The position numbers and the translations under genes are program-made. Below the pieces are notes generated by a model that did no database searches, was not told where the DNA came from, and was given only the letters and a program-made list of their open reading frames with translations. Of a stretch of 64,000 bases of DNA, positions 1 to 64,000 are shown one piece after another. The DNA comes from Salinibacterium hongtaonis (GTDB lineage Bacteria > Actinomycetota > Actinomycetes > Actinomycetales > Microbacteriaceae), in contig NZ_CP026951.1 in NCBI RefSeq assembly GCF_003065485.1, forward strand, positions 2,542,001 through 2,606,000, written 5' to 3'. Each line of letters starts with the position of its first letter. The first letter of the stretch is position 1.

Positions 1-453
1 GTTGAGCACGACGTCATCGGGCATGGGCACCCCGAGGAGCACTCCGAAGCCGATCACGAAGAGCGCGGTGAGGCCGACGGAAAGGCTGATCGTGACCTTC
101 CACGACTCCTTGGCCATCCACCGCAGCCACACCACGGTGAGGGCGAGGCACGAGAGCGTGAGGCCGACGATCTGGAAGGCAACGACGAAGGCGGCCATGA
201 GGGCGAAGCCGACGACGATTATCCACGTACGCTTGGACAATGGTTCGTATGCGGATGAGTCTTTCTCGGTGACCAGCGTGACGAGGGCAGCGATGCCCAT
301 CGCGCAGCTCACTAAGAACGGCCACATTCCAGCACCGGGTCTCGCCAGAGTTCCCATGGGCAGGCTCAGGCTGTAAACGACACAGGCGAGGGCCGCCAGG
401 ACTATGACAACGCTCGTGGTTCTAAACAAATGCTTCTGCAGTTGCACTCTCAC
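1..453 (-). CDS. tctB: TctB-family subunit of tripartite tricarboxylate transporter, C-terminus cut by window edge
   Basis: Partial gene: 151 codons are visible and the reading frame runs off the left edge. TctB is the small integral membrane subunit of TTT transporters, which import carboxylates with a large TctA permease and a periplasmic-type TctC binding protein. The visible part has a basic N-terminus, a first membrane segment at about residues 11-30, then the typical TctB turn (SLPMGTLARPGAGMWP), a second segment ending before a TEKDSSAYEP loop, and further segments near RTWIIVVGFALMA and VGLTALFVIGFGVLLGVP. The start is taken as GTG at 453, because GGAG lies six bases upstream; a second in-frame GTG lies two codons later. 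It diverges from the GntR regulator at 553. TctA and TctC should lie outside the window to the left. Confidence is good for the family; the substrate is unknown. Confidence 0.75.
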   Translation of the reverse strand, partial: MRVQLQKHLFRTTSVVIVLAALACVVYSLSLPMGTLARPGAGMWPFLVSCAMGIAALVTLVTEKDSSAYEPLSKRTWIIVVGFALMAAFVVAFQIVGLTLSCLALTVVWLRWMAKESWKVTISLSVGLTALFVIGFGVLLGVPMPDDVVLN

Positions 454-501
454 CCGGTACTCCGATCACCTCAATGTGCGGATGCAACACTAAGTACGAA
501 T

Positions 502-528
502 AATGCATTCGTCAATTCGAGATGCATT
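502..528. promoter_or_regulatory. Inverted repeat in the tctB/gntR divergent promoter, candidate GntR operator
   Basis: The sequence AATGCATTCG, a 6-base spacer and CGAGATGCATT form an inverted repeat with one extra base in the right arm. It lies in the 99-bp gap between the two divergent genes, just before the regulator start at 553. FCD-type GntR proteins often bind such sites in their own divergent promoter. Operator function is inferred. Confidence 0.45.
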
Positions 529-552
529 TCATTTCTTTGCTACATTCACCTT

Positions 553-1263
553 GTGACTCGACAAGGATCAGCGGAGACCCTCAGCAGCCGCATGTATGCC
601 GTCATTCGCGACGCCATCCTCATGGGGGAGGTCGAACCGGGGAGTCGGCTCCAGACCGCTGCGCTCGCCGAGAAGTACGACTCGAGCACCACCGTGGTGC
701 GCGAGGCGCTCACTCGGCTCTCGACCGAGCGCATCGTTCGCAACATTCCGCAGCGCGGGTTCTTCGTGCAGGAGCTCTCCATCGACGAGCTCGACGACCT
801 GGGCCGGGTGCGCATCCACAACGACACCTTTGGGCTCCGCCTCGCCGTTGAGCGCGGTGACCTGGAGTGGGAAAACCTGATCATCACGACGCACCACAGG
901 CTCTCCCGGGTACCCCGGCGCGACCCACAGCTGCCCGCTGTCACGCGCCTTGAGTGGACCGACGCCCACCGCGCATTCCACCTCGCCCTGCTCGCCGCCT
1001 GCCGCATCGACATCGTGCAGCAGGTCGCCGCCGTCGTCTTCGACTCGACCGAGCTCTATCGCCGCTGGGCAGCCCCCTCCTTCAAGCCCGCCCACCACGA
1101 CATCGACCGTGAGCACGAGCAGATCCTGCAGGCAGCCCTCGACCGCGATGTCGACCGCGCCGCCGAACTCCTTGCCTCTCACTACGGCCACTCGCACGCG
1201 ATCATGCTCAAGGCGGGCCTCGCCCTCCCCGAGCGCGCGGCACAGTCCTCACACGAGGCCTAA
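553..1263 (+). CDS. GntR-family transcriptional regulator, FCD (FadR-like) effector domain
   Basis: A 236-residue DNA-binding regulator. The N-terminal winged helix spans about residues 10-75 (MYAVIRDAILMGEVEPG, then AALAEKYDSSTTVVREALTRL and the wing RGFFV). The C-terminal FCD all-helical domain carries the expected D..H metal-ligand pattern (DAHRAFHLAL) and later histidines (REHEQIL, SHYGHS), consistent with metal-assisted binding of a carboxylate effector. The open frame extends upstream to 430, but those residues do not resemble the family; GTG at 553 gives a normal length. Its divergent position next to a tricarboxylate-transporter gene suggests it controls that transporter in response to the transported acid. 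The effector is unknown. Confidence 0.85.
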   Translation: MTRQGSAETLSSRMYAVIRDAILMGEVEPGSRLQTAALAEKYDSSTTVVREALTRLSTERIVRNIPQRGFFVQELSIDELDDLGRVRIHNDTFGLRLAVERGDLEWENLIITTHHRLSRVPRRDPQLPAVTRLEWTDAHRAFHLALLAACRIDIVQQVAAVVFDSTELYRRWAAPSFKPAHHDIDREHEQILQAALDRDVDRAAELLASHYGHSHAIMLKAGLALPERAAQSSHEA

Positions 1264-1366
1264 GAGCTCACGATCACAGGCTGAGCGCACCGCCGCCCCC
1301 GGCTAGACTTGACGGGCGCGGTTCGACCCCGCCGCGACATCCGCTTGCCAAGGGAGCACCCGCCTC

Positions 1367-3685
1367 GTGACCGACGTTTCTTCCCCCGCCCGCGCGCACG
1401 TCGCCGACACCGTTGAGAACGCAATCGCGACTCCCGACAAAGAGCAGCCGTATGAGGCGCTCGGGCTCAAGGCCGATGAGTACGCGAAGATTCGCGAGAT
1501 TCTGGGGCGCCGCCCCACGTCGGGCGAGCTTGCCATGTATTCGGTTATGTGGAGCGAGCACTGCTCCTACAAGTCATCCAAGAAGTACCTGCGCCAGTTC
1601 GGCCAGAAGGTCTCAGAAGAGATGACCAAAAACCTCATGGTCGGCATGGGCGAAAACGCCGGGGTTGTGGATGTCGGCGAGGGCTGGGCCGTCACCTTCA
1701 AGATCGAATCGCACAACCACCCCAGCTACATCGAGCCGTTCCAGGGCGCCGCGACCGGCGTCGGCGGAATCGTGCGCGACATCATTTCGATGGGCGCTCG
1801 CCCCGTCGCCATCATGGACGCCCTCCGTTTCGGCAAGATCGACGACCCCGACACGGCCCGCGTCGTTCACGGCGTCGTCAGCGGCATCAGCTTCTACGGC
1901 AACTGCCTCGGCCTGCCCAACATCGGCGGAGAGACGTGGTTTGACTCCGTCTACCAGGCCAACCCGCTCGTCAACGCTCTCGCGGTCGGCGTGCTTCGTC
2001 ACGAAGACCTGCACCTGGCCAACGCCCGCGGCGCTGGCAACAAGGTCGTACTCTTCGGTGCCCGCACGGGCGGCGACGGCATCGGCGGCGCCAGCATCCT
2101 CGCCTCCGACTCCTTCAGCGAAGGCGGCCCCACCAAGCGCCCCGCCGTTCAGGTCGGCGACCCCTTCGCCGAGAAGGTGCTCATCGAGTGCTGCCTCGAA
2201 CTGTTCCAGAAGGAGCTCGTCGAGGGCATCCAGGATCTCGGCGCTGCCGGCATCTCATGCGCAACGTCTGAGCTTGCCTCCAACGGCGACGGCGGCATGA
2301 TCATCCAGCTCGAGAACGTGCTGCTGCGCGACCCCACGCTCACGGCCGAGGAGATCCTGATGTCCGAGAGCCAGGAGCGCATGATGGCCGTCGTGCACCC
2401 CGACAAGCTCGAGGCGTTTCTCGAGGTCGTCGGCAAGTGGGATGTCGAGACCTCGGTTCTCGGAGAGGTGACCGACAGCGGCCGCCTCATCATCACGCAC
2501 TTCGGCGAAGAAATCGTCAACGTCGACCCGCTCACGGTGGCCGTCGACGGCCCCGTTTATGACCGCCCGGTCGCCTATCCCACGTGGATCGATGCGCTCC
2601 AGGCCGACACCACCGCCCGCCTGCCCCGCGCAACCAGCGCCGCGCAACTGCGCGACCAGGCGCTCACGCTGCTCGGCAGCCCGAACCTCTCCTCCAAGGA
2701 GTGGATCACCAATCAGTACGACCGTTATGTCGGCGGCAACACGGCCCTGTCGTTCCCCGATGACGGTGGAATGGTGCGCATCGACGAGGAGAGCGGGCTC
2801 GGATTCGCCGTCGCGACCGACGCTAACGGCCGCTACTGCCAGCTCGACCCGTCGCAGGGCGCCAAGCTCGCCCTCGCCGAGGCGTACCGCAACGTGGCCG
2901 CCACGGGCGCCAAGCCCGTCGCCGTCAGCGACTGCCTCAACTTTGGTTCGCCCGAGAACCCCGAGGTCATGTGGCAGTTCGCGCAGACGGTGGAGGGGCT
3001 TTCGGATGCCTGCCTCGAGCTGGGCATTCCGGTCACCGGCGGCAACGTGTCGTTCTACAACCAGACCGGCGACGTGCCGATCCACCCGACCCCCGTCGTC
3101 GCCGTGCTCGGCGTGATCGACGACGTCGCCCGCCGCATCCCCTCCGGCTGGCAGGACGAGGGAAACAACATCTACCTGCTCGGCACAACTCGCGATGAGC
3201 TTGATGGCTCGGCGTGGGCTGGAGTCATCCACGACCACCTTGGCGGCGTGCCGCCCCAGGTCGACCTCGACGTCGAGAAGCAGCTGGCGTGGCTGCTTCA
3301 CGCTGGCGGCCAGGGCAGCCTGCTGTCCTCCGCCCACGACCTCTCCGACGGCGGCCTCTTTCAGGCCCTCGCCGAATCGGTCATGCGCTTCGGCGTCGGC
3401 GCCCGCGTGTGGACCACCGGCATCGAGCAGCGTGACGGAGTCGACACGACATCCGCCCTCTTCTCTGAGTCAACCGGACGCGTCATCGTGAGCGTGCCGC
3501 GCGAAGACGATGTTCGCTTCGTGGGCCTGTGCGAGGGTCGCGGCTACCCCGTCCTGCGCATCGGCGTCACCGACAACAGCGGCGAGCTGGAGATTCAGGA
3601 TCAGTTCACGGTGACGATCGATGAGCTTCGCGGCGTGCACACCGCCACAATGCAGCAGCACTTCGGCCCCGTGGTCGGAGCCTAG
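1367..3685 (+). CDS. purL: Phosphoribosylformylglycinamidine synthase subunit PurL
   Basis: A 772-residue enzyme of purine synthesis that converts FGAR plus ammonia (from PurQ) and ATP to FGAM. Its length fits the small, three-subunit type of PurL. Landmarks: the N-terminal [22 protein letters not shown] stretch typical of the family, the metal/ATP motif [34 protein letters not shown], and the second-half motifs [17 protein letters not shown] and [13 protein letters not shown]. The GTG start at 1367 follows AGGGAG about a dozen bases upstream. A plausible -10 box TAGACT lies at 1304-1309, so the mRNA would have a leader of some 50 nt. PurQ and PurS are not adjacent in this window. The gene converges on the EamA gene with only 19 bp between them. 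Confidence 0.97.
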
Positions 3686-3704
3686 GCAACACGCGCACGC
3701 CTCA

Positions 3705-4661
3705 TCACGGCCCCTCGGCCCGCTGCCCTTCGGCGGCGGTTTCGAGGGGCTTTGTGCGAGCGCGACGCACCCGCAGTTGCCCCTGTGTGACCAGAATGCC
3801 GGCGAGCACGATCACAGCGCCGAGGGGTTCGTGCCACGAGAGGCGTTCGTGCAGCACGATCACGCCGAGCAGCACGCCGACGACAGGGATCAGATAGGTG
3901 ACGGTCGATGACATCGTCGGCCCCCAGGCCCTGATGATGCCGATGTTCCAGATGTAGGCGAGACCCGTGCCGAGGCCGCCCAGCAGCAACAGGCTGCTCA
4001 CGACCCAGAAGTCGAGTTGCACCTCGCCGACCGCGAGCAGGGGGGTGAGCACCAGCATGATGGCCGCCGCCATTCCGATGTTCATGAACGCCACCGTGAT
4101 GCCCGAAATCTCACGATGGCTGATGAACCGCCGGATGTATCCGATCGCCACCCCATAGGAGATTGCGGCAAGGAGGCAGGCGAGTTGCCCCTGGACATCG
4201 CCCGTGAGCGCGCCGATGTTCCACGGGGCGATGATCACGATCACTCCCACGATGCCGAGCAGCACCCCCACGATGCGTCGCCCCGTGAGTTTCTCGACCT
4301 TGTAGACGAGGGCCGCCAGTACCGCGGTGGCGATCGGGGTGAACGAGTTGTAGATCGAGGCAATGCTCGACGAAACGTGCTGCTCCGCCCAGGCGAACGC
4401 CAGGTGCGGGATGACGCAGTTGGTCACGGCAATCACCACAAAGTGAGCCCACACCACAGGCTCACGGGGCAAGCGCTGCCGCGCAACGATCATGACGATG
4501 CCGAGCACGAGCGCCCCGAGGATGGCGCGAGACCACGCGATCTGCCCAAAGCTCACGCCCGTGAGGGCGACCTTCATAAAGAGAAAGCTCGAACCCCAGA
4601 TCAGGGCGAGCAGCACGAACTGAACCGCGGTCGCGGACATCCGCGTACTCTGTTGCATCAC
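3705..4661 (-). CDS. EamA/DMT-family transporter (RhaT-like)
   Basis: A 318-residue integral membrane protein with ten predicted membrane segments arranged as two EamA repeats, roughly residues 10-140 and 160-295. The first repeat shows the family signature ALIWGSSFLFMKVAL and the ends of both repeats are glycine-rich (LLGIVGVIVIIAPW, VIVLAGILVTQGQ). Members of this family usually export amino acids or small metabolites. The substrate cannot be read from the sequence. Start: GTG at 4661 or the adjacent ATG at 4658. A TAGAGT box lies six bases before the GTG, which favours a leaderless start there. It lies upstream of purL's 3' end in opposite orientation and downstream of the chorismate mutase on the same strand. 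Confidence 0.88.
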   Translation of the reverse strand: MMQQSTRMSATAVQFVLLALIWGSSFLFMKVALTGVSFGQIAWSRAILGALVLGIVMIVARQRLPREPVVWAHFVVIAVTNCVIPHLAFAWAEQHVSSSIASIYNSFTPIATAVLAALVYKVEKLTGRRIVGVLLGIVGVIVIIAPWNIGALTGDVQGQLACLLAAISYGVAIGYIRRFISHREISGITVAFMNIGMAAAIMLVLTPLLAVGEVQLDFWVVSSLLLLGGLGTGLAYIWNIGIIRAWGPTMSSTVTYLIPVVGVLLGVIVLHERLSWHEPLGAVIVLAGILVTQGQLRVRRARTKPLETAAEGQRAEGP

Positions 4662-4667
4662 CAGCCG

Positions 4668-4673
4668 ACTCTA
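4668..4673 (-). promoter_or_regulatory. -10 box (TAGAGT) placing the EamA transcript start at its start codon
   Basis: TAGAGT followed by six bases and GTG. This TAnnnT-N6/7-start arrangement is the usual sign of leaderless transcripts in actinobacteria and recurs before several genes in this window. Confidence 0.45.
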
Positions 4674-4707
4674 GGCCCGACCGGCGACATCACCAGGGCA
4701 TTTCGAG

Positions 4708-5040
4708 CTATGCGTCCTCTGCGTCGTCGGACGGGTCGGCAACAATTTCGTCGTCGCCATTGCGGATGCGCTCGTGGTGGTGAATGACCTCGGCGACGAT
4801 AAAGTTCAAGAATTTTTCGGCGAACTCCGGGTCGAGGTTCGACTCAACAGCGAGCTCACGCAGGCGCTCGATCTGCACCTGTTCGCGGGCGGGATCCGAC
4901 GAGGGCAATCCGTTGGCTGCCTTGAGGCGACCAACATGCTGCGTGAACTTGAACCGCTCCGCAAGCATGTGGATGATCGCAGCATCGACGTTGTCGATGC
5001 TCTGCCGCAGCGAGAGGAGTTCCGGGTTCACATCGTTCAC
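4708..5040 (-). CDS. Chorismate mutase, AroQ class
   Basis: A 110-residue all-helical enzyme that converts chorismate to prephenate for phenylalanine and tyrosine synthesis. It matches the CM type II fold: a first helix LRQSIDNVDAAIIHMLAERF with the conserved helix-1 residues, then the TQHVGRLKA segment that carries active-site Arg/Lys, the loop around SSDPAREQVQIERLREL, and a last helix FLNFIVAEVIHHHERI. No signal peptide or fused prephenate dehydratase is present, so this is a free cytoplasmic mutase. The acidic tail (about residues 95-110) is dispensable-looking. GTG start at 5040 lies six bases after a TAGAGT box. Confidence 0.93.
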   Translation of the reverse strand: MNDVNPELLSLRQSIDNVDAAIIHMLAERFKFTQHVGRLKAANGLPSSDPAREQVQIERLRELAVESNLDPEFAEKFLNFIVAEVIHHHERIRNGDDEIVADPSDDAEDA

Positions 5041-5046
5041 GAGACA

Positions 5047-5052
5047 ACTCTA
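5047..5052 (-). promoter_or_regulatory. -10 box (TAGAGT) for a leaderless chorismate mutase transcript
   Basis: TAGAGT, six bases (TGTCTC), then the GTG start of the mutase. No Shine-Dalgarno sequence fits in this gap, which supports leaderless initiation. Confidence 0.5.
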
Positions 5053-5177
5053 TTCGTTGACGACGGCGAGACATTCCAGTCTTCGAGTAGCGCAGTGTGT
5101 CGATCCAGCGACACCAAGCGCACGTGAAGTTCGGTCTGGCGCAGTGCTCCCAATAGGTATTGCCGGCGTCCGGGTGA

Positions 5178-6359
5178 CTAGCGGCACTTCAGCGCATTGG
5201 CGAGACTCTGCGAAGCTTTGGCCGCGGCATCCGTGAGGGCGTCGATCCAGGCCGTGAGCTGGTCGGGCGTGGCTTGGCGGGGCAGCTGTCGGAGTCGAAG
5301 CACGAACTGGATATCCCTATCGTGCATGACGGGAGCGACAATCGATGTGATGTCATAGCGCTCCCCATCGACAAGGTCGCGGTGCTCGTAGTAGCGGTTC
5401 GCCGATCGGATGACCTCACGGATCTCGGCCAGACGCACGGGGGTCAGATCCCCTCCCGAATAGTCACGAAGAGCATCGACCAGGGCCACATCAGGGTATT
5501 CCCCCGCGAACGACATGGACCAACCGCGCTCGCGCGCGAGGGCCAGCCGTCGGCGGTAGCGCTCCATCACACCCTCGTCCTCGAGTGCAGGCGCTCGACC
5601 GAGCCAACGCTCGGCCGCCTCCGGAGTGTCGAGAGCGGCATACATCTCCCCCAGGGGAGGTATGTAGGGGATTCGACTGCCGAGGTTTCCCTGCGCGGTC
5701 ACGCCGTCTGCGAGGGCAGTCGACACTACCGTGAGATCGGAACCCACCAGGGTGAGGGCACTGCACTCCGCTCCGACCGCATCCGCGACGTCCTGCATGT
5801 CGGCCCGGAAAGATTCGGCGAGGTGCACGCTTTCGATCATCTCACCCGGCGAGTGGTCATCGACGGAGGCGATCGAGAACTTGCCGTAGCCCCCCTGAAA
5901 GAAGAGCAGCGGCGAAACCGGCCTGTGCACGTCGAGCGACTGAACGGCCCCCAACACGACGTAGTGATCGCCGGCCTCCAGCACGGAATCGAAGGTGCAG
6001 TGAATGGATGCCACGGTGCCCTCGAGCACGGGGGCACCAGTATCGGCGAGCGACCAAGCCACCCCATCGAAGGATGCGCCCGAACGCGCAAACCTGCGGG
6101 CCAGGATCTCCTGGTCGGCGGCAAGCACGTTGACGCAGAAGGAGGTCGCAGTGCGCAGCGCCGCAAAACTCCTGGATGCAGCGGTCGGCATGAAGCTCAC
6201 CAGCATAGGGTCGAGTGACACCGAGCTGAAGGAACCCACGGTCATGCCCATCGCCGTGCCGTCCGACGTCATCGCCGTGATCACGACCACACCGGTCGGG
6301 TAGTGGCCCAGCACCTGGCGGAACCGTGCAGGGTCGATCACGTGGTCATCTCGGTCCAT
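5178..6359 (-). CDS. Flavin reductase fused to an IclR-like effector-binding domain
   Basis: A 393-residue fusion. Residues 1-165 are a flavin reductase domain of the HpaC/HsaB type (DPARFRQVLGHYPTGVVVIT, GMTVGSFSSVSLDPMLVSF, FCVNVLAADQ, GDHYVVLGAV), which uses NAD(P)H to make reduced flavin for a partner monooxygenase. Residues from about 185 on resemble an IclR C-terminal ligand domain: CSALTLVGSDLTVVS, then RIPYIPPLGEMYAAL at the GKALLA position, RRRLALARERGWSMSF, and ITSIVAPVMHDRDIQFVL. No helix-turn-helix is present, so this part is probably a ligand sensor rather than a DNA binder. The Acinetobacter p-hydroxyphenylacetate hydroxylase reductase C1 is a known analogue, with a regulator-like C-terminal domain that senses substrate. 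Last gene of the meta-cleavage operon. ATG 6359 is chosen over an upstream in-frame TTG at 6371. Confidence 0.82.
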   Translation of the reverse strand: MDRDDHVIDPARFRQVLGHYPTGVVVITAMTSDGTAMGMTVGSFSSVSLDPMLVSFMPTAASRSFAALRTATSFCVNVLAADQEILARRFARSGASFDGVAWSLADTGAPVLEGTVASIHCTFDSVLEAGDHYVVLGAVQSLDVHRPVSPLLFFQGGYGKFSIASVDDHSPGEMIESVHLAESFRADMQDVADAVGAECSALTLVGSDLTVVSTALADGVTAQGNLGSRIPYIPPLGEMYAALDTPEAAERWLGRAPALEDEGVMERYRRRLALARERGWSMSFAGEYPDVALVDALRDYSGGDLTPVRLAEIREVIRSANRYYEHRDLVDGERYDITSIVAPVMHDRDIQFVLRLRQLPRQATPDQLTAWIDALTDAAAKASQSLANALKCR

Positions 6360-6391
6360 GGACTCATCCAATCGCTCTCGGGGGGAGTTGC

Positions 6392-7366
6392 TCAGCCTGC
6401 GACGATGTCGGCAAGCTGCGGTCGGCGGGTCGACACCCCGGCCTCGTGTGCCGTCGCCCCGCGAACCTGGCCCGTCGAGAAGAACTCGGCCAGCACCTGC
6501 CCGAAGAGCTCCGGACGGTCGGTCTGGCCCTGGTGACCACAGTCCTCCGGGTAGAAGAACTGCACGTTGGGCATGGCGTCCTCCTGGAGGTAGGCGTTCT
6601 CGACCGGGCCGAGCACGTCATCCATGCCGTAGAGGTAGATGGCGGGGATACTGAGCGCCTCGATCCTGCCCTTCAGCATCAGCTGCTCACGAACCTCGGG
6701 GATGCCAAATGCCTGGCGGTTGAACTTCGAGGCAGCCGCGTAGCTCTCAGCCTGCTTCTCCGCCGCCGCCGCACGCATGCGCACCACACCGTCGGTGACA
6801 CCCTCGGGTCTGTGCGCGATGGTTCGCAGCATGTCGCGCATGCCGTCGACCGTGCCATCCCACCGAGGGAACGGCACGCCCTCCGTGATGAGGGAACGAT
6901 CGATGCCGAGTGCGAGGTTGAGACCAGAGGACGCGATGAGTGCCAGACGGATGATCCGCTCCGGCAGCTCCACCGCGAGGTAGGCGGCGAGTTGCGCCCC
7001 CTGCGAATTGCCCCCGATCGCGAAGCGGTCAAGCCCGATCGCATCGACGAAGTCGCGCGTGAACTCAATCCAGCTCAGGTGACCGCGCACGGGGTGGTGC
7101 TCCTCCCGCGTGTCGGCCCGCCCGAAGCCAGGTCGGTCGGGCGCCACCACGTAGAGCCCCTCCTCGACAAGCCGCGGCATGATCTTCCACCAGCCAGCGA
7201 GCCCCGAGGCGCCGTGGAGTCCACCGTGCAGGAGCACCACCGCGGGGTTGACGGGGTCACCCGCCTCGTAGAAGTGGGCGACCGCACCGCTCGGGAGTGT
7301 CACCTCCCGAGCGCGGATGCCGTCCGCCTGCATGGCCGCGCCAGCAGCATTCGTCTCGCCGGTCAT
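6392..7366 (-). CDS. Alpha/beta hydrolase, meta-cleavage-product hydrolase-like
   Basis: A 324-residue alpha/beta-hydrolase. The nucleophile elbow is GGNSQG (Ser about 121), the acid is in YGMDDVLG and the base in DCGHQGQ. The oxyanion region HGGLHGASG and the cap arrangement resemble C-C bond hydrolases such as HsaD, BphD and DmpD, which split the ring-fission product of an extradiol dioxygenase into an acid and a hydroxydienoate. The ATG at 7366 is two bases after the stop of the monooxygenase gene, and this tight spacing decides the start; the frame is open further upstream but overlaps that gene. The operon position between monooxygenase and reductase supports a ring-degradation role. A more classical hydrolase of the same family lies at 10755, so this one may act on a different intermediate or as an esterase. 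Confidence 0.8.
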   Translation of the reverse strand: MTGETNAAGAAMQADGIRAREVTLPSGAVAHFYEAGDPVNPAVVLLHGGLHGASGLAGWWKIMPRLVEEGLYVVAPDRPGFGRADTREEHHPVRGHLSWIEFTRDFVDAIGLDRFAIGGNSQGAQLAAYLAVELPERIIRLALIASSGLNLALGIDRSLITEGVPFPRWDGTVDGMRDMLRTIAHRPEGVTDGVVRMRAAAAEKQAESYAAASKFNRQAFGIPEVREQLMLKGRIEALSIPAIYLYGMDDVLGPVENAYLQEDAMPNVQFFYPEDCGHQGQTDRPELFGQVLAEFFSTGQVRGATAHEAGVSTRRPQLADIVAG

Positions 7367-7368
7367 AG

Positions 7369-8598
7369 TCAGGCCCGCGCTCCCGGGGGAAGCTCGTGCC
7401 CGAAGAGCGTCATGGCCGCATGCTGGTACACGGGCTCCGCCACGTTGGACGCGTGGTTCATGGCCGCGTGCAGGTCGCGCCACCGCTGCTGCAGCGGCTG
7501 ATCGAGGTGCAGGGCGGCACCGCCACCGTGCATGAACAGACGGTCCGCAGCATCCACAGCCCTGCGAGAAGCACGCACCTGGTTGCGTCGCACCTCGAAA
7601 CGCATCTCGAGGGAGACCAGCTTGCCCGCGCTCGTGATGTCGTAGAGACGGTCGATATCGGCGAGCACGTGCGTGACGCTTGCCTCGATATCCGCGATCG
7701 ACTCACCGAGGGTCGCGAGCTTGAACGGGTCGAGCGAGGCCTTGCCGCTGCGGTTCTCACGGTTGCGGGTCCACGCGATGTACTCGGCTACGAGGCTCTG
7801 AGCAATTCCGAGGGTGCCCGCCGTGATCGCACCGGAGAAGACGCTCGCGCGCGGCAGAGCGTAAAGCGGGTTGTCGAGGCCGCGGAGCTTGCCCGCCGTG
7901 CCCGCCAGGATGTCGTCCTGAGCGATGACCCGGTAGTCAGGCACAAACACGTCACGCACCACGAGGTCCTTACTGCCGGTGCCACGCAGCCCCATGACCT
8001 GCCACGAGTCCTGAAGGATTTCGTAGTCCTTGCGGGGCAGCACAAAGTGACGCACATCGCTGCGGATCGGGCTGCCGTCGGGGTTGCCAACGAAACCGCC
8101 GATCATGACCCACTGGCAGTGGTCTGTGCCCGACGAGAACCTCCAGTGACCAGTGAACCGGAATCCGCCCTCGACAGGGATGCCGACACCCATCGGCGCG
8201 TAGGGCGAGGCGACCCAAACGTCGGGGTCCTCTCCCCACAGTTCCTCCTGCACCCGCGGGTCGGCGAGGGCCAGCTCGTGCGGGTGTACCCCCACGACGC
8301 CCGCGACCCAGCCGACCGACGGAGCCTGCGCGCCGATCGACATGACAGCCTTCATGAAGTCGTTCAGGTGCGCCTCATAGCCGCCGTATTTGGCGGGCTG
8401 AAGCATGCGTGCGAGCCCAGATTCCTTGATGGCGTCTGCCGCGGGCTGCGTAACACGGCCGAGTTCGTTGGATTCCGGCTCCTGCGATGCCCAGAACTCG
8501 GCGAGCGACTCGATGCGTTCGCGGACCTTCAGGCCCGCGAGTGGGTCACCGTGGAGCGACTGCGCGAACGACGGCGTGGTGGTAGTTGCACTGGTCAT
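7369..8598 (-). CDS. Flavin-dependent aromatic monooxygenase, HsaA/HpaH-C2-like (acyl-CoA dehydrogenase fold)
   Basis: A 409-residue protein with the acyl-CoA dehydrogenase fold but the features of group D two-component monooxygenases, which take reduced flavin from a separate reductase and hydroxylate a phenol ortho to its OH. Visible landmarks are VGWVAGVVGVHPHELAL, the beta-domain run GGFRFTGHWRFSSGTDHCQWVM, GLRGTGSKDLVV, and the C-terminal LHLDQPLQQRWRDLHAAMNHAS, where RDxHA is typical of HsaA-type enzymes. The closest named families are HsaA (3-HSA hydroxylase) and the C2 oxygenase of p-hydroxyphenylacetate hydroxylase. AGGAACAG precedes the ATG. It is ten bases downstream of the ring-cleavage dioxygenase gene and shares an operon with a flavin reductase, the expected partner. 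The true substrate is not known. Confidence 0.87.
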   Translation of the reverse strand: MTSATTTTPSFAQSLHGDPLAGLKVRERIESLAEFWASQEPESNELGRVTQPAADAIKESGLARMLQPAKYGGYEAHLNDFMKAVMSIGAQAPSVGWVAGVVGVHPHELALADPRVQEELWGEDPDVWVASPYAPMGVGIPVEGGFRFTGHWRFSSGTDHCQWVMIGGFVGNPDGSPIRSDVRHFVLPRKDYEILQDSWQVMGLRGTGSKDLVVRDVFVPDYRVIAQDDILAGTAGKLRGLDNPLYALPRASVFSGAITAGTLGIAQSLVAEYIAWTRNRENRSGKASLDPFKLATLGESIADIEASVTHVLADIDRLYDITSAGKLVSLEMRFEVRRNQVRASRRAVDAADRLFMHGGGAALHLDQPLQQRWRDLHAAMNHASNVAEPVYQHAAMTLFGHELPPGARA

Positions 8599-8607
8599 TT
8601 GCTGTTC

Positions 8608-9522
8608 CTAGCCGTGGTCTGCCGCGTCGGCAGGGTTGACGGGCGTGATGCGGTGGTGACCCCAGTAGTGGGCATCCGGGTAACGCGTGGACACCCAGTC
8701 ATCGGTGATCTCGATGCCGCCGGTGCCGTATTCGATGCCGAAGCCAGATGGGCTGCGCACGTAGAAGGACACCATTTTGTCGTTCGTGTGCTTGCCCAGG
8801 GTCGACAGGATGGGGGCCGCCTTGTGCTCGTCGACCTGGTCCCAGGCGAGACCCACCGCGTCCATGCTGTCAACCTCGAACATGAGGTGACCGATTTTGA
8901 GTTCCGAGGTCGGGATGTGCGCGAAAGCCATGGAGTGGTGCCGGCGGTTGCAATGGAAGAAGTTGAGATCGACCGAGAGGTCAGGTCCCCCTTCGATGTG
9001 GTCACTGAGCGTGAAGCCGAGGATGTCGACGTAGAGGCGCCAGTACTTCTCGACGTCGCTGACCGCCTGAAAGGCGTGCCCAAAGCCCAGGCCACTCGTG
9101 ACAAACTTTGCGCCAGTTGGCGACACGAAGGGGGCGAGGCTCTCGCGGAGACCGTAGTAAAGCTCGATCCGAACGGTGCTGTCGGGGTCATCGAAGCTGA
9201 CGAACTGCGACACGCGGCGCTCGCGGGCCTCCTCCCGGGTATGGCGCGTCACGACGTAGCCCTCGGCCTCGACCTTCGCGGTGAGTTCCTCTAGCTCTAC
9301 CGGGCCGGAGGTCTCCCATCCAAGAATCGAAACGCCTTCGCGCTCCGTGTTGCGCCGAACGGCGAGCCGGTATTCCTTCTCATCGGAGCGGAACTCGATG
9401 AGGTCGTCTGTTCTTCGGGCGATCTGAAGGCCGAGGAGGTCGGATGCGAACTTCGCCCAACCGTCGAGGTCGGCCGAGTCCACAATCGCGTAGCCCAGCG
9501 CCCTTACCTGTGGCTTTGTCAT
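8608..9522 (-). CDS. Extradiol (catechol 2,3-) dioxygenase, BphC/HsaC type
   Basis: A 304-residue two-domain vicinal oxygen chelate protein. The catalytic C-terminal domain has the Fe(II) ligands His149 (FGHAFQAV), His212 (IGHLMFEV) and Glu264 (FGIEYGTGG), and the second-shell residues His195/196, His245 and Tyr254 at BphC-like spacing. It should open a catechol ring next to the hydroxyls to give a yellow meta-cleavage product. N-terminal residues 1-130 are the structural, metal-free repeat. ATG 9522 is preferred over an upstream in-frame ATG at 9612 because AAAGGAA sits properly before it and the protein then begins like its family. It is the first gene of the minus-strand operon dioxygenase - monooxygenase - hydrolase - reductase. 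Confidence 0.92.
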   Translation of the reverse strand: MTKPQVRALGYAIVDSADLDGWAKFASDLLGLQIARRTDDLIEFRSDEKEYRLAVRRNTEREGVSILGWETSGPVELEELTAKVEAEGYVVTRHTREEARERRVSQFVSFDDPDSTVRIELYYGLRESLAPFVSPTGAKFVTSGLGFGHAFQAVSDVEKYWRLYVDILGFTLSDHIEGGPDLSVDLNFFHCNRRHHSMAFAHIPTSELKIGHLMFEVDSMDAVGLAWDQVDEHKAAPILSTLGKHTNDKMVSFYVRSPSGFGIEYGTGGIEITDDWVSTRYPDAHYWGHHRITPVNPADAADHG

Positions 9523-9891
9523 TACATTCCTTTCGTTTTTTCGAATCTCTCGGTGACGAGTCGCCCTGAGACACAGCCACCGCGGGAGGCTCAGCTTTCT
9601 GAGCGCATCCACACCGAACGGAGGTCGGGGTCAGGCGCTCCGGGGACAAGCGCGACTATGCGCTAAACCGAGTCGAGATTCGGGGCTCCCGGAGGGGTCA
9701 CTGTGGTCGCAATCATGGGGGTGGGCAACCGGACCAGACAAACGGACCGTTTCACTTTGCGGAACGTCTCTTATGGCCCTCGGGCCCGCTGTTCGCTTCT
9801 CTTGCGCTCCAACATGGTAACCACTACAGTTTCCAGAGCGCGCACTACAGGTCCCCAGCGCATGGCAGCGTCGCCTAGGAGGCAAGAGCAG
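9523..9891. promoter_or_regulatory. Divergent control region between the dioxygenase operon and iclR
   Basis: A 369-bp gene-free region. It must hold the promoter of the minus-strand meta-cleavage operon and the plus-strand promoter of the IclR gene. The plus-strand part (9705-9830) is listed separately. Nothing coding was found in it. Confidence 0.7.
9705..9830 (+). promoter_or_regulatory. iclR promoter with IclR-type operator; near-copy of the glcG promoter at 28673
   Basis: This stretch aligns with 28673-28799 with a single one-base shift. Identical blocks are GGTCGCAATCATG at the left end, GACAAAC, and TGCGGAACG. The -35 box TTGCGC and -10 box TACAGT (9825-9830) are 17 bp apart, exactly as TTGTAC and TACAGT are in the other copy. 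The operator candidate 9749-9765 is GTTTCAC-TTT-GCGGAAC, an imperfect palindrome of the GYGRAAC type. It lies upstream of the -35 box, a place where IclR proteins often activate. Binding by the neighbouring IclR is inferred. Confidence 0.65.
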
Positions 9892-10707
9892 ATGACCGAC
9901 ACAATCTCCCCGGCCCGGATGCAGGTCAGGCAGGACGAGCTCACCAGCATCGGAATCGACTCGGTCCACAATCCCGGCACGTCCGTGCGCAAGGCCCTCC
10001 AGCTACTCGAAGCCTTCAGCGGCGTCAAGCGTCCAATCGGCGTCAGCGAACTCGCACGACGTGCTGGCCTCCCGAAGTCCACGGCTCACCGCCTTCTCAG
10101 CGCCCTCGAGAGCGGATCCTTCGTAGAGCGGATCGGGTGCAACTACCAGCTGAGCCTGCGCGCATTCGAGCTCGGTGCGGGCGTGCGCGAGGTTCGCAAC
10201 CGCGGCGTTGTGGGCGCTGCCTTCCCGTACCTCTGTGAACTCTTCGCGCAGACCCGACAGGTGGTGCAATTGGGGATGCTTGATGGCAACGAGGTCGTGC
10301 TCCTTGAACAGCTACACCCCGTGAGCGGGGTCCGCACGCTCGACTCTGTGGGGGATCGCCTGCCCGCGAACTGCACCGCGCTCGGCAAGGCCATTCTCGC
10401 CTTCAGCGCACGTTCCGCGATCGACGCTTACCTGAAGGACGCGCTCACCGCTCGCACGCAACGCTCGGTTACCGACCCAAGAGTATTCGTCGAGCACCTG
10501 GCCGTCTCCCGCCAGTTGGGAGTCGCCGTGGAGATCTCCGAGTGTCACTCCGGGCTCTCCTCCATCGCCGCGCCGGTGCTCGTCAGGGGCCGGGCCATCG
10601 GCGCCGTCTCCATCACGACCGCCTCAACCGCCTTCAACGAGCGCGCCCTCGCCTCCACTCTGCGCACGGTATCGACACAGATCACCGCTGCGCTCGCCGC
10701 CGCGTAG
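9892..10707 (+). CDS. IclR-family transcriptional regulator
   Basis: A 271-residue regulator. The winged helix is at about residues 28-90 (SVRKALQLLEAFS, VSELARRAGLPKSTAHRLLSALESGSFVER), followed by the IclR ligand domain (VVQLGMLDGNEVVLLEQL, RLPANCTALGKAILA, AVEISECHSGLSSIAAPVL, AIGAVSI). The ATG at 9892 has AGGAGG nine bases upstream; in-frame ATGs further upstream give a non-family extension. It is divergent from the meta-cleavage operon and 47 bp upstream of a meta-cleavage hydrolase, and so is the obvious local regulator. The same promoter element occurs 19 kb away before the GlcG-like gene. The effector is probably an aromatic substrate or its product, but this is not visible. Confidence 0.92.
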   Translation: MTDTISPARMQVRQDELTSIGIDSVHNPGTSVRKALQLLEAFSGVKRPIGVSELARRAGLPKSTAHRLLSALESGSFVERIGCNYQLSLRAFELGAGVREVRNRGVVGAAFPYLCELFAQTRQVVQLGMLDGNEVVLLEQLHPVSGVRTLDSVGDRLPANCTALGKAILAFSARSAIDAYLKDALTARTQRSVTDPRVFVEHLAVSRQLGVAVEISECHSGLSSIAAPVLVRGRAIGAVSITTASTAFNERALASTLRTVSTQITAALAAA

Positions 10708-10754
10708 GCGCCAGCATTCACGCCCCTTCAGCACATTCGAAAGGTATCGACAAC

Positions 10755-11594
10755 ATGGCAACGACTCTTCCCGCCGGGGTAGCGGCGCACGACATCGACA
10801 CACCCAGTGGCAAGATCCACTACATCGAAGCAGGGGAGGGGCACCCCGTGCTCCTGCTGCATGGCTCAGGTCCCGGGGCCACCGGGTGGAGCAACTTCGC
10901 CCCCAACATCGAATACCTCGCCAAAAGTTTCCGCGTCATTGCCCCCGACATGCCCGGTTGGGGAGACTCCGACACGGCCATCGCTGGCACGCGCAATCAC
11001 GTGCAGACCGCCCTCGAAATCCTCGATGGCCTCGGCATCGACAGGGCCGCTTTCGTGGGTAACTCGATGGGCGGGATGACCTCTACGCGCTTCGCGACGA
11101 CACACCCCGCCCGCATCTCCCACCTCGTCACGATGGGACCGAGCAGCGGAAGCCCCGGGATGTTCGGTCCCGCCGGCCTCACGGAGGGTCTCCGAATCCT
11201 GCAGGCGGCCTACCGCGACCCCTCTATCGAGAGCATGCGCAAGCTGGTAGGCATCATGACATTCGACCCCGCCTTCGCGACTGAGGAGCTCATTGAACAG
11301 CGCTCGCACATCGCAAGTTCGCGACCGGACCACCTCCAGAACTTCATCGACGGCCTGGGCGGCGACCGTAGCCGTCTCCAGCTTGAACCCAGCAAGATTG
11401 CGGGCATTAAAGCTCCGGCGCTCCTCATTCATGGGCGCGACGACCGCGTGGTGCACTTCGAGCACTCGCTGCGCCTTCACAGCCTGATTTCGAACTCTCG
11501 CCTGCTTCTCATCAACCGCTGTGGCCACTGGGCCCAGCTGGAACACGCTGGAGAGTTCAACCGGATGGTCACGGACTTCATCGCGCACAACTGA
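10755..11594 (+). CDS. Meta-cleavage product hydrolase (BphD/HsaD-like C-C hydrolase)
   Basis: A 279-residue alpha/beta hydrolase with all hallmarks of the meta-cleavage product hydrolases: oxyanion region HGSGPGATGWSNF, nucleophile elbow GNSMGG (Ser104), acid in HGRDDRVV (Asp229/230) and base in RCGHWAQLEH (His258). It hydrolyses the C-C bond of a 2-hydroxy-6-oxo-dienoate formed by an extradiol dioxygenase. ATG 10755 follows GAAAGG and matches the family N-terminus (IDTPSGKIHYIEAGEGHPVLLLHG); the open frame further upstream overlaps iclR and is not real. It is probably co-transcribed with iclR and ends at a strong terminator. With the hydrolase at 6392 the cluster carries two enzymes of this type. 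Confidence 0.92.
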   Translation: MATTLPAGVAAHDIDTPSGKIHYIEAGEGHPVLLLHGSGPGATGWSNFAPNIEYLAKSFRVIAPDMPGWGDSDTAIAGTRNHVQTALEILDGLGIDRAAFVGNSMGGMTSTRFATTHPARISHLVTMGPSSGSPGMFGPAGLTEGLRILQAAYRDPSIESMRKLVGIMTFDPAFATEELIEQRSHIASSRPDHLQNFIDGLGGDRSRLQLEPSKIAGIKAPALLIHGRDDRVVHFEHSLRLHSLISNSRLLLINRCGHWAQLEHAGEFNRMVTDFIAHN

Positions 11595-11606
11595 CTGTCC
11601 TCAACG

Positions 11607-11645
11607 AAAAAGAGGCCGGCGCCCGTGGGCACCGGCCTCTTTTTT
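11607..11645. terminator. Bidirectional intrinsic terminator
   Basis: An 18-base arm AAAAAGAGGCCGGCGCCC pairs with GGGCACCGGCCTCTTTTT with one mismatch and a very short loop. A-run on one side and T-run on the other mean it can stop transcripts from both the hydrolase (plus) and the MFS operon (minus), which converge here. Confidence 0.9.
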
Positions 11646-11685
11646 GTCCACATTTGAGAATGTGTGATCCCTCAGTGGAACCCAG

Positions 11686-12957
11686 CTACGGGGCCTCTTG
11701 CGAGCCGTCGTGCGGGTCGTCCAGTCGGCCAACAGCCGCCCCGGGACGCACGAACAATAGCGCGCCAAGCACGAGGAGGGCTCCTCCGGCGAGCATCAGT
11801 GACTGGCGAACGCCGAGCCAGTCGGCGATCGCCCCCATCACGAGGGCACCGGCCGCCATTGACGAGGTGTAGAGCATGATGCGCACCGCAATGACGCTGC
11901 CTCTCATGCGGTCGGAAACGATCAGCTGGATGGCGGTGTTCACTCCCGCGCTCACGGCAAGGAAGCCAGCCCCGGCCGCGAACAGCGCCACCACCGCAGC
12001 GGTGTAATCCTGCACGGCGCCCAGCGCCAGCACGGCAAGGCCGACGGCGAGCATCCCCACGAGAACGACGCGAGAGAGCGGCTGCCGCGACGCCGCCACG
12101 AGTGGGCCAGCAAGGAGCGCACCGACCCCCGCCGCCGCGGTCATGATGCCGAGCTTCATCCCGCCCGTCTCATAGACGGTTGTCGCGAGGATGATCGTGA
12201 GGTTGAACACAGGATTGAAGAAGGCACCGATCGCGAGGGAGACCATGATCGCCACCGAAATCCCTCGCTGGTGACGGATGTAGGTCAGTGCGGTGCCGAA
12301 GCTGCGGAGCGCGCTGATTCGCGGGCGGGCCAGCGCGCGTCGGGCGCCTCCCCCGATCACGATGAGGGCGAATAGCACGCAGAAGAACGAAACACTGTTG
12401 AGCAGGAAGGCCGGGCCCGTCCCGAGAGTGCCGATGAGCACTCCGGCGATCGCAGGGCCAAGGGCCCGACCCACATTGAACTGCATGGTGTTGAGCGTCA
12501 CCGCCGATTGGATGTCCTCTCGCGGCACAAGGTCGTGCACAAGCGCCTGCCAGCTGGGCATGTTCAGACCCGTGAAGAGACCCTGCAACGCAACCGGGAG
12601 AATTACTAGCCACGCGTTCTGGGTGCCCGACGAGACCACAACGTAGAGCAGAAGGGCGGCAATACTGCCACCCATCTGGGTCGCCAGCAGCACCTTCCGT
12701 CGGTCGAAACGATCGGCCCACGCGCCGCCAAGGGGACCCATGAGCACATTGGGGATGAATTGGGCCGCCGCGGCAATTCCTACCCAGGTGGCACTGTGGG
12801 TCATCTCGAAGATGACGAAGGGCACTGCCAGGTTACTTAGCCAGGTACCGGTCGTCGACAGGGCCGCCGCGACCCAAAAGATCGCGAAGCGACGGTGGCG
12901 CAGCGCCCGGAACGGGCCATTGCGTTTGCCCCGAGCGCCTCCGGTGCCTCCGTTCAA
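11686..12957 (-). CDS. MFS transporter, MFS_3 (enterobactin exporter-like) family
   Basis: A membrane protein of about 423 residues with twelve predicted segments. It starts RALRHRRFAIFWVAAALSTTGTWL and has the loop motif GPLGGAWADRFDRRKVLLATQ between segments 2 and 3, typical of the MFS_3 drug/siderophore exporter group. The N-terminal boundary is uncertain: the frame is open to 13098, inside the ATPase gene, but the family begins near the ATPase stop. TTG at 12957 overlaps that stop in a TTGA arrangement and is used here. It is the last gene of the ABC importer operon. It may export a product or excess substrate of the island, but no substrate can be assigned. Confidence 0.8.
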   Translation of the reverse strand: MNGGTGGARGKRNGPFRALRHRRFAIFWVAAALSTTGTWLSNLAVPFVIFEMTHSATWVGIAAAAQFIPNVLMGPLGGAWADRFDRRKVLLATQMGGSIAALLLYVVVSSGTQNAWLVILPVALQGLFTGLNMPSWQALVHDLVPREDIQSAVTLNTMQFNVGRALGPAIAGVLIGTLGTGPAFLLNSVSFFCVLFALIVIGGGARRALARPRISALRSFGTALTYIRHQRGISVAIMVSLAIGAFFNPVFNLTIILATTVYETGGMKLGIMTAAAGVGALLAGPLVAASRQPLSRVVLVGMLAVGLAVLALGAVQDYTAAVVALFAAGAGFLAVSAGVNTAIQLIVSDRMRGSVIAVRIMLYTSSMAAGALVMGAIADWLGVRQSLMLAGGALLVLGALLFVRPGAAVGRLDDPHDGSQEAP

Positions 12958-13967
12958 CTCGCGGTGCGCAGCGGCTGAATCTCCACCGAGATGGGGTGAT
13001 GGCAAGCCACCTGGTGATCGGCCGAGATCTCCGCCAGAGGGGGCATCACGGTGCGACAGATCTCCGTCGCGGCGGGGCAGCGCGATGCGAAGGGGCATCC
13101 CGTGCTCACGGGCGGACTGGTCGCCACCTCGCCCTCATTCGCGACCCCCTTCAGCATCTCCGGACGATTGGGCTGCGGAATCGAGCTGAGAAGCAGTGCT
13201 GTGTAGTGGTGACGCGGCTTCTGGTAGATGTCCTCTGAGCCAGCGAGTTCGACAATCCTGCCCAGGTACATGACGGCCACCCGATCACTGATGTTCTTGA
13301 CCACCGCGAGATCATGGGAGATGAATACGAGTGAAAGATCGTGCTCGTCCTTCATCTGTTCGAGCAGGTTCAGCACCTGCGCCTGCACCGACACGTCGAG
13401 TGCCGAAACGGGTTCGTCACAGATGATGACGGAGGGTTCCTGTGCGACTCCGCGCGCAATCGACACGCGTTGACACTGCCCACCCGAGAGTTGGTGAGGC
13501 TTGCGCCGCGCCATCGCGGCGTCGACCCCCACCTGCTGTAACAACTCGAGTGCGCGCTCCTTGGGCGAGGGATGCCGCAAGAACGTGAGCGGCTCCATGA
13601 CGATTTCGAGGGCCGTTCGCCGGGGATTGAGCGACGAGATTGGGTCCTGGAAGATCATCTGCAACTCACGACGGTGCTTGCGCAGCTGTCGCTGGCTCAT
13701 CCCGTCCAGGCGCATCGACCCCAGCGTGACCTCGCCCTCGGTGGGCGGGGGCAACATGATAAGCGCCTTGCCTGTGGATGACTTGCCGCATCCGGATTCG
13801 CCGACCAGACCGAGGGTCTCGCCGCGGCGCAGTTCGATGTCGATGCCGTGCACCGCGCGCACCGCTTTCCTGCCGGGAACGCCGTATTCCACAACGATGC
13901 CCTTCGCCGACAGCACGATGTCGTCGCTCGGCGTTGCGGCGATGGGGGAGGCGACCGTGTCGGTCAT
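12954..13967 (-). CDS. Oligopeptide-type ABC transporter ATP-binding protein (DppF/OppF-like)
   Basis: A 337-residue ATPase. Walker A is GESGCGKSST, the Q-loop region reads MIFQDPISSLNPR, the signature is LSGGQCQRVSIA, Walker B VIICDEP, and the H-loop FISHDLAVV. The C-terminal oligo_HPY extension contains the Cys motif GCPFASRCPAATEICR found in peptide/nickel transporter ATPases. It powers uptake together with the preceding ATPase and the two permeases. The ATG at 13967 overlaps the stop of the upstream ATPase as ATGA, so translation is coupled. The signature carries Cys (GGQCQR) where Arg or Gln is commoner, which is a mild oddity. Confidence 0.95.
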   Translation of the reverse strand: MTDTVASPIAATPSDDIVLSAKGIVVEYGVPGRKAVRAVHGIDIELRRGETLGLVGESGCGKSSTGKALIMLPPPTEGEVTLGSMRLDGMSQRQLRKHRRELQMIFQDPISSLNPRRTALEIVMEPLTFLRHPSPKERALELLQQVGVDAAMARRKPHQLSGGQCQRVSIARGVAQEPSVIICDEPVSALDVSVQAQVLNLLEQMKDEHDLSLVFISHDLAVVKNISDRVAVMYLGRIVELAGSEDIYQKPRHHYTALLLSSIPQPNRPEMLKGVANEGEVATSPPVSTGCPFASRCPAATEICRTVMPPLAEISADHQVACHHPISVEIQPLRTAS

Positions 13968-15004
13968 CGTGGGATCCTCTCTGTGGTGACCGCCGCGCCA
14001 GCCCCGTCGAGGGACTCGTTGGGGCCCGCGACCGGGTGGTGGCACGCGACTGGTCGACCGGCGGGGCCCGGCTCGAGAGGCGGATCGACGTCGAGGCAGA
14101 GCTCGGTCATGCGGGGGCAGCGGTTGGCGTAGGAACAGCCATGCGGTAGGTCTGTAAGTTGCGGCGGCCGGCCGGGGATGGTGCGGAGCAGGGTGTGTGG
14201 CGGGTTGTCGAGGCTCGGCCGCGCCTCCTCGAGGGCCTTGGTATACGGATGCTGGGGTGCTTCGAACGTGCTGATCGCCGAGCCGGTCTCCACCACCCGT
14301 CCCGCGTACATGACCGAGACAGCGTCGCAGCGTTCGGCGATGAGACTCAGATCGTGCGACACGAGCAGCACCGCCAGGTTGCGTTCGCGACGGAGCTTGT
14401 CGAAGAGATCGAGAATCTGCGCCTGGACAGTGACGTCGAGGGCTGTGGTCGGCTCATCGGCGATGAGCAATTCCGGGTCACACGAGAGAGCGAGCGCGAT
14501 CATGATGCGCTGCCGTTGGCCGCCCGAGAGCTGGTGCGGGTAGGCCTTGAACTTCTCAATCGGGTCGGGGATGCCCACCTGCCCGAGCAGGTCGATCGCG
14601 CGCTCCTTGGCCGCCTTCGCCGAGAGTCCGAGATGGCGCCGAATCGGCAGAACGAGCTGCTTACCCACTCGCATGACCGGGTTCAGAGCCGTCATGGGGT
14701 CCTGGAACACCATGGCAATGCGTCGGCCACGAATGCGCTCTCGCATCTGGTCTTCGCCAAGGCCGAGGATCTCCTCGCCTGCGAAACGCACGCTGCCCTC
14801 CCGCAGGTGGAGCGCCTTCCGGGGAAGGATACCCAGCACCGCCCTGGCGGTGACCGACTTTCCGGAGCCGCTCTCGCCCACCAGCCCGTGGACTTGCCCC
14901 GGCGCGATGGAGAGGTTGACGCCGTTGACAACCTCGGCGATTCCTTGTGGCGTCGTGAACTGGATGCGCAGGTCGGTGACCTCGAGGATGGGTTTGGCCG
15001 TCAC
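13964..15004 (-). CDS. Oligopeptide-type ABC transporter ATP-binding protein (DppD/OppD-like)
   Basis: A 346-residue ATPase. Walker A is [14 protein letters not shown]-loop [17 protein letters not shown], signature [12 protein letters not shown], Walker [16 protein letters not shown]-loop LVSHDLSLI. The C-terminal oligo_HPY region reads [15 protein letters not shown]. This is the first of the paired ATPases in an OppABCDF-like system. The GTG start overlaps the stop of the DppC-like gene, and the stop overlaps the next ATPase start, so the whole set is translationally coupled. There is no binding-protein gene in this operon; the nearest candidate is at 26975. Confidence 0.95.
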
Positions 15005-15909
15005 AGCGCTGACTCCTTGATGTCGAATCGCTTCGCGAAGTGCTCGGAGAGGAAGTTGATGGCGAGGATGGAGATCGCCATCGTGAGGGCTGGCATTAGC
15101 ACGATGTGCGGGGCCTGTGTGAGTTTCGCGCGGCCAGTGCCCATCATTGAGCCCCAGCTGGCGTTGGGGGGCTGGATGCCGAGGCCGAGGAAGCTGAGGC
15201 TGGATTCAGCCACGATCGCAACCGCGATCACGACCATCGCGTAGGCGAGCACCGGCACGACCACGTTGGGCAGGATCTCGCGAGTGAGTATGCGCACGTG
15301 CCCGAAGCCCATGCCGCGAGCAGCCGTCACAAAGTCGCGGTTGACGAAGGTGAGGGTGGCGGATCGGGCGACGCGGGCGACCGGCGCGGAGGCGATTAGG
15401 CCGATGCCGACAACGATGGTCCAGAGCCCCGGGCCAAGGAACAGGCTGAGGGCGATGAGCGCTACCAGACTTGGAAAGGACAGCACAATGTCGAGGCCGG
15501 CGACGATCACTCGGTTAGTCCATCCGCCGAAGTACCCGGCAATGATGCCCATCGGCGCGCCAAGCACCACCGCGAGTGCGATTGACGCGATGCCGACGAA
15601 GAGGCTTACCTGAGCACCCGAAAGCAGGCGGGCGAGGATGTCCCGCCCCACCTCGTCGGTGCCGAGGAGGTGCCCTGGGCTGAACATGGGGGCCATGATG
15701 GCGGCATAGTCTGAGCGGCCAGGATCAGGCAGCGGCAGCACGGGCAGCAGCACGGCGCCGGCCATCAGCGCCACCAGCCAAGCGATCGACACCATGACCG
15801 CCCATGGCGGCATGCCCCTCCGTGACTGGCGGAGCGGGCTGCGATCGCCGAGGGGTGGGCTCCCCGGCACAACTGTGCGCTGCGACTTGGTTTTAGTTGT
15901 GAAGCTCAT
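15001..15909 (-). CDS. Oligopeptide-type ABC transporter permease (DppC/OppC-like)
   Basis: A 302-residue inner-membrane permease. It has a cytoplasmic N-terminal extension, a first segment around MVSIAWLVALMAGAVLLPVL, the OppC N-terminal loop ending GHLLGTDEVGRDILARLLSGAQ, then five further segments. The EAA loop that docks the ATPase reads AARGMGFGHVRILTREILPN. The start ATG overlaps the stop of the DppB-like gene. Works as a heterodimer with the product of the gene at 15906. Confidence 0.95.
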   Translation of the reverse strand: MSFTTKTKSQRTVVPGSPPLGDRSPLRQSRRGMPPWAVMVSIAWLVALMAGAVLLPVLPLPDPGRSDYAAIMAPMFSPGHLLGTDEVGRDILARLLSGAQVSLFVGIASIALAVVLGAPMGIIAGYFGGWTNRVIVAGLDIVLSFPSLVALIALSLFLGPGLWTIVVGIGLIASAPVARVARSATLTFVNRDFVTAARGMGFGHVRILTREILPNVVVPVLAYAMVVIAVAIVAESSLSFLGLGIQPPNASWGSMMGTGRAKLTQAPHIVLMPALTMAISILAINFLSEHFAKRFDIKESAL

Positions 15910-16859
15910 ACACGCACCCTTGGGTCAAGTAGCGGGTAGATCATGTCGACGATGAAATTGGTAAGCACATAAGCGCACGCGATGAACAGGATGAGTCCTT
16001 GCACTAGTACGTAGTCGCGGTTGTTTATGCCGCTGTAAATGAGTGTGCCGATGCCGGGCAGTCCCGAGATGAGCTCAATGAGGAGCGTGCCACCGATGAG
16101 CGTGCCGATATTAATGCCGACAACCGTGACGAGAGTTGGCAGTGACGGTTTGAGCGCGTAGCGGAAGAGTACGGTGCGCTGCGGCAGTCCCACCGCTCGA
16201 GCCACGAGGATGTAGTCCTCCTGGAGGGTTCGGATCATCTCGTTCCTCAGTACCCGCATGTAAAGGGGTACCAGACCAGAGGCGAGCGCGATCGACGGAA
16301 TCAACAGCGACCTGATGTTGCCGAGCGGGTCTTCGCCAAAGGGTGTGAACCCAATAGCGGGCAGCCAGTTGAGGGTCACCGCGAAGATCACGATCAAGAC
16401 GAGCGACACGACAAAGTTGGGGATGGACTGGAGCGTGAAAGTGAAGACTGCGACAACCTTGTCGAACGCCTGATCCCGACGCTTGGCCGCGGCAACAGCG
16501 AGCGGTACAGCCACGGCGAGTGAGATGACCTCGGCCATGATCAGGAGCTGGATTGTGACAGGAAGTCGCTCAGCGATCGCATCTGTCACGGCCTGGCCGG
16601 TGCGGAACGAGACGCCCAGGTCGCCGGTGATCGCGTTGCCGAGCCACTGCACATAGCGGAGCATGAATGGTTGATCGAGCCCGAGCTGCTTGCGGATTTC
16701 CTCCACCGCACCCGGAGACGGGTTGGCGCTCGAAGCCACGAGCACTTCGGCTGTGTCGCCCGGCAGCAGGTCGAGCAGCAGGTAGACGAGGAAGCTCACC
16801 CCCAGTAACACCACCGCAAGATGCACTGAACGCATGGCGATGACCTTGACGTATGTCAC
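15906..16859 (-). CDS. Oligopeptide-type ABC transporter permease (DppB/OppB-like)
   Basis: A 317-residue permease with six membrane segments. The N-terminal VKVIAMRSVHLAVVLLGVS leads into LLDLLPGDTAEVL and EEIRKQLGLDQPFMLRYVQW, which is the classical DppB start. The EAA motif is VARAVGLPQRTVLFRYALKP, and the C-terminus ends LVQGLILFIACAYVLTNF-IVDMIYPLLDPRVR. GTG 16859 is the start. It is the first gene of the importer operon, transcribed away from the tandem TetR regulator at 17190 across a 330-bp control region. The substrate is unknown; the context (CoA-dependent acid degradation) suggests an organic acid or a conjugate rather than a plain peptide. Confidence 0.95.
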   Translation of the reverse strand: MTYVKVIAMRSVHLAVVLLGVSFLVYLLLDLLPGDTAEVLVASSANPSPGAVEEIRKQLGLDQPFMLRYVQWLGNAITGDLGVSFRTGQAVTDAIAERLPVTIQLLIMAEVISLAVAVPLAVAAAKRRDQAFDKVVAVFTFTLQSIPNFVVSLVLIVIFAVTLNWLPAIGFTPFGEDPLGNIRSLLIPSIALASGLVPLYMRVLRNEMIRTLQEDYILVARAVGLPQRTVLFRYALKPSLPTLVTVVGINIGTLIGGTLLIELISGLPGIGTLIYSGINNRDYVLVQGLILFIACAYVLTNFIVDMIYPLLDPRVRV

Positions 16860-17189
16860 ACGGCCTCCTATTCAAGCTACATTGCCCGGCGCAGCACCAC
16901 CGACGGGGCTGGGCTCGACTGCCATCAAACAGTCTCGACCGCGCTCATCCCACCTCGCCGTGCCGTGGTTTGGAACGCCCTTTCCCCCGCGCTCGGCCCC
17001 GTGTTAGTCTCGCGCAGACCGGCCGGTCGCCCCACCGCTCCGAGATGGCACGCAGCATCAGAAGAACGGCCGAGAACCTCGCGGCGTCGTCGCAGGACTC
17101 TGGGTACCATTCGAACAAGCCCCCGAATTCGAATCACTTATCGAGGACTTCTTCGCGACGACCCGACCCGACGATGAGCGAGCAGGAAA
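16860..17189. promoter_or_regulatory. Divergent control region between the ABC importer operon and the tandem TetR gene
   Basis: A 330-bp gene-free region. It contains a perfect 12-bp palindrome GACCGGCCGGTC at 17017-17028 and an inverted repeat ATTCGAA-N12-TTCGAAT at 17109-17134. Two different palindromes are noteworthy because the adjacent regulator has two DNA-binding domains. Their use as operators is inferred. Confidence 0.45.
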
Positions 17190-18509
17190 ATGACCAACCC
17201 GAGCGATCATAGTGACACCGAGAAGCAGCGGAATCGCGCCCTAGAGGCCACACTCGCACTCGTGACTCGCTCCGGCTATCGGGCGACCACGCTTGCTGGC
17301 GTCGCTCGCGAGTCGGCAGTCTCTGAGAGTTTTATCCTGTGGCACTTCCGCAACAAGGACCGTTTATTCGCGGAGGCACTCGACCACAGCTACCGCGAGC
17401 GACGCCTTGATTTCCCATCGTGGAGCGAGGTGATTGCGCCGGGCCACAGGTCTCGCGCCTTGCGCGACAACCTTGACGGTCTCAGTTCGCCCACGACAAA
17501 GGGCACGGAATACCGCACATTTGGGCTCATGCTCGGCTTGGTGGATCATCCCATCGAGCCGACAGCGCGACAGCGATTCATTGAGTACCGCGGCCTCACC
17601 CTCGCCGCCATCACCGGCTGGTGGAACCGAGCCCTGCGAATTGAGGACGGGGAGGATCGCGACACGGTCGCCCGTTTGCTCGCTGAGATCACCCTCGCCG
17701 CGGTCGACGGTCGATTTGTCAACGCCGTTGAGACAGAATTCGACCCGGTGACCACGAGCGATATCATCGCCGATGGACTCGAGGCACTCGCTACGCTTCT
17801 CGAGGAAGACCCAGCTGTCGCATCCACGATGCCGCTAAGTGCAAGACAGTCGGTAGAGACGCTGCCCGCCCCTTTACCGTCGAGCGCCGACCCGGACTCG
17901 ACTCGGGTGCAGATACTTCGCGCCGCCGAAAGAGTTGCTGCCGGTGTCGGCATCGATGCAACGAGTATCGCCAGGATTTGCAAAGAATCTGGCAGCTCGC
18001 CGACCTCCATTTATTGGTTCTTCCGCGACAGGAACGCCATCTTTGAGTCGCTGATCGGATTCCTTCACGATGACTGGAACGCAACTCATCGCCCGCACCC
18101 CTCTCATGTCGATGCCCGCTGGGTTAACGACCCCCTGATCGCCGGCATGGCGCACATGCTATGGCGACACGAGGGCGCGACGAACCTCATCCGCATCTCG
18201 ATGTTGCTATTGCTCTACGGCGGCGACGCCCATATTGCAGCACGAGACGAGTGTTTGCGGGTGCGCGCACTGATGCGAGAGGAGTGGGCGTCTACCTACT
18301 CGCGCGCAGTACCGGACCTCGCTCTTGCCGCCAATGAACGATTGCTGAATTGCGTCGCCCTGGTACATGCCTCTATCAGTGATGGACTACTGATAGCCCA
18401 GCAGCTCAATGACCACTCCGATTCGATGACCTCGTATACGTCGGCCATAGGTGAGTTCATGCGCGCCGCAATACGGAAGCAACTCATACGGGACTCTTCT
18501 AAGCCGTGA
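17190..18509 (+). CDS. Tandem TetR-family regulator with two helix-turn-helix domains
   Basis: At 439 residues this is about twice the usual TetR length. The first TetR unit has its HTH at residues 12-60 (LEATLALVTRSGYRATTLAG, SESFILWHFRNKDRLFAEAL) and a ligand-type helical domain to about 210. A linker rich in Pro and Ser follows, then a second HTH at about 240-290 (VQILRAAERVAAGVGIDATS, SSPTSIYWFFRDRNAIFESL) with its own C-terminal helical domain. A single chain may therefore act as a covalent pseudo-dimer or bind two sites. ATG 17190 has an AGGAAA sequence just upstream. It is divergent from the ABC importer operon, its most likely target. Ligand unknown. Confidence 0.85.
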   Translation: MTNPSDHSDTEKQRNRALEATLALVTRSGYRATTLAGVARESAVSESFILWHFRNKDRLFAEALDHSYRERRLDFPSWSEVIAPGHRSRALRDNLDGLSSPTTKGTEYRTFGLMLGLVDHPIEPTARQRFIEYRGLTLAAITGWWNRALRIEDGEDRDTVARLLAEITLAAVDGRFVNAVETEFDPVTTSDIIADGLEALATLLEEDPAVASTMPLSARQSVETLPAPLPSSADPDSTRVQILRAAERVAAGVGIDATSIARICKESGSSPTSIYWFFRDRNAIFESLIGFLHDDWNATHRPHPSHVDARWVNDPLIAGMAHMLWRHEGATNLIRISMLLLLYGGDAHIAARDECLRVRALMREEWASTYSRAVPDLALAANERLLNCVALVHASISDGLLIAQQLNDHSDSMTSYTSAIGEFMRAAIRKQLIRDSSKP

Positions 18510-18537
18510 CCTAGCTGAGCCGGTCAGGGCGGGCATC

Positions 18538-19383
18538 TCAGCCAGCCTGTGTTGAATCCACTGCGCCTCGCGCTGCTCGGACCAAGACCGCTTCGGCCCT
18601 CGCTAGCACCGGGGGATCGACCATGAGGCCGTCAACCCGGGCGACGGAGCCACCCTCGTAAGCTGCGATGACCGCCGTAGCCCACGTCAGTTCTGCCTGC
18701 GTCGGCTGCATGGCGGCATGGGTTGCTTTGACCTGGCTCGGGTGAATCACCAGCTTTCCCGTCATTCCCAGTGCATATGCGTAACGCACGTCCGCAGCGA
18801 CCGCCTCGGACCGGTCGAGCTCCGTAGTGACTCCATCAATCGGTCCCGGGAGACCCCCAACTCGCGACGCCAGCACCAGGGTTGAGCGTGCGTGGAGCAT
18901 CGCGTCGCGGTCCGGCGCCGCCCCAAGGTCGACGGCAAAGTCCAAGTGACCGAAAGCAAGCCGGACAGTGGCTCGCTCCCGCGCCATCGCCTCGGAACGA
19001 ACAAGTCCCGCCGCGGACTCGACCAGGGGAATGACAGGGACCCCGGTGCGTTCCGCCACCTCAGCGACCGCCTCCGGGCTCTCGGCCTTTGCCAGCAAGA
19101 TGCCCGCGAGTCCCTGCAGCCCTGCCACAGTGCTCACATCATCACCGTGGCCGGACTCGCCAGCCGCGGTGATCCGCACAACGGCGCGGCCGCCTGCGGT
19201 CAGCCACTCGGCAACGTGGTTTCGAGCCCTCTCCTTGCGGTCGGCGGCAACCGCGTCCTCAAGGTCGAGCACAATCAGATCCGCGCCTGCCCCGGCCGCC
19301 TTGTCAAAGCGGTCAGGGCGGTCGCCCGGGACAAACAAGAGCGTCCGCGCGCGAACGAGTTCTGCCACGCCGGGTTTGTTCAT
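18538..19383 (-). CDS. ccl: CitE-like CoA-ester lyase, probable citramalyl-CoA lyase
   Basis: A 281-residue HpcH/HpaI-CitE family TIM barrel. Landmarks: RTLLFVPGDRPDRFDKA at the start, then LIVLDLEDAVA with the conserved acidic pair, VVRITAAG, PLVESAAGLV with the Mg-binding Glu, LAFGHLDFAVDLG with the second metal ligand Asp, and GKLVIHPSQV. These features fit stand-alone CitE proteins that cleave (S)-citramalyl-CoA or malyl-CoA. In the itaconate pathway this enzyme yields acetyl-CoA and pyruvate. The gene is coupled (ATGA overlap) to the CoA-transferase gene and near a MaoC-type hydratase, which makes citramalyl-CoA the favoured substrate. The symbol is by analogy and the specificity is inferred. 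Confidence 0.75.
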   Translation of the reverse strand: MNKPGVAELVRARTLLFVPGDRPDRFDKAAGAGADLIVLDLEDAVAADRKERARNHVAEWLTAGGRAVVRITAAGESGHGDDVSTVAGLQGLAGILLAKAESPEAVAEVAERTGVPVIPLVESAAGLVRSEAMARERATVRLAFGHLDFAVDLGAAPDRDAMLHARSTLVLASRVGGLPGPIDGVTTELDRSEAVAADVRYAYALGMTGKLVIHPSQVKATHAAMQPTQAELTWATAVIAAYEGGSVARVDGLMVDPPVLARAEAVLVRAARGAVDSTQAG

Positions 19384-20543
19384 TTCGCTGATGCCTGTTC
19401 TCGGACCACTCCGAACTCGGCCAGCACCGATTCAGTGTGCTGACCGACTTCGGGAACCGCTCCCATGACGGGTTGAGCCCCCCTGAACGTAGCCGGCGGG
19501 ATAAGTGCGCGAAGAGTCCCGGCTGGCGAATCATAGTCCCGCCAACGTCCGCGTGCTTCGAGCTGAGGATGCTCGGCAAGCTCGTGCAGGCTACGCAGCA
19601 GCGCATTTGCGATGCCGACGGATTCGAGCTTGTCTGCCACCTCTTCAACGGTACTTGCGGCGAACCCGCGCTCGATCTCGTCGCGCAGCGCGTCCGCGTG
19701 CTCGACACGGAGCGAGTTCCGAGAAAAGCGCTCATCGGTTGCAAGCGAGGGTTCCCCTAGGATTTCGCTGCAAAATGTCGCCCACTCCCTCTCGTTCTGG
19801 AGACCAAGGAAGACCTGCCTTCCATCACCGCACTGGAATGGACCGTAGGGTGCAATCGCGGCGTGCCGAGCCCCCGTCCTCGGCGGCTGGACTCCGCCGT
19901 AGTACGTGTAGTTGTACGGGAATCCCATCCATTCCGCGAGCGCCTCGAGCATCGAGACCTCAATGACCTCCCCCACGCCCGTGCGGTGCCGTTGGAGCAG
20001 GGCGGAGAGGATGCCGCTGTAGGCGTACATCCCCGAGGCAATGTCCGCTATCGAAATCCCCACCTTCGACGGCTCTTCCGGGGTACCGGTAATGGATACC
20101 AGGCCCGCCTCACATTGGACGAGGAGGTCGTATGCCTTCTTGGATGAGTACGGGCCGCCTTCTCCGTAGCCCGAGATGGACACATGGATCAGCCCTGGAT
20201 TGATTTCTTGCAGGGCTTCACGGCCAAACCCCAAGCGCTCTGCAGCACCGGGGGCGAGGTTCTGCACGAACACGTCGGCCTCACGCACCATGGCGAGAAC
20301 TGCCTCGCGGCCATAATCGGACTTGAGGTCGAGGGCGACCGATTCCTTTGAGCGGTTCAGCCACACGAAGTGACTTGCCAGGCCGCGAACGGTTTCGTCG
20401 TAGCCGCGGGCGAAGTCTCCCACCTCCGGCCGCTCCACCTTGATCACTCTTGCACCCTGGTCCGCAAGTTGGCGGGTCGCGAATGGCGCGGCGACGGCTT
20501 GCTCCAGAGAGACGACCGTTACGCCCTCGAGTGGGAGTGACAT
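19380..20543 (-). CDS. ict: Class III (CaiB/BaiF) CoA-transferase, probable itaconate CoA-transferase
   Basis: A 387-residue family III CoA-transferase. Typical features: LEGVTVVSLEQAVAAPFATRQLADQGARVIKVERPEVGDFAR at the start (shown only to name the region), the catalytic Asp in SKKAYDLLVQCEAGL, the GISIADIASGMYA helix and VSMLEALAEWM. It transfers CoA from a donor such as succinyl-CoA to a free carboxylate without a phosphate step. With the CitE-like lyase and MaoC-like hydratase on the same strand, the parsimonious substrate is itaconate or a related C5 acid. The start ATG at 20543 has AAGGAACC upstream. The itaconate assignment rests on gene neighbourhood, not on residues. Confidence 0.75.
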   Translation of the reverse strand: MSLPLEGVTVVSLEQAVAAPFATRQLADQGARVIKVERPEVGDFARGYDETVRGLASHFVWLNRSKESVALDLKSDYGREAVLAMVREADVFVQNLAPGAAERLGFGREALQEINPGLIHVSISGYGEGGPYSSKKAYDLLVQCEAGLVSITGTPEEPSKVGISIADIASGMYAYSGILSALLQRHRTGVGEVIEVSMLEALAEWMGFPYNYTYYGGVQPPRTGARHAAIAPYGPFQCGDGRQVFLGLQNEREWATFCSEILGEPSLATDERFSRNSLRVEHADALRDEIERGFAASTVEEVADKLESVGIANALLRSLHELAEHPQLEARGRWRDYDSPAGTLRALIPPATFRGAQPVMGAVPEVGQHTESVLAEFGVVREQASAK

Positions 20544-20592
20544 TTAGGGTTCCTTCGTTTCGACGGGGTGTGCGGAAGATACGGGCCGGGGC

Positions 20593-21411
20593 TCAAGCAT
20601 CGGCAAGGCTTGCGACGGCAGCAACAGTGCCGTCTGCTCCCCGTGCTTCCACACCGCCAGCGAGGCCTTCGCCACTCGGCACGATGACGCATCGCTGGGA
20701 TTTGGTGAGAGGGGACACAAGGCGGTACGAGAACGTCTTGCCACTCAGGTCGACGCCCTCGCGACGATAGAGCTCACCGGCGAGCAGAGCGAGCAGCGGG
20801 CCGTGGATGACCAGCCCGTCGTAACCCTCCTGGGCGCACCAATCTCGGTCGTAGTGGATGCGATGCGCGTTATAAGTCAGAGCCGAGAACCGAAAGAGAA
20901 AGCGCTCATCAACGTCGAGCTGAAGCCTAGGACCGTCCGCCGCGGGCGCGGCGGACTTCGCGGGCGACAGCGCCTCCCCTCCCTCGGCACGGTATACGAT
21001 GTCCTGCTCCTCACGGATGGCAAGTTCGCCGTCCTGGAAGATTTCGTGCAAGACGGTGGTGAGAGTCAGGGGCCCGCTCTTGCCGACCTTGTCAACGGAG
21101 CGGTGCAGAGAGATTACCTTCGTCGCGGGAATACCGACTCGAAGTGGCGCGAATGACGTCACGCGCCCGCCTCCGAACATGCGGCGTCGGCCCGGTCCGG
21201 GCGGCGCGGGGATGCCGACTACCGGGTGTCCGTCTTCCCCCAGAGCACTCTGCGGAGTCCGCTCCAGCAGGTACATCCAGTGCCAGAGCGGCGGGACGAT
21301 GGCGCCTTCGCCACACGGCATGTCGAGCTCCAGCATCGCGGCAAGCGACTCGAGCGGTTCGGCTGCGATGACCTCTGTGCGGCGCACTGTCTCACGACTC
21401 ATTGTTGTCAT
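20593..21411 (-). CDS. ich: MaoC-like hydratase, mesaconyl-/itaconyl-CoA hydratase family
   Basis: A 272-residue double hot-dog protein of the mesaconyl-C4-CoA hydratase type. The N-terminal half (LWHWMYLLERTPQSALGEDGHP, RRMFGGGRVTSFAPLRVG) is the degenerate FAS1-like dehydratase domain. The C-terminal half carries the hydratase motif FRFSALTYNAHRIHYDRD with the catalytic Asn/His and Asp region, and GLVIHGPLLALLAG. It should add water to an unsaturated C5 CoA ester (itaconyl-CoA to citramalyl-CoA). ATG 21411 is used because GGAAATGG precedes it; an in-frame ATG three codons later is possible. The first 20 bases overlap the end of the MmgE/PrpD gene. The gene order hydratase - transferase - lyase follows a single pathway. 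Confidence 0.78.
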   Translation of the reverse strand: MTTMSRETVRRTEVIAAEPLESLAAMLELDMPCGEGAIVPPLWHWMYLLERTPQSALGEDGHPVVGIPAPPGPGRRRMFGGGRVTSFAPLRVGIPATKVISLHRSVDKVGKSGPLTLTTVLHEIFQDGELAIREEQDIVYRAEGGEALSPAKSAAPAADGPRLQLDVDERFLFRFSALTYNAHRIHYDRDWCAQEGYDGLVIHGPLLALLAGELYRREGVDLSGKTFSYRLVSPLTKSQRCVIVPSGEGLAGGVEARGADGTVAAVASLADA

Positions 21412-22801
21412 TCCATTTCCTTTCGCTTGGGGTGATGAGCGCATTCATCAGGTCGCTCAGGTCACCCGATTCGTCTAGAGCGTCCACTGCGGAGATGAGC
21501 GCCTCTGCGATATCTCCCCCCAAGGGGGCGAGGAGTCGCCGTGCCTTCGCGGCGACCTCGTGCTGGGACATGGGATTCGACGCGGAACCCTTAGCTTTCA
21601 TCGGGCTTCCGGACGCAGCCGTGATGACCGTGCCGTCAACCAACTCGATTCGGAGCTGCGGGCCGTCTGCGAGCTGAATCTGCTCATCGCGATGCATGCT
21701 GATCCGATCGAATGTCGCTCGAATAGCTGGCTCGGCGATTCGAGGGGGGTCGAACTGGTCGAGTCCAACGCTGCGTTCGTGAAGCGCGATCGCGACGGCG
21801 TAGGGCAGGCTAAATTGCGCATCGAACACTGTCTCGATCGGGTCCACGGAGAGCATGTTTATCGCGGTGTCTCCAGCTGTGATCGCCACATGTGCCACGT
21901 TCTCCGGCGTGAGGTTCCGTTCCTCAATGAGCCGCAGAATCGTGTCAATCGTGGAATGCGATCCCCGACAGCACGCATGCGGCTTGATGTAGGCGGTCTC
22001 GACGTTGAAGTCGATACCCAGGCGGTCGAGCACCCGTTCGGGGTAACTGACCCCGCCGTTATAGGTGGCGTAAATTCCACCCCACTCCGCCTCGAACACG
22101 CGATGGGGTCCGGTGATGCCCGCCCTGGCGAGAAAGGCGGCGTCGACGCCTGCTTCTCCGGCCTTGCCTGGATGAATCCGCTTCGTCCACGCCCCATCAT
22201 CGATGAAGGCCCAGATGCCGCCCGTAAACGATCCCGCGATGCCAAGCGCATCACTAAAACGAGATGGGTCCAGGCCCAACACCTTCGACGATGCTGCGGC
22301 CGCCGCGAAGCTGCCCATCGTGCCCGTCGAGTGCCAGCCACGGTCCGTTACAGCAGCGAAGCCGCCCAGCCCCTGCAGCAGTCGATAGCTGATGTCATAT
22401 CCCGCGATCGTTGCGGCGATCAAGTCCCGGCCGCTCGCCCCGACGTGTTCCGCGACAGCAATCGCGGCGGGAAGCACCGTGGCCCCGGCATGCCCCGGAC
22501 CTCCGCCGTCATCAAAGTCCCGGGCGTGCGCAGCCGTGCCGTTGGCGAAAGCGGCGTGAGCTGGCGTCAAACGACCCGACGTTCCCCAGACCCGGCTTCC
22601 AAAATCAACTTCCTGCATGCCGTGCAGGGCTCCCCGAACACGCTCGGACTCTTCGGTGGACACTCCCGCAAGAGCCACCGCAAGGGTGTCGAGGATGTTG
22701 GCCTTCACCCGTCGCACTTCGACGGGCGGAATGTCCTCGAAGCGAAGTGTCGCCCAATGCGTGGCGAGGGCCTCCGTGATCGAGGGTGTGTTGTCCTTCA
22801 C
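21392..22801 (-). CDS. MmgE/PrpD family protein
   Basis: A 469-residue member of the MmgE/PrpD fold, which includes 2-methylcitrate dehydratase and cis-aconitate decarboxylase (the itaconate-forming enzyme CAD/IRG1). Motifs: the N-terminal RVKANILDTLAVALAGV, GTAAHARDFDDGGGPGHAGATVLPAAIA, IAGYDISYRLLQGLGG, RGWHSTGTMGSFAAAAASSKVLGL, and IKPHACCRGSHSTIDTIL. The activity within this large family cannot be fixed by eye. A MmgE/PrpD gene of unknown role also lies in the Pseudomonas itaconate locus, which is the best guide to function here: handling a C5/C6 tri- or dicarboxylate. The start is GTG 22801 with GAAGGAAAC upstream. It is the first gene of the lyase-transferase-hydratase operon, downstream of a strong LysR-type box. 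Confidence 0.85.
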   Translation of the reverse strand: MKDNTPSITEALATHWATLRFEDIPPVEVRRVKANILDTLAVALAGVSTEESERVRGALHGMQEVDFGSRVWGTSGRLTPAHAAFANGTAAHARDFDDGGGPGHAGATVLPAAIAVAEHVGASGRDLIAATIAGYDISYRLLQGLGGFAAVTDRGWHSTGTMGSFAAAAASSKVLGLDPSRFSDALGIAGSFTGGIWAFIDDGAWTKRIHPGKAGEAGVDAAFLARAGITGPHRVFEAEWGGIYATYNGGVSYPERVLDRLGIDFNVETAYIKPHACCRGSHSTIDTILRLIEERNLTPENVAHVAITAGDTAINMLSVDPIETVFDAQFSLPYAVAIALHERSVGLDQFDPPRIAEPAIRATFDRISMHRDEQIQLADGPQLRIELVDGTVITAASGSPMKAKGSASNPMSQHEVAAKARRLLAPLGGDIAEALISAVDALDESGDLSDLMNALITPSERKWNDNNES

Positions 22802-22980
22802 AAGGGCGTTTCCTTCGCAGTTGGATAACGGATGTTGGCAGGACAGTCCACGACTGGACGGCTGGCGCAGGCAGCCTGTTTGGACACTGGTTTCTTCTCA
22901 CGCTGAGTCCGCGGTGATCACTGCCTCATCCATGATGTGTGCCAATGCGTCAGCAGTCCAGTGACCGATTTTCCGCGACA

Positions 22981-22999
22981 TTATGCGTTGAGCGCATAA
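22981..22999. promoter_or_regulatory. Candidate LysR-type binding box upstream of the MmgE/PrpD operon
   Basis: TTATGCG-TTGAG-CGCATAA is a perfect 7-bp inverted repeat with a 5-base spacer, matching the T-N11-A shape of LysR recognition sites. It lies in the 236-bp gap between the lysR-type gene (ending 23038) and the MmgE/PrpD start at 22801. The rest of this gap shows no coding potential. Confidence 0.65.
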
Positions 23000-23037
23000 C
23001 CTCGCGTGTCGGGTTGAGTTGCCGACTGGTCGAGCGC

Positions 23038-23961
23038 TCAGGAACCGGGCGTGCCGCCCGCAGGGGTGACGGCATACATATCAGAGTTTGCGACATCCGC
23101 CCTGAGCGTGGCGAGAAAGCGGTGCGCCGCACTGCCGACTGGGCCAAACTGACGAGCGATCGCGCCATACTCGCGATGCGCTTCGGGAACCAGCATGGGG
23201 AGGCTGTGCGGCGTCGGTTGCAACTCAAGGGGAGGCTCCGGCACGATTGCAACACCCACTCCCGCGCCGACGAGAGCACTCAATGTTGACAGCTCGGTCG
23301 TCTCGATCGCGATCCGTTGAGTGATCGCGGCGTCGCGGAAGAGGCCATCGATGACGGTCCGAAGCCCGTAGCCCACCCGCAACGTCACCATCGGGTCATC
23401 CGCGAAATCTTCGAGCGCGACCGAATCGCGTCCATGAAATCGATGTCCTGGGGGCGCCGCCACGCGGAGCGACTGTCTGCCGATCGGCATCCACTGAAGG
23501 TCGTCGGCCGCTGGTCGCGGAGAGACCAGCCCGATATCGAATCTGCCCTTTCGAACTCCATCAACCACCGCGTCAGCTGCACCTCCGAAGAGTTCGAACG
23601 ACGTGCCGGGCGCAACCTCGCGATATCTGTTGACCATGCGCGGAACGAGCCAGTTGCCGAAGGACTCAACGAAACCGAGGGTGATGACACCCCGGTCTGG
23701 ATCCACCAGCGTCGTGATGCGATCCTCTGCCTGTGAGATTTCGCTCAGAGCGCGAATGGCGTGCGCGAGAAAGATCTCTCCGTACTTGTTCAACTGGAGT
23801 CGATTGCGACGCCGATCAAACAAACGCACGCCAAGCTGCTTCTCGAGACGCGTCAAAGCTCTCGACAGGGTGGGCTGACTGATGTGTAGCTGCGCTGCCG
23901 CACTAGTGACATGCTCGGTTTCCGCGAGCGTAATGAACCATCGCAGCTCGCGGAGTTCCAT
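23038..23961 (-). CDS. LysR-family transcriptional regulator
   Basis: A 307-residue regulator. The winged HTH is at residues 1-60 (MELRELRWFITLAETEHVTSAAAQLHISQPTLSRALTRLEKQL, region named only). The effector domain follows, with GVITLGFVESFGNWLVPRMV opening the periplasmic-binding-like fold and a VGAGVGVAIVPEP segment in the second lobe. It sits between the acyl-CoA dehydrogenase gene and the MmgE/PrpD operon, all on the minus strand. A LysR regulator is also the regulator of known itaconate loci (RipR/ItcR type), so an itaconate-like acid is a reasonable effector guess. The palindrome at 22981 just downstream is its likely target. Confidence 0.93.
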   Translation of the reverse strand: MELRELRWFITLAETEHVTSAAAQLHISQPTLSRALTRLEKQLGVRLFDRRRNRLQLNKYGEIFLAHAIRALSEISQAEDRITTLVDPDRGVITLGFVESFGNWLVPRMVNRYREVAPGTSFELFGGAADAVVDGVRKGRFDIGLVSPRPAADDLQWMPIGRQSLRVAAPPGHRFHGRDSVALEDFADDPMVTLRVGYGLRTVIDGLFRDAAITQRIAIETTELSTLSALVGAGVGVAIVPEPPLELQPTPHSLPMLVPEAHREYGAIARQFGPVGSAAHRFLATLRADVANSDMYAVTPAGGTPGS

Positions 23962-24027
23962 GTTCGCGATGATACCTCGTGCGAATCGTCGGACCCCGCT
24001 CCGGTTGCCGCCATGCAGCCTGCGACG

Positions 24028-25197
24028 TCAGTCCGCGCGGGTGAGCCGACGCCCGATGATCTCTTTCATGATTTCGGTCGTGCCGCCGAAAATCGTGTTC
24101 ACGCGCGAATCCATATAGTCGTGCGCCACCGGGTACTCCTTCATGAAGCCATAGCCGCCGTGAAGCTGAAGGGCTCGTTGAATGACCCGCTGATGCAATT
24201 CGGTGGTCCACCACTTAGCCATCGCGGCGGTGACCTCGTCGAGCTTGTGCGAGGAGGCGTCCTGGATGCAGCGATCGACAAAGACCTGGGTGATCTCAAT
24301 CTCGGTTGCGAGCTCGGCGAGATAAAAGCGATTCGCCTGAAAGTCGGCGATCCGCTGGCCGAACGCGCGGCGATCCGAGGCGTATGCGAGAGCCTGTTCG
24401 AAAGTCGCTCGCATCCGAGCCATCGACGTGACCGCGATATGGAGGCGCTCTGCGGAGAGGTTCTTACGCATCTGCACCCACCCCTCGCCCTCCGAGCCGA
24501 GAACATTTTCACGGGGCACGCGCACGTCGTCGAAAAACAGCTCAGCGGTGTCTTGGGCACCCAGGCCAATCTTCTTCAGAGGACCGTTGCGGGAAAAGCC
24601 GGGTGAGTCCGTCTCGACACACAACAGACTGATTCCCGCACGCCCGGCCTCCGGGTCCGTCCGGGCGGCGACGACGACGACGTCGGCGAGCATGCCGTTG
24701 GAGATGAACGTCTTGGCTCCGTTAAGAACGAAATGGTCACCGTCGGGGCGCGCGGTAGTGGTGATCGCGGCCAGGTCAGAACCCGTGCCGGGCTCGGTAA
24801 GTGCAATTGCGCCCACCTTCTCGCCAGCGATCATGGGAGCCAGCAGGCGGTCGTTCTGCTCGTCGCTTCCGAAGGCGATGAAATACGGTGCAACGAGGTC
24901 GTTGAAGCCGCACAACGCCATCACCACTGCAGATGCACCGACACAGGCCAGCTCTTCGATGAAGATCGCATTGAAGCGGAAGTCATCCACTCCGCCGCCC
25001 CCGAAGCGTTCGGGCGCGGACATCCCCAACATTCCTGTTGCGCCGGCCTTGCGAAAGAGGTCACGATCCACTTGACCCAAGCCTTCCCACTCCTCCAAGT
25101 GGGGCACAACTTCCTGGTCCACGAAACGACGCACCATATGACGGAAGTCATCGTGGTCGGCATCGAAAATCGTGCGCGGTAGGGATACAGATGCCAT
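24028..25197 (-). CDS. Acyl-CoA dehydrogenase
   Basis: A 389-residue FAD-dependent acyl-CoA dehydrogenase. Signatures: the FAD/substrate region IALTEPGTGSDLAAI, VLNGAKTFISNG, the second PROSITE-like region QLHGGYGFMKEYPVAHDYMD, and the C-terminal IFGGTTEIMKEIIGRRL. The usual catalytic Glu of the medium-chain type (YEGT) is replaced by Gly (FGGT), but Glu250 in SAERLHIA lies where isovaleryl-CoA and long-chain dehydrogenases keep theirs, so the enzyme is probably active on branched or bulky acyl-CoA. It forms an alpha-beta double bond and passes electrons to ETF. The gene is between an acyl-CoA ligase and the LysR regulator; an acyl-CoA dehydrogenase is also part of Pseudomonas itaconate loci. 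Confidence 0.93.
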   Translation of the reverse strand: MASVSLPRTIFDADHDDFRHMVRRFVDQEVVPHLEEWEGLGQVDRDLFRKAGATGMLGMSAPERFGGGGVDDFRFNAIFIEELACVGASAVVMALCGFNDLVAPYFIAFGSDEQNDRLLAPMIAGEKVGAIALTEPGTGSDLAAITTTARPDGDHFVLNGAKTFISNGMLADVVVVAARTDPEAGRAGISLLCVETDSPGFSRNGPLKKIGLGAQDTAELFFDDVRVPRENVLGSEGEGWVQMRKNLSAERLHIAVTSMARMRATFEQALAYASDRRAFGQRIADFQANRFYLAELATEIEITQVFVDRCIQDASSHKLDEVTAAMAKWWTTELHQRVIQRALQLHGGYGFMKEYPVAHDYMDSRVNTIFGGTTEIMKEIIGRRLTRAD

Positions 25198-25281
25198 GGG
25201 TTCTCCACACTGTGATTTGGTTCTTAGACGGACCTTGTTCGAAAATGTTGCCGCCTGGGCAAGCAGGGCGACGCGGAAGCG

Positions 25282-26793
25282 TCAGCCGTTGGATCCGGCG
25301 AACCGCGTGCGGAGGTCCGCCTTGCGGATCTTTCCACTCGCTGTGCGCGGCAGTTCTTCAACAACGACGACGTTGGCAGGAAGCTTGTAGCGGGCCAGCC
25401 TGCCATCGAGATGGGATCGCACCGACTCCCGGTCGAGGGTCGTGTCATCCCGAACCGTCACCACGGCCCAGGGAACCTCGCCCCACCGCTCGTGCGGCAC
25501 CCCGATGACGGCGGCGCCGGTTACCCCGTCGATGTCATTGATGAGGTTTTCGATCTCAGCCGGGTAGATGTTCTCGCCACCCGAGATGATCATGTCCTTC
25601 AGTCGATCGGAGATATGAAGGAACCCGTCATCGTCGAAGCGGCCGAGGTCCCCGGACCGGAACCAATCCCCCTCGGCAAATGCGGCCGCAGTCTCGGCGG
25701 GCAGACCGTGGTATCCGGCGAAGACATTGGGCCCGCGAATCTCGATCTCGCCCACAGTGCCCGGCGGCACCTGATGGCCATCCTCGTCAACTATGCGCAC
25801 ATCGGTGAAGAAGTGCGGCACCCCGACGCTGCCCTGTTTATCCCGGGTACGCTCCGCCGCCAACGATGACACCCCGGGCGATGTCTCAGTCATTCCATAG
25901 CCCTGCGAGAACGACAGGCCTCGCTCCTCGTAGGCGTTAAGTATTCGCGCCGGAACCGCCGAGCCTCCGCACGTCAGCTTTCGCATTGTAGAGACATCTG
26001 TCGTCGCCCAATCGGGGTGATCGCAGAGCATCTGGTAGGTGGTGGGGACGCCAGCAAGCATCGAGACGCCATACCGCTGGATGAGGGCAAGGGCATGCCC
26101 CGGTTCGAACCGCTTCTCGAGAATCAGTGTCCCCCCCTTCATGATTATCGGCAGTGCCCCCATTCCCAGAGAAGCAACGTGGAACAGAGGCGAGATCATC
26201 AGGGCCACGTCCGTGGAGACGATGTCGTAGTCCACGATGGCGTTCAGCGAAGCCCACGTGAGATTGCCGTGCGTGAGAATTGCACCCTTCGGCTTGCCCG
26301 TCGTCCCGGAGGTGTAAAGGATTACGGCAGGGTCATCAAGAGTGACGGACGTGTCGGGCCGTCCAGCACCGCGGGCAGAGACGGGGACGTCCAGGCCCTC
26401 AGGATTCGTCGTGATCACATGCGGGACCGCATCGATGACGCCAGACAGTCTTTCGGTGAACTCGGCGTCGTGGATGAGAACTCGGGCACCGGAGTTGGTC
26501 AGAATGTACTCAATCTCTGGAGCGGCGAGACGCGTATTGACGGGCACGAACACCCCGCCCAGCTGCACCGCGCCCAGGAGCGTGGCCATAAATGCCGGAG
26601 AATTTTCGCCCAGATACGCAACCCTGGCACCCTTGCCGATACCGCAGCTGGCGAGCGTTGAGGCCACATCGTCGACCAGGTCTGCTAGCTGGGCATACGT
26701 GATCGTCTTGCCCTCGTCCCACACGAGTGCAGTCTTGTGTGGCGACTTCAACCGTCGCTTGCCCATCCAGGACCCGAGCCCGTGGTTATGCAT
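25282..26793 (-). CDS. AMP-forming acyl-CoA synthetase (class I adenylate-forming enzyme)
   Basis: A 503-residue ligase that activates a carboxylic acid with ATP and CoA. Motifs in order: the P-loop YTSGTTGKPKGA (about residue 160), the adenine-binding GYGMTETSPG, the hinge and ATP-ribose motif DWFRSGDLGRFDDDGFLHI, SDRLKDMIISGGENIYP, and the catalytic Lys in TASGKIRKADLR near the end. It resembles fatty-acyl and cyclohexane-carboxylate type ligases; the acid cannot be predicted. GAAAGG precedes the ATG at 26793. It overlaps the end of a broken flavin-reductase fragment by a few bases and is followed by the acyl-CoA dehydrogenase, so ligase and dehydrogenase likely act in sequence on one acid. 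Confidence 0.93.
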   Translation of the reverse strand: MHNHGLGSWMGKRRLKSPHKTALVWDEGKTITYAQLADLVDDVASTLASCGIGKGARVAYLGENSPAFMATLLGAVQLGGVFVPVNTRLAAPEIEYILTNSGARVLIHDAEFTERLSGVIDAVPHVITTNPEGLDVPVSARGAGRPDTSVTLDDPAVILYTSGTTGKPKGAILTHGNLTWASLNAIVDYDIVSTDVALMISPLFHVASLGMGALPIIMKGGTLILEKRFEPGHALALIQRYGVSMLAGVPTTYQMLCDHPDWATTDVSTMRKLTCGGSAVPARILNAYEERGLSFSQGYGMTETSPGVSSLAAERTRDKQGSVGVPHFFTDVRIVDEDGHQVPPGTVGEIEIRGPNVFAGYHGLPAETAAAFAEGDWFRSGDLGRFDDDGFLHISDRLKDMIISGGENIYPAEIENLINDIDGVTGAAVIGVPHERWGEVPWAVVTVRDDTTLDRESVRSHLDGRLARYKLPANVVVVEELPRTASGKIRKADLRTRFAGSNG

Positions 26794-26965
26794 GATGAAC
26801 CTTTCGGAATTGCAAAGCGACCATCCGCGCTTTCACGGCGATCCCGACGGGGGTAACCGTCGCAGTAACAGCAGTTGCGACGGCTACCCCCATCGGGAAG
26901 TGCCCGAGCACCTGTCAGAAGCGTGCCGGGTGACTCCGCGACAAGATCGCGACACCGGTGCTCAT
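26786..26965 (-). pseudogene. Broken 5' fragment of a flavin reductase gene
   Basis: Read from ATG 26965 the frame gives SHPARF-stop-QVLGHFPMGVAVATAV and then VTPVGIAVK, ending at TAA 26786. This matches the start of the intact reductase at 6359 (DPARFRQVLGHYPTGVVVITAM, GTAMGMTV) residue for residue, with a TGA in place of the CGC Arg codon and the rest of the gene missing. It lies between the solute-binding protein gene and the acyl-CoA ligase. It shows that a two-component monooxygenase reductase once stood here. Confidence 0.7.
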
Positions 26966-26974
26966 GGGCGTTCT

Positions 26975-28576
26975 TTACTCCGAACGGGCCCAGACGAAAC
27001 GGAAGTCGGGCTCGGGGAGGCCGATCAGGTTGCCCGGGTAGCCGCCCACTCGGTCGCTGACGAAGACTCCATTCTTTACTGCCACCAGAGGGATCTGCGG
27101 CATCCAGTCGGTCAGCCCCTGCTGCAACTCCTCATAGAGGCCCTTGATTTCGTCGTCAGGCGCCGTACGCATCTCGTCGAGGACGCGGTCGACCGTCGGA
27201 TCGCCCTTGAGCCCGTTGTTGCCGCCCGAGGTGCTGTAGAACGCAGTGCGGGCGTAGTTCACATCGATGATTTCGATGTAACGGTGCTGTGCCTGGAAGT
27301 TTCCGGATCGTGCCTCAGAGACCATGGTGGGCTGGTCACTCACGTTGATCGACATCTCGATGCCAGCGTCGGCGAGCATCTGCTGGAGGACTGCCGCCTG
27401 CTGCTGGAACTCGGGCGGGCTGGTCGTAGTCAGGGTGAATTCCGCGGGGTTTCCGGTGTCGGCCGTGTATTCCTCAACTAGTTCCTTCGCCTTGTCGACA
27501 TCGTAGGTCGGCCAGTCGGTGTCAACGAAGAACGGGCTCGTGCTGAGCATCAAACCGGACATGATGTCGTGCTTACCCTCGAACACCGCCGCGTTGAGAC
27601 CCTGCTGGTCGATGCCATAAGCCAAGGCACGCCGCATACGCTCATCATCGAACGGCGGGGCCGAAAGGTTGAGAACGAGGTTGTAGTACGCAGAGTCCGG
27701 CTGCGTGAGCATTGTGAGTCCGCCGTCTGCCGCTGTCTGGAGGTCGACCGCAGACTGTGCACGGGCGATGTCGATGTCACCGGCTAGTCCCGCGGAGATG
27801 CGCGACTGAGTGTCCGTCGCCGTAACGAACACGAGCTCGTCGAGGTGCGGCTGATCCTCACCCGCGTAGTCGGGGTTTTTCACCAGCACGACGTCGCCAC
27901 CAGGCTGGAAGGACTCGAGCTTGAACGGCCCTGCTCCCACGGGGTTCGTTGCGATGGCATCACCGAACTGCTCGACTGCGGCGGGCGAGGGAACCATAGC
28001 GGGGCCACCCGGGTAGGCGCCGACGAGCACGTCGGGGAACCCGGTCCATGCCTCCTTGAGGGTGATGAACAGGGTTTGCGCGTCCTGGACCTCCATCGAG
28101 GCAATCTGACGCATGTCTTGCGCGGAGCGCGAGAGCGAACCCTCAGCCGCGATGCGCTCGAAGTGGGACTTGACCGCCTCAGCGTCGTAGGGGTTGCCAT
28201 CCGTGAAGGTGAACCCGGGCTTGATCTTGAGAGTCCAGGTGACTCCACCGTCTTCGCTGTCGATCGATTCAGCCATATCGGGGCGGATGTTGCGCTCTTC
28301 GTCGTCGTAGGAAAAGAGCACCCCGTAAATCTCTCGCATGATCATGTTGCCACTCACGGCGGAGCCGGCGGGGTCGAGCGACTCGACAACGGCGCCCAGA
28401 CCGTAGGTGAGGCTGCCACCCTCCTGCGGTTCACCGCGCTCGAGCACTTGGGCCCCCCACGACGTCGTGGTGATGTCGCTGTCCTGGGCGCCACCACCAG
28501 CGGCACCGCCGCTGCATCCGGTGAGCACCAACAACGCTCCGGCGACGACCGCGAGAGCTGGACGGAAAATCTTCAT
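26975..28576 (-). CDS. ABC transporter substrate-binding lipoprotein, family 5 (oligopeptide/nickel type)
   Basis: A 533-residue secreted lipoprotein. The signal peptide ends in the lipobox LVLTGC with Cys21, followed by a Gly-rich tether. The mature part is an SBP_bac_5 protein: GGSLTYGLGAVVESLDPAG, TWTLKIKPGFTFTDGNPYDAEAVKSHFER (region named only) and RRALAYGIDQQGLN are standard landmarks. It captures the substrate for an Opp/Dpp-type importer. The only such importer in the window, at 12954-16859, lacks its own binding protein, so this is the likely partner although it is 10 kb away. AAAGGAG precedes ATG 28576; the open frame extending to 28759 is not the start. Confidence 0.9.
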   Translation of the reverse strand: MKIFRPALAVVAGALLVLTGCSGGAAGGGAQDSDITTTSWGAQVLERGEPQEGGSLTYGLGAVVESLDPAGSAVSGNMIMREIYGVLFSYDDEERNIRPDMAESIDSEDGGVTWTLKIKPGFTFTDGNPYDAEAVKSHFERIAAEGSLSRSAQDMRQIASMEVQDAQTLFITLKEAWTGFPDVLVGAYPGGPAMVPSPAAVEQFGDAIATNPVGAGPFKLESFQPGGDVVLVKNPDYAGEDQPHLDELVFVTATDTQSRISAGLAGDIDIARAQSAVDLQTAADGGLTMLTQPDSAYYNLVLNLSAPPFDDERMRRALAYGIDQQGLNAAVFEGKHDIMSGLMLSTSPFFVDTDWPTYDVDKAKELVEEYTADTGNPAEFTLTTTSPPEFQQQAAVLQQMLADAGIEMSINVSDQPTMVSEARSGNFQAQHRYIEIIDVNYARTAFYSTSGGNNGLKGDPTVDRVLDEMRTAPDDEIKGLYEELQQGLTDWMPQIPLVAVKNGVFVSDRVGGYPGNLIGLPEPDFRFVWARSE

Positions 28577-28915
28577 AGTTTGCTCCTTTGTGCCGCGTAG
28601 GCAAGGGACTAGCTTGACTCTGCTCTGAGCCAAGGCGGGATCGAGAGCTCCCTTAAGGAGACAATGCACCGCGGTCGCAATCATGCGGTGCCATCCGCGG
28701 GCCGGACAAACCAGCCGTCTCATTATGCGGAACGCCTGTTCTGCGTCCGGAATGCACATGGACAGAATGCTTGTACCTCGACAGAGTGGCCGCTACAGTC
28801 AGCACAGCACTTACTACGGCGAGCCCCGGATCCCGGAATGTGCGGCCCGCTTCCGAACACCACGTCGCTGCACAGTTCGGTTTTGACCCGGCGGGGAAAG
28901 GGGAAGGGCATCGTC
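28577..28915. promoter_or_regulatory. Divergent control region between the binding-protein gene and glcG-like gene
   Basis: A 339-bp gene-free stretch between two divergent genes. It contains the duplicated promoter block listed at 28673-28799. No coding sequence was recognised. Confidence 0.65.
28673..28799 (+). promoter_or_regulatory. glcG-like promoter with IclR-type operator; near-copy of the iclR promoter at 9705
   Basis: Starts with the same GGTCGCAATCATG block as 9705 and keeps GACAAAC, CCGT and TGCGGAACG in register with no gap over the first 65 bases. The half-site pair GTCTCAT-TAT-GCGGAAC is at 28717-28733. The -35 TTGTAC and -10 TACAGT (28794-28799) are 17 bp apart, shifted by only one base relative to the other copy. 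Common control by the IclR protein is the simplest reading. Confidence 0.65.
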
Positions 28916-29326
28916 ATGACAATCACTCTGGGGGCTGCGCGGGCCACACTCGATGAGGCGATGCGCCTTGCCGAGGCCGCCGGGCTACGCGGGAGCGTCT
29001 CGATTGCTGACGAGCATGGCAGGCTAGTGTGCTCCGCCCGCATGGACGGTGCCAGTTGGTTCACGCTCGGTGTCGCCAACGCCAAAGCCCAGACGGCCGC
29101 CACGTTCAAGCGCCCCAGCGACTCACTCGGCAGGCTCAAAGACGACTACCCCGAGCTACTGCGCCACATTGACGACCAACTCGCATTCCGCGTAACAACG
29201 CTGCCCGGCGGAGTCCCGCTGGGCGCCGACGGCTCCCTGGGCGGAATCGGCGTCAGCGGCGCCCACCCGGAGCAGGATCTGCGGATCGCCCAGGAGTCAG
29301 CCGCGTTCTTCATCGCCCGCCGCTGA
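28916..29326 (+). CDS. GlcG/HbpS-like small protein
   Basis: A 136-residue protein of the GlcG/HbpS (DUF336) family. It starts TLGAARATLDEAMRLAEAAG with the VSIADEHGRLVCSARMDGA strand typical of the fold, then AKAQTAATFKRPSD and LPGGVPLGADGSLGGIGVSGAHPEQD, the conserved Gly-rich end. Members are found in glycolate and other catabolic operons; a few bind heme, and most have no proven function. ATG 28916 follows AAAGGGGAAGGG. The frame is open up to 28664, but that part is promoter. Its promoter copies that of iclR, so it is probably switched on with the aromatic pathway. Confidence 0.85.
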   Translation: MTITLGAARATLDEAMRLAEAAGLRGSVSIADEHGRLVCSARMDGASWFTLGVANAKAQTAATFKRPSDSLGRLKDDYPELLRHIDDQLAFRVTTLPGGVPLGADGSLGGIGVSGAHPEQDLRIAQESAAFFIARR

Positions 29327-29367
29327 GTCTGGACCAGTCCTCCGGGTTCAGTCGACGAGGGTGAGTT

Positions 29368-29538
29368 TCACATGTCGAGTTCCACGGCGATCGCGAAGCC
29401 CTCACCCTTGAGGCGTCCTTCGTGTTGATGCCCAGTTCCCTTCCAGCCGCATGTAAGGAGCTCAGGTAGCCGGCCGAATATCCGTGGCAAACAGCTGCTC
29501 GGGATTCAAACCCTCTCCCGAACCGCCCATCTCCGCGA
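29368..29538 (-). pseudogene. Decayed organic hydroperoxide resistance (Ohr/OsmC) gene fragment
   Basis: Immediately after the GNAT stop codon, the minus strand reads EMGGSGEGLNPEQLFAT in one frame, GYSAGYLSSLHAAGRELG plus INTKDAS in the next, and KGEGFAIAVELDM-stop in the third. Joined, these follow the middle of Ohr proteins (GTNPEQLFAAGYSACFL, then an ADASV-type turn and FGIEVEL). At least two frameshifts and both ends missing make it non-functional. It lies in the 212-bp gap between the GlcG-like gene and the GNAT gene. Confidence 0.65.
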
Positions 29539-30180
29539 TCACGGCACGCCGCGATACAGCACGGGACGCTCACCCTGTGCCGCGATCCGCGCCTCCAAGG
29601 CCTGCCGCACCTCGGGCCACTCTTCCACGAGGATCGAGTAGATCGCCGTGTCACGCCACGAGCCATCCGCCCGGCGACGTTCGTGCCGCAGAATGCCCTC
29701 GAGGGTGGCGCCGAGGCGGAGAATGGCGGCGCGGGACCGCTCGTTGGCGGCATCCGCCTGAATCTTGACCCGACCGAACCCGCTATCGAACGCGAGCCCG
29801 AGCAGCAGGAGCTTGGCCTCGGGGTTGACCGCTGTGCCCCAGACCCGCGGATCGTAGGCCGTCCAGCCGATGTGGGCCGCTTCGTCTGCCAGTTCAAAGT
29901 CGCCGAGAGTTGAGGTGCCCACCAGCACGCCATCGTGCGCTCCGCCCCGCAGCCGAATTGCGTAAGGGTTGCCCGCCCCGAAGGGGTAATACGCCCGCGC
30001 AAAAGCGCAGAATTCGGTGAGGGTAGCTGGCAAGCCTGCGGGGCCGCCGCCGTATCCGCCCGCGAAGACCTGAGGATGCGCGATCGCCTCAAACAGTTCT
30101 GGCAGGTGATTGTCAGTGAGGGGCTCGAGCGTAACAAACCGCCCGTTAAGCACAGATAGAGGGGGACGGGCCGTGGTCAC
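29539..30180 (-). CDS. GNAT-family N-acetyltransferase (RimJ/RimL-like)
   Basis: A 213-residue acetyltransferase. It begins LNGRFVTLEPLTDNHLPELFEAI, as RimJ/RimL and related enzymes do, has GTSTLGDF before IGWTAYDPRVWGTAVNPEAKLLLL, and the acetyl-CoA binding tail VKIQADAANERSRAAILRLGAT-LEG. It probably acetylates a small molecule or a protein N-terminus; the acceptor is unknown. GTG 30180 is used as start because the family match begins just after it; the open frame continues to 30477 only antisense to the neighbouring gene. It is divergent from the MDMPI-like gene with 30 bp between starts. Confidence 0.85.
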   Translation of the reverse strand: MTTARPPLSVLNGRFVTLEPLTDNHLPELFEAIAHPQVFAGGYGGGPAGLPATLTEFCAFARAYYPFGAGNPYAIRLRGGAHDGVLVGTSTLGDFELADEAAHIGWTAYDPRVWGTAVNPEAKLLLLGLAFDSGFGRVKIQADAANERSRAAILRLGATLEGILRHERRRADGSWRDTAIYSILVEEWPEVRQALEARIAAQGERPVLYRGVP

Positions 30181-30210
30181 GACATGCAGTCTGGCACGAG
30201 AAGTGACACC

Positions 30211-30828
30211 ATGGGACTCGTGAGTAACACTGCACTCTTTAATGCCTCTGCCGATGCCTTTCTCGGCCTGCTCGCCGAGGTCGCGCCCGACCAGTGGGAG
30301 TCCCACGGACTCGGCTCCTGGACGGTGCGGTCTCTTGCCGGCCACACCGCCCGCGCGATTCTCACGGTCGAGACGTACCTGGGCCAGGATGAGCCGGGTT
30401 CGGCCACGATTCCCTCGGCCGAGCACTACTACAACGAGGTCCTCGAGCAGTTCACCGACCACACGTCGATCGAGCAACGCGGTGTCGAAGCCGGCGCGTG
30501 GCTCGGGGCCGACCCTGTCGGCCAGGTTCGCGACGCCATCAACCGCACCAAGGTGCTCATTAGCGAGCAGCCATCAGACCGCCTCGTCTCGATCGGCGGC
30601 ATGGGCATTCTGCTCGACGAGTACCTACGCACCCGCGTCGTCGAACTCGTCGTTCATTCGATCGACCTCGCCCGCGCCATCGGCTCTGACTTCACGCCGC
30701 CCAAGGATGCTCTGGCAATGACCGTGAGCCTGCTGGCTCAGACGGCCGTGCACCGAGGCTCGGGAGTCGAACTGGTGCTCGCCCTCACGGGCCGGGAGCG
30801 CCTACCCGAGGGCTTTACCGTCGTCTAG
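30211..30828 (+). CDS. Maleylpyruvate isomerase-like, mycothiol-dependent DinB-fold protein
   Basis: A 205-residue protein of the TIGR03083/MDMPI_N type. The N-terminal four-helix bundle shows LFNASADAFLGLLAEVAPDQWE and WTVRSLAGHTARAILTVETYL with the first metal His, and later DEYLRTRVVELVVHSIDLARAI with the second His, then a small C-terminal domain ending in GFTVV. Family members use mycothiol and a divalent metal; many are annotated only by this fold. ATG 30211 is used; GTG 30220, which has GGGA upstream, is an alternative. Nothing nearby links it to gentisate or maleylpyruvate, so the substrate is open. Confidence 0.82.
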   Translation: MGLVSNTALFNASADAFLGLLAEVAPDQWESHGLGSWTVRSLAGHTARAILTVETYLGQDEPGSATIPSAEHYYNEVLEQFTDHTSIEQRGVEAGAWLGADPVGQVRDAINRTKVLISEQPSDRLVSIGGMGILLDEYLRTRVVELVVHSIDLARAIGSDFTPPKDALAMTVSLLAQTAVHRGSGVELVLALTGRERLPEGFTVV

Positions 30829-32115
30829 CTAGCCGAGCAGGTCGTGGCGCACGACAATCGCGTCGCGCCCGGGGCCAACACCAATCGCCGAGATGCGGGA
30901 TCCGCTGATCGCCTCAAGGGCGAGCACGTAGTCCTGCGCCGCCTGCGGCAGGTCGGAGAACTCGCGGGCGCCCGTGATGTCCTCGTCCCATCCGGGGAAG
31001 TTCTCGTAGATGGGCACAGCGTGGTGAAAGTCCGTCTGCGAGACGGGCATCTCGTCCACGCGAACACCGTCGACGTCGTACGCGACACAGACGGGGATCT
31101 CCTTGAGGCCCGTGAGCACATCAAGCTTGGTGAGGACGAAGTCGGTCACACCGTTGATGCGGGCCGAGTAGCGGGCGATGGGGGCGTCGTACCAACCACA
31201 GCGACGGGGGCGACCCGTCGTCGTGCCGAACTCGCCTCCGTTGTTGCGCAAGAAGTCGCCGCTCTCGTCGAACAGCTCCGTGGGGAACGGGCCCGAACCG
31301 ACGCGGGTCGTGTAGGCCTTGACGACGCCGATCACGCGCTCGAAGCGGTTCGGTGCCACTCCGGAACCCGTCGCAGCACCGCCCGACGTGGCGTTGGACG
31401 ACGTGACGAACGGGTATGTGCCGTGGTCAACATCCAGCATCGTGGCCTGGCCTGCCTCGAACAGCACGGTCTTGCCGTCGTCGAGGGCGCGCGTGAGCAC
31501 GAGGGCCGTGTCGTCGACCATGGGGCGCAGGCGCTCCACATACTGCAGCAGGTCGTCGACGATCTCGTCGACCGTGATGGCGCGACGGTTGTAGATCTTG
31601 ACGAGCAGGTGGTTCTTGGTGACGAGCGCGCCTTCGACCTTCTGACGCAGGATGTTCTCGTCGAAGAGGTCTTGAATGCGGATGCCGACGCGGTTGATCT
31701 TGTCGGCATACGTCGGGCCGATTCCGCGACCGGTGGTGCCGATCTGACGCTTGCCGAGAAAGCGTTCCGTGACCTTGTCGAGCGTGCGGTGGTAGCGCGT
31801 GATCACGTGAGCGTTGGCGCTCACACGAAGGCGAGACACGTCGACTCCGCGGGCGGCGAGGGCGTCGAGCTCCTCGAACAGCACCTCGATATCGACAACG
31901 ACGCCGTTGGCGATGACGGGCACGACGCCGGGCGACAGGATGCCGGAGGGCAGCAGGTGCAGCGCATACTTTTCGTTGCCGATAACAACGGTGTGGCCGG
32001 CGTTGTTGCCGCCGTTGAACTTGACGACGTAATCGACACGGTCTCCGAGCAGGTCGGTGGCCTTGCCCTTGCCTTCATCGCCCCATTGGGCACCGATCAG
32101 CACGATTGCGGGCAT
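30829..32115 (-). CDS. purA: Adenylosuccinate synthetase
   Basis: A 428-residue enzyme that joins IMP and aspartate using GTP, the first committed step to AMP. The P-loop-like [11 protein letters not shown] with its catalytic Asp is at residues 7-17, followed by [10 protein letters not shown] with the catalytic His. The IMP-binding [26 protein letters not shown], and [11 protein letters not shown] are all present, as is the C-terminal guanine-specific [11 protein letters not shown] 32115 has AAGAAGGA upstream; in-frame codons upstream to 32169 do not fit the family. A TAGACT -10 box at 32169-32174 overlaps the stop of the upstream LuxR-type gene, so purA has its own promoter. Confidence 0.98.
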
Positions 32116-32168
32116 GCAGCAGACATCCTTCTTAATTAGAGAGAGGAGAAACGGGTGGGAATAGTGCA

Positions 32169-32174
32169 AGTCTA
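32169..32174 (-). promoter_or_regulatory. -10 box (TAGACT) of purA
   Basis: TAGACT about 54 nt before the purA start codon, giving a leader of about 45 nt that includes the purA Shine-Dalgarno. It overlaps the last codons of the luxR-type gene. Confidence 0.5.
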
Positions 32175-34778
32175 CCGGTCGTAAAGGCCTAGTCGGCTGG
32201 CTGCCTGGAGCGCATCGTCTCGCGAGTTCACGCCGAGCTTGCGATAGATGCTGCGCAACTGGCTCTTGATGGTGTTGACCGAGACGAAGAGTTCGGCGGC
32301 GATCTCCGCCGTGCTGGCGGTGCGTCTGAGGGCCGCAAGCACGATGACTTCGCGATCGGTGAGGCTGATCGCCTGCTCCGCCGCCGGAAGGAGGGCGGGC
32401 AGGCTGTCGAGGTCGGCGAGAAGCTGCTCATAGTCGGCCAGCCTGCCGCTGTCGCGGGCGAGACACAGCAGATCCCGGCGGGTGGCAGCGGGCAACAGGG
32501 CGAACGGATGCCGCAGGCCGCGGTCGTTGAGCAGCAGCACTGCACGTTCAAAGTGATCGAGGGCGAGCGCGTGCTCATCGAGTTGGAAGGCCGCGGTTGC
32601 CCGCAGCAGCAGGGTCTCTGCCTGTGTTCTCGGCGACCATTCTGGGGCGTTCACGAGGGCAGCACGGGCCGCCTGCGGGTTGCCGTCAACCAGGTGAGCG
32701 CGCGCGAGTGCCCTGGAGATGGTCGGGTCGTTCGCATCATGCCGTTTGAGCACTGCCGACGCTCGGCGCGGATGCCCCGCTGCGAGCAACAGCAGCGACA
32801 GCACAGCGTCTAGCCGCCGGCGGGTGACGGGTGTTATCTGCGGGCGGGCGCCTCTTCTGAGGGCCCGCTCGAGCACGGTAGCCGCCTCGAGGGGGCGACC
32901 CAGGCCGAGCATCGCCGCGGACTGCACGTACATGAACAGGGGCCAGTGCTCGATCGTGTCCAGATGCGGGGCCATGAGCTCGACCCTCGCCAACGCCTCC
33001 GAGTAGTCGCCATTCTCGATGCTCAGCATCGCCTCTGCGACTTGGTAGAGAGCCCCGGTGTAGTCGGCGTCGATGCCATCTGGCCACACCTCGCGCCTGG
33101 CCTGGTCGACGCAGCGCTGGGCTTCATCCATATTGCCGTGAAGCGCGTTGGTTCCGGCGCTGAGGGCGAGCCCATGCAGATATCCGGAGTCGGTGCTTCC
33201 CGGCCGCAGCGCACGGGCCGCCTCGAAAAACTCCAGGGCACGTTCCTCTTCGCCCCCATAGAAGAACGAGAGGCCAACCTGCGGAAACAAAGTGCCGAAG
33301 AACGGCTCGAGCCGGTCGCGCTCGTCGAGCGTGAGCTCATCGAGCAGGCGGGCGGTGCGCTCTGCAGCCGCGAGAGACTTTTCTGGTGTTCCGGAGATGC
33401 GCAACGCCGCGTTCTCGGCGCTCTGCAGCACAGCGCGTCGCACGGGGTCTGAATTCCGAGCACTTGTGCGCACGGCGGTGAGAGCTATGGCGAACATCTC
33501 GAGTGCGCGCATCCTTTGGCCCTGCTGCGCGTTGTAGGCAAGGGCGAGCGTCATCGCAAGGAGGGGCTGGCGGGCAAGAGTGCGGCGGGACAACGCAGAG
33601 AGGTGGGCGATGGTCTCCGCCCGATGGCGGTGCAATACGGGGCTATATGCGCGGATGATGATGTCGGTGGCCAGGTCGAATTCTTCGAGCGCAACGGCAT
33701 GGCCTAGTGCAGCGGAATAGTGTTCGCGGTCGAACTCGCACCGCATGAGAATGCCGCGCACGCGGTTGTATTCCTCCGGTGCGCGCGCCTCTAGTTCGCG
33801 GCGAAGGCTGTCACGCATCCGTGTTTCGAACCGAAATTCTTGGCCGTCGTGACCGTCCGTCCACGAGCCCATCCCTGCGGCCGCGAGAAAGTCCAGAATC
33901 TCCCCCATCGAGTCGCTGCCCGTAAGGCGTTGCGCGATTTCCTCGGTGAGGGTCTCCGCGATCGAGAGGGTGACCAGGTGGTACACGTCACGGTCGCTCG
34001 CCTGGTCGCCGCCCCACAACTCGTTGAACACCCCGTGGCCGCCGAGCCCGACCCGCCGATGCACCGCGTCAGCATCGATCGCGCTACCCTCACGCTGAAG
34101 CGCTCGCACGACACCCTTGGCCACAACGGCGAGCCCGCCTGAGCTCGTGCGGAGGGCCTCGGCCACACTGCCATCGGGGTCGGCGACATCGAGTGCTACG
34201 AGCAGTTCCGCAGTTTCGGCGGGAGTGAAGAGCAGATCTCGGTTGCGGATGAGCGTCGGTTCGAGGGAGAGTTCGACCCAGTTGCTGTCGAAGGTGCCAC
34301 GCTCGGCCGTGATGGCGACCACCGTGATGAGGGGGCTGGCCTCCACAATTGCGATGATGTCCTCGACGACGACGGCTTCGCACAGGTGTGCGTTGTCGAC
34401 CACGAGCACCAACGGTGTGGCGTGCTGCGCCAGCCCCCGGATGATGTGGTGGCGCAGCATCCGCGGATGCGCGACTGAGGTGGAGAGCAGCGTATGTAGC
34501 TGATCGGATGGGCCGATGATGCTGGCGTCGGCGCACAGGAGAAGCACTGCGCGCCAGAAGGCTTCTTGCGTCGCAGTGTCGGCTTGCACGCTGAGCCAGA
34601 CGCCTGGCGCGGCGTCGGGGTTTCGGGTCGTTGCCCAGTCGGCAGCCGCGACGGTTTTGCCGGTACCGGCGACCCCTCGCACTATGACGAGGCCGGTTGC
34701 CGTGTCGATTCGCTGCGAGATTCGCGCACGATGCACGACGTTGCGTGGCACTCGAGGCGTGGAGTATATCTCGGACAT
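32172..34778 (-). CDS. LuxR-family ATP-dependent regulator (MalT/LAL-like)
   Basis: An 868-residue regulator of the STAND ATPase type. The N-terminal NTPase has Walker A GVAGTGKT (residues 35-42) and Walker [14 protein letters not shown] long all-helical middle (about 340-790) looks like TPR repeats ([44 protein letters not shown]). The C-terminus is a LuxR/Ger[40 protein letters not shown] (region named), then [15 protein letters not shown]. Such proteins switch on target genes when a small ligand and ATP are bound. GGGAGA directly precedes ATG 34778. It lies just downstream of the giant surface-protein gene on the same strand and may control it. Confidence 0.88.
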
Positions 34779-34814
34779 ATTCTCCCGAGTGTAGCCAGTG
34801 TGGGGGCCATAGGC

Positions 34815-34847
34815 ACCTGACGGATCGCGCTTCGCGATCCGCCAGGT
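34815..34847. terminator. Stem-loop after the giant surface-protein gene
   Basis: ACCTGACGGATCGCG and CGCGATCCGCCAGGT pair over 15 positions with one mismatch around a CTT loop. It sits 8 bases after the surface-protein stop codon and before the LuxR-type gene. There is no T-run, so termination strength is uncertain. Confidence 0.7.
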
Positions 34848-34854
34848 AATACCG

Positions 34855-37800
34855 TTACGCCGTGCGCATCCTGCCTCTCTGGGCGATTGCGATGAGAGCA
34901 CCGACGATCAGAAGCACGAGTCCGAGCATGAGCGCGAAGTCGAGGCCTGAGACTCCTGTCACGGTGAGGGCGAGCACGCTCACACTCACGCACGACGCGG
35001 TGGGGTCGTCGCCGCATGGGTCTGCCGGTGTGACGGGCAGCCACGGGCCGGGCGGCACGGTCACCGACGCGCTATTGACGCGCGTGCCGACTCCGTCGTA
35101 CTGAACGACCACCGTGAACGACGTGCTGTCACCGGGCGCGAGCGAGGCGATGTCCCACTCGAGTTCGGTTCCGCTCTGTGCTGCGACGGGACTCGTCGAG
35201 ACGACCCTGGCCGACTCGGGCAACGTGTCGCTGACAGTCTGTGCAACCGCCGTGCGCTCGCCCGTGTTGGTGACGGTGATCGTGTAGGTCACGTCTTCAC
35301 CGATAGCGGCGAAGGCCTTGTTCGCGATCTTGTTGATCGCGAGGCTTCCCCACTCGTAGGTATTGGTGATGGTCGCGGTCTGCGCAGCGGGAACAGCGTC
35401 GGCGGCGGATGCTGCGGTGTCGATCGTGAGCACCGTCACGTCACCCGTTCGCATCGTCTCGTTGTAGGCGCCGAGAGCCCCAGCCTCAGCGACCGTGCAC
35501 TCCGCGCCGAGCGGGATGCCGTCGATGCGGTTCGTGAGGGAGTTCGATGCGTCAAGCGTGAGTACTGCGGCCGATCCGAGGTTCACGGGAACCCCGCCAA
35601 CCTCACACGACACGTTCACGTCGAAGGATGCGGGGGCGTGGGCCGCCGCATCTCCATCAACGACCTTGGTCACGCTGAGCGGACCGGAGGCGAGGGTCAC
35701 ACCGACCTTCGCGGGGGCACGGCGCATGGCCGGGCTCGTCACGAACGTGGCGGTTGTTCCCATCTGGTTCCACGCAACGGGGGATCCTACGGGGGCTGTG
35801 ACGGGAGCGAGGCTCGCGTCGGCAGCGGTGACGGGCTCGTTGATCGTGCGCATCAGCAAGGTCACGCCGGCACCCGGTTCGAGGAGTCCCGTCGCGGTTC
35901 CGGTGAAGTCGTAGACCACCCGGATGCCCGTGACATCCGCCCAGTCTCCCGAGAACGTTGACTCGGGAACCCAGGTGTTTGCGGCACACGTGCTGTCGGT
36001 GCCCCACGCGGAGCTCGGGCCGGTGCCGACACACACTGCGGAGTCGGTGCTGACGTGCCAGCTGGCCGTAGCACCCGCCGGCATTCCGGTGAAGCTCAGG
36101 CCGAACGACTCGTCGAAGACGGGGCGCCACGCTGAGTCGCGGGGACCGCCCTGGTCGAGCATGCGGTCGCCAGCGGTGGGCAGCGGGTCGACGATCGTGA
36201 GCGCGGTCACGGACTCCGTTCCACTGTTGAGCGCGGTGAGCTTCCACTCGTCGGTCGCGCCGACGACCGTGTTGGCGGCACACGGGTTACGGAAGAAGCC
36301 GTCGGCGTCGGAGAGGCAGGTGCGCGTGGCGTTGACCGTGTTGACGGCCCCGGTCACGAGCGTGCCGTCGATCTCGCCCCGCACACTCTTGGTCGCCGAG
36401 ATGTTGGCACCCTGAATGATCTGGGCGTAGTTGGTGGTTCCACACTGGTTGGCCGGCAGGCCCAAGATGTTGCCTTGGCCGTTACCCGAGACGTTGGTGC
36501 ATGCCGCGAGGGCGCTGCCGGTGTCAACCACAACGCGGTTGGTGGTGGGGGTTGGCGCCCCGTGCTCGATCGTGGTGTCGAGGGTGATCGTGAATATCTC
36601 GCCCGGCGCCATTCTCGTGTTGCCGGCCGGCCAGGTGAAGACCAGGTTTCCGGATGATGTGTCGAGCGTTGGCGTTGTGGTCAGGAGGCCACCCGCCGAC
36701 GTGGTGTAGACCGGCTCGTCGCCCGTGAACAGGAAGTGCGCCGGCAGGGTGTCGGTCACAGTGGTGATGGGAAGGAAGCCGCTGCCCGTGTTGCTGAACT
36801 GGATCGTCCACGTGACGACATCCCCGGCCCGGTAGGTGTGCACGTTGCCCGCTGGTGTCTTCGACACGTCAAGCGAAAAGGCTCCCGTTTCCAGGGCAAA
36901 GGATGCTGCCGCATCGTCCGTTGCGGGGGTGAAGAGCTGCACGGTCTCGGTGCGGCGCGATTCGACATCGATCTCGTTGGGCACGCTCGACGGGAACGCA
37001 ATGGCGCCTCCATCACGAAGCTCGCTGCGGAGGTCAACGACGAAGGCAGCGGATGCGGCCCAGTCGGCGGGCAGCGCCGTGGTCGAGAACAGCCCGCCAT
37101 CGGCACGGTCGAAGATGAAGCGGATGCCCGTGACATCAGCGAGCGTCACGGTCGGCAGCGTCGCGGTGGCACCTGCCGCGCCCTGCACCCACGTTGATGT
37201 GCCGAGCTGAACATCCACCCGAACGCGGTCGGAGCCGTCCGGCTTGGTGACCGTGTCCAGCGAAGAGAGCTGCACGGCGTTCCAGAAACGGGAGTCGGTA
37301 TCGGTGATGACGACCTCGTGCGTTGCCGCGGTCGAGGCGCCGTCGTTGGCTGACAGCGTCACCGTCACGGGAGTGGTCGCACGGTCGCGCTCGATGACGC
37401 TGACCGGGGTGATGGCCTTGCCCGCCATGACATCGAGCTCTCCGCTGACGAGCGCGACCGGTGCTGAATCGGCCGCGATCGGCATCGAGTCGGCGCCTGT
37501 TGGGCGCAGGACGGGGTCGTAGCTCTGGGCGTAGCCGAAGCCATCGAGCGACGTGGGAACGACGAAGTCTGTCGTTCCTCCGCCGCGCAGCGTCTCCCGA
37601 AGCTGGGTACCGAAGACCATCGAGTAGTCGGAGCCGTTGACGATCGATCCGCCGTCGGTGGCCGGGCTGCTCGCCTGGTAGACGACGCTAACGCCGACCA
37701 CGTCCTGCAACTGGGCTGCGGTGAGCAACTCTGCGGCAGTGATCGTGTGAACCGCCGTCGTTAGGGTGCCGTCGGCCGCGCGCAGCCACAGCGTGACCAT

Positions 37801-40800
37801 CGAGTGGTTCTTGCTGACCTCGGCTGCGGGAACCGTGAACGTGAGCTTGGTGATGTCGAGACGCTCGAACGGGCTCGTCGCACTGTATGTCGCCCCCGCG
37901 AACGGGTTGGCGTCGTGGTCGGTTGCCGACGTGCGGCATCCGGGCATTGTCGGCCCGCACTCCGTGCCGGCGGTCACCCGCAGGAAGGATGCGCGGGACA
38001 GCGCCGTGCTTTCGGCGACGAGCGCGATATCCACCGTCGGGTAGATCGTCGTGTCGACGTCACCCGGGTTGGGGATCACGAGCTTGGGCTTGCTTGTCGT
38101 TACCTCCAGACCCACGTTCGGGGGAAAGTCGGTCAGCGTGATGTCGTCGTGAGCCGTGCCCTGTGCAGGAGAACCGATGAAGCGGGTTCCGTCGATGCTG
38201 ACGGTGTTGCGCAGCGAGCCCTTGTCTGCTGCCCCCAGGTTGAAGGTCGTGGTTCCCGTGGCCCACTTCGTCGACGTCGTGTCTCGAACGGTGTTGCGCA
38301 GGGTCCAGTCGAGGTCGAAGTGGCGAGAGGCGTCGGCGGTTCCGGTCGCGATACCCGAACCAGGCAGCGCCCGGAGCGGGTCTGTTGTCGCTGCGGTACG
38401 GGCAGCGTCGTTGGGGATCACCGTGATGCGCACACCCGTGGAGGCGGCAACTTCGGTCGGCGTCAGGCTGTAGCCCTTGAACCCTGCGGTGTTCATCCAC
38501 GATCCGGCGGGCGGTGCGACGACGTTCCAGACACCGCCGTAGAAGAGCTCGATGGTGCTGACGCTGTCCCACTGCAGAAGCGGTTCCTGCATTGTTGTGG
38601 TGGGATTTGCAGATCGTGACTGGATGCGCTTGAGGTCGAACGCCTGGAAGGTGGTCGAGCCAGGGTTTGCCTCGTTGCCAGCGGGATCGCTGATGGTGAC
38701 CGAGGAGAATCCTGAAACGGGAACACCCCACGAAAGGCGGGTCACGGCGTCGTTGCCCGACTGCGCGACGAGGGTCGTAAGGTCAGATCCGCCGATCGTG
38801 CGCCACTTCTTGTCGGCGTAGAGCACGCCGGCGCCGGGGTTCGGTACGACGGTTACGTCGGCGTCTCCCGGCTTCTCAGGACTCGCAACCGGCGTGGTGC
38901 CACCCGCTAGGCCGTGGGCCTGCGCGATGGCGAGGTTGTTGTACGTGACTCCGGGCACGACGGGAGCAACGGGGCTACCCGAAGTGCGCAGCGTCGAGTT
39001 TGCCTGGAAGACGGCATTCGGGGCAACCGCCGTGGCCTGAGCGAAGTCGGCGCCCACCGAAACGAACGTGTAGCGGAGTCCGACGATGGTCGGCACGAGT
39101 GCCGCGCCGATCGTGTGCTCCAACAGCTTGGCTTCAGCCGTCGCATCCATTGTCACCAGCGAGTGCCATCCCGTTGCGTCCCTGTACTCGACGAGCAGCG
39201 TCGAGCCCTTAGGCACCTGGGTCGGCGCGATGGCCGTGGGGCTGAACGCCTCCCAGAAGTCGTCAGCCTCACCCGTCGCCGCGTCGGTGATGACGATCTT
39301 GTTGGGGGCTACATACTTCGAATCGCCCGAGGTGACGCCGGAGAGCTGCACCACAACGGTGCCGCCGACGGGGATCGCTCCCGACGGCTTGATCTCCTTC
39401 TCGATGCTCAGGTCGATCTCGGGAAAGTAGACGTTGAGCGGAGCATCATCCGTCGCGGACTTATCGCCAGCGGGGTTGACGGCCTTGGCTGTCACGATGT
39501 TGGTGAGCGGCTTCGGCGAAGCCGCTGCCGTGGGCACGAACGCCGGGGTCGGTGCGATCGTGAAGTCGGCCCCTGCCGTGGCACCCACCGCGATCTGACC
39601 GGTGAACACGAGTTCAAAGCCCGTAATGACACCGGCAGGAGCGACAGGGGTGGCGGCGGATGCGAACGCGACGGGTGCCTGGGCAGCGCCTCCGACATGC
39701 CAGATGACGGATGCCGCGGTCGCCCCACCGGGCCAGACGGGAGCGGAGTCGAAGCCGCCGAAGAGGACGTCAGCAGTGAAGAAGTCGACGTCAGAAAGCG
39801 TCAGGCTCGTGAGCGGGCCGTTCGAATCATTGCGAGCGCTGATCGCGGCCGCGGCCTTGCCTCCGGCAGGGATGTTCGCTGGCGTGATCGACTTCGACGC
39901 TGTCACCAGCACATTGAGTCCACCGATCACGTAGGGCGCTTCAGCTTTTTTGACCTCTGGCGTCTCTCCGGGAACCACAACGGTTGCCTCGGCGACGTTA
40001 TTCGCGCTGGCTCCGAGCACGAGGCTAGCTCCACCCTCGCGGTTGGTCGCGCGCTGGGCGACGGTGACCGCGACGCTGCCGCTCACACCGTTGGCGGCGA
40101 TCGTTGCATCACCCGCAGCATCCGTGAAGCTGAATCGCAGACCGGCCACATTCGGCGCTGTTACACCGACGGGCAGGGTCGCCGTCGCCGCTGGTGTTCC
40201 CGACTTCCAGACCCACACACCACCGTCGAGCACGTAGGCATCGACCTGAACGCGGTCGGCACCCTGCGGCATCGTCACGGCACCGAAGCCCGCGAAGTCG
40301 ACCAGGCGGAACGGGTTTGAGGTCGGCAGCGTGGCAGAGTTTGCATCTGCGACCTGCGGGTCCTGAATAGCCAGCGACTCGGCGGGAACATTCGAAGTGT
40401 TGCGGGTGGTCAGCGTCATCGTGGACTGCACACCGGGCTGGAACTGCTGTGAGGCCGGCAGCCAGGTCTTGGTGATCCCGAGGTCAACGTCGACGGCAAC
40501 CGTCACGGTCACGACGGCATCGTCGGATGTGGGCGCCGCGTTGCTGGCCGTTGCCGTCGCCGTATTGGTGATGGGGGCGCCGTTGTTCTGCCACGCGGGG
40601 GTGAGGTTTTGCGGAACCTTGAGCGTGAACATCAGAACGAAGCCGTCACCAGCGGGGATCACACCCGTGTCTCCATCGATCGCCTGCGTCACCGTTGCGG
40701 TGAGCACGCAGGCCGCCGTCACGGCCGTCGTGCACCCCGTGAGCGCAACCGTCGTCGGCACGGTGCTCGTCGTGACAACAGGAGCCCCGACGAACTCGAA

Positions 40801-41124
40801 GCCGAGGAACTCGCTCGGCATCGTGTCGGTCAGCACGACGTCGAGGCAGGCGGAGTCTGCACACGCAACGTCGACCGTGTAGGTGAACTCCTCGCCCGGA
40901 GCCAACGCCGTCTTCGCGTCGACCGTCTTGGTCACGCTGAGACCGGCAACACCGGCTGCGGCCGCCGGCGCGGCCCCCATCGTCGTTGCGACGGCGGTCG
41001 AACCGCCGAGCAGCAGCACGAGGGTTGCGGCAAGCACCGCGACTAGGGGTGAGCGGCGCAGTCGGTGGCGCCCACGGCGAACGGCGCGGAACGGAAGCAT
41101 GGGAGCACGCAAGGTCATAGACAC
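34855..41124 (-). CDS. Giant DUF11-repeat surface protein with C-terminal anchor
   Basis: At 2089 residues this is the largest gene in the window. A basic N-terminus leads into a signal segment (about residues 25-58, ending in an Ala-rich run). The body is made of repeated beta-sandwich modules of the DUF11/conserved-repeat type (for example LSVTKTVDAKTALAPGEEFTYTV, VDLGITKTWLPASQQFQPG, FSLDVSKTPAGNVHTYRAGD). Near 1850 a DUF5979-like module appears (LSVTKVVDGDAAAHAPASFD), then a last DUF11 unit. The end is LTVTG (2053-2057), a hydrophobic helix and RGRMRTA, which resembles a divergent sortase signal or a plain membrane anchor. It is therefore an exported stalk- or adhesin-like protein. GTG 41124 or ATG 41118 may be the start. 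No sortase gene lies nearby. Confidence 0.85.
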   Translation of the reverse strand: MSMTLRAPMLPFRAVRRGRHRLRRSPLVAVLAATLVLLLGGSTAVATTMGAAPAAAAGVAGLSVTKTVDAKTALAPGEEFTYTVDVACADSACLDVVLTDTMPSEFLGFEFVGAPVVTTSTVPTTVALTGCTTAVTAACVLTATVTQAIDGDTGVIPAGDGFVLMFTLKVPQNLTPAWQNNGAPITNTATATASNAAPTSDDAVVTVTVAVDVDLGITKTWLPASQQFQPGVQSTMTLTTRNTSNVPAESLAIQDPQVADANSATLPTSNPFRLVDFAGFGAVTMPQGADRVQVDAYVLDGGVWVWKSGTPAATATLPVGVTAPNVAGLRFSFTDAAGDATIAANGVSGSVAVTVAQRATNREGGASLVLGASANNVAEATVVVPGETPEVKKAEAPYVIGGLNVLVTASKSITPANIPAGGKAAAAISARNDSNGPLTSLTLSDVDFFTADVLFGGFDSAPVWPGGATAASVIWHVGGAAQAPVAFASAATPVAPAGVITGFELVFTGQIAVGATAGADFTIAPTPAFVPTAAASPKPLTNIVTAKAVNPAGDKSATDDAPLNVYFPEIDLSIEKEIKPSGAIPVGGTVVVQLSGVTSGDSKYVAPNKIVITDAATGEADDFWEAFSPTAIAPTQVPKGSTLLVEYRDATGWHSLVTMDATAEAKLLEHTIGAALVPTIVGLRYTFVSVGADFAQATAVAPNAVFQANSTLRTSGSPVAPVVPGVTYNNLAIAQAHGLAGGTTPVASPEKPGDADVTVVPNPGAGVLYADKKWRTIGGSDLTTLVAQSGNDAVTRLSWGVPVSGFSSVTISDPAGNEANPGSTTFQAFDLKRIQSRSANPTTTMQEPLLQWDSVSTIELFYGGVWNVVAPPAGSWMNTAGFKGYSLTPTEVAASTGVRITVIPNDAARTAATTDPLRALPGSGIATGTADASRHFDLDWTLRNTVRDTTSTKWATGTTTFNLGAADKGSLRNTVSIDGTRFIGSPAQGTAHDDITLTDFPPNVGLEVTTSKPKLVIPNPGDVDTTIYPTVDIALVAESTALSRASFLRVTAGTECGPTMPGCRTSATDHDANPFAGATYSATSPFERLDITKLTFTVPAAEVSKNHSMVTLWLRAADGTLTTAVHTITAAELLTAAQLQDVVGVSVVYQASSPATDGGSIVNGSDYSMVFGTQLRETLRGGGTTDFVVPTSLDGFGYAQSYDPVLRPTGADSMPIAADSAPVALVSGELDVMAGKAITPVSVIERDRATTPVTVTLSANDGASTAATHEVVITDTDSRFWNAVQLSSLDTVTKPDGSDRVRVDVQLGTSTWVQGAAGATATLPTVTLADVTGIRFIFDRADGGLFSTTALPADWAASAAFVVDLRSELRDGGAIAFPSSVPNEIDVESRRTETVQLFTPATDDAAASFALETGAFSLDVSKTPAGNVHTYRAGDVVTWTIQFSNTGSGFLPITTVTDTLPAHFLFTGDEPVYTTSAGGLLTTTPTLDTSSGNLVFTWPAGNTRMAPGEIFTITLDTTIEHGAPTPTTNRVVVDTGSALAACTNVSGNGQGNILGLPANQCGTTNYAQIIQGANISATKSVRGEIDGTLVTGAVNTVNATRTCLSDADGFFRNPCAANTVVGATDEWKLTALNSGTESVTALTIVDPLPTAGDRMLDQGGPRDSAWRPVFDESFGLSFTGMPAGATASWHVSTDSAVCVGTGPSSAWGTDSTCAANTWVPESTFSGDWADVTGIRVVYDFTGTATGLLEPGAGVTLLMRTINEPVTAADASLAPVTAPVGSPVAWNQMGTTATFVTSPAMRRAPAKVGVTLASGPLSVTKVVDGDAAAHAPASFDVNVSCEVGGVPVNLGSAAVLTLDASNSLTNRIDGIPLGAECTVAEAGALGAYNETMRTGDVTVLTIDTAASAADAVPAAQTATITNTYEWGSLAINKIANKAFAAIGEDVTYTITVTNTGERTAVAQTVSDTLPESARVVSTSPVAAQSGTELEWDIASLAPGDSTSFTVVVQYDGVGTRVNSASVTVPPGPWLPVTPADPCGDDPTASCVSVSVLALTVTGVSGLDFALMLGLVLLIVGALIAIAQRGRMRTA

Positions 41125-41372
41125 TTTCGACGGCGGCCGTCGCGGGAGCGCGCGAAACGACCTACGAGGATGCGTGTGGGTACCGGCAATCCCCGCTTAA
41201 CGGTTACTAATAGCGTGCCCACGGTATTGACGCTTAAATGCACTCGCGGTCGGTTCACCCCAATTCACCCCGCAATTAACACCGCCTACCCCCCTTTGGG
41301 GGACGACTTCTGCGATGCCCGCGAACATTACGAAGGGTGACACGACCGCTTGGGCTCGGCGCATCTGCTGTT

Positions 41373-41378
41373 TACGGT
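41373..41378 (+). promoter_or_regulatory. -10 box (TACGGT) for a leaderless class II amidotransferase transcript
   Basis: TACGGT followed by seven bases (TGTAGAC) and ATG. There is no room or match for a ribosome binding site. Confidence 0.45.
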
Positions 41379-41385
41379 TGTAGAC

Positions 41386-42204
41386 ATGTGCCGCCTCCTG
41401 GGATTCGTGTCTCGCACCGAGACGACGATTCCGGATGCCCTCGGCACCGATTTCGAGGCCTTCACGGCACTGTCGGCCGGCCTCCACGCCGACGGCTGGG
41501 GCCTTGCCGCCGAGAACGCATCGGGTCGCACTCACGCCATCGCCGCCGAGGCCGCTCACTCGAGTGCCCGCTATGCCGCGGCATTCTCGGGCACCCGCAC
41601 GACCAGCGCGATAGCTCACCTCAGGGCGGCGACCCTCGACCTGGCCGTAGCCGAGCGCAACACCCACCCGTTCATCCACGGCAACCTTTCGTTCGCCCAC
41701 AACGGTTCGATTCGCGAGGTGGCCGCAATCGAGCCCCTCATCGACGCTGACCTGCGGGCTACCCTTCAGGGCGAGACCGACAGCGAGCGCTACCTGCTCG
41801 CGCTCGTGTCGGAGATGCGCCGATCATCCGTTGTCGACGCCGTTCGCACGGTCGCCGAGCAACTCGGCGATGTCGCCGACGAGGCCAGCATCAACGCCCT
41901 CCTGCTCACACCGGACGAGCTCATCATCGTGGCGGACGACCCCGCCAAGGCCCCGGCATTTCTCGGAGCCGACTATTACGAGCTCAGCTACACGGTCACC
42001 GACGATTACACCGCCGTCGCCTCGAGCGGCTGGGAGCGCGAGGGCTGGCACCGCGTGCCCGAGCGCTCGGTGCTCACGCTCGACCGCCGCACGCTCGAGC
42101 TGCGCGCATCCACGACCTTGACGGGGCCTTCGCTGCCCCGCTCGCCTTCGCCGCCTAGAGCACGCTACCTACGACACCGGTCGCCCTCGCCGGCTAGCTG
42201 CTGA
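41386..42204 (+). CDS. Class II glutamine amidotransferase (EgtC/YafJ-like), altered C-terminus
   Basis: A 272-residue Ntn hydrolase. The catalytic Cys2 follows the initiator Met (MCRLLGFVSRTE). Further motifs are HADGWGLAAEN, IAHLRAATLDLAVAERNTHPF, LSFAHNGSIRE and GETDSERYLLAL, all typical of glutaminase domains that release ammonia or cleave a gamma-glutamyl bond. The last 30 residues are an unusual Pro/Ser/Arg run. One base lost near 42115 would explain this: the neighbouring frame reads LDGAFAAPLAFAA and stops at 42158, which looks like a natural end. The enzyme core would be unaffected. The ATG is immediately preceded by a -10 box. No ergothioneine genes are adjacent, so the substrate is open. 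Confidence 0.85.
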   Translation: MCRLLGFVSRTETTIPDALGTDFEAFTALSAGLHADGWGLAAENASGRTHAIAAEAAHSSARYAAAFSGTRTTSAIAHLRAATLDLAVAERNTHPFIHGNLSFAHNGSIREVAAIEPLIDADLRATLQGETDSERYLLALVSEMRRSSVVDAVRTVAEQLGDVADEASINALLLTPDELIIVADDPAKAPAFLGADYYELSYTVTDDYTAVASSGWEREGWHRVPERSVLTLDRRTLELRASTTLTGPSLPRSPSPPRARYLRHRSPSPASC

Positions 42205-42221
42205 GGCCTCGCCGAACCCGG

Positions 42222-43486
42222 CTACCGAAGCGGGTCGAACGCCCTCATCAGCGGATGCTCGCCCCGCCCCACAATGTGGTCAGCGAGTATGCGCCCCGTC
42301 AGCGGGCCCAGCGTCACGCCCCACATTCCGTGACCTCCGGCCACATGCACCCGCGGCGAGCGCGTGCTACCCACGAGCGGCAACCCATCCGGCGTGCAGG
42401 GTCGCGACCCCACCCACTCGTCCTCGCGCGTGCCCCAATCGACACCGTCGAAGAGCGGACCAGCGGCGTCGACCAGCGTGCGGATGCGACGCGGATCGGC
42501 GGGAGCATCCGCTGGCCGAAACTCCATCATTCCGCCCACCCTCAGCCGATCGCCCAACGGGGTGCACGCCACCCGCTGCGTCGGAAAATAGATCGGATGC
42601 GTCGGCACCACCTCGGGGCGAACGCTGAAGCTGTAGCCACGGCCGGCCTGCACGAGTTGCCTCACCCCGAACGGGCGGGCGAGCTTGCCGAGCCACGTGC
42701 CCGTGGCGATGACAACATGGTCGGCCGTGAAATCCGCGCCTGGGCGACCGTCTGCACCCTGCGTCTCGATGACGACCGAGTCGTCGGCGCGGATACCGGT
42801 GACCGCAGCATCCGACACGATCTCGCCCCCGCGCGCCTGCACAGCCTCGGCGAGCGACGCCACATAGAGCGGCGGGTTGATGTAGCGCTGGTCCGCGATG
42901 CGCATGCCGTGGGTCACCGAGCCGCTGATGGACGGTTCGATCTGCCTGAGCTCATCGCCCGAGATGCGCGCGAAATCAACTTGCCCGCCGCGCTTCTCGA
43001 TTTCGGCGAACTCGTGCTCGAGCACGCCCCGCTCTGCTTCGCTCGTGAAGCCTGCCAAAAAGGGGTCGGCGATCGTGGCCTTGGCCTCGACCCCGCCGTC
43101 GGCCAGACGCGCGGAACGAGTCGAGCCCCCACCGGTTGATCTCGGCGAAGACCGTCATGTTGGCCGCACATCGATGCCGGCAACGAATTCAGCGCGAACC
43201 CGGCCAGAAAAGTCAGCAGCTGCCGGTCGGCCGAGAGCGGAACATAGACGGGGGATGCGGGGTCGACGATCGCCCGCAGCCCATAGCGAAAAATGGCCGG
43301 GTCGGGCAGCGGAAGGGTCAGCGCTGGCGCAATCCAGCCCGCGTTGCCCCACGACGCCCCCGCCGCAACACCGGTCCGATCGAGCACCGTGACCCTGGCA
43401 CCGTGCTGCTGCAGAAACCAGGCGGTGCACAACCCCACCACCCCGGCCCCGATGATGACAACATGCTCGTCTGCCCCATTCGGCAT
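42222..43486 (-). pseudogene. D-amino-acid dehydrogenase (DadA-like) gene split over three reading frames
   Basis: The N-terminal part (from ATG 43486) reads VVIIGAGVVGLCTAWFLQQHGARV, the FAD Rossmann motif, and continues to GFALNS. The frame then moves to one encoding MTVFAEINRWGLDSF (about 43158-43113), and then to a third with LADGGVEAKATIADPFLAGF that runs to the end: GGMMEFRPAD, DEWVGSRPCTPDGLPLVG, HVAGGHGMWGVTLGPLTGRI. Each change needs one extra base (near 43170 and 43112). All parts of a normal DadA of about 420 residues are present, so either the gene is freshly inactivated or the assembly has indel errors. The enzyme would oxidise D-amino acids to keto acids. Confidence 0.82.
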
Positions 43487-43596
43487 TCCTGCTCCAATCC
43501 TCAAGGACGGTCGCGCAGATACTGCTCGGCCTCAGCGTAGCCTCGGGCAGACACGGCTGGCCATGCCCGCTTTAAATCTCTTGCGTAGCGGAGTTA

Positions 43597-43616
43597 TGTA
43601 TTGCTACATTGATACA
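43597..43616. promoter_or_regulatory. Inverted repeat upstream of the membrane protein/GntR pair, candidate GntR operator
   Basis: TGTAT-N10-ATACA within TGTATTGCTACATTGATACA, 35 bp before the membrane-protein start. YtrA-type GntR regulators commonly control their own operon through such palindromes overlapping the promoter. Confidence 0.45.
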
Positions 43617-43651
43617 GAACTCGCACAAACTGTGAGAGGCGAGAGGATGCC

Positions 43652-44569
43652 ATGGACTTCGACGAAATCCTGTGCTGGGCATGGCTCGCGGTGCTCTTTG
43701 TCACCATTGGAGTACTGTCCGCCACGACCGCCCGACCCAAGAGATGGGACCGGGCAGTCGTCGAGTTCGCCCACAGGTCCGGCCTTGACATCGACAGCGC
43801 GGCCGTCGCTCCCACAGTGCGGCGCCGCATCGGTTCTCTGACGGTCGCCCGTCTCATGGGTGCATTGATCGGGATATCGGTGACAGCCGCGCTCTGCCTC
43901 ATGTTTCCCTCCTGGCGAACAGGACAGATGGCGATTCTCCTGGGTACCCCCCTGATGTTTTTCGGACTCACGCTCGGCGCCGTGATCGTCACGCTGCGAG
44001 ACTCCCTATTTACCCAGTCGCCCGAGAGCCCCCGACTGGCTCGCTCCATGGTTCCGCAGCCAGCGGACTACATCGACACACGCCGACGACTGACGCCCAC
44101 GATTCTGCTGGGTGCGGCACTTCTCTTGGGGCTCGTCGGCACCGTGCTCGCCCTGGTCGGCGTACCCGCCGGGCGGGCCTACCTCACCAGCCCAGCAATC
44201 CCTTTGATCATCGCCGCCTGCTGCAGTTGGGTGATAAACCTGATCCTCACCCGACGGATACTCACTCGCCCGCAGCCCGCATCGACGACGCTCGAATTGC
44301 GTTGGGATGACGCCCTCCGAGCCGACACCCTTCTCAACCTGGCAGAGTTCGTCAGCATCGTCTGCTGGGTTTCGGTCATTGCCTCCGTCTACGGAATTCT
44401 TGGGGGCATCGAGCCAGCAGAATCGGCGAACCTGATTGTGATGCAGATGTTCACCTGGGGGATGGTCATCAGCTCGCTCGACAGTTCGCTCGGAAATGCC
44501 CGGAGGCACGTGCAGTGGCGCCTCTGGCCCGATGAGACAACACTGCCGCCGCAACAGGCGCTGGCATGA
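43652..44569 (+). CDS. Multi-pass membrane protein of unknown function, partner of a YtrA-type GntR regulator
   Basis: A 305-residue protein with about six membrane helices: one at the N-terminus (ILCWAWLAVLFVTIGVLSATT), two around residues 72-120, two around 150-195, and one or two around 235-275. The loops carry charged, non-repetitive sequence. I do not recognise a family. AGAGGCGAGAGG precedes the ATG. Its stop overlaps the start of a short GntR regulator (ATGA), so the two are one operon. YtrA-type regulators usually sit with membrane transporters or envelope-stress genes, which suggests a similar role. Confidence 0.75.
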   Translation: MDFDEILCWAWLAVLFVTIGVLSATTARPKRWDRAVVEFAHRSGLDIDSAAVAPTVRRRIGSLTVARLMGALIGISVTAALCLMFPSWRTGQMAILLGTPLMFFGLTLGAVIVTLRDSLFTQSPESPRLARSMVPQPADYIDTRRRLTPTILLGAALLLGLVGTVLALVGVPAGRAYLTSPAIPLIIAACCSWVINLILTRRILTRPQPASTTLELRWDDALRADTLLNLAEFVSIVCWVSVIASVYGILGGIEPAESANLIVMQMFTWGMVISSLDSSLGNARRHVQWRLWPDETTLPPQQALA

Positions 44570-44922
44570 TGCTCGTCATCGACCCGCGGTCTGCCGTGCC
44601 GCCATTCGAACAGGTGAGGGCGCAGCTCCTGACTCAGATCACCTCGGGCAAGCTCGCGGCAGGGGCAAAGCTGCCCACCGTGCGGCGGCTGGCCGAAGAC
44701 CTGGGAATCGCGCCCAACACCGTTGCCCGCAGCTACCGCGAACTCGAGGCTGCTGGGCTCATCGAGACGCGGGGCAGAGCGGGTTCCTTCGTTGCGGCTC
44801 GGGGTGACGCCGCTGAACGGCAAGTCCAGGAGGCGGCGCGACACTACGCCGACCTGGTGCGTCGACTCGGGGTGAGCGAAGACGCCGCCCTCGCCTGGGC
44901 AGAGGCGGCACTGCGCGCCTAG
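44566..44922 (+). CDS. YtrA-subfamily GntR transcriptional regulator
   Basis: A 118-residue regulator. The winged HTH spans residues 10-75 (VPPFEQVRAQLLTQITSGKLAAG, LPTVRRLAEDLGIAPNTVARSYRELEAAGLIETRGRAG, region named) and a short C-terminal helical tail (AARHYADLVRRLGVSEDAAL) serves for dimerisation. This short form without a large ligand domain is the YtrA type. It is coupled to the membrane-protein gene upstream, and the operator at 43597 is the probable binding site. Confidence 0.93.
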   Translation: MMLVIDPRSAVPPFEQVRAQLLTQITSGKLAAGAKLPTVRRLAEDLGIAPNTVARSYRELEAAGLIETRGRAGSFVAARGDAAERQVQEAARHYADLVRRLGVSEDAALAWAEAALRA

Positions 44923-44924
44923 AC

Positions 44925-44972
44925 CGTCACGTGCGCGGGGCGTCACGTACGCGGTCCGTTATGTACGCAGGG
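44925..44972. repeat. Three imperfect 16-bp tandem repeats
   Basis: CGTCACGTGCGCGGGG, CGTCACGTACGCGGTC and CGTTATGTACGCAGGG follow each other with exact 16-bp spacing in the gap between two convergent genes. Each contains a CACGTG/ACGTAC-like core. Confidence 0.6.
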
Positions 44973-44977
44973 CGGAA

Positions 44978-45613
44978 TCAGCCCGGGAACGAAATGTGCT
45001 GCAAAACCCACGCGTGCATCGCGACCGCCGCAGCCGCCGACGCATTGATCGACCGCGTCGAGCCGAACTGCGAAATCTCGACCACAGCATCCGCCGCCTC
45101 GATCGCCTCGGGCGACAGGCCCGGCCCCTCCTGGCCGAAGAGCAGAACGCAACGCTCGGGCAGGTCGAATGTCTCGATGATCACACTGCCGGGCACGTTG
45201 TCGATCGCAATAATCGGCATGTCATCGGCGCGCGCCCACTCGACGAACGCAGCAACATCCGCATGGTGCACGACGTGCTGGTAGCGGTCGGTGACCATCG
45301 CGCCGCGCTTGTTCCAGCGGCGGCGGCCGATGATGTGCACGGTGTCGGCGGCGAACGCGTTAGCGCTGCGCACGATCGACCCGATGTTCATGTCGTGCTG
45401 CCAGTTCTCGATGGCGACATGGAACGGATGCCGATGCTCATCGAGGTCGGCGACGATCGCCGCCATGCTCCAGTAGCGGTAGCGGTCGATCACGTTGCGC
45501 GTGTCGCCGTGCTTCAACAGCTCAGGGTCATAGCGCTCGTCGGTGGGCCACTCCCCCTGCCACGGCCCGACGCCGTTGGTCGAAAACTCGTGCGTGGGGT
45601 TAGCGGTATTCAC
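44978..45613 (-). CDS. SpoU/TrmH-family RNA methyltransferase
   Basis: A 211-residue SPOUT methyltransferase. The three signature motifs are clear: NWQHDMNIGSIVRSANAF (motif 1), CVLLFGQEGPGLSPEAI (motif 2) and ISQFGSTRSINASAAAAVAMHAW (motif 3, knot and SAM site). It 2'-O-methylates a ribose in tRNA or rRNA, as TrmH, RlmB and TrmL do; the target is not clear from the sequence. GTG 45613 follows a TACCGT box by six bases, consistent with a leaderless mRNA. Confidence 0.92.
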   Translation of the reverse strand: MNTANPTHEFSTNGVGPWQGEWPTDERYDPELLKHGDTRNVIDRYRYWSMAAIVADLDEHRHPFHVAIENWQHDMNIGSIVRSANAFAADTVHIIGRRRWNKRGAMVTDRYQHVVHHADVAAFVEWARADDMPIIAIDNVPGSVIIETFDLPERCVLLFGQEGPGLSPEAIEAADAVVEISQFGSTRSINASAAAAVAMHAWVLQHISFPG

Positions 45614-45619
45614 ACCTCG

Positions 45620-45625
45620 ACGGTA
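45620..45625 (-). promoter_or_regulatory. -10 box (TACCGT) for a leaderless TrmH-type transcript
   Basis: TACCGT, six bases (CGAGGT), then the GTG start. Confidence 0.4.
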
Positions 45626-45667
45626 CCGCCCCTGTGCCGCTTGCTCGCCCAGAGCGCGGCGCGGGCA

Positions 45668-46639
45668 TCACGGAATCAGCAGGATCTTGCCCGTGTGGGC
45701 CGACGACTCGAGGTGCGCATGAGCGGCGGCAGCCTCGTCGAACGAGAACCGGCTATCGATGACGGGGACGAGCTGCCCCGACTCGACCCAGGGCCAGGCT
45801 GTGGCGCGAATCTCGTCCATGATCGCGGTCTTCTGGTCGAGCGGCCGTGCGCGCAGGGTGGTGCCCCAGATACGTCCCCGCTTGCGCATGAGAAAGAACG
45901 GGTTGACGTCAGCGTTTTCGCCACTCTGATTCGCGATGACCATGATGCGACCATCCATCGCAAGCGCCTGGATGTTGCGCGCCATATACGACCCGCCCAT
46001 GATGTCGAGGATCACATCGGCGCCGCCCCACTCCTCCTTGACCCGTTCGACGAAATCCTCGGTGCGGTAGTTGATGAGCACATCGGCGCCCAACTCGGCG
46101 CACAGCGCCAGTTTCTCTGCCGAACCGGCCGTCACGGCAACCCTCGCGCCCGAGAGCTTCGCGAGTTGGATGGCCATGGTGCCGATTCCGCTGCCACCTC
46201 CGTGAACCAGCAGCGTTTCGCCGGGCTGCAACTGGGCGCTCATAAAGACGTTCGACCACACCGTCGCGATCGCCTCGGGCAGCGCCGCGGCATCCTGCAG
46301 GTCCAGCGAATCGGGAACGTGGAGCGCGAGCGCGGCTGGCGCAACGACCTCCTCTGAGTACCCGCCGCCCGCGAGGAGGGCACACACCCGATCACCAACG
46401 GCAAACCCGGTGACGTCCGGCGCGATCTCAGAGACGATGCCCGAAACCTCGAGGCCGGGCCAGTCAGGCGAGCCGGGAGGCGACGGATAGCTACCCTGGC
46501 GCTGCGCCACGTCAGCACGGTTGATCGCGGCGGCGGCCACTCTGATGCGAATGTGACCGGGCTGCATCTCGGGCTCATCGACCCCTGCCACCGCCAGGGT
46601 GCCGTCGCCTTCTGTCGACGAGATGACGATCGCGCGCAT
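45668..46639 (-). CDS. NAD(P)H-dependent quinone oxidoreductase, PIG3-like MDR protein
   Basis: A 323-residue zinc-free medium-chain dehydrogenase. It shows AAAAINRADVAQRQGSYP with the PIG3-type Gly-Tyr region, GLEVSGIVSEIAPDVTGFAVGDRVCALL, the NADPH-binding VHGGGSGIGTMAIQLAKLSGARV and the C-terminal SAHTGKILLIP. It reduces quinones or activated double bonds with NADPH. ATG 46639 is preceded by GAAAGGA. The open frame is much longer (to 48592), but that part is only antisense to argG. It is divergent from argG with 84 bp between starts. Confidence 0.92.
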   Translation of the reverse strand: MRAIVISSTEGDGTLAVAGVDEPEMQPGHIRIRVAAAAINRADVAQRQGSYPSPPGSPDWPGLEVSGIVSEIAPDVTGFAVGDRVCALLAGGGYSEEVVAPAALALHVPDSLDLQDAAALPEAIATVWSNVFMSAQLQPGETLLVHGGGSGIGTMAIQLAKLSGARVAVTAGSAEKLALCAELGADVLINYRTEDFVERVKEEWGGADVILDIMGGSYMARNIQALAMDGRIMVIANQSGENADVNPFFLMRKRGRIWGTTLRARPLDQKTAIMDEIRATAWPWVESGQLVPVIDSRFSFDEAAAAHAHLESSAHTGKILLIP

Positions 46640-46690
46640 CCGGTGTCCTTTCGGTCGCGAACTCATGGGCACGTCAATCGTGGCCCGTAA

Positions 46691-48142
<1,452 letters not shown>

Positions 48143-48171
48143 CCACCACAACACCACACCACAGCTCAGCG

Positions 48172-48206
48172 AGGTGCTGTGCCCGGGCTGCCCGGGCACA
48201 GCACCT
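48172..48206 (+). terminator. Strong stem-loop terminator after argG
   Basis: A perfect 16-bp stem (AGGTGCTGTGCCCGGG with its complement) and a 3-base CTG loop. It ends 24 bases before the next gene, with only a short T run after it. Confidence 0.88.
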
Positions 48207-48229
48207 TTCGCATTACGGCAGAAAGTCAC

Positions 48230-48892
48230 ATGAGCAAGAAGCCTGGCCCCCTCGCCCCTCGTCTCACGGCGCTGCGGCTCGCCCATATCACCGACGGCGG
48301 CCCCGAGGCACTCGAGAGTCACGACAACTACGAGGGCGAGCGCTTCGCCTCGGCCGACCTGAGCGAGCGCGATCTCGCGGGCATTACATTCAGCGAATGC
48401 GAGCTTGTCGACCTCACGGCGCACTCCACCGAACTTCGCGGAGCATCCATCCTCGACACCCGCATCGAGCGGCTCAACGCCCCCGTTCTGAGCGCCGCCC
48501 GCAGCCGGTTTCGTGACGTAGAGATCACCGCATCCCGCATCGGCTCCGCCGAACTCTTCGAATCCGACGTGCGCTCCGTGCACTTCAGCCACTGCAAGTT
48601 GGGGTTCGTCAACCTGCGAGGAGCCCGCCTCGAAGACGTGCTGTTCACCAACTGCACCATCGACGAATTGGATCTCGGCGGGGCATCCGTCAAGCGCGTC
48701 GCGTTCGTCGACACCCAGCTCACGGGCATCGACGTAACCCGAGCCACCCTCGCCGACGTGGACCTCCGCTCTCTCGAACTGCGCAGCATCACCGGCCTAG
48801 AGGGTCTGCGCGGCGCGACGATCAACTCGTACCAATTGGCGGAGCTCGCGTCGGTGCTCGCCGCCAACCTCGGCATCCTCGTCGAGGAGTAG
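48230..48892 (+). CDS. Pentapeptide-repeat protein
   Basis: A 220-residue protein with A(D/N)LxX-type repeats from about residue 35 to 195, for example FASADLSERDLAGITFSECEL, LRGASILDTRIERL, VNLRGARLEDVLFTNCTI and LDLGGASVKRVAF. It should fold as a right-handed quadrilateral beta helix. Such proteins include DNA-mimicking gyrase protectors, but most are of unknown role. ATG 48230 is used because the repeat protein begins right after it; the open frame to 48179 runs through the argG terminator. Confidence 0.9.
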   Translation: MSKKPGPLAPRLTALRLAHITDGGPEALESHDNYEGERFASADLSERDLAGITFSECELVDLTAHSTELRGASILDTRIERLNAPVLSAARSRFRDVEITASRIGSAELFESDVRSVHFSHCKLGFVNLRGARLEDVLFTNCTIDELDLGGASVKRVAFVDTQLTGIDVTRATLADVDLRSLELRSITGLEGLRGATINSYQLAELASVLAANLGILVEE

Positions 48893-48977
48893 AAACCCTA
48901 GCATGTCGAAATACCCTCGGTTTTTGCGCGGCTACGGCAGACTGAGGCAGATCGCCACGAGAACACGGGGAGTTGTC

Positions 48978-49220
48978 ATGCGCAAACGCGTCGTCGCAGC
49001 CATCGTTGTCGGGAGCGTGCTGGCCGTCGCCGTTGGCGGCACCTACTGGGCCGGGCGCAACCTCTTTCACGAACCGACCGCAGAGGGCGTCGACTCGGTG
49101 ATCGGCGCATCGCAGGAGAACTACATGCAGGAGTCGTACATCCTGCCGACCTGGCTCATCTATGCGCTGTGGGATAACGAGTTCCACCTGGTGCGCGACC
49201 TCGAGAAAGATCCGGTCTAG
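48978..49220 (+). CDS. Small membrane-anchored or secreted protein of unknown function
   Basis: An 80-residue protein. It starts MRKRVVAAIVVGSVLAVAVGGTYWAG, a signal peptide or anchor, followed by about 55 polar and aromatic residues (YMQESYILPTWLIYALWDNEFHLV). GGGGAG eight bases before ATG 48978 supports the start, rather than the in-frame ATG at 48903. It is directly followed by a TetR regulator. No family recognised. Confidence 0.65.
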   Translation: MRKRVVAAIVVGSVLAVAVGGTYWAGRNLFHEPTAEGVDSVIGASQENYMQESYILPTWLIYALWDNEFHLVRDLEKDPV

Positions 49221-49221
49221 T

Positions 49222-49890
49222 TTGGGCTCCACGACATCCGTTCCTCCGGTGCGGCGCAAGCGCCTGCCCAACACCCGCCAGCGCCTGCTCGACGCATCGA
49301 CGGCGCTGTTCGCGGCCCGAGGATTCCACGGCACGACGACTCGTGACATCGCGGCGGCCACCGGCATTACGGCGGGTGCCGTCTACGCCCATTACGCGTC
49401 GAAAGAGGAGATCCTCTTCACGATCATTCGCGATGGACACAGCGCCATTATCGAGCTGCTCTACGCCGCGATTTCCGAACGCGAGACTCCGCTCGCGCAG
49501 ACATATGCCGGGCTCAGAATGTTTGCGCTCGCCCAGGTCGAGCAGCTCGCCCGCGCCCGGGTGGTGCACTACGAACTCACCTCGCTGAGCCCCGAGCACC
49601 TCGAACTGGTGCGAGAGCAGCGACGCGAAATCTTCGCCATCATGGCCAGCACGATCGAGCGCGGCGTTGCCGAGGGGGTCTTCGTGGTCGACAACCTGCC
49701 GATGGCGGTGCTCGGCGTGCAGGGAGTGACCATCGATATCGCGCGGTGGTACCCCGTCGCGGACCCTGGAGTGCCCGCCTCCCCTGCGCAGATTGCGACC
49801 CAGGTCGCCCACATGGGACTGCGCATCCTCGGCGTCGGCGCTGACCAGCTCGCACAGCTCGACGCGCAGCGGGCCGCCAGACGCGGGTAG
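49222..49890 (+). CDS. TetR-family transcriptional regulator
   Basis: About 222 residues. The N-terminal HTH reads TRQRLLDASTALFAARGFHGTTTRDIAAATGITAGAVYAHYASKEE (region named), followed by a helical ligand domain (VVHYELTSLSPEHLELVREQRREIF) that resembles the TetR_C_33/KstR2-like group. The start is uncertain: TTG 49222 lies right after the stop of the small membrane-protein gene, while ATG 49162 would overlap it; the TTG is used here. The protein probably controls its own neighbourhood, but the target is not apparent. Confidence 0.88.
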   Translation: MGSTTSVPPVRRKRLPNTRQRLLDASTALFAARGFHGTTTRDIAAATGITAGAVYAHYASKEEILFTIIRDGHSAIIELLYAAISERETPLAQTYAGLRMFALAQVEQLARARVVHYELTSLSPEHLELVREQRREIFAIMASTIERGVAEGVFVVDNLPMAVLGVQGVTIDIARWYPVADPGVPASPAQIATQVAHMGLRILGVGADQLAQLDAQRAARRG

Positions 49891-49944
49891 TCCGCGCACC
49901 CCTCTCCATGAACTCCCTCTCCCCGGGCGCGAATGCGCGGGGCG

Positions 49945-49990
49945 GCGCGGCGGCGCGGGATGCGCGGCGGCGCGGGATGCGCGGCGGCGG
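49945..49990. repeat. GC-rich 17-bp tandem repeat, about 2.7 copies
   Basis: The unit GCGCGGCGGCGCGGGAT occurs twice in direct succession (49945-49961, 49962-49978) and begins a third time. It lies in the 150-bp gap before the HAD phosphatase gene. Confidence 0.7.
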
Positions 49991-50028
49991 CAGCCGGGAG
50001 CCCGGCACCTGCCCCCAGGCTTCGCCTC

Positions 50029-50034
50029 TAGGAT
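50029..50034 (+). promoter_or_regulatory. -10 box (TAGGAT) for a leaderless HAD phosphatase transcript
   Basis: TAGGAT, six bases (TGAGTC), then the ATG at 50041. Confidence 0.45.
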
Positions 50035-50040
50035 TGAGTC

Positions 50041-50820
50041 ATGGCAGACCGTAGTGAGATCGAATACTGGCTGACCGACATGGACGGGGTTCTCGTCCAC
50101 GAGAATCACCCGATCCCCGGGGCATCAGAACTGCTCGCGGAGTGGACCGAGAGCGGAACGCCGTTTCTCGTGCTCACCAACAACTCGATTTTCACGCAGC
50201 GTGACCTGGCAGCCCGGCTGCGGGCATCCGGACTCCTCGTTCCCGAGCAAGCGATCTACACGTCGGCGATGGCCACGGCCGACTTTCTCAAGCAGCAGCG
50301 CCCCGGCGGCAAGGCCTACGTGATTGGCGAGGCCGGCCTCACGACGGCTATGCACGAGGCCGGATTCATCATGACCGAGCGCGACCCCGACTTCGTCGTG
50401 CTCGGCGAAACTCGTACCTATTCGTTCGATGCCATCACCAAGGCGATTCGACTCATCGGCTCGGGGTCACGGTTCATCAGCACCAATCCGGATGCCACAG
50501 GCCCCAGCGCCGAGGGCCCGCTGCCCGCAACGGGTGCGGTCGCCGCGCTCATCACCAAAGCGACCGGCATGGAACCATATGTGGTCGGCAAGCCGAACCC
50601 GATGATGTTCCGCTCTGCGATGAACAGGATCGGCGCACACAGCGAGAAGACGGCAATGATCGGTGACCGCATGGACACCGATATCGTTGCTGGCATCGAG
50701 GCGGGGCTGCACACGATTCTGGTCATGTCTGGGATCAGCGACGAGGCCGAGATCGTGCGGTATCCGTTCCGCCCGGACGAGATTCTCACGAGCGTGGCCG
50801 ACCTGCTTCGGCAAAGCTGA
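50041..50820 (+). CDS. HAD-superfamily subclass IIA phosphatase (NagD-like)
   Basis: A 259-residue HAD phosphatase. Motif I is WLTDMDGVLVHE with nucleophile and acid Asp (residues 13 and 15), motif II FLVLTNNS, motif III Lys in VVGKPNPMMF, and motif IV MIGDRMDTDIVAGIEAG. The C2 cap lies between motifs II and III. It removes phosphate from small metabolites (nucleotides, sugar or glycerol phosphates). It is transcribed towards the septum-formation-domain gene and ends 12 bp from it. Confidence 0.93.
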   Translation: MADRSEIEYWLTDMDGVLVHENHPIPGASELLAEWTESGTPFLVLTNNSIFTQRDLAARLRASGLLVPEQAIYTSAMATADFLKQQRPGGKAYVIGEAGLTTAMHEAGFIMTERDPDFVVLGETRTYSFDAITKAIRLIGSGSRFISTNPDATGPSAEGPLPATGAVAALITKATGMEPYVVGKPNPMMFRSAMNRIGAHSEKTAMIGDRMDTDIVAGIEAGLHTILVMSGISDEAEIVRYPFRPDEILTSVADLLRQS

Positions 50821-50832
50821 GCGCTCTGCTCC

Positions 50833-51738
50833 CTACTGCTTCGCCAACAAAGACGCGTCGAGCTTGTCGCCCGATGAGCGTGTGACGAAGCAGGAGTACC
50901 CGCGGTCGCCATTGGCCCACTCCGTGGCGTCGCCCGCATAGGACAGCTGCCAAGTCAGGTCGCTCAGCTCAGCAGCCGCGTCAAAATCGAGCAGCGTTTC
51001 GGCATCGCACAGCGTCGGCGCCAAACCCTGCCAGCCCTCGGCGTCGAGGTAGACCGTAACCTCGGGGCCAACCTCTCCGCGGTGCAGCAGTTGGGCCGTG
51101 TGCGGCTCGCCACACTCGACAACCGTGAACTCCTCAGCCCACACCGAGTCGAATGGTTCGAGGCACTCGCCGCCATTGAGCTCTGACCACGCATAGAATC
51201 CGGGGCCGAGCGTTTGCGAGCCCTGCCCATCGGATGCCGCAGCATCCGGGCCGATTCCCCGCCCAATCGCCGAACCGACCGCAAAAAGAGCGACGAACAC
51301 GATAACGAGGGCGGCTCCGGCGGAGGCGCCGGTGATCGTCTGCCGCTGGGCGCGGGAGCGCTGAGCCCACCAGGCGGCGAGGCGTGCGCCTGCGGCGCGG
51401 ACCGCGGGGATTGCTGGCGCGGCAGTCGTGGCAGCCGAGGCAGCCGAGGCAGCCGAAGCCTCGAAGCGCGAGGCCGCAGCGGGCGCAGCAGCTGCAGGCG
51501 GAGCAGCAGGAGCAGGCGGAGCAGCAGGAGCAGCAGGAGCAGCAGCAGTCGGAGCAACCGCCGCATCCGTGCCCGCCGCATCCAGAGCATGAGACTCTGC
51601 GACGCCGGTCGGGTGGTCTGTTGGAGGCGCTACGAAGGGATTGCTGTCGTCGTATTCGCGAAAGTTGTCGCTGCCAAACAGCTCGGCGAGGCCGCCGTCA
51701 TCGACGACGGGTTCGTCTTCGGAGCTGTCGCGCCTCAT
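50833..51738 (-). CDS. Membrane protein with Ala/Pro-rich N-terminus and extracellular septum-formation domain
   Basis: A 301-residue protein. Residues 1-60 are acidic and cytoplasmic (PVVDDGGLAELFGSDNFREYDD). Residues about 60-110 are an almost pure Ala/Pro low-complexity stretch with slippage-prone repeats in the DNA. A single membrane helix follows (ITGASAGAALVIVFVALFAVG, about 135-160). The external part has WSELNGGECLEPFDSVWAEEFTVVECGEPHTAQLL, the septum-formation (PF13845-like) Cys-rich module of actinobacteria, with three visible Cys pairs. The function is unknown, though the domain name comes from septum-associated proteins. It is followed, on the upstream side, by pyrE. Confidence 0.78.
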   Translation of the reverse strand: MRRDSSEDEPVVDDGGLAELFGSDNFREYDDSNPFVAPPTDHPTGVAESHALDAAGTDAAVAPTAAAPAAPAAPPAPAAPPAAAAPAAASRFEASAASAASAATTAAPAIPAVRAAGARLAAWWAQRSRAQRQTITGASAGAALVIVFVALFAVGSAIGRGIGPDAAASDGQGSQTLGPGFYAWSELNGGECLEPFDSVWAEEFTVVECGEPHTAQLLHRGEVGPEVTVYLDAEGWQGLAPTLCDAETLLDFDAAAELSDLTWQLSYAGDATEWANGDRGYSCFVTRSSGDKLDASLLAKQ

Positions 51739-51750
51739 AGACGAGGAATG

Positions 51751-52302
51751 CTACTTCTCTAGGCCCAGATCAGCAAGCGAAATGGCGGCGTAGTACGGGT
51801 AGCCCGCAGCCTCGATGACCTCTTTGGCCCCCGTGTCGCGGTCGACAACAACGGCGACGGCGGCGATCTCAGCGCCCACCTTCTTAAGGGCCTCGATCGC
51901 GGCGAGGGGGGAGCCACCCGTCGTGGAGGTATCTTCGAGCACGATGACGCGCTTGCCCGAGACATCCGGCCCCTCGACCTGGCGACCGCGGCCGTGATCC
52001 TTGGGCTCCTTGCGCACGACGAACGCGTCGTACTCGGCTCCGCGAGCGGCGCCCTGGTGCAGGACTGCGGATGCGATGGGGTCGGCCCCCATGGTCATGC
52101 CACCCACCGCAACAACATCGGGGATGTCGGCGATCAGGTCGAGCATGACCTGGCCGATCAGGGGCGCGACCCGATGGTCGAGACTCACCTTGCGCAGATC
52201 GACGTAGTAGCTCGCCTTCTTGCCACTCGTCAGGGTGAAGTCCCCGTGAAAGACCGCATCGGCCTTGATGAATTCGATGAGTCTCTCGCGCGCGTCAGTC
52301 AC
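51751..52302 (-). CDS. pyrE: Orotate phosphoribosyltransferase
   Basis: A 183-residue enzyme that makes OMP from orotate and PRPP in pyrimidine synthesis. It shows FTLTSGKKASYYVDLRKVSL, GGMTMGADPIASAVLH, the mobile-loop Lys/Arg region VRKEPKDHGRGRQVEG and the PRPP motif VIVLEDTSTTGGS. GTG 52302 follows a TAGAAT box by seven bases, which overlaps the stop of the P-type ATPase gene. It stands alone, away from other pyr genes. Confidence 0.97.
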   Translation of the reverse strand: MTDARERLIEFIKADAVFHGDFTLTSGKKASYYVDLRKVSLDHRVAPLIGQVMLDLIADIPDVVAVGGMTMGADPIASAVLHQGAARGAEYDAFVVRKEPKDHGRGRQVEGPDVSGKRVIVLEDTSTTGGSPLAAIEALKKVGAEIAAVAVVVDRDTGAKEVIEAAGYPYYAAISLADLGLEK

Positions 52303-52309
52303 AGCGTCG

Positions 52310-52315
52310 ATTCTA
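52310..52315 (-). promoter_or_regulatory. -10 box (TAGAAT) for a leaderless pyrE transcript
   Basis: TAGAAT, seven bases (CGACGCT), then GTG. The first three bases also serve as the TAG stop of the preceding ATPase gene. Confidence 0.5.
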
Positions 52316-54217
52316 TCGACCACGCGGGAGCTGCTTCTCATCCGGCATCTGCTCCCCCTCATCGGTGGCCGCCGCTACCGGCGATTCTGAGCCTCGCGTG
52401 GCCCGCAGCGCCCACAGAATCGAGATCACATCCACTGCTTCTTGCAGCCACGCGCCGACGATGGCTGGCAGGAGACCGGCAGCGGCCACACACATGAGAC
52501 CGATGCTGAGGCTCATCCCCACCCAGATGCTCTGCAGGGCAACCCGCACGGTCTCCCGCCCCACCAACAGAGCGGCGGCAACGCCGGAGATATCGTCGCG
52601 CAACAGCACGACATCGGCCGACTCGCTTGCGGCGGTCGCCCCCCGCGCCCCCATTGCGATGCCGATGTCGGCGGCGGCGAGAACCGGCGCATCGTTGACC
52701 CCGTCGCCGACCATCACCACCGGTCGCTCCGTGAGCGTGGCGACCGCGGTGACCTTGTCTGCCGGGAGGCAGTTTGAACGGATGTCGTCAACGCCGAGCG
52801 CCGTGCCGACGTGCTCAGCGGTGGCGCGATCATCCCCCGTGAGCATCACGACCGTTCCGATGCCCTGCGAGCGGATGCTGGCGATCGTCGACCGCGCGTT
52901 CTGCCGCACCTGGTCAGCGAAGACCAGCGCACCAGCGGGCACCCCGTCGACGGCCACATAGACCGCCATTTCTCCGGTTTCTAGAGGGGTCGCTGCCACC
53001 TCCGTATTGCATGCTGCGGCGATGAACGATCGTTTGCCCACCACGACCGTGCGCCCGTCGATCATGGCCGTAACGCCGTGAGCCGTCGACTCCTCCACCT
53101 GGTGTGAACCCCATAGCTCGATGCCTTTAGCGCGTGCGGCGCGGAGAACAGCAGCCGCGAGCACATGGGCCGAGAACTGCTCGGCAGAGGCGGCAAACCG
53201 CAGCAGTTCGTCAGCATCCGTCTCCCCCTCTGGCCGCACCTCTACGAGGCTTGGCTCCCCTTGGGTGAGGGTGCCGGTCTTATCGAAGGCGAAGGTTTTT
53301 GCCCTGCGAAATGTCTCCAGGGTCGCACTGCTCTTGACGATCACCCCGTCGCGGGCGGCCCGACTCATTCCGGCCATGAAGGCGACAGGCGCAGCGATGA
53401 TGAGCGGGCAGGGCGTTGCGACGACCAAGACCTCCGCGAAGCGAACCGCATCGCCGCTGACCGCCCAGGCTGTCCCCGCGATCGCAAGGGCAAGAAGGGT
53501 GAAGGGGATGGCGTAGCGGTCGGCGAGTCGCACGATCGGCGATTTGCTCGCGGTGGCGGCTTCTACCAGGGTGACGATCTGCTGATACTGGCTGTCCTTC
53601 GCCGCACGCGTCGCCTGAACCATGACGGCAGCGGCCCCGTTGACTCCGCCGCTGAGCACCTCATCACCCGCGACCTTGTCAACGAGCAGGCTCTCACCGG
53701 TTATGGATGACTCATCAAACGATCCCTCCGCGCTGACCAGCGTCCCATCCACGGGCACGATCTCACCGGGCCGCACCATGATCCGGTCTCCCGGCGCGAT
53801 CTCGTTAATCGGCACCTCTACAGTCGTGTCGTCGTCGGCATACCGATGCCCGGTCTGCGGTGCTCGCGACAACAGCGCACGCAGGTCACGCTCGGCTCGG
53901 TGCGCCGCGTAGTCCTCGAGCGCTTCTCCGCCCGTGAGCATGAGCACAATCACCAGCGCCGCCCAGTATTCACCGACCGCGACAGCGGCGCAGATTGCGG
54001 TGACCGCGAGGATGTCGACCCCGAAGGTGCCAGAACGAAGTTCTCGAACCATGCGCCATGCCGATCGGGCCGCGACCACGATGGCGAACCCTCCCAGCAG
54101 CCACGGCGAGAAGGGAGCCGCCGGAGTCAGCAGTATGACGCCCGCGGTCGCCGCCACCAGGAGCGTGGCGATGACATAGGGGTAGCGTCTGAGCAGCAGA
54201 ACCGGGCGCAGTTTCAT
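52313..54217 (-). CDS. Heavy-metal P1B-type ATPase with TPCP motif
   Basis: A 634-residue transporter. It has no N-terminal metal-binding (HMA) domain. Four membrane helices precede the actuator domain (SSITGESLLV). Membrane segment 4 carries TPCPLIIAAPVAF, not the usual CPC of copper and zinc pumps. The P-domain has FDKTGTLTQG and the hinge GDGVNDAPVLAAADIGIAMG. The last segments include QEAVDVISILWALRA. TPC-type pumps (the P1B-5 group) have been tied to nickel, iron or cobalt in other bacteria, so the cargo is likely a transition metal other than copper. The start is ATG 54217; an in-frame GTG at 54235 is an alternative. Confidence 0.85.
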   Translation of the reverse strand: MKLRPVLLLRRYPYVIATLLVAATAGVILLTPAAPFSPWLLGGFAIVVAARSAWRMVRELRSGTFGVDILAVTAICAAVAVGEYWAALVIVLMLTGGEALEDYAAHRAERDLRALLSRAPQTGHRYADDDTTVEVPINEIAPGDRIMVRPGEIVPVDGTLVSAEGSFDESSITGESLLVDKVAGDEVLSGGVNGAAAVMVQATRAAKDSQYQQIVTLVEAATASKSPIVRLADRYAIPFTLLALAIAGTAWAVSGDAVRFAEVLVVATPCPLIIAAPVAFMAGMSRAARDGVIVKSSATLETFRRAKTFAFDKTGTLTQGEPSLVEVRPEGETDADELLRFAASAEQFSAHVLAAAVLRAARAKGIELWGSHQVEESTAHGVTAMIDGRTVVVGKRSFIAAACNTEVAATPLETGEMAVYVAVDGVPAGALVFADQVRQNARSTIASIRSQGIGTVVMLTGDDRATAEHVGTALGVDDIRSNCLPADKVTAVATLTERPVVMVGDGVNDAPVLAAADIGIAMGARGATAASESADVVLLRDDISGVAAALLVGRETVRVALQSIWVGMSLSIGLMCVAAAGLLPAIVGAWLQEAVDVISILWALRATRGSESPVAAATDEGEQMPDEKQLPRGR

Positions 54218-54298
54218 GTCTCTGTGAGTCAACACCGCGGTAGGTCAGCTGGCACCAGGCTCACACTCAGACCCGGCAACCCCACAGGCACCTCCACA

Positions 54299-56407
54299 TC
54301 ATCCAGTGGTCGCGGTCGCGAAACCCCCCGGCGGCAGTTGCACGCTCGAACTCCCGCGGGCAACAACTCGCTTGACGAGGCTGCCGGTCGCGTCGTAGAC
54401 CCGCACCGTTGTCGTGATGCCCTCGGTGCCCATCGTGGTGGCGATGGGCCTGTCCACATTGGAGTGGGCGAGCTCTGCGGATGCCGTACCACCGGTGTAG
54501 ACAACGCGCGCGACGACGGGTCGAACGAAAAGGGCGTCGAGTTCAACGGTGCCCGCGAGAGCCCGAACGGTGATCTCGCCGCCGTCGGGCGTGGACTTCT
54601 TGAGCGGCTGCGGCAGGAGCGCACCCGGTGCAGCCGTGACGCCCTGTGCCCCCACCCCGTGCGCGAGAACTCCAATCGTGGGGGCACCGGCCTTCCACTG
54701 AGACCGGGCCGTTGCCCCCGTCGGCTGATTCACGACGGGTTCCACAAGGACCTGGTCGTCGGAGCCTTTGCCGGGGGCTCCTGGCCCGCCGGGTGCTCCG
54801 CGACCCCCGCCGCGCGCGGCCGCGGCGGCATCCGTCAGTGCTATCGTCGCCGATTGGCCGGGGAGAAGCCGCAGGTAGGCGCCTCCGCTGAACTGCGATT
54901 CGCCCGTCCATGCTGACTCCGGGGTAACGACGCTGCCGGTCGTGGTGCTCGCGGACTCCGCCTCCACAACGCGAAGGCCGTCACGCTCACCGATCGTGGA
55001 GATGGACTGCGCCCGCACCGCGACCGTGGGGTGAGCATCCAGCGCCAGCATCGACAACAGCCCGTGGATCGTGCTCTCTGCCCCCGAATTGCGGTTCACC
55101 GTGCCGTCGGGCTGCACACCATCAAAGGTGACGCCGGTTTCGGGGTTGTAGACCGGGGCGCCGGAGCGGTTCGCGCCAAAGTACCAAGCACCAACGAACC
55201 CGGCCAGGTCGAGCAGCCCCGAAGCGTGTGCCGCGTCGCCGACCGCGAGCAGCGACTGCAGCCGGGAATCTGCGCCGTAGGCGATCTGAACCTGGTCGAT
55301 GGGGGCGGGCAGCCAGGCGTTATCTGGCCCTCCCGCCGTTATCAACGTTGTCGTGAAGCCCGTCGAGTCGGCGATGGCCGGCGCGAGCAGCCGCGAATCA
55401 GCCAGGGCGACGGATGCCTCGGCGAGCGCCGCCGGCATCTGCGAGCCCCAAGCGTGCCAGAGCGATCGTGACTCCGTCCACGGAAGGATCGCCCCATACG
55501 GCCACGTCGTGATGTCGCCTGCACGCATGGCGGCGACACCCTCAGCGAGCTGTTCGAGCGCCGTGCGTGCGGCGGCATCATCTGGCGCTGCCGAAACATA
55601 GGCGGCGAGCCCGAGAATGGCCTCGGCAGAGGCATCCGCGCCTCCCGCGATGAGCCAAGCGGGCACCTCTGCGCCATCGGCGATCAGGTATTGGCCGTAC
55701 TGGCCCAGCACCTCGCGGTCCACGGCCTCGACGCCGAGCTGGAGCCGCTGCTGCAAAAACTCGGCGAAGTCGCTGTCGACGGGGGCGAAGGCTGCGTAGC
55801 CCTCGCCGAGCGCCCAGAGGGTGCGGGCGAGCCAGTAGCTGTCGCCGCTATCCGACGGGTCGGGCAGCTCAACGGGCTCGGGGCTGGGGTTGAGGGTGCC
55901 ATCCGGCTGCATCCAGAGCACCACATTGCCCGCGAACTGGCCCGTGGTTGTCTGAAAGTAGGCGAGCGAGCGCAGCAGTTCGTAGGCATGCTCTTTGCTC
56001 GTTTCTGAGCCGGTTTGTTGCCAATGCCGCAGGTAGACCACGGCGGCGCGCGATACATCGTCGGCGTTGTAGGCGCCCTGGCCCCAATAGCCGGTGGCCG
56101 GGTCGAGGGGGCCTCCTCCGACGCGTTCAAACGTGCCGCCGTCGCGGGCATCCGCATAGGTCCACGGCATCGTGAGCTCGGGTTCTTCTGCGAGGCGATA
56201 GGTCGTGTGGCCCGCGATCTCCTCGGGGCTTACGTCGTCGAGCAAGAAGTCGAGATGGGCGAGGTTGGTGAGTGATTGCCCGCCGGGCGCCGCAGCCGGG
56301 GCGATCCCCTCGGGCAGTGCGGATGCCGGGGGCGCCGACGCCGTCGGCGCGATTATGAGGCTGCCGACGAGTGCGGCACCCGCAACCATGGCGGTGGAGT
56401 GAAACAT
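54299..56407 (-). CDS. Large secreted protein, possible (alpha/alpha)-barrel glycosidase
   Basis: A 702-residue exported protein with a signal peptide (residues 1-30, ending PTASAPPASA). Residues 40-460 look like an (alpha/alpha)6 barrel of the type in glycoside hydrolases: YWGQGAYNADDVSRAAVVYL, YELLRSLAYFQTTTGQFAGN, DSYWLARTLWALGEGYAAF, WYFGANRSGAPVYNPETGV and STIHGLLSMLALDAHP. A Gly/Pro-rich linker interrupts the C-terminal half, which looks like beta-rich carbohydrate-binding modules. I cannot assign a GH family. The ATG overlaps the stop of the GH130 gene (TAATG). As the last gene of a LacI-controlled sugar operon it probably releases the sugar that the ABC importer brings in. Confidence 0.6.
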   Translation of the reverse strand: MFHSTAMVAGAALVGSLIIAPTASAPPASALPEGIAPAAAPGGQSLTNLAHLDFLLDDVSPEEIAGHTTYRLAEEPELTMPWTYADARDGGTFERVGGGPLDPATGYWGQGAYNADDVSRAAVVYLRHWQQTGSETSKEHAYELLRSLAYFQTTTGQFAGNVVLWMQPDGTLNPSPEPVELPDPSDSGDSYWLARTLWALGEGYAAFAPVDSDFAEFLQQRLQLGVEAVDREVLGQYGQYLIADGAEVPAWLIAGGADASAEAILGLAAYVSAAPDDAAARTALEQLAEGVAAMRAGDITTWPYGAILPWTESRSLWHAWGSQMPAALAEASVALADSRLLAPAIADSTGFTTTLITAGGPDNAWLPAPIDQVQIAYGADSRLQSLLAVGDAAHASGLLDLAGFVGAWYFGANRSGAPVYNPETGVTFDGVQPDGTVNRNSGAESTIHGLLSMLALDAHPTVAVRAQSISTIGERDGLRVVEAESASTTTGSVVTPESAWTGESQFSGGAYLRLLPGQSATIALTDAAAAARGGGRGAPGGPGAPGKGSDDQVLVEPVVNQPTGATARSQWKAGAPTIGVLAHGVGAQGVTAAPGALLPQPLKKSTPDGGEITVRALAGTVELDALFVRPVVARVVYTGGTASAELAHSNVDRPIATTMGTEGITTTVRVYDATGSLVKRVVARGSSSVQLPPGGFATATTG

Positions 56408-57477
56408 TATGAGGCCCTCCTGTCGAGACGGGCGACCCCAATTTTGGAGTCGGCCATGCCGTAGAAAACGAAGTACTGGTCACCGATCAACTCGATCGCG
56501 GTGGGGAAGACCACATTGGGCACAACACCGGTGCGCTCATCTTCGGTCTCCGGTGCCAGCAGCGGCTCGCTCGTGCGGGCCACGATGCGCGTCGGGTCAT
56601 CGGCATCGAGAATCATGCCGCCCACCGCATAGTTCACGTTCTGCTGCTGACCGAACGCGTGCTCGATTGTGCCGGTGACCCCGTGGTGCAGCATCAGCCA
56701 TCCCTCCGGCACGCGAAGAGGTGGCGGGCCCCCGCCGATCTTGAGTTGTTCAAAGGCGAACTCCGGCGCGGCGAGCATGCGGTGGCCTCTCCAATGCACA
56801 ATGGCCCGGATGTCGGCGAGCACGGCAGCAAGGGGCACGAAGCTGATCCAGATGCTCTGGCGCGGGTCGGTTATGCCCGCGGGCAGGCGAACCCCCTCCC
56901 CGGGCTTCGTCTCGCTGAGATTCCACATGGGGCGGTGCAGCACCGCGAGACTCTCGACCCCGTCGGGCGCTGTGACCGGCTCGGCAAAGAACACGGTGTC
57001 TTTGTTGTGGAACAGGTTGAGGTCGGTGTCGAGCGCGTCGTCGTACTCGAACAAGACGGGGCCGAGCCTCGTCCATGCGCGAAGATCCGGAGAGGTCGCA
57101 ATTGCAGTTCGCGGGCCCAACGGCCCGAAGGCCACATATGTCATGACGTGCAGATCGAGCGCGGGAATGTAGGTGATCCTGGGGTCTTCGACCCCCGCAT
57201 TGGCGACCCCCCTCTCCCAGCCGCGGTCGGGCTCCAGCACGACCCCTTCGCGTTCGACGCCGACGGGCGCGCCATCCTCAACCACTACCCGCGCGATCCC
57301 GACCCTGCTCACATTGCCTTGCGCGACAAGCCGAGGCAGCAAATAGAGCTCGCCCGCAGCCCATCCCGTTGCGGGATTGAGCACCCCCTCCGACTCGAGA
57401 GGGTCGCCCTGCCGCGGCGTCATGATCACTCCCACCCTCGTGAGCGTGTAAGGGAAGGGCGCCGTGGACGTGGTCAT
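56407..57477 (-). CDS. Glycoside hydrolase family 130 (beta-mannoside phosphorylase/hydrolase-like)
   Basis: A 356-residue cytoplasmic five-bladed beta-propeller enzyme. Family features are GVLNPATGWAAGELYLLPRLV, VANAGVEDPRITYIPALDLHVMTYVA with the catalytic Asp of ...EDPRI, KDTVFFAEP, WLMLHHGVTG and ILDADDPTRIVARTSEPLLAPE. GH130 enzymes split or phosphorolyse beta-1,2- or beta-1,4-linked mannosides. No signal peptide is present, so it works on imported oligosaccharide. ATG 57477 is taken because AAAGGG sits upstream; the first open codons further up overlap the permease gene. It is the sugar-processing enzyme of the operon. Confidence 0.9.
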   Translation of the reverse strand: MTTSTAPFPYTLTRVGVIMTPRQGDPLESEGVLNPATGWAAGELYLLPRLVAQGNVSRVGIARVVVEDGAPVGVEREGVVLEPDRGWERGVANAGVEDPRITYIPALDLHVMTYVAFGPLGPRTAIATSPDLRAWTRLGPVLFEYDDALDTDLNLFHNKDTVFFAEPVTAPDGVESLAVLHRPMWNLSETKPGEGVRLPAGITDPRQSIWISFVPLAAVLADIRAIVHWRGHRMLAAPEFAFEQLKIGGGPPPLRVPEGWLMLHHGVTGTIEHAFGQQQNVNYAVGGMILDADDPTRIVARTSEPLLAPETEDERTGVVPNVVFPTAIELIGDQYFVFYGMADSKIGVARLDRRAS

Positions 57478-57479
57478 GG

Positions 57480-58313
57480 TCACCCTTTCACACCCGACCC
57501 GATGTCGGTCGAGATGAAGTAGCGCTGGAACACGATGAACAAAACGACAACGGGCGCGGCAAGGACCACGGCACCGGCCAGAGTCGCCCCAAACGGGTTC
57601 GCGGCGGAGGCCGCGACGGTCGAAATGTAGTTCGCGAGCGACACCGCAAGCGGCTGGAGGCTCGCATCCTTGGTGATGAGGAACGGCCAAAGGAACTCGT
57701 TCCACGGGCCGATGAACGTGAGCAGCACCACCGTGACGAGGGCCGGCCGCACGAGCGGAAGGGCGATGCGCCACAGCAGCATGAGCTCACCGGCGCCGTC
57801 GATGCGCGCCGCCTCGAAGAGCTCCTTAGGCAACTGCAAGAAGTACTGCCTGAAGATGATGACCGCGGTTGAGTTGATGAGGAACGGCAGAATCATTCCG
57901 ATGTGAGTGTCGGCCAGTCCATAGTCCCTGGCGATCAGCACGTAGAGGGGAATCATCAGCAGCTGAAACGGCACCACCTGCACCAGCAGCGCCAGCGCAA
58001 ACGTTGCCCCACGGCCCCTCCACTGCAACTGCGCGAGCGCATAACCCGCGAGCACACCAAACACCATGGTGCCGATGAGAACCCCCATCGTGAAAATGCC
58101 CGAGTTCGCCAGCCCCGTCCACAGGCTGATGCGATCGTTGATCGCCACGTAGTTGTCTACCGTGATGTTGTCGGGATGGGGAAAAGCCCCGGCGATAGTG
58201 GGATCCGGTTCGGCCTGCAGCGAGCCGATCACCATGTAATAAAAGGGAAAGAGAAACGCGAATGCCCCGACGGCCAGCACAAAACCTCGAAGCCCCGTCT
58301 GAAACTTAGACAT
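57480..58313 (-). CDS. Carbohydrate ABC transporter permease (MalG-like)
   Basis: A 277-residue CUT1-family permease with six membrane segments. It starts FVLAVGAFAFLFPFYYMVIGSL, typical of MalG-like proteins, and the EAA loop is FEAARIDGAGELMLLWRIALPLVRPA. The C-terminus ends in YFISTDIGSGVKG, the standard VxGAVKG-type MalG tail. ATG 58313 overlaps the stop of the MalF-like gene (TGATG). No ATPase gene is in the operon; such systems share a common MsiK-type ATPase encoded elsewhere. Confidence 0.95.
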   Translation of the reverse strand: MSKFQTGLRGFVLAVGAFAFLFPFYYMVIGSLQAEPDPTIAGAFPHPDNITVDNYVAINDRISLWTGLANSGIFTMGVLIGTMVFGVLAGYALAQLQWRGRGATFALALLVQVVPFQLLMIPLYVLIARDYGLADTHIGMILPFLINSTAVIIFRQYFLQLPKELFEAARIDGAGELMLLWRIALPLVRPALVTVVLLTFIGPWNEFLWPFLITKDASLQPLAVSLANYISTVAASAANPFGATLAGAVVLAAPVVVLFIVFQRYFISTDIGSGVKG

Positions 58314-59296
58314 CAGTCTCGCTCCCCTACGAATCGGTTCTGCAGCCACGCGATGATGAGCACCAGGATGACCAAAATCACTCCAATGGCGGCAGCAACA
58401 TCCGGCTGGCCCTGCTGAAGTCCCCGCTGGTACATGATGAGAACGGGAGAGGCCGACGCCCCGTTCGGGCCGCCGCCCCCAGTGAGCAGGTAGGGCTCCG
58501 TGAAGAGGTTCGCCCCCGTGACGGTTGAGACGAGAAGCACCAGAACCGTCGCCGGGCGAACCCCGGGAACCGTGACCGAAAAGAAGCTGCGCACCCGTCC
58601 GGCGCCGTCGGTCGATGCCGACTCGTATAGCTCCTTGGGCACGCCCTGCAACGCGGCCAAGTAGAGCAGGATGTAGAACCCCAGCTGCTTCCACGTGACG
58701 AACAACGCGATGATGGGCATCGCCCACGTCTCACTGATCAACCACGACGGGGATGGGGCGAGCGGGCCCAGAATCTGGTTGACGAGCCCGTTGCCATTGA
58801 ACAGAAAGATCCAGACCGCCACGACCGCCACGCTCGCTGTGACGTAGGGGACGTAGTAGCTCACGCGCAAGAACGTTCTAAAGTGCACGATCTTGTTGAG
58901 TGCCGTCGCCAAAAGCAGCGACAGAACCACCGTCAGCGGCACGTTGATGAGAAGAAACACCCCGACGTTGCGGAACGACTGCAGCACTGCGGGGTCGCTG
59001 AGCACCGTTGCGAAGTTCTCGAACCCCACAAACGGCCGGTCGACCTCGGCCCCGGGCGCGGCGAAGAAAAAGTCGTGGAACGAGATCCAGAACGAATAGA
59101 TCAGCGGATACGCGAATACCAGCACCACAAAGACCAGGTAGGGCGCGCTCAGCACGAGCCCAAACGGGTTGGGGCCGAGCAGCCGCCGCTTGCGACGGGG
59201 CTGCCCGTCGGAAGCGGCGGGTGCCGCCGGCCCTGGCCCGGCCGCCCCTGCTCCCGGGGGGAGAGGCGACGCGGTCGGCGCAACGCTGCGAGTCAT
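58313..59296 (-). CDS. Carbohydrate ABC transporter permease (MalF-like)
   Basis: A 327-residue CUT1 permease. The N-terminus is a Pro/Ala-rich cytoplasmic tail (PLPPGAGAAGPGPAAPAAS), then segments start at GLVLSAPYLVFVVLVFAYPLIYSFWISF. The EAA loop reads KELYESASTDGAGRVRSFFSVTVPGVRP. ATG 59296 lies four bases after the binding-protein stop. Forms a pair with the MalG-like permease. Confidence 0.95.
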   Translation of the reverse strand: MTRSVAPTASPLPPGAGAAGPGPAAPAASDGQPRRKRRLLGPNPFGLVLSAPYLVFVVLVFAYPLIYSFWISFHDFFFAAPGAEVDRPFVGFENFATVLSDPAVLQSFRNVGVFLLINVPLTVVLSLLLATALNKIVHFRTFLRVSYYVPYVTASVAVVAVWIFLFNGNGLVNQILGPLAPSPSWLISETWAMPIIALFVTWKQLGFYILLYLAALQGVPKELYESASTDGAGRVRSFFSVTVPGVRPATVLVLLVSTVTGANLFTEPYLLTGGGGPNGASASPVLIMYQRGLQQGQPDVAAAIGVILVILVLIIAWLQNRFVGERD

Positions 59297-59300
59297 AGCG

Positions 59301-60584
59301 TTACTGCTTCTGGGCGATCTCGTTGATCTTGTCGGCAGCATCATCCAGCGCCGTTTGCACATCCTCCTCGCCAAAGATCACCGACTTCGACCAGGCATCG
59401 CGGAACGCCTGCATCATCTCCACGGTGTTGGGCCCAGCGGGAACCTCCACGGTTCGGGCGGCCTGGTCACCGAATGTTGCGTATTCCGGATTCGCGGCGA
59501 AGTAGTCGGGGAACGCCTCCTGCAGGTCAACGCGCAGCGGCATCTGGCCCGTCAGCTCCAGCAGCTGGCCATCCTGCTCCTCGCTCGTCGAGAACTTGAG
59601 CACGTCCCATGCTGTCGCGCGGTTCTCGCACGCCGAATAGAGGCCGATGTTCTTGGCGTCGCCAAACGTCCAGGTCTCCTCGGCGGGGATGCCGTCCTTG
59701 GTCGGCACCGGCACGGCACCCCAGTTCACATCCTCATAGACGGAGATCGCCCACGGGCCGACGATGGCCATTGCCGCGACACCGTCGGCAAAGGCATCGC
59801 CCTGGTGCGCCTCCTGAGAAGCCAACTTCTCCGAGTAGAGGGTCGCCCAAAAGTCGCTGGCCTCGTAGCCCTCGGCGTCGGCGAAGGTCGCCTCGCCGTC
59901 CTCCACGAACTGCTCGCCGTCGGTGGCCGCAGCAAACAGCGGGTAGAAGTCGAACTGCATTTGGAAGAACTCGCTCGTCGGCGCCGGCAAAATCGCGTTC
60001 GCGACGGTTCCCGACGACACCAGCGTGCGGGCGGTGGAGAGGAACTCGTCATACGTGGCCAAAGGCGGATTCTCGGCATCAAGCCCCGCCGCCGTGAACA
60101 GATCCTTGTTGTAGAAGATCTGCACGGGATTCGACTTCCACGGCATCTGGAAGAAGTCGCCGTCGGCGTTTTCGTACTGCGATGCGAGCTCTCCGGAACG
60201 CTCCTCGATGTACTCGGCGCCATCCTCAAACTCCGAGAGACTCACGAGGCCGCCCTGCTTTTCGAACTGACCAACGGCAGAGGGAGCGGTGTTGTAGATC
60301 AGGCAGGGCGCGTTGCCTGCGGTGATCGCCGCGCCGATAACCTCCTCGCTGCTCTTGCCAGCGGGGATCTCCTGACCCCTAATCTGCTCATCAGGATGGT
60401 CGGCGTTCCAGGCCTCGACCATTTGCTTACCCCAGGCCACCTCCTGCTCGTTGTTCGAGTACCAGATGGTGATGTCGCCGCGGCTGTCGTTAGAGCCGGA
60501 TCCACCGCCTCCTCCGCTGCAGGCGGTGAGAGCGAATGCCCCCAGCATGACAACGGCGGCGGTTGTAACTGTCCTTCTTTGCAC
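59301..60584 (-). CDS. Sugar ABC transporter solute-binding lipoprotein
   Basis: A 427-residue lipoprotein. Signal peptide with lipobox FALTAC (Cys22), then a Gly/Ser tether. The mature domain is SBP_bac_1: ITIWYSNNEQEVAWGKQMVEAWN, QIFYNKDLFTAAGLDAENPP, VAAMAIVGPWAISVYED, and the usual C-terminal helices. It delivers an oligosaccharide to the MalF/MalG-like permeases. AGGAGAG precedes the ATG. With the GH130 enzyme downstream, a mannose-containing oligosaccharide is a reasonable guess. Confidence 0.94.
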   Translation of the reverse strand: MQRRTVTTAAVVMLGAFALTACSGGGGGSGSNDSRGDITIWYSNNEQEVAWGKQMVEAWNADHPDEQIRGQEIPAGKSSEEVIGAAITAGNAPCLIYNTAPSAVGQFEKQGGLVSLSEFEDGAEYIEERSGELASQYENADGDFFQMPWKSNPVQIFYNKDLFTAAGLDAENPPLATYDEFLSTARTLVSSGTVANAILPAPTSEFFQMQFDFYPLFAAATDGEQFVEDGEATFADAEGYEASDFWATLYSEKLASQEAHQGDAFADGVAAMAIVGPWAISVYEDVNWGAVPVPTKDGIPAEETWTFGDAKNIGLYSACENRATAWDVLKFSTSEEQDGQLLELTGQMPLRVDLQEAFPDYFAANPEYATFGDQAARTVEVPAGPNTVEMMQAFRDAWSKSVIFGEEDVQTALDDAADKINEIAQKQ

Positions 60585-60611
60585 AGTTCTCTCCTTCGAT
60601 TGTGACGGGCT

Positions 60612-61676
60612 TTAGGCGATCGACTTTTCGGCGCTAAGCGCCGTAGTGGCACGGTGTTGAACGGGGCTTGCGGTTGACTCGCGCACGACGAGCCGGGCGG
60701 GTTCCAGTTCACTGTCAGCCACGTCCAGGCCCGCGATCAGAGAAAGAAGGGCCCTGGCGGATGCTCCGCCCCACTCCTGCACCGAGGTCACCACGGTGGT
60801 CAGGGCGGGAAAGTTGTGGCGCCCCGCCTCGCCCCCATCGAACCCCGTCACCGACAGGTCTTCTGGCACGCGCAGCCCGAGCCGCTGGGCGACCCCCATC
60901 CCCGCGAGAGCCATGGGATCGTTCGCGTAGACGATCGCTGTCGGCGGATGCTCAAGCGCCAACAGATCACGGGTCGCCTTGGCGCCGCCCTGGGCCGTGA
61001 AATCCGCCTCGACCACGAGGTCGGGGCGCAGGCCATGCAGGGTCAGCGCCTCAGAGAACGCCATCGACCTGCGGGCGGCGTGCAGCATCCCGCTCGATCC
61101 TGCGACATGCGCGATGCGGCGGTGGCCGAGATCCACGAGGTGATCGACGGCGGCGCGGATGCCCGGCGCATCGTCGACAGAGACGGCGGGGAACTCGGAG
61201 TGCTGCTGGGGATGACCGAGGGTGACGGCGAGCAACCCCAGCTCCCGCAGAAGGGGCACGCGGGAGTCTGACTCCCGCAGGTCGGTGAGGATGACGCCGT
61301 CGACCCGGTCATGGGCAACGAGCTGCCGATAGGTCTCGTGCTCGGCACGTTCGTCGGGAACCATGCTCAGCACGAGGGCCTGCCCCACCGGCGCAAGCGC
61401 GGCCTCGATGCCGGCGATGAAGGCCGGAAAGAACGAGTCCTCCGAAATCACAGCGGGGTCGCGGGCGATGACAAGGCCGAGAGCATAGGCGCGGGCTGTG
61501 GTGAGTGAACGCGCGCGCACGCTCGGAACCCAGCCGAGTTCGCCAGCGGCTCGCAGGATGCGGTCCCTCGACTGTGGGGCGACGCCCGGTTTGCCGTTCA
61601 GGGCGAAGGAGACGAGCGACTTGCTCACCCCGGCGGCACGAGCAACGTCATCGATCGTGGCGCGTTGCTTAACCAT
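60612..61676 (-). CDS. LacI-family transcriptional repressor of the sugar operon
   Basis: A 354-residue repressor. The HTH is at residues 6-28 (ATIDDVARAAGVSKSLVSFAL) with the hinge helix RARSLTTARAYALG. The sugar-binding core shows GLVIARDPA, FFPAFIAGIEAAL, DGVILTDL, and TAIVYANDPMALAGMG. GAGGAGG precedes ATG 61676. It is the first gene of the operon, so it controls itself and the transport/GH130 genes, probably through the palindrome at 61750. The inducer is likely the imported sugar. Confidence 0.95.
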   Translation of the reverse strand: MVKQRATIDDVARAAGVSKSLVSFALNGKPGVAPQSRDRILRAAGELGWVPSVRARSLTTARAYALGLVIARDPAVISEDSFFPAFIAGIEAALAPVGQALVLSMVPDERAEHETYRQLVAHDRVDGVILTDLRESDSRVPLLRELGLLAVTLGHPQQHSEFPAVSVDDAPGIRAAVDHLVDLGHRRIAHVAGSSGMLHAARRSMAFSEALTLHGLRPDLVVEADFTAQGGAKATRDLLALEHPPTAIVYANDPMALAGMGVAQRLGLRVPEDLSVTGFDGGEAGRHNFPALTTVVTSVQEWGGASARALLSLIAGLDVADSELEPARLVVRESTASPVQHRATTALSAEKSIA

Positions 61677-61749
61677 CGCGGCCTCCTCGTCGAGCGCCCG
61701 GCATCATCCGGAATCGTCCGCGAGGCGACGCTGCGCCACCGCCTCTGGC

Positions 61750-61763
61750 CTAAACCGGTTTAG
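61750..61763. promoter_or_regulatory. LacI-type operator upstream of the lacI-led operon
   Basis: CTAAACCGGTTTAG is a perfect 14-bp palindrome with the central CG expected for LacI-family operators. It lies 74 bp before the LacI start codon and 57 bp past the end of mmsA. Confidence 0.85.
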
Positions 61764-61819
61764 CCACGGTACGTCCAAGTCGAGGCTTAATCAACCCCGT
61801 TTGGGGGCCAAGCCTGGCG

Positions 61820-63319
61820 CTAGTCGTGCTGCGGGAACCCCAGGTTGATGCCGCCGTGCGACGGGTCAAGCCACCGAGAGGTGACCGCCTTCTCGCGCGT
61901 GAAGAACGCGACTCCGGCCGGCCCATACGCCTTGGCGTCGCCAAACAGCGACTGCTTCCAGCCGCCGAACGAGTGGTAACCAACGGGCACCGGGATCGGC
62001 ACGTTGATGCCGACCATGCCGACCTGTACCTCGTACTGAAAGCGGCGAGCCGCGCCACCGTCGTTGGTGAAGATCGCGGTTCCGTTGCCGTACGGCGACT
62101 CGTTGATCAGGTCGAGCCCTTCCTCATACGACCCCACCCGCACAATCGACAGCACGGGCCCGAAGATCTCGTCTTTGTAGACGGCGGAGGTCGGCGAGAC
62201 CTTGTCGAACAGGGTAGGGCCGAGCCAGAATCCGGATGCGTCGCCATCGACCTCGATGCCGCGTCCGTCCACGACAACAAGGGCTCCGTCGGCCTCGGCG
62301 ACCTCAATGTACGAGGCGACCTTGTCGCGGTGAGCCTCGGTGATGAGCGGCCCCATGTCGCAGTTTCGGGTTCCGTCGCCGACCGTGAGCCCCGCCATGC
62401 GACTGGTGATCTTCTCGATCAGATCGTCGGCAACGGGCTCGACCGCAACCACGACGCTGATGGCCATGCACCGTTCGCCCGCTGAGCCGAAGCCCGCGTT
62501 GACGGCGGCGTCGGCGGCCAGGTCGAGGTCAGCATCCGGCAGCACGAGCATGTGGTTCTTGGCCCCGCCGAGCGCCTGGACCCGCTTGCCGTTCTTGGCC
62601 GCTGTCTCATAGATGTAGCGGGCGATGGGGGTCGACCCCACGAACGAAATGGAGGCGACGTCGGGGTGCTCAAGCAGAGCATCGACGGCCTCCTTATCGC
62701 CGTGCACGACGTTGAAGACTCCTGCGGGCAGGCCGGCTTCTGCCAGCAGCTGCGCCATCCAGTTCGCCGCCGATGGGTCCTTCTCGCTCGGCTTGAGCAC
62801 CACGGTGTTGCCCGCGGCGATCGCGATGGGAAAGAACCACAGCGGCACCATCGCGGGAAAGTTGAATGGGCTGATGATGCCCACGACCCCGATGGGCTGG
62901 CGCAGCGTGTAAACGTCGACACCCGTGGAGACATTCTCGGAGTAGTCGCCCTTCATCAGGTGCGGCATTCCGAGGGCAAATTCCACAACCTCGAGGCCGC
63001 GCGCGATCTCGCCCAGAGCATCCGAGGTCACCTTGCCGTGCTCAGAGGTGAGGATGGCGGCAAGCTCTGATTTGCGCGCGTTGAGAAGCTCCCGGAAGGT
63101 GAACAGGATGCTCTGACGCTTAGCAAGAGAGGTGTCTCGCCACGCGCTAAAGGCGGCAGAAGCCGCGGCGATGGCTGTGTCGACGTCGCCCGTGCTCGCG
63201 AGGCGCACGGTCGTGGAGACCGTGCCGCGGGCGGGGTTATAGACGGGAGCGGTGCGGCGGGATTCTCCGTCGAAGGCCCTGCCGTCGATCCAGTGGCTGA
63301 GGGTGGGAATGTCGGTCAT
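61820..63319 (-). CDS. mmsA: Methylmalonate-semialdehyde dehydrogenase (CoA-acylating), MmsA
   Basis: A 499-residue aldehyde dehydrogenase. It has the MmsA features: FNFPAMVPLWFFPIAIAAGNTVVLKPSE, the active-site Cys284 in GSAGERCMAISV, and the C-terminal VGINVPIPVPVGYHSFGGWKQSLFGD with GPAGVAFFTREKAVTSRW. The usual ALDH general-base Glu region is replaced by GGAKNHMLVLPDAD, as in CoA-acylating members. It converts malonate or methylmalonate semialdehyde to acetyl- or propionyl-CoA. ATG 63319 has AAAGGAA upstream. It follows an aminotransferase gene, so together they degrade beta-alanine or a related omega-amino acid. Confidence 0.94.
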   Translation of the reverse strand: MTDIPTLSHWIDGRAFDGESRRTAPVYNPARGTVSTTVRLASTGDVDTAIAAASAAFSAWRDTSLAKRQSILFTFRELLNARKSELAAILTSEHGKVTSDALGEIARGLEVVEFALGMPHLMKGDYSENVSTGVDVYTLRQPIGVVGIISPFNFPAMVPLWFFPIAIAAGNTVVLKPSEKDPSAANWMAQLLAEAGLPAGVFNVVHGDKEAVDALLEHPDVASISFVGSTPIARYIYETAAKNGKRVQALGGAKNHMLVLPDADLDLAADAAVNAGFGSAGERCMAISVVVAVEPVADDLIEKITSRMAGLTVGDGTRNCDMGPLITEAHRDKVASYIEVAEADGALVVVDGRGIEVDGDASGFWLGPTLFDKVSPTSAVYKDEIFGPVLSIVRVGSYEEGLDLINESPYGNGTAIFTNDGGAARRFQYEVQVGMVGINVPIPVPVGYHSFGGWKQSLFGDAKAYGPAGVAFFTREKAVTSRWLDPSHGGINLGFPQHD

Positions 63320-63339
63320 GAGTGGTTCCTTTGTTTGCA

Positions 63340-64000
63340 TCAAAACAGCTCGAGAACTTCGTCGTAGATGGCGAGCGCCTCGGCCACTTCCGAGTCAGTG
63401 ACAACGCACGGCGGCACCACATGGATGCGGTTGTCCTGAGTGATGGTGAGCAGGTTTCTCGACACGAGCTCCGATTTGACCTGCCCCATCACTGCGGCAG
63501 AAACGGGCTCGCGGGTTTCGCGGTCAGAGACCAGTTCGAGCGCCCAGAAGACTCCCTCTCCGCGGACCTCCCCAATGATCGGATGCTTGTCAGCGAGCGC
63601 GCACAGCCCCGGCCCGAGCACATCCGCTCCGATGCGGGCAGCGTTATCGACGATGCCCTCGCGCTCCATCGCGTCGAGCGCTCCGATGATCGATCCCATC
63701 GCCAGCGGATGCCCGCTGTAGGTGAGCCCGCCGGGAAAGACTTGCTCGTCGAAGTCTGCGGCGATCGGGTCGGAAATGATTACGCCACCAACGGGCACAT
63801 AGCCCGAGTTGACGCCCTTGGCGAAGGTGATGAGGTCGGGCACGACGTCGTATCCGTCGAGGGCGAGCCACCGGCCCGTGCGCCCGAATCCGGCCATGAC
63901 CTCGTCGAGGATGAGCACGATGCCGTAGCGGTCGCACAGCTCGCGAACCCCGGCTAGGTATCCGGGCGGAGGGGGCAGGATGCCCGCCGTGCCCGGCACG
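63340..64000 (-). CDS. Class III aminotransferase (omega-amino acid:pyruvate type), N-terminus cut by window edge
   Basis: Only the C-terminal 220 residues are in the window. They include LILDEVMAGFGRTGRW with the PLP Asp, the Schiff-base Lys in ITFAKGVNSGYVPVGGVIISD, FPGGLTYSGHPLAMGSIIGAL, and RGEGVFWALELV. It transfers an amino group from an omega-amino acid such as beta-alanine to a keto acid. It lies 20 bases upstream of mmsA and is in the same operon, which suggests the product is malonate semialdehyde. Confidence 0.93.
   Translation of the reverse strand, partial: VPGTAGILPPPPGYLAGVRELCDRYGIVLILDEVMAGFGRTGRWLALDGYDVVPDLITFAKGVNSGYVPVGGVIISDPIAADFDEQVFPGGLTYSGHPLAMGSIIGALDAMEREGIVDNAARIGADVLGPGLCALADKHPIIGEVRGEGVFWALELVSDRETREPVSAAVMGQVKSELVSRNLLTITQDNRIHVVPPCVVTDSEVAEALAIYDEVLELF

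Follow-up and report, generated by a model that had tools for sequence, protein, structure and literature searches.

A LacI-GH130 operon of Salinibacterium hongtaonis encodes a predicted secreted (α/α)6-barrel protein that may free β-mannosyl oligosaccharides for import

The window analyzed here is a 64,000-nucleotide stretch of contig NZ_CP026951.1 from Salinibacterium hongtaonis, a member of the Microbacteriaceae (positions 2,542,001 to 2,606,000). Between its positions 54299 and 61763 lie tightly packed genes, all on the minus strand, which follow an operator-like palindrome in the order LacI, lipoprotein solute-binding protein (SBP), permease 1, permease 2, GH130, and a 702-residue barrel protein. 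The LacI-family repressor (354 aa; 60612 to 61676) matches Pfam LacI and Peripla_BP_3, and the solute-binding lipoprotein (427 aa; 59301 to 60584) matches SBP_bac_1 (3.7e-24) and has an LTAC lipobox recognized by eye. ABC permease 1 (58313 to 59284; BPD_transp_1, 1.2e-13) is closest in NCBIfam to UgpA, with a score under the cutoff, and its stop shares 1 base with the start of ABC permease 2 (57480 to 58313; BPD_transp_1, 1.3e-18). The GH130 gene (56407 to 57477; Glyco_hydro_130, 2.5e-34) encodes a protein without an export signal, and its stop has 1 base in common with the ATG (56405 to 56407) of the gene for the barrel protein (54299 to 56407). The Pfam results bear out the operon composition given in the initial annotation (LacI, binding protein, two permeases, and GH130), and the last open reading frame does encode the 702 residues reported there. 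This reading frame is not a chance one, because 327 loci with homologues were found, and in the top-ranking 80 of them, referred to here as the named loci, the encoded proteins are 53 to 66% identical in the best segment. In 76 of these 80 loci, the SBP, both permeases, and GH130 are found in the same locus. The barrel gene is absent from 4 of 4 genomes of the same genus. A scan for promoters and terminators gave counts similar to those from shuffled sequence (promoter-like, 0 versus 0.8; terminator-like, 7 versus 4.7 with a standard deviation of 2.3).

The operator-like site is a perfect palindrome, CTAAACCGGTTTAG, at 61750 to 61763 (no strand assigned), upstream of lacI and ending at the right edge of the locus. 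It is the sole match at ≤2 mismatches within the 64-kb window (0.00 expected), and in the 2.81-Mb genome the exact sequence is present only once, with 1 further site at 2 mismatches. Seventy-five of the 80 named loci were usable for counting this site, and 57 of the 75 have a copy (≤2 mismatches) upstream of lacI or the SBP gene, while 1 site was found in 1.24 Mb elsewhere. As a control for this count, 199 shuffled palindromes were searched, and these matched at best 1 locus each.

The AF2 model of the 702-residue protein (pLDDT 85, pTM 0.87) consists of an (α/α)6 barrel followed by β modules, so structure prediction and fold search agree with the architecture that had been proposed from the initial annotation. 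An N-terminal hydrophobic export signal at about residues 1 to 30 (56318 to 56407) was identified by a hydrophobicity heuristic. It is followed by the barrel domain (residues 45 to 470; 54998 to 56275), a CBM6/35/36-like β-sandwich (residues ~475 to 631; 54515 to 54985), and a small β domain (residues ~632 to 702; 54302 to 54514) that is delimited by the C-terminal model and scarcely reached by fold matches. Of 65 barrel homologues, 59 have a hydrophobic stretch ahead of the mature start, compared with 0 of 34 GH130 controls, for an unequal search length of 65 residues before the barrels and 20 before the GH130s. Based on these features, the barrel protein is predicted to be secreted. The assignment of residues 475 to 631 as CBM-like comes from the C-terminal model and fold matches, and a Pfam scan of the 702-residue protein gives no match. 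These residues match many CBM6/35/36 structures with Z scores of 11 to 14 across 108 to 128 residues, and they match insecticidal-toxin and other domains likewise. The top CBM fold match is the CBM35 of PaMan26A (3zm8; Z 13.8), followed by CBM6 structures at Z ~13, while the Foldseek ranking for the module places Cry toxin and GH87 chains on top (E ~1e-4).

No family in Pfam, NCBIfam, or PHROGs matches the 702-residue protein, so that neither a known noncarbohydrate family nor any other curated family was found for the barrel. The initial annotation had suggested a new family, which stands with respect to these collections; the family is not wholly unseen, however, since one relative identified by sequence has a solved structure. 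This is YPO2471, a putative exported protein of Yersinia (7TEM; E 4e-29), which matches the barrel in fold with a Z score of 32.5, an rmsd of 2.1, and 387 aligned residues at 26% identity. The likeness in sequence and fold extends across the whole barrel, and the motifs DD..R, DG, and N.GAES (DDvaRA, FDG, and NSGAEST in YPO2471) are common to both proteins, which places them in the same family. The solved construct has 427 residues, compared with 702 in the window protein, and the match is confined to the barrel. A limited literature search for YPO2471 gave no paper, and in an AlphaFold benchmark paper 7TEM appears merely as one of the listed entries.

Comparison of 31 barrels revealed 13 near-invariant residues, including D116, D117, R120, R195, D429, and E444. 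(Of the alignments used, A2 contains 47 of the 80 named loci plus the window, and A7 contains 24 barrels.) D116, D117, and R120 belong to a DDVSR motif (56048 to 56062, minus strand), conserved in the family, that opens helix 115-132. D429 is present in 31 of 31 barrels and the adjoining G430 in 30 of 31 (55118 to 55123, minus strand), and E444, which is also present in 31 of 31, lies in a GAES motif (55073 to 55084, minus strand) that opens helix 443-457. The initial annotation depended on a plausible acidic active site, for which D116/D117, D429, and E444 are plausible candidates by conservation.

The pairing of this gene with GH130 in other genomes is far above chance. Of 55 barrel genomes, 45 have a GH130 gene, and in 37 such a gene lies within 5 kb of the barrel gene, with gene order and strand differing among them. 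In a set of 396 evenly drawn genomes, GH130 was detected in 34 of 45 genomes with a barrel-profile match versus 21 of the 351 genomes without one (Fisher p = 3e-25, with relatedness ignored). For this test, GH130 was called at E ≤0.001, which gave 55 genomes; 52 of these pass the curated cutoff, and the other 3 have no barrel. The distance count omits the genome of the window and genome G323, where nothing beyond the CBM-like part is matched, whereas the 45 of 396 include both genomes; fragments were kept in the barrel counts (e.g., in G364, G408, G256, G309, and G387). On a Gemmatirosa plasmid, the barrel is encoded in one frame with an SBP of the window-operon type and is adjoined by two GH130 genes and permeases, and a Sphingomonas plasmid carries LacI, barrel, SBP, permeases, GH130, and UgpC together. 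When the Sphingomonas barrel was used as a query against a plasmid collection, the sole addition was Sphingomonas paeninsulae.

No GH130 was detected in the remaining ten barrel genomes. Eight of these carry GH94, a family of β-glucoside phosphorylases, and two (G070 and G107) have neither; the GH94 search covered 41 of the 55 genomes. The single GH94 partner that we looked at is closest to cellobiose phosphorylases. Because one branch pairs with GH94, the barrel family as a whole is not tied to mannose, and the barrel itself need not be specific for mannose. In some distant members of the family, the barrel is fused to a GT4 transferase, and a Pfam search of ten open reading frames near GT4-barrel loci found GH130, GH94, and unrelated genes, with no other mannose genes.

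The window GH130 scores 119 bits against a Pfam cutoff of 26 and has the catalytic ED motif in GVEDPRI. In the A4 alignment, which was read by eye to type the GH130 proteins, it has the HRP and KIGGGPPP sequences of the phosphorylase rows and not the GEG or LVE.G of the hydrolase-type rows. Basic motifs mark the phosphorylases of GH130, and equivalents of Glu227 and Glu268 mark the hydrolases. A hydrolase-type appearance was found in 5 of the 23 linked GH130 proteins (L055, L056, L057, the second L063 gene, and L166). Typing by regular expression on stop-to-stop open reading frames was rejected for false hydrolase calls, e.g., at L049, where N-terminal sequence matched the motif. Lys160 of the window GH130 aligns with Lys199 of BT3780, a determinant of β-1,2 specificity, and a Lys occupies this position in 22 of the 23 linked rows. 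A profile of the 23 linked proteins searched against the PDB scored 279, 277, and 251 bits on the β-1,2-mannoside phosphorylases 9fj8, 7fip, and 5b0p, compared with 233 bits on 5a7v (which we take to be BT3780 from its residue numbers), 223 on the β-1,4 enzyme TM1225, and 183 on UhgbMP. As a profile, the linked GH130 proteins are therefore nearest in sequence to β-1,2-mannoside enzymes. The window GH130 alone is far from the characterized enzymes and separates them by a modest margin (98.6 bits for β-1,2 versus 80.6 for the β-1,4 enzyme TM1225); its top NCBIfam match is β-1,2-mannobiose phosphorylase NF052550, at 126.3 bits, below the equivalog cutoff of 450. A limited literature search for GH130 together with Microbacterium gave no match.

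Based on these observations, we judge it slightly better than an even proposition that the 702-residue protein is exported and acts as a glycoside hydrolase, releasing β-mannosyl oligosaccharides with probable β-1,2 linkages that are then imported and cleaved by GH130. The CBM6/35-like module would anchor the enzyme on a mannose-containing glycan, which carboxylates among D116/D117, D429, and E444 would cleave, presumably by endo action, to short β-mannosyl oligosaccharides in which the linkage is most likely β-1,2. Uptake would proceed through the lipoprotein SBP and both permeases, driven by an ATPase whose gene lies at another place in the genome. GH130 in the cytoplasm would then split the imported oligosaccharides, here probably with phosphate to give α-mannose 1-phosphate, and LacI would bind CTAAACCGGTTTAG and repress the operon for as long as no sugar inducer is present. 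The hypothesis in the initial annotation that the barrel may release β-mannosides for the importer has gained far stronger genomic support.

A related cluster, Teth514_1785-1796 of Thermoanaerobacter sp. X-514, has been suggested to take up 1,2-β-oligomannan and degrade it by phosphorolysis (PMC4264767). Like the window operon, it includes an SBP, two permeases, and GH130 β-1,2-mannoside phosphorylases; unlike the window operon, it has two ATP-binding proteins, GH5, GT4, and GDP-mannose genes (PMC4264767). We found no secreted (α/α)6 barrel in its published description, but the cluster does include the hypothetical proteins 1785 and 1791 (PMC4264767).

The fold of the barrel alone does not tell its function, because beyond the barrel family the closest folds are those of sugar 2-epimerases of the AGE superfamily (Z 17 to 21, one of them a mannobiose complex), and other helical barrels such as drimenyl diphosphate synthases also reach Z 18. 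Mannobiose and cellobiose 2-epimerases are partners of GH130 in known β-1,4-mannan pathways, and together with the shared (α/α)6 fold this raises the possibility that the barrel is a 2-epimerase or an isomerase whose target is the reducing-end sugar of an oligosaccharide. AGE 2-epimerases depend on a catalytic His, however, and the sole His among residues conserved at ≥70% in the barrels is H51, which is replaced by Gln in 5 of 31. Neither was a convincing sequence relation found: comparison with an AGE profile gave a probability of 4% (a weak test, with a two-sequence profile), and the best epimerase-type PDB matches have an E value of 0.004 over ~100 residues. Since a reducing-end epimerase also makes little sense for a predicted secreted protein with a CBM-like module, we regard this explanation as improbable. 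The 8wbu entry among the AGE fold matches is that of an H247F mutant. GH76 endo-α-1,6-mannanases likewise have the (α/α)6 fold (Z 17 to 19) and a DD motif, which pairs with D116-D117 in the only profile alignment obtained, and BT3780 is described as targeting the β-1,2-linked mannose that caps Candida mannan (PMC4599007). The barrel might accordingly be a GH76-type endo-α-mannanase that cuts the α-linked backbone of yeast mannan and frees oligosaccharides whose β-1,2-mannose caps are taken by GH130. That alignment has a probability of 0.2% with a thin profile of three GH76 sequences, however, and Pfam GH76 matches neither the window protein (E ≤1) nor 24 barrels (E ≤0.01); the best GH76 matches in the PDB have an E value of 0.005 over ~130 residues. 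The operon genes include no α-mannosidase, and the presence of GH130 or GH94 beside the GT4-fused barrels would be left unexplained, so that we consider a GH76-type activity unlikely. As for GH88/GH105, the window barrel has no Pfam GH88 match, while two of the 24 family members searched have one at E ≤0.01, including the L080 barrel, which passes the GH88 cutoff (29.0 versus 26.6 bits) over ~110 residues; a profile comparison with GH88 (a weak test, with a one-sequence profile) gave nothing usable.

The GH130 family spans β-1,2, β-1,3, β-1,4-Man-Glc, Man-GlcNAc, and Man-GlcA linkages (PMC8950772), and the barrel could be a hydrolase for a linkage other than β-1,2, for example in β-1,4-mannan, glucomannan, Manβ-GlcNAc, or a bacterial exopolysaccharide, with GH130 trimming one β-mannose from a mixed oligosaccharide. 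The top CBM match, which belongs to a β-1,4-mannanase, and the cellobiose phosphorylase-like GH94 partner are both consistent with this. Against it, the linked GH130 profile places β-1,2 enzymes first and nearly all rows have the Lys at the BT3780 Lys199 position, and we think another linkage rather unlikely. A noncatalytic barrel that binds glycans and passes them to the SBP would fit the Gemmatirosa barrel-SBP fusion too. We consider this very improbable, since acidic and Arg residues conserved family-wide at helix starts are typical of an active site and the GT4-fused versions have no need of a capture domain.

Returning to the secreted β-mannoside-releasing hydrolase that we favor, the use of β-1,2-mannosides by GH130 is already known, but for the preceding, polymer-degrading step a limited literature search found no enzyme that breaks down β-1,2-mannan polymer. 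The barrel family is widespread and includes a solved yet unexplained structure, and it now has a proposed substrate class that can be tested and candidate catalytic residues, while the conserved LacI-type operator offers a ready-made reporter. If the proposal is correct, it would add one more glycoside hydrolase family, account for the orphan structure 7TEM, and provide a tool to cut yeast β-mannan epitopes. A broader and more doubtful extension is that the barrels form a new glycoside hydrolase family that depolymerizes β-1,2-mannan, either secreted with a CBM and an importer for scavenging or fused to GT4 beside GH130, presumably in the cytosol, for turnover of a mannogen-like reserve, with the sister branch acting likewise on β-glucan together with GH94. 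The clusters of GT4, barrel, and phosphorylase may point to an as yet unexplored glycan inside bacterial cells.

On the minus strand, an operator-like palindrome (61750-61763) is followed by genes for LacI, a solute-binding lipoprotein (SBP), two permeases, a GH130 enzyme (56407-57477), and a 702-residue protein (54299-56407). This is the operon described in the initial annotation, and the Pfam families agree with it. A one-base overlap joins the GH130 gene to the 702-residue gene, and another joins the two permease genes; the whole set is therefore very probably transcribed as a unit. The operon is accessory within the genus, since the gene for the 702-residue protein is absent from all four same-genus genomes examined. 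There is no ATPase gene within the operon. Actinobacterial sugar importers usually share one ATPase encoded elsewhere, and the nearest UgpC-type ATPase in the 2.81-Mb host genome (321255-322244) is 54% identical to a Sphingomonas UgpC. A P-type ATPase gene on the same strand (52313-54235), which begins 63 bases downstream of the stop of the 702-residue gene, is probably unrelated to the operon.

The 702-residue protein has no match among Pfam, NCBIfam, or PHROGs models. Its sole clear solved relative by sequence is 7TEM (E 4e-29), the structure of YPO2471, an exported Yersinia protein without assigned function on which a literature search found no paper; with a family profile, 7TEM scores E 1.6e-57 and the next best solved structure 0.0015. 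As had been suspected from the sequence, the protein is predicted to be an (α/α) barrel with C-terminal β modules. With 48 sequences as input, AF2 gives a model (pLDDT 85, pTM 0.87) in which 12 long helices pair into six hairpins, and residues 45 to 470 match 7TEM with a Z of 32.5 (rmsd 2.1, 387 residues). The following fold matches are sugar 2-epimerases (Z 17-21), GH76 α-mannanases (17-19), terpene synthases (18), and a methylmannose polysaccharide hydrolase (17.6), a mixture of functions from which the fold alone cannot tell what the barrel does. In the C-terminal part, modelled separately (pLDDT 86.5), a predicted β-sandwich at about residues 475 to 631 resembles CBM35, CBM6, and CBM36 modules; its best fold row is the CBM35 of mannanase PaMan26A (Z 13.8 over 118 residues), and Foldseek itself ranks Cry toxin and GH87 chains highest for this part (E about 1e-4). 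A small β domain, barely covered by the fold searches, is predicted after it. In a same-family genome, a 724-residue frame matches the CBM-like module at its start alone (G323:C1:2323690-2323869), and other proteins may therefore carry this module too. By a hydrophobicity heuristic rather than a signal-peptide predictor, 59 of the 65 homologues tested have a hydrophobic stretch at the N terminus, against none of 34 GH130 controls, which were scanned over a shorter stretch.

Among 31 barrels compared (10 close and 21 distant), D429, E444, and W408 are invariant, R195 and D117 occur in 30 (the lone exception for D117 is a fragment), and D116 and R120 occur in 29; N413, G430, N440, G442, A443, and S445 are nearly invariant, and a separate 24-sequence alignment agrees. 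In the model, D116 and D117 open helix 115-132 and E444 opens helix 443-457. Enzymes of the (α/α)6 type carry their active site at such helix starts. The sole conserved histidine, H51, is replaced by glutamine in 5 of the 31, which argues against an epimerase.

The gene pair, proposed for a search in other genomes, recurs widely: of 55 barrel genomes besides that of S. hongtaonis, 45 contain GH130, 37 of them within 5 kb of the barrel, and in some that lack a nearby GH130 a contig edge falls inside the operon (e.g., G099 and G152). An even sample of 396 genomes from the phylum shows GH130 in 34 of the 45 that match the barrel profile and in 21 of the 351 that do not (Fisher p 3e-25, with species not independent). 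Since the barrel may lie after GH130, before it, between it and the permeases, or divergently, the pairing survives rearrangement. Among the best 80 of 327 relatives, 77 loci have GH130 and 76 have SBP, both permeases, and GH130; of the other four, L101, L142, and L156 are at contig edges and L115 has no operon within 8 kb. A Sphingomonas hankookensis plasmid carries LacI, barrel, SBP, permeases, GH130, DUF1861, and UgpC. The DUF1861 gene lies directly 3' of GH130 (L087:14351-15292), which places its product in what is likely a mannoside pathway. On Gemmatirosa kalamazoonensis plasmid 2, barrel and SBP form a single 1024-codon open frame (L088:8194-11265) that adjoins two GH130 genes and two permease genes; its SBP is homologous to that of S. 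hongtaonis (2e-55), and no signal sequence is visible between the two parts. It looks like a naturally occurring fusion of enzyme and receptor within a sugar importer, although a stop codon may have been lost by sequencing error. Because the SBP is the sugar-capturing protein, no other single finding hints as strongly that the imported sugar is what the barrel produces.

A profile of 23 barrel-linked GH130s, scored on solved GH130s whose specificities were taken from excerpts of PMC8950772, is highest for 1,2-β-oligomannan phosphorylase (279 bits), β-1,2-mannobiose phosphorylase (277), and Lin0857 (β-1,2; 251), followed by the uncharacterised 4onz (237), 5a7v (233; equated from residue numbers with BT3780, a β-1,2-mannosidase), and 3qc2 (231). 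Lower are TM1225 (β-1,4; 223) and then further hydrolases and the mannoside synthase Uhgb_MS (216), with β-1,4 phosphorylase (193), UhgbMP (183), and mannosylglucose phosphorylases (131 and 123) at the bottom. Lys199 of BT3780, the β-1,2 determinant according to an excerpt of Cuskin et al. (PMC4599007), aligns with Lys160 of the S. hongtaonis GH130 after a numbering offset of 4 fixed by Glu141-Asp142; lysine is found there in 22 of the 23, and arginine in Sphingomonas. As a caution against reading too much into these results, the S. hongtaonis GH130 as a single sequence has only a modest preference for β-1,2 over β-1,4 relatives (98.6 versus 80.6 bits) and scores far under the NCBIfam β-1,2 cut-off. 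In an alignment read by eye, it has phosphorylase-type motifs, and 5 of the 23 carry the hydrolases' Glu227 and Glu268 positions. These hydrolase-type motifs (GEG, LVE.G) are in L055, L056, L057, L166, and the second GH130 of L063; the others are phosphorylase-type. Such a mixture of chemistries behind one kind of barrel would be expected if the barrel supplied the substrate and GH130 only completed its breakdown.

The wider family has a second partner. GH130 is missing from 10 barrel genomes, 8 of which carry GH94 1.0 to 1.7 kb downstream of the barrel, although what lies there in G188 is no more than a 46-position piece scoring just below the cut-off, the main match being on another contig; neither was found in G070 and G107. 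In a ninth GH94 genome, G288, GH94 is 3.6 kb from the barrel and GH130 is on another contig. The remaining 32 of the 41 barrel genomes searched lack GH94. The nine are G087, G145, G156, G188, G274, G288, G306, G367, and G376, eight of them without GH130. The one GH94 partner examined is nearest to cellobiose phosphorylases. Barrels thus tend to pair with an inverting glycoside phosphorylase (or hydrolytic cousin) from either of two unrelated families, which supports making or presenting short β-glycosides as their general job and cautions that sugars besides mannose may be involved. The original suggestion, a new family of enzymes that release β-mannosides for import, is still the best reading: the absence of a known family and the GH130 linkage favor it, and the GH94 branch weakens its restriction to mannose. 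We lean slightly toward a secreted hydrolase that feeds GH130; the bolder reading, a β-1,2-mannanase, we consider rather unlikely, and a literature search found no endo-acting β-1,2-mannan enzyme among the matches listed.

Of 19 distant barrel frames scanned with Pfam, 4 (L070, L076, L079, and L084) are fused to a GT4 glycosyltransferase; three lie 0.1 to 0.2 kb from GH130, and the fourth (L079:70-5515, in G274) adjoins GH94. A cluster on a Sphingomonas paeninsulae conjugative plasmid (L172:461-10258) contains GH130, HAD-IIB hydrolase, acetate kinase, GT4, and phosphomannose isomerase; small annotated frames in it give a partial match to the barrel.

The palindrome CTAAACCGGTTTAG is likely the LacI operator of a local regulon. 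It occurs once in the window (0.00 expected), and the host genome has one exact site and one with 2 mismatches; because the reversed pattern, allowed up to 2 mismatches, hits each strand 4 times, loose genomic matches are meaningless. With at most 2 mismatches, it lies within 400 bp upstream of lacI or the SBP gene in 57 of 75 loci, many of them twice, and at one site elsewhere in 1.24 Mb, while none of 199 shuffled palindromes reached more than one locus.
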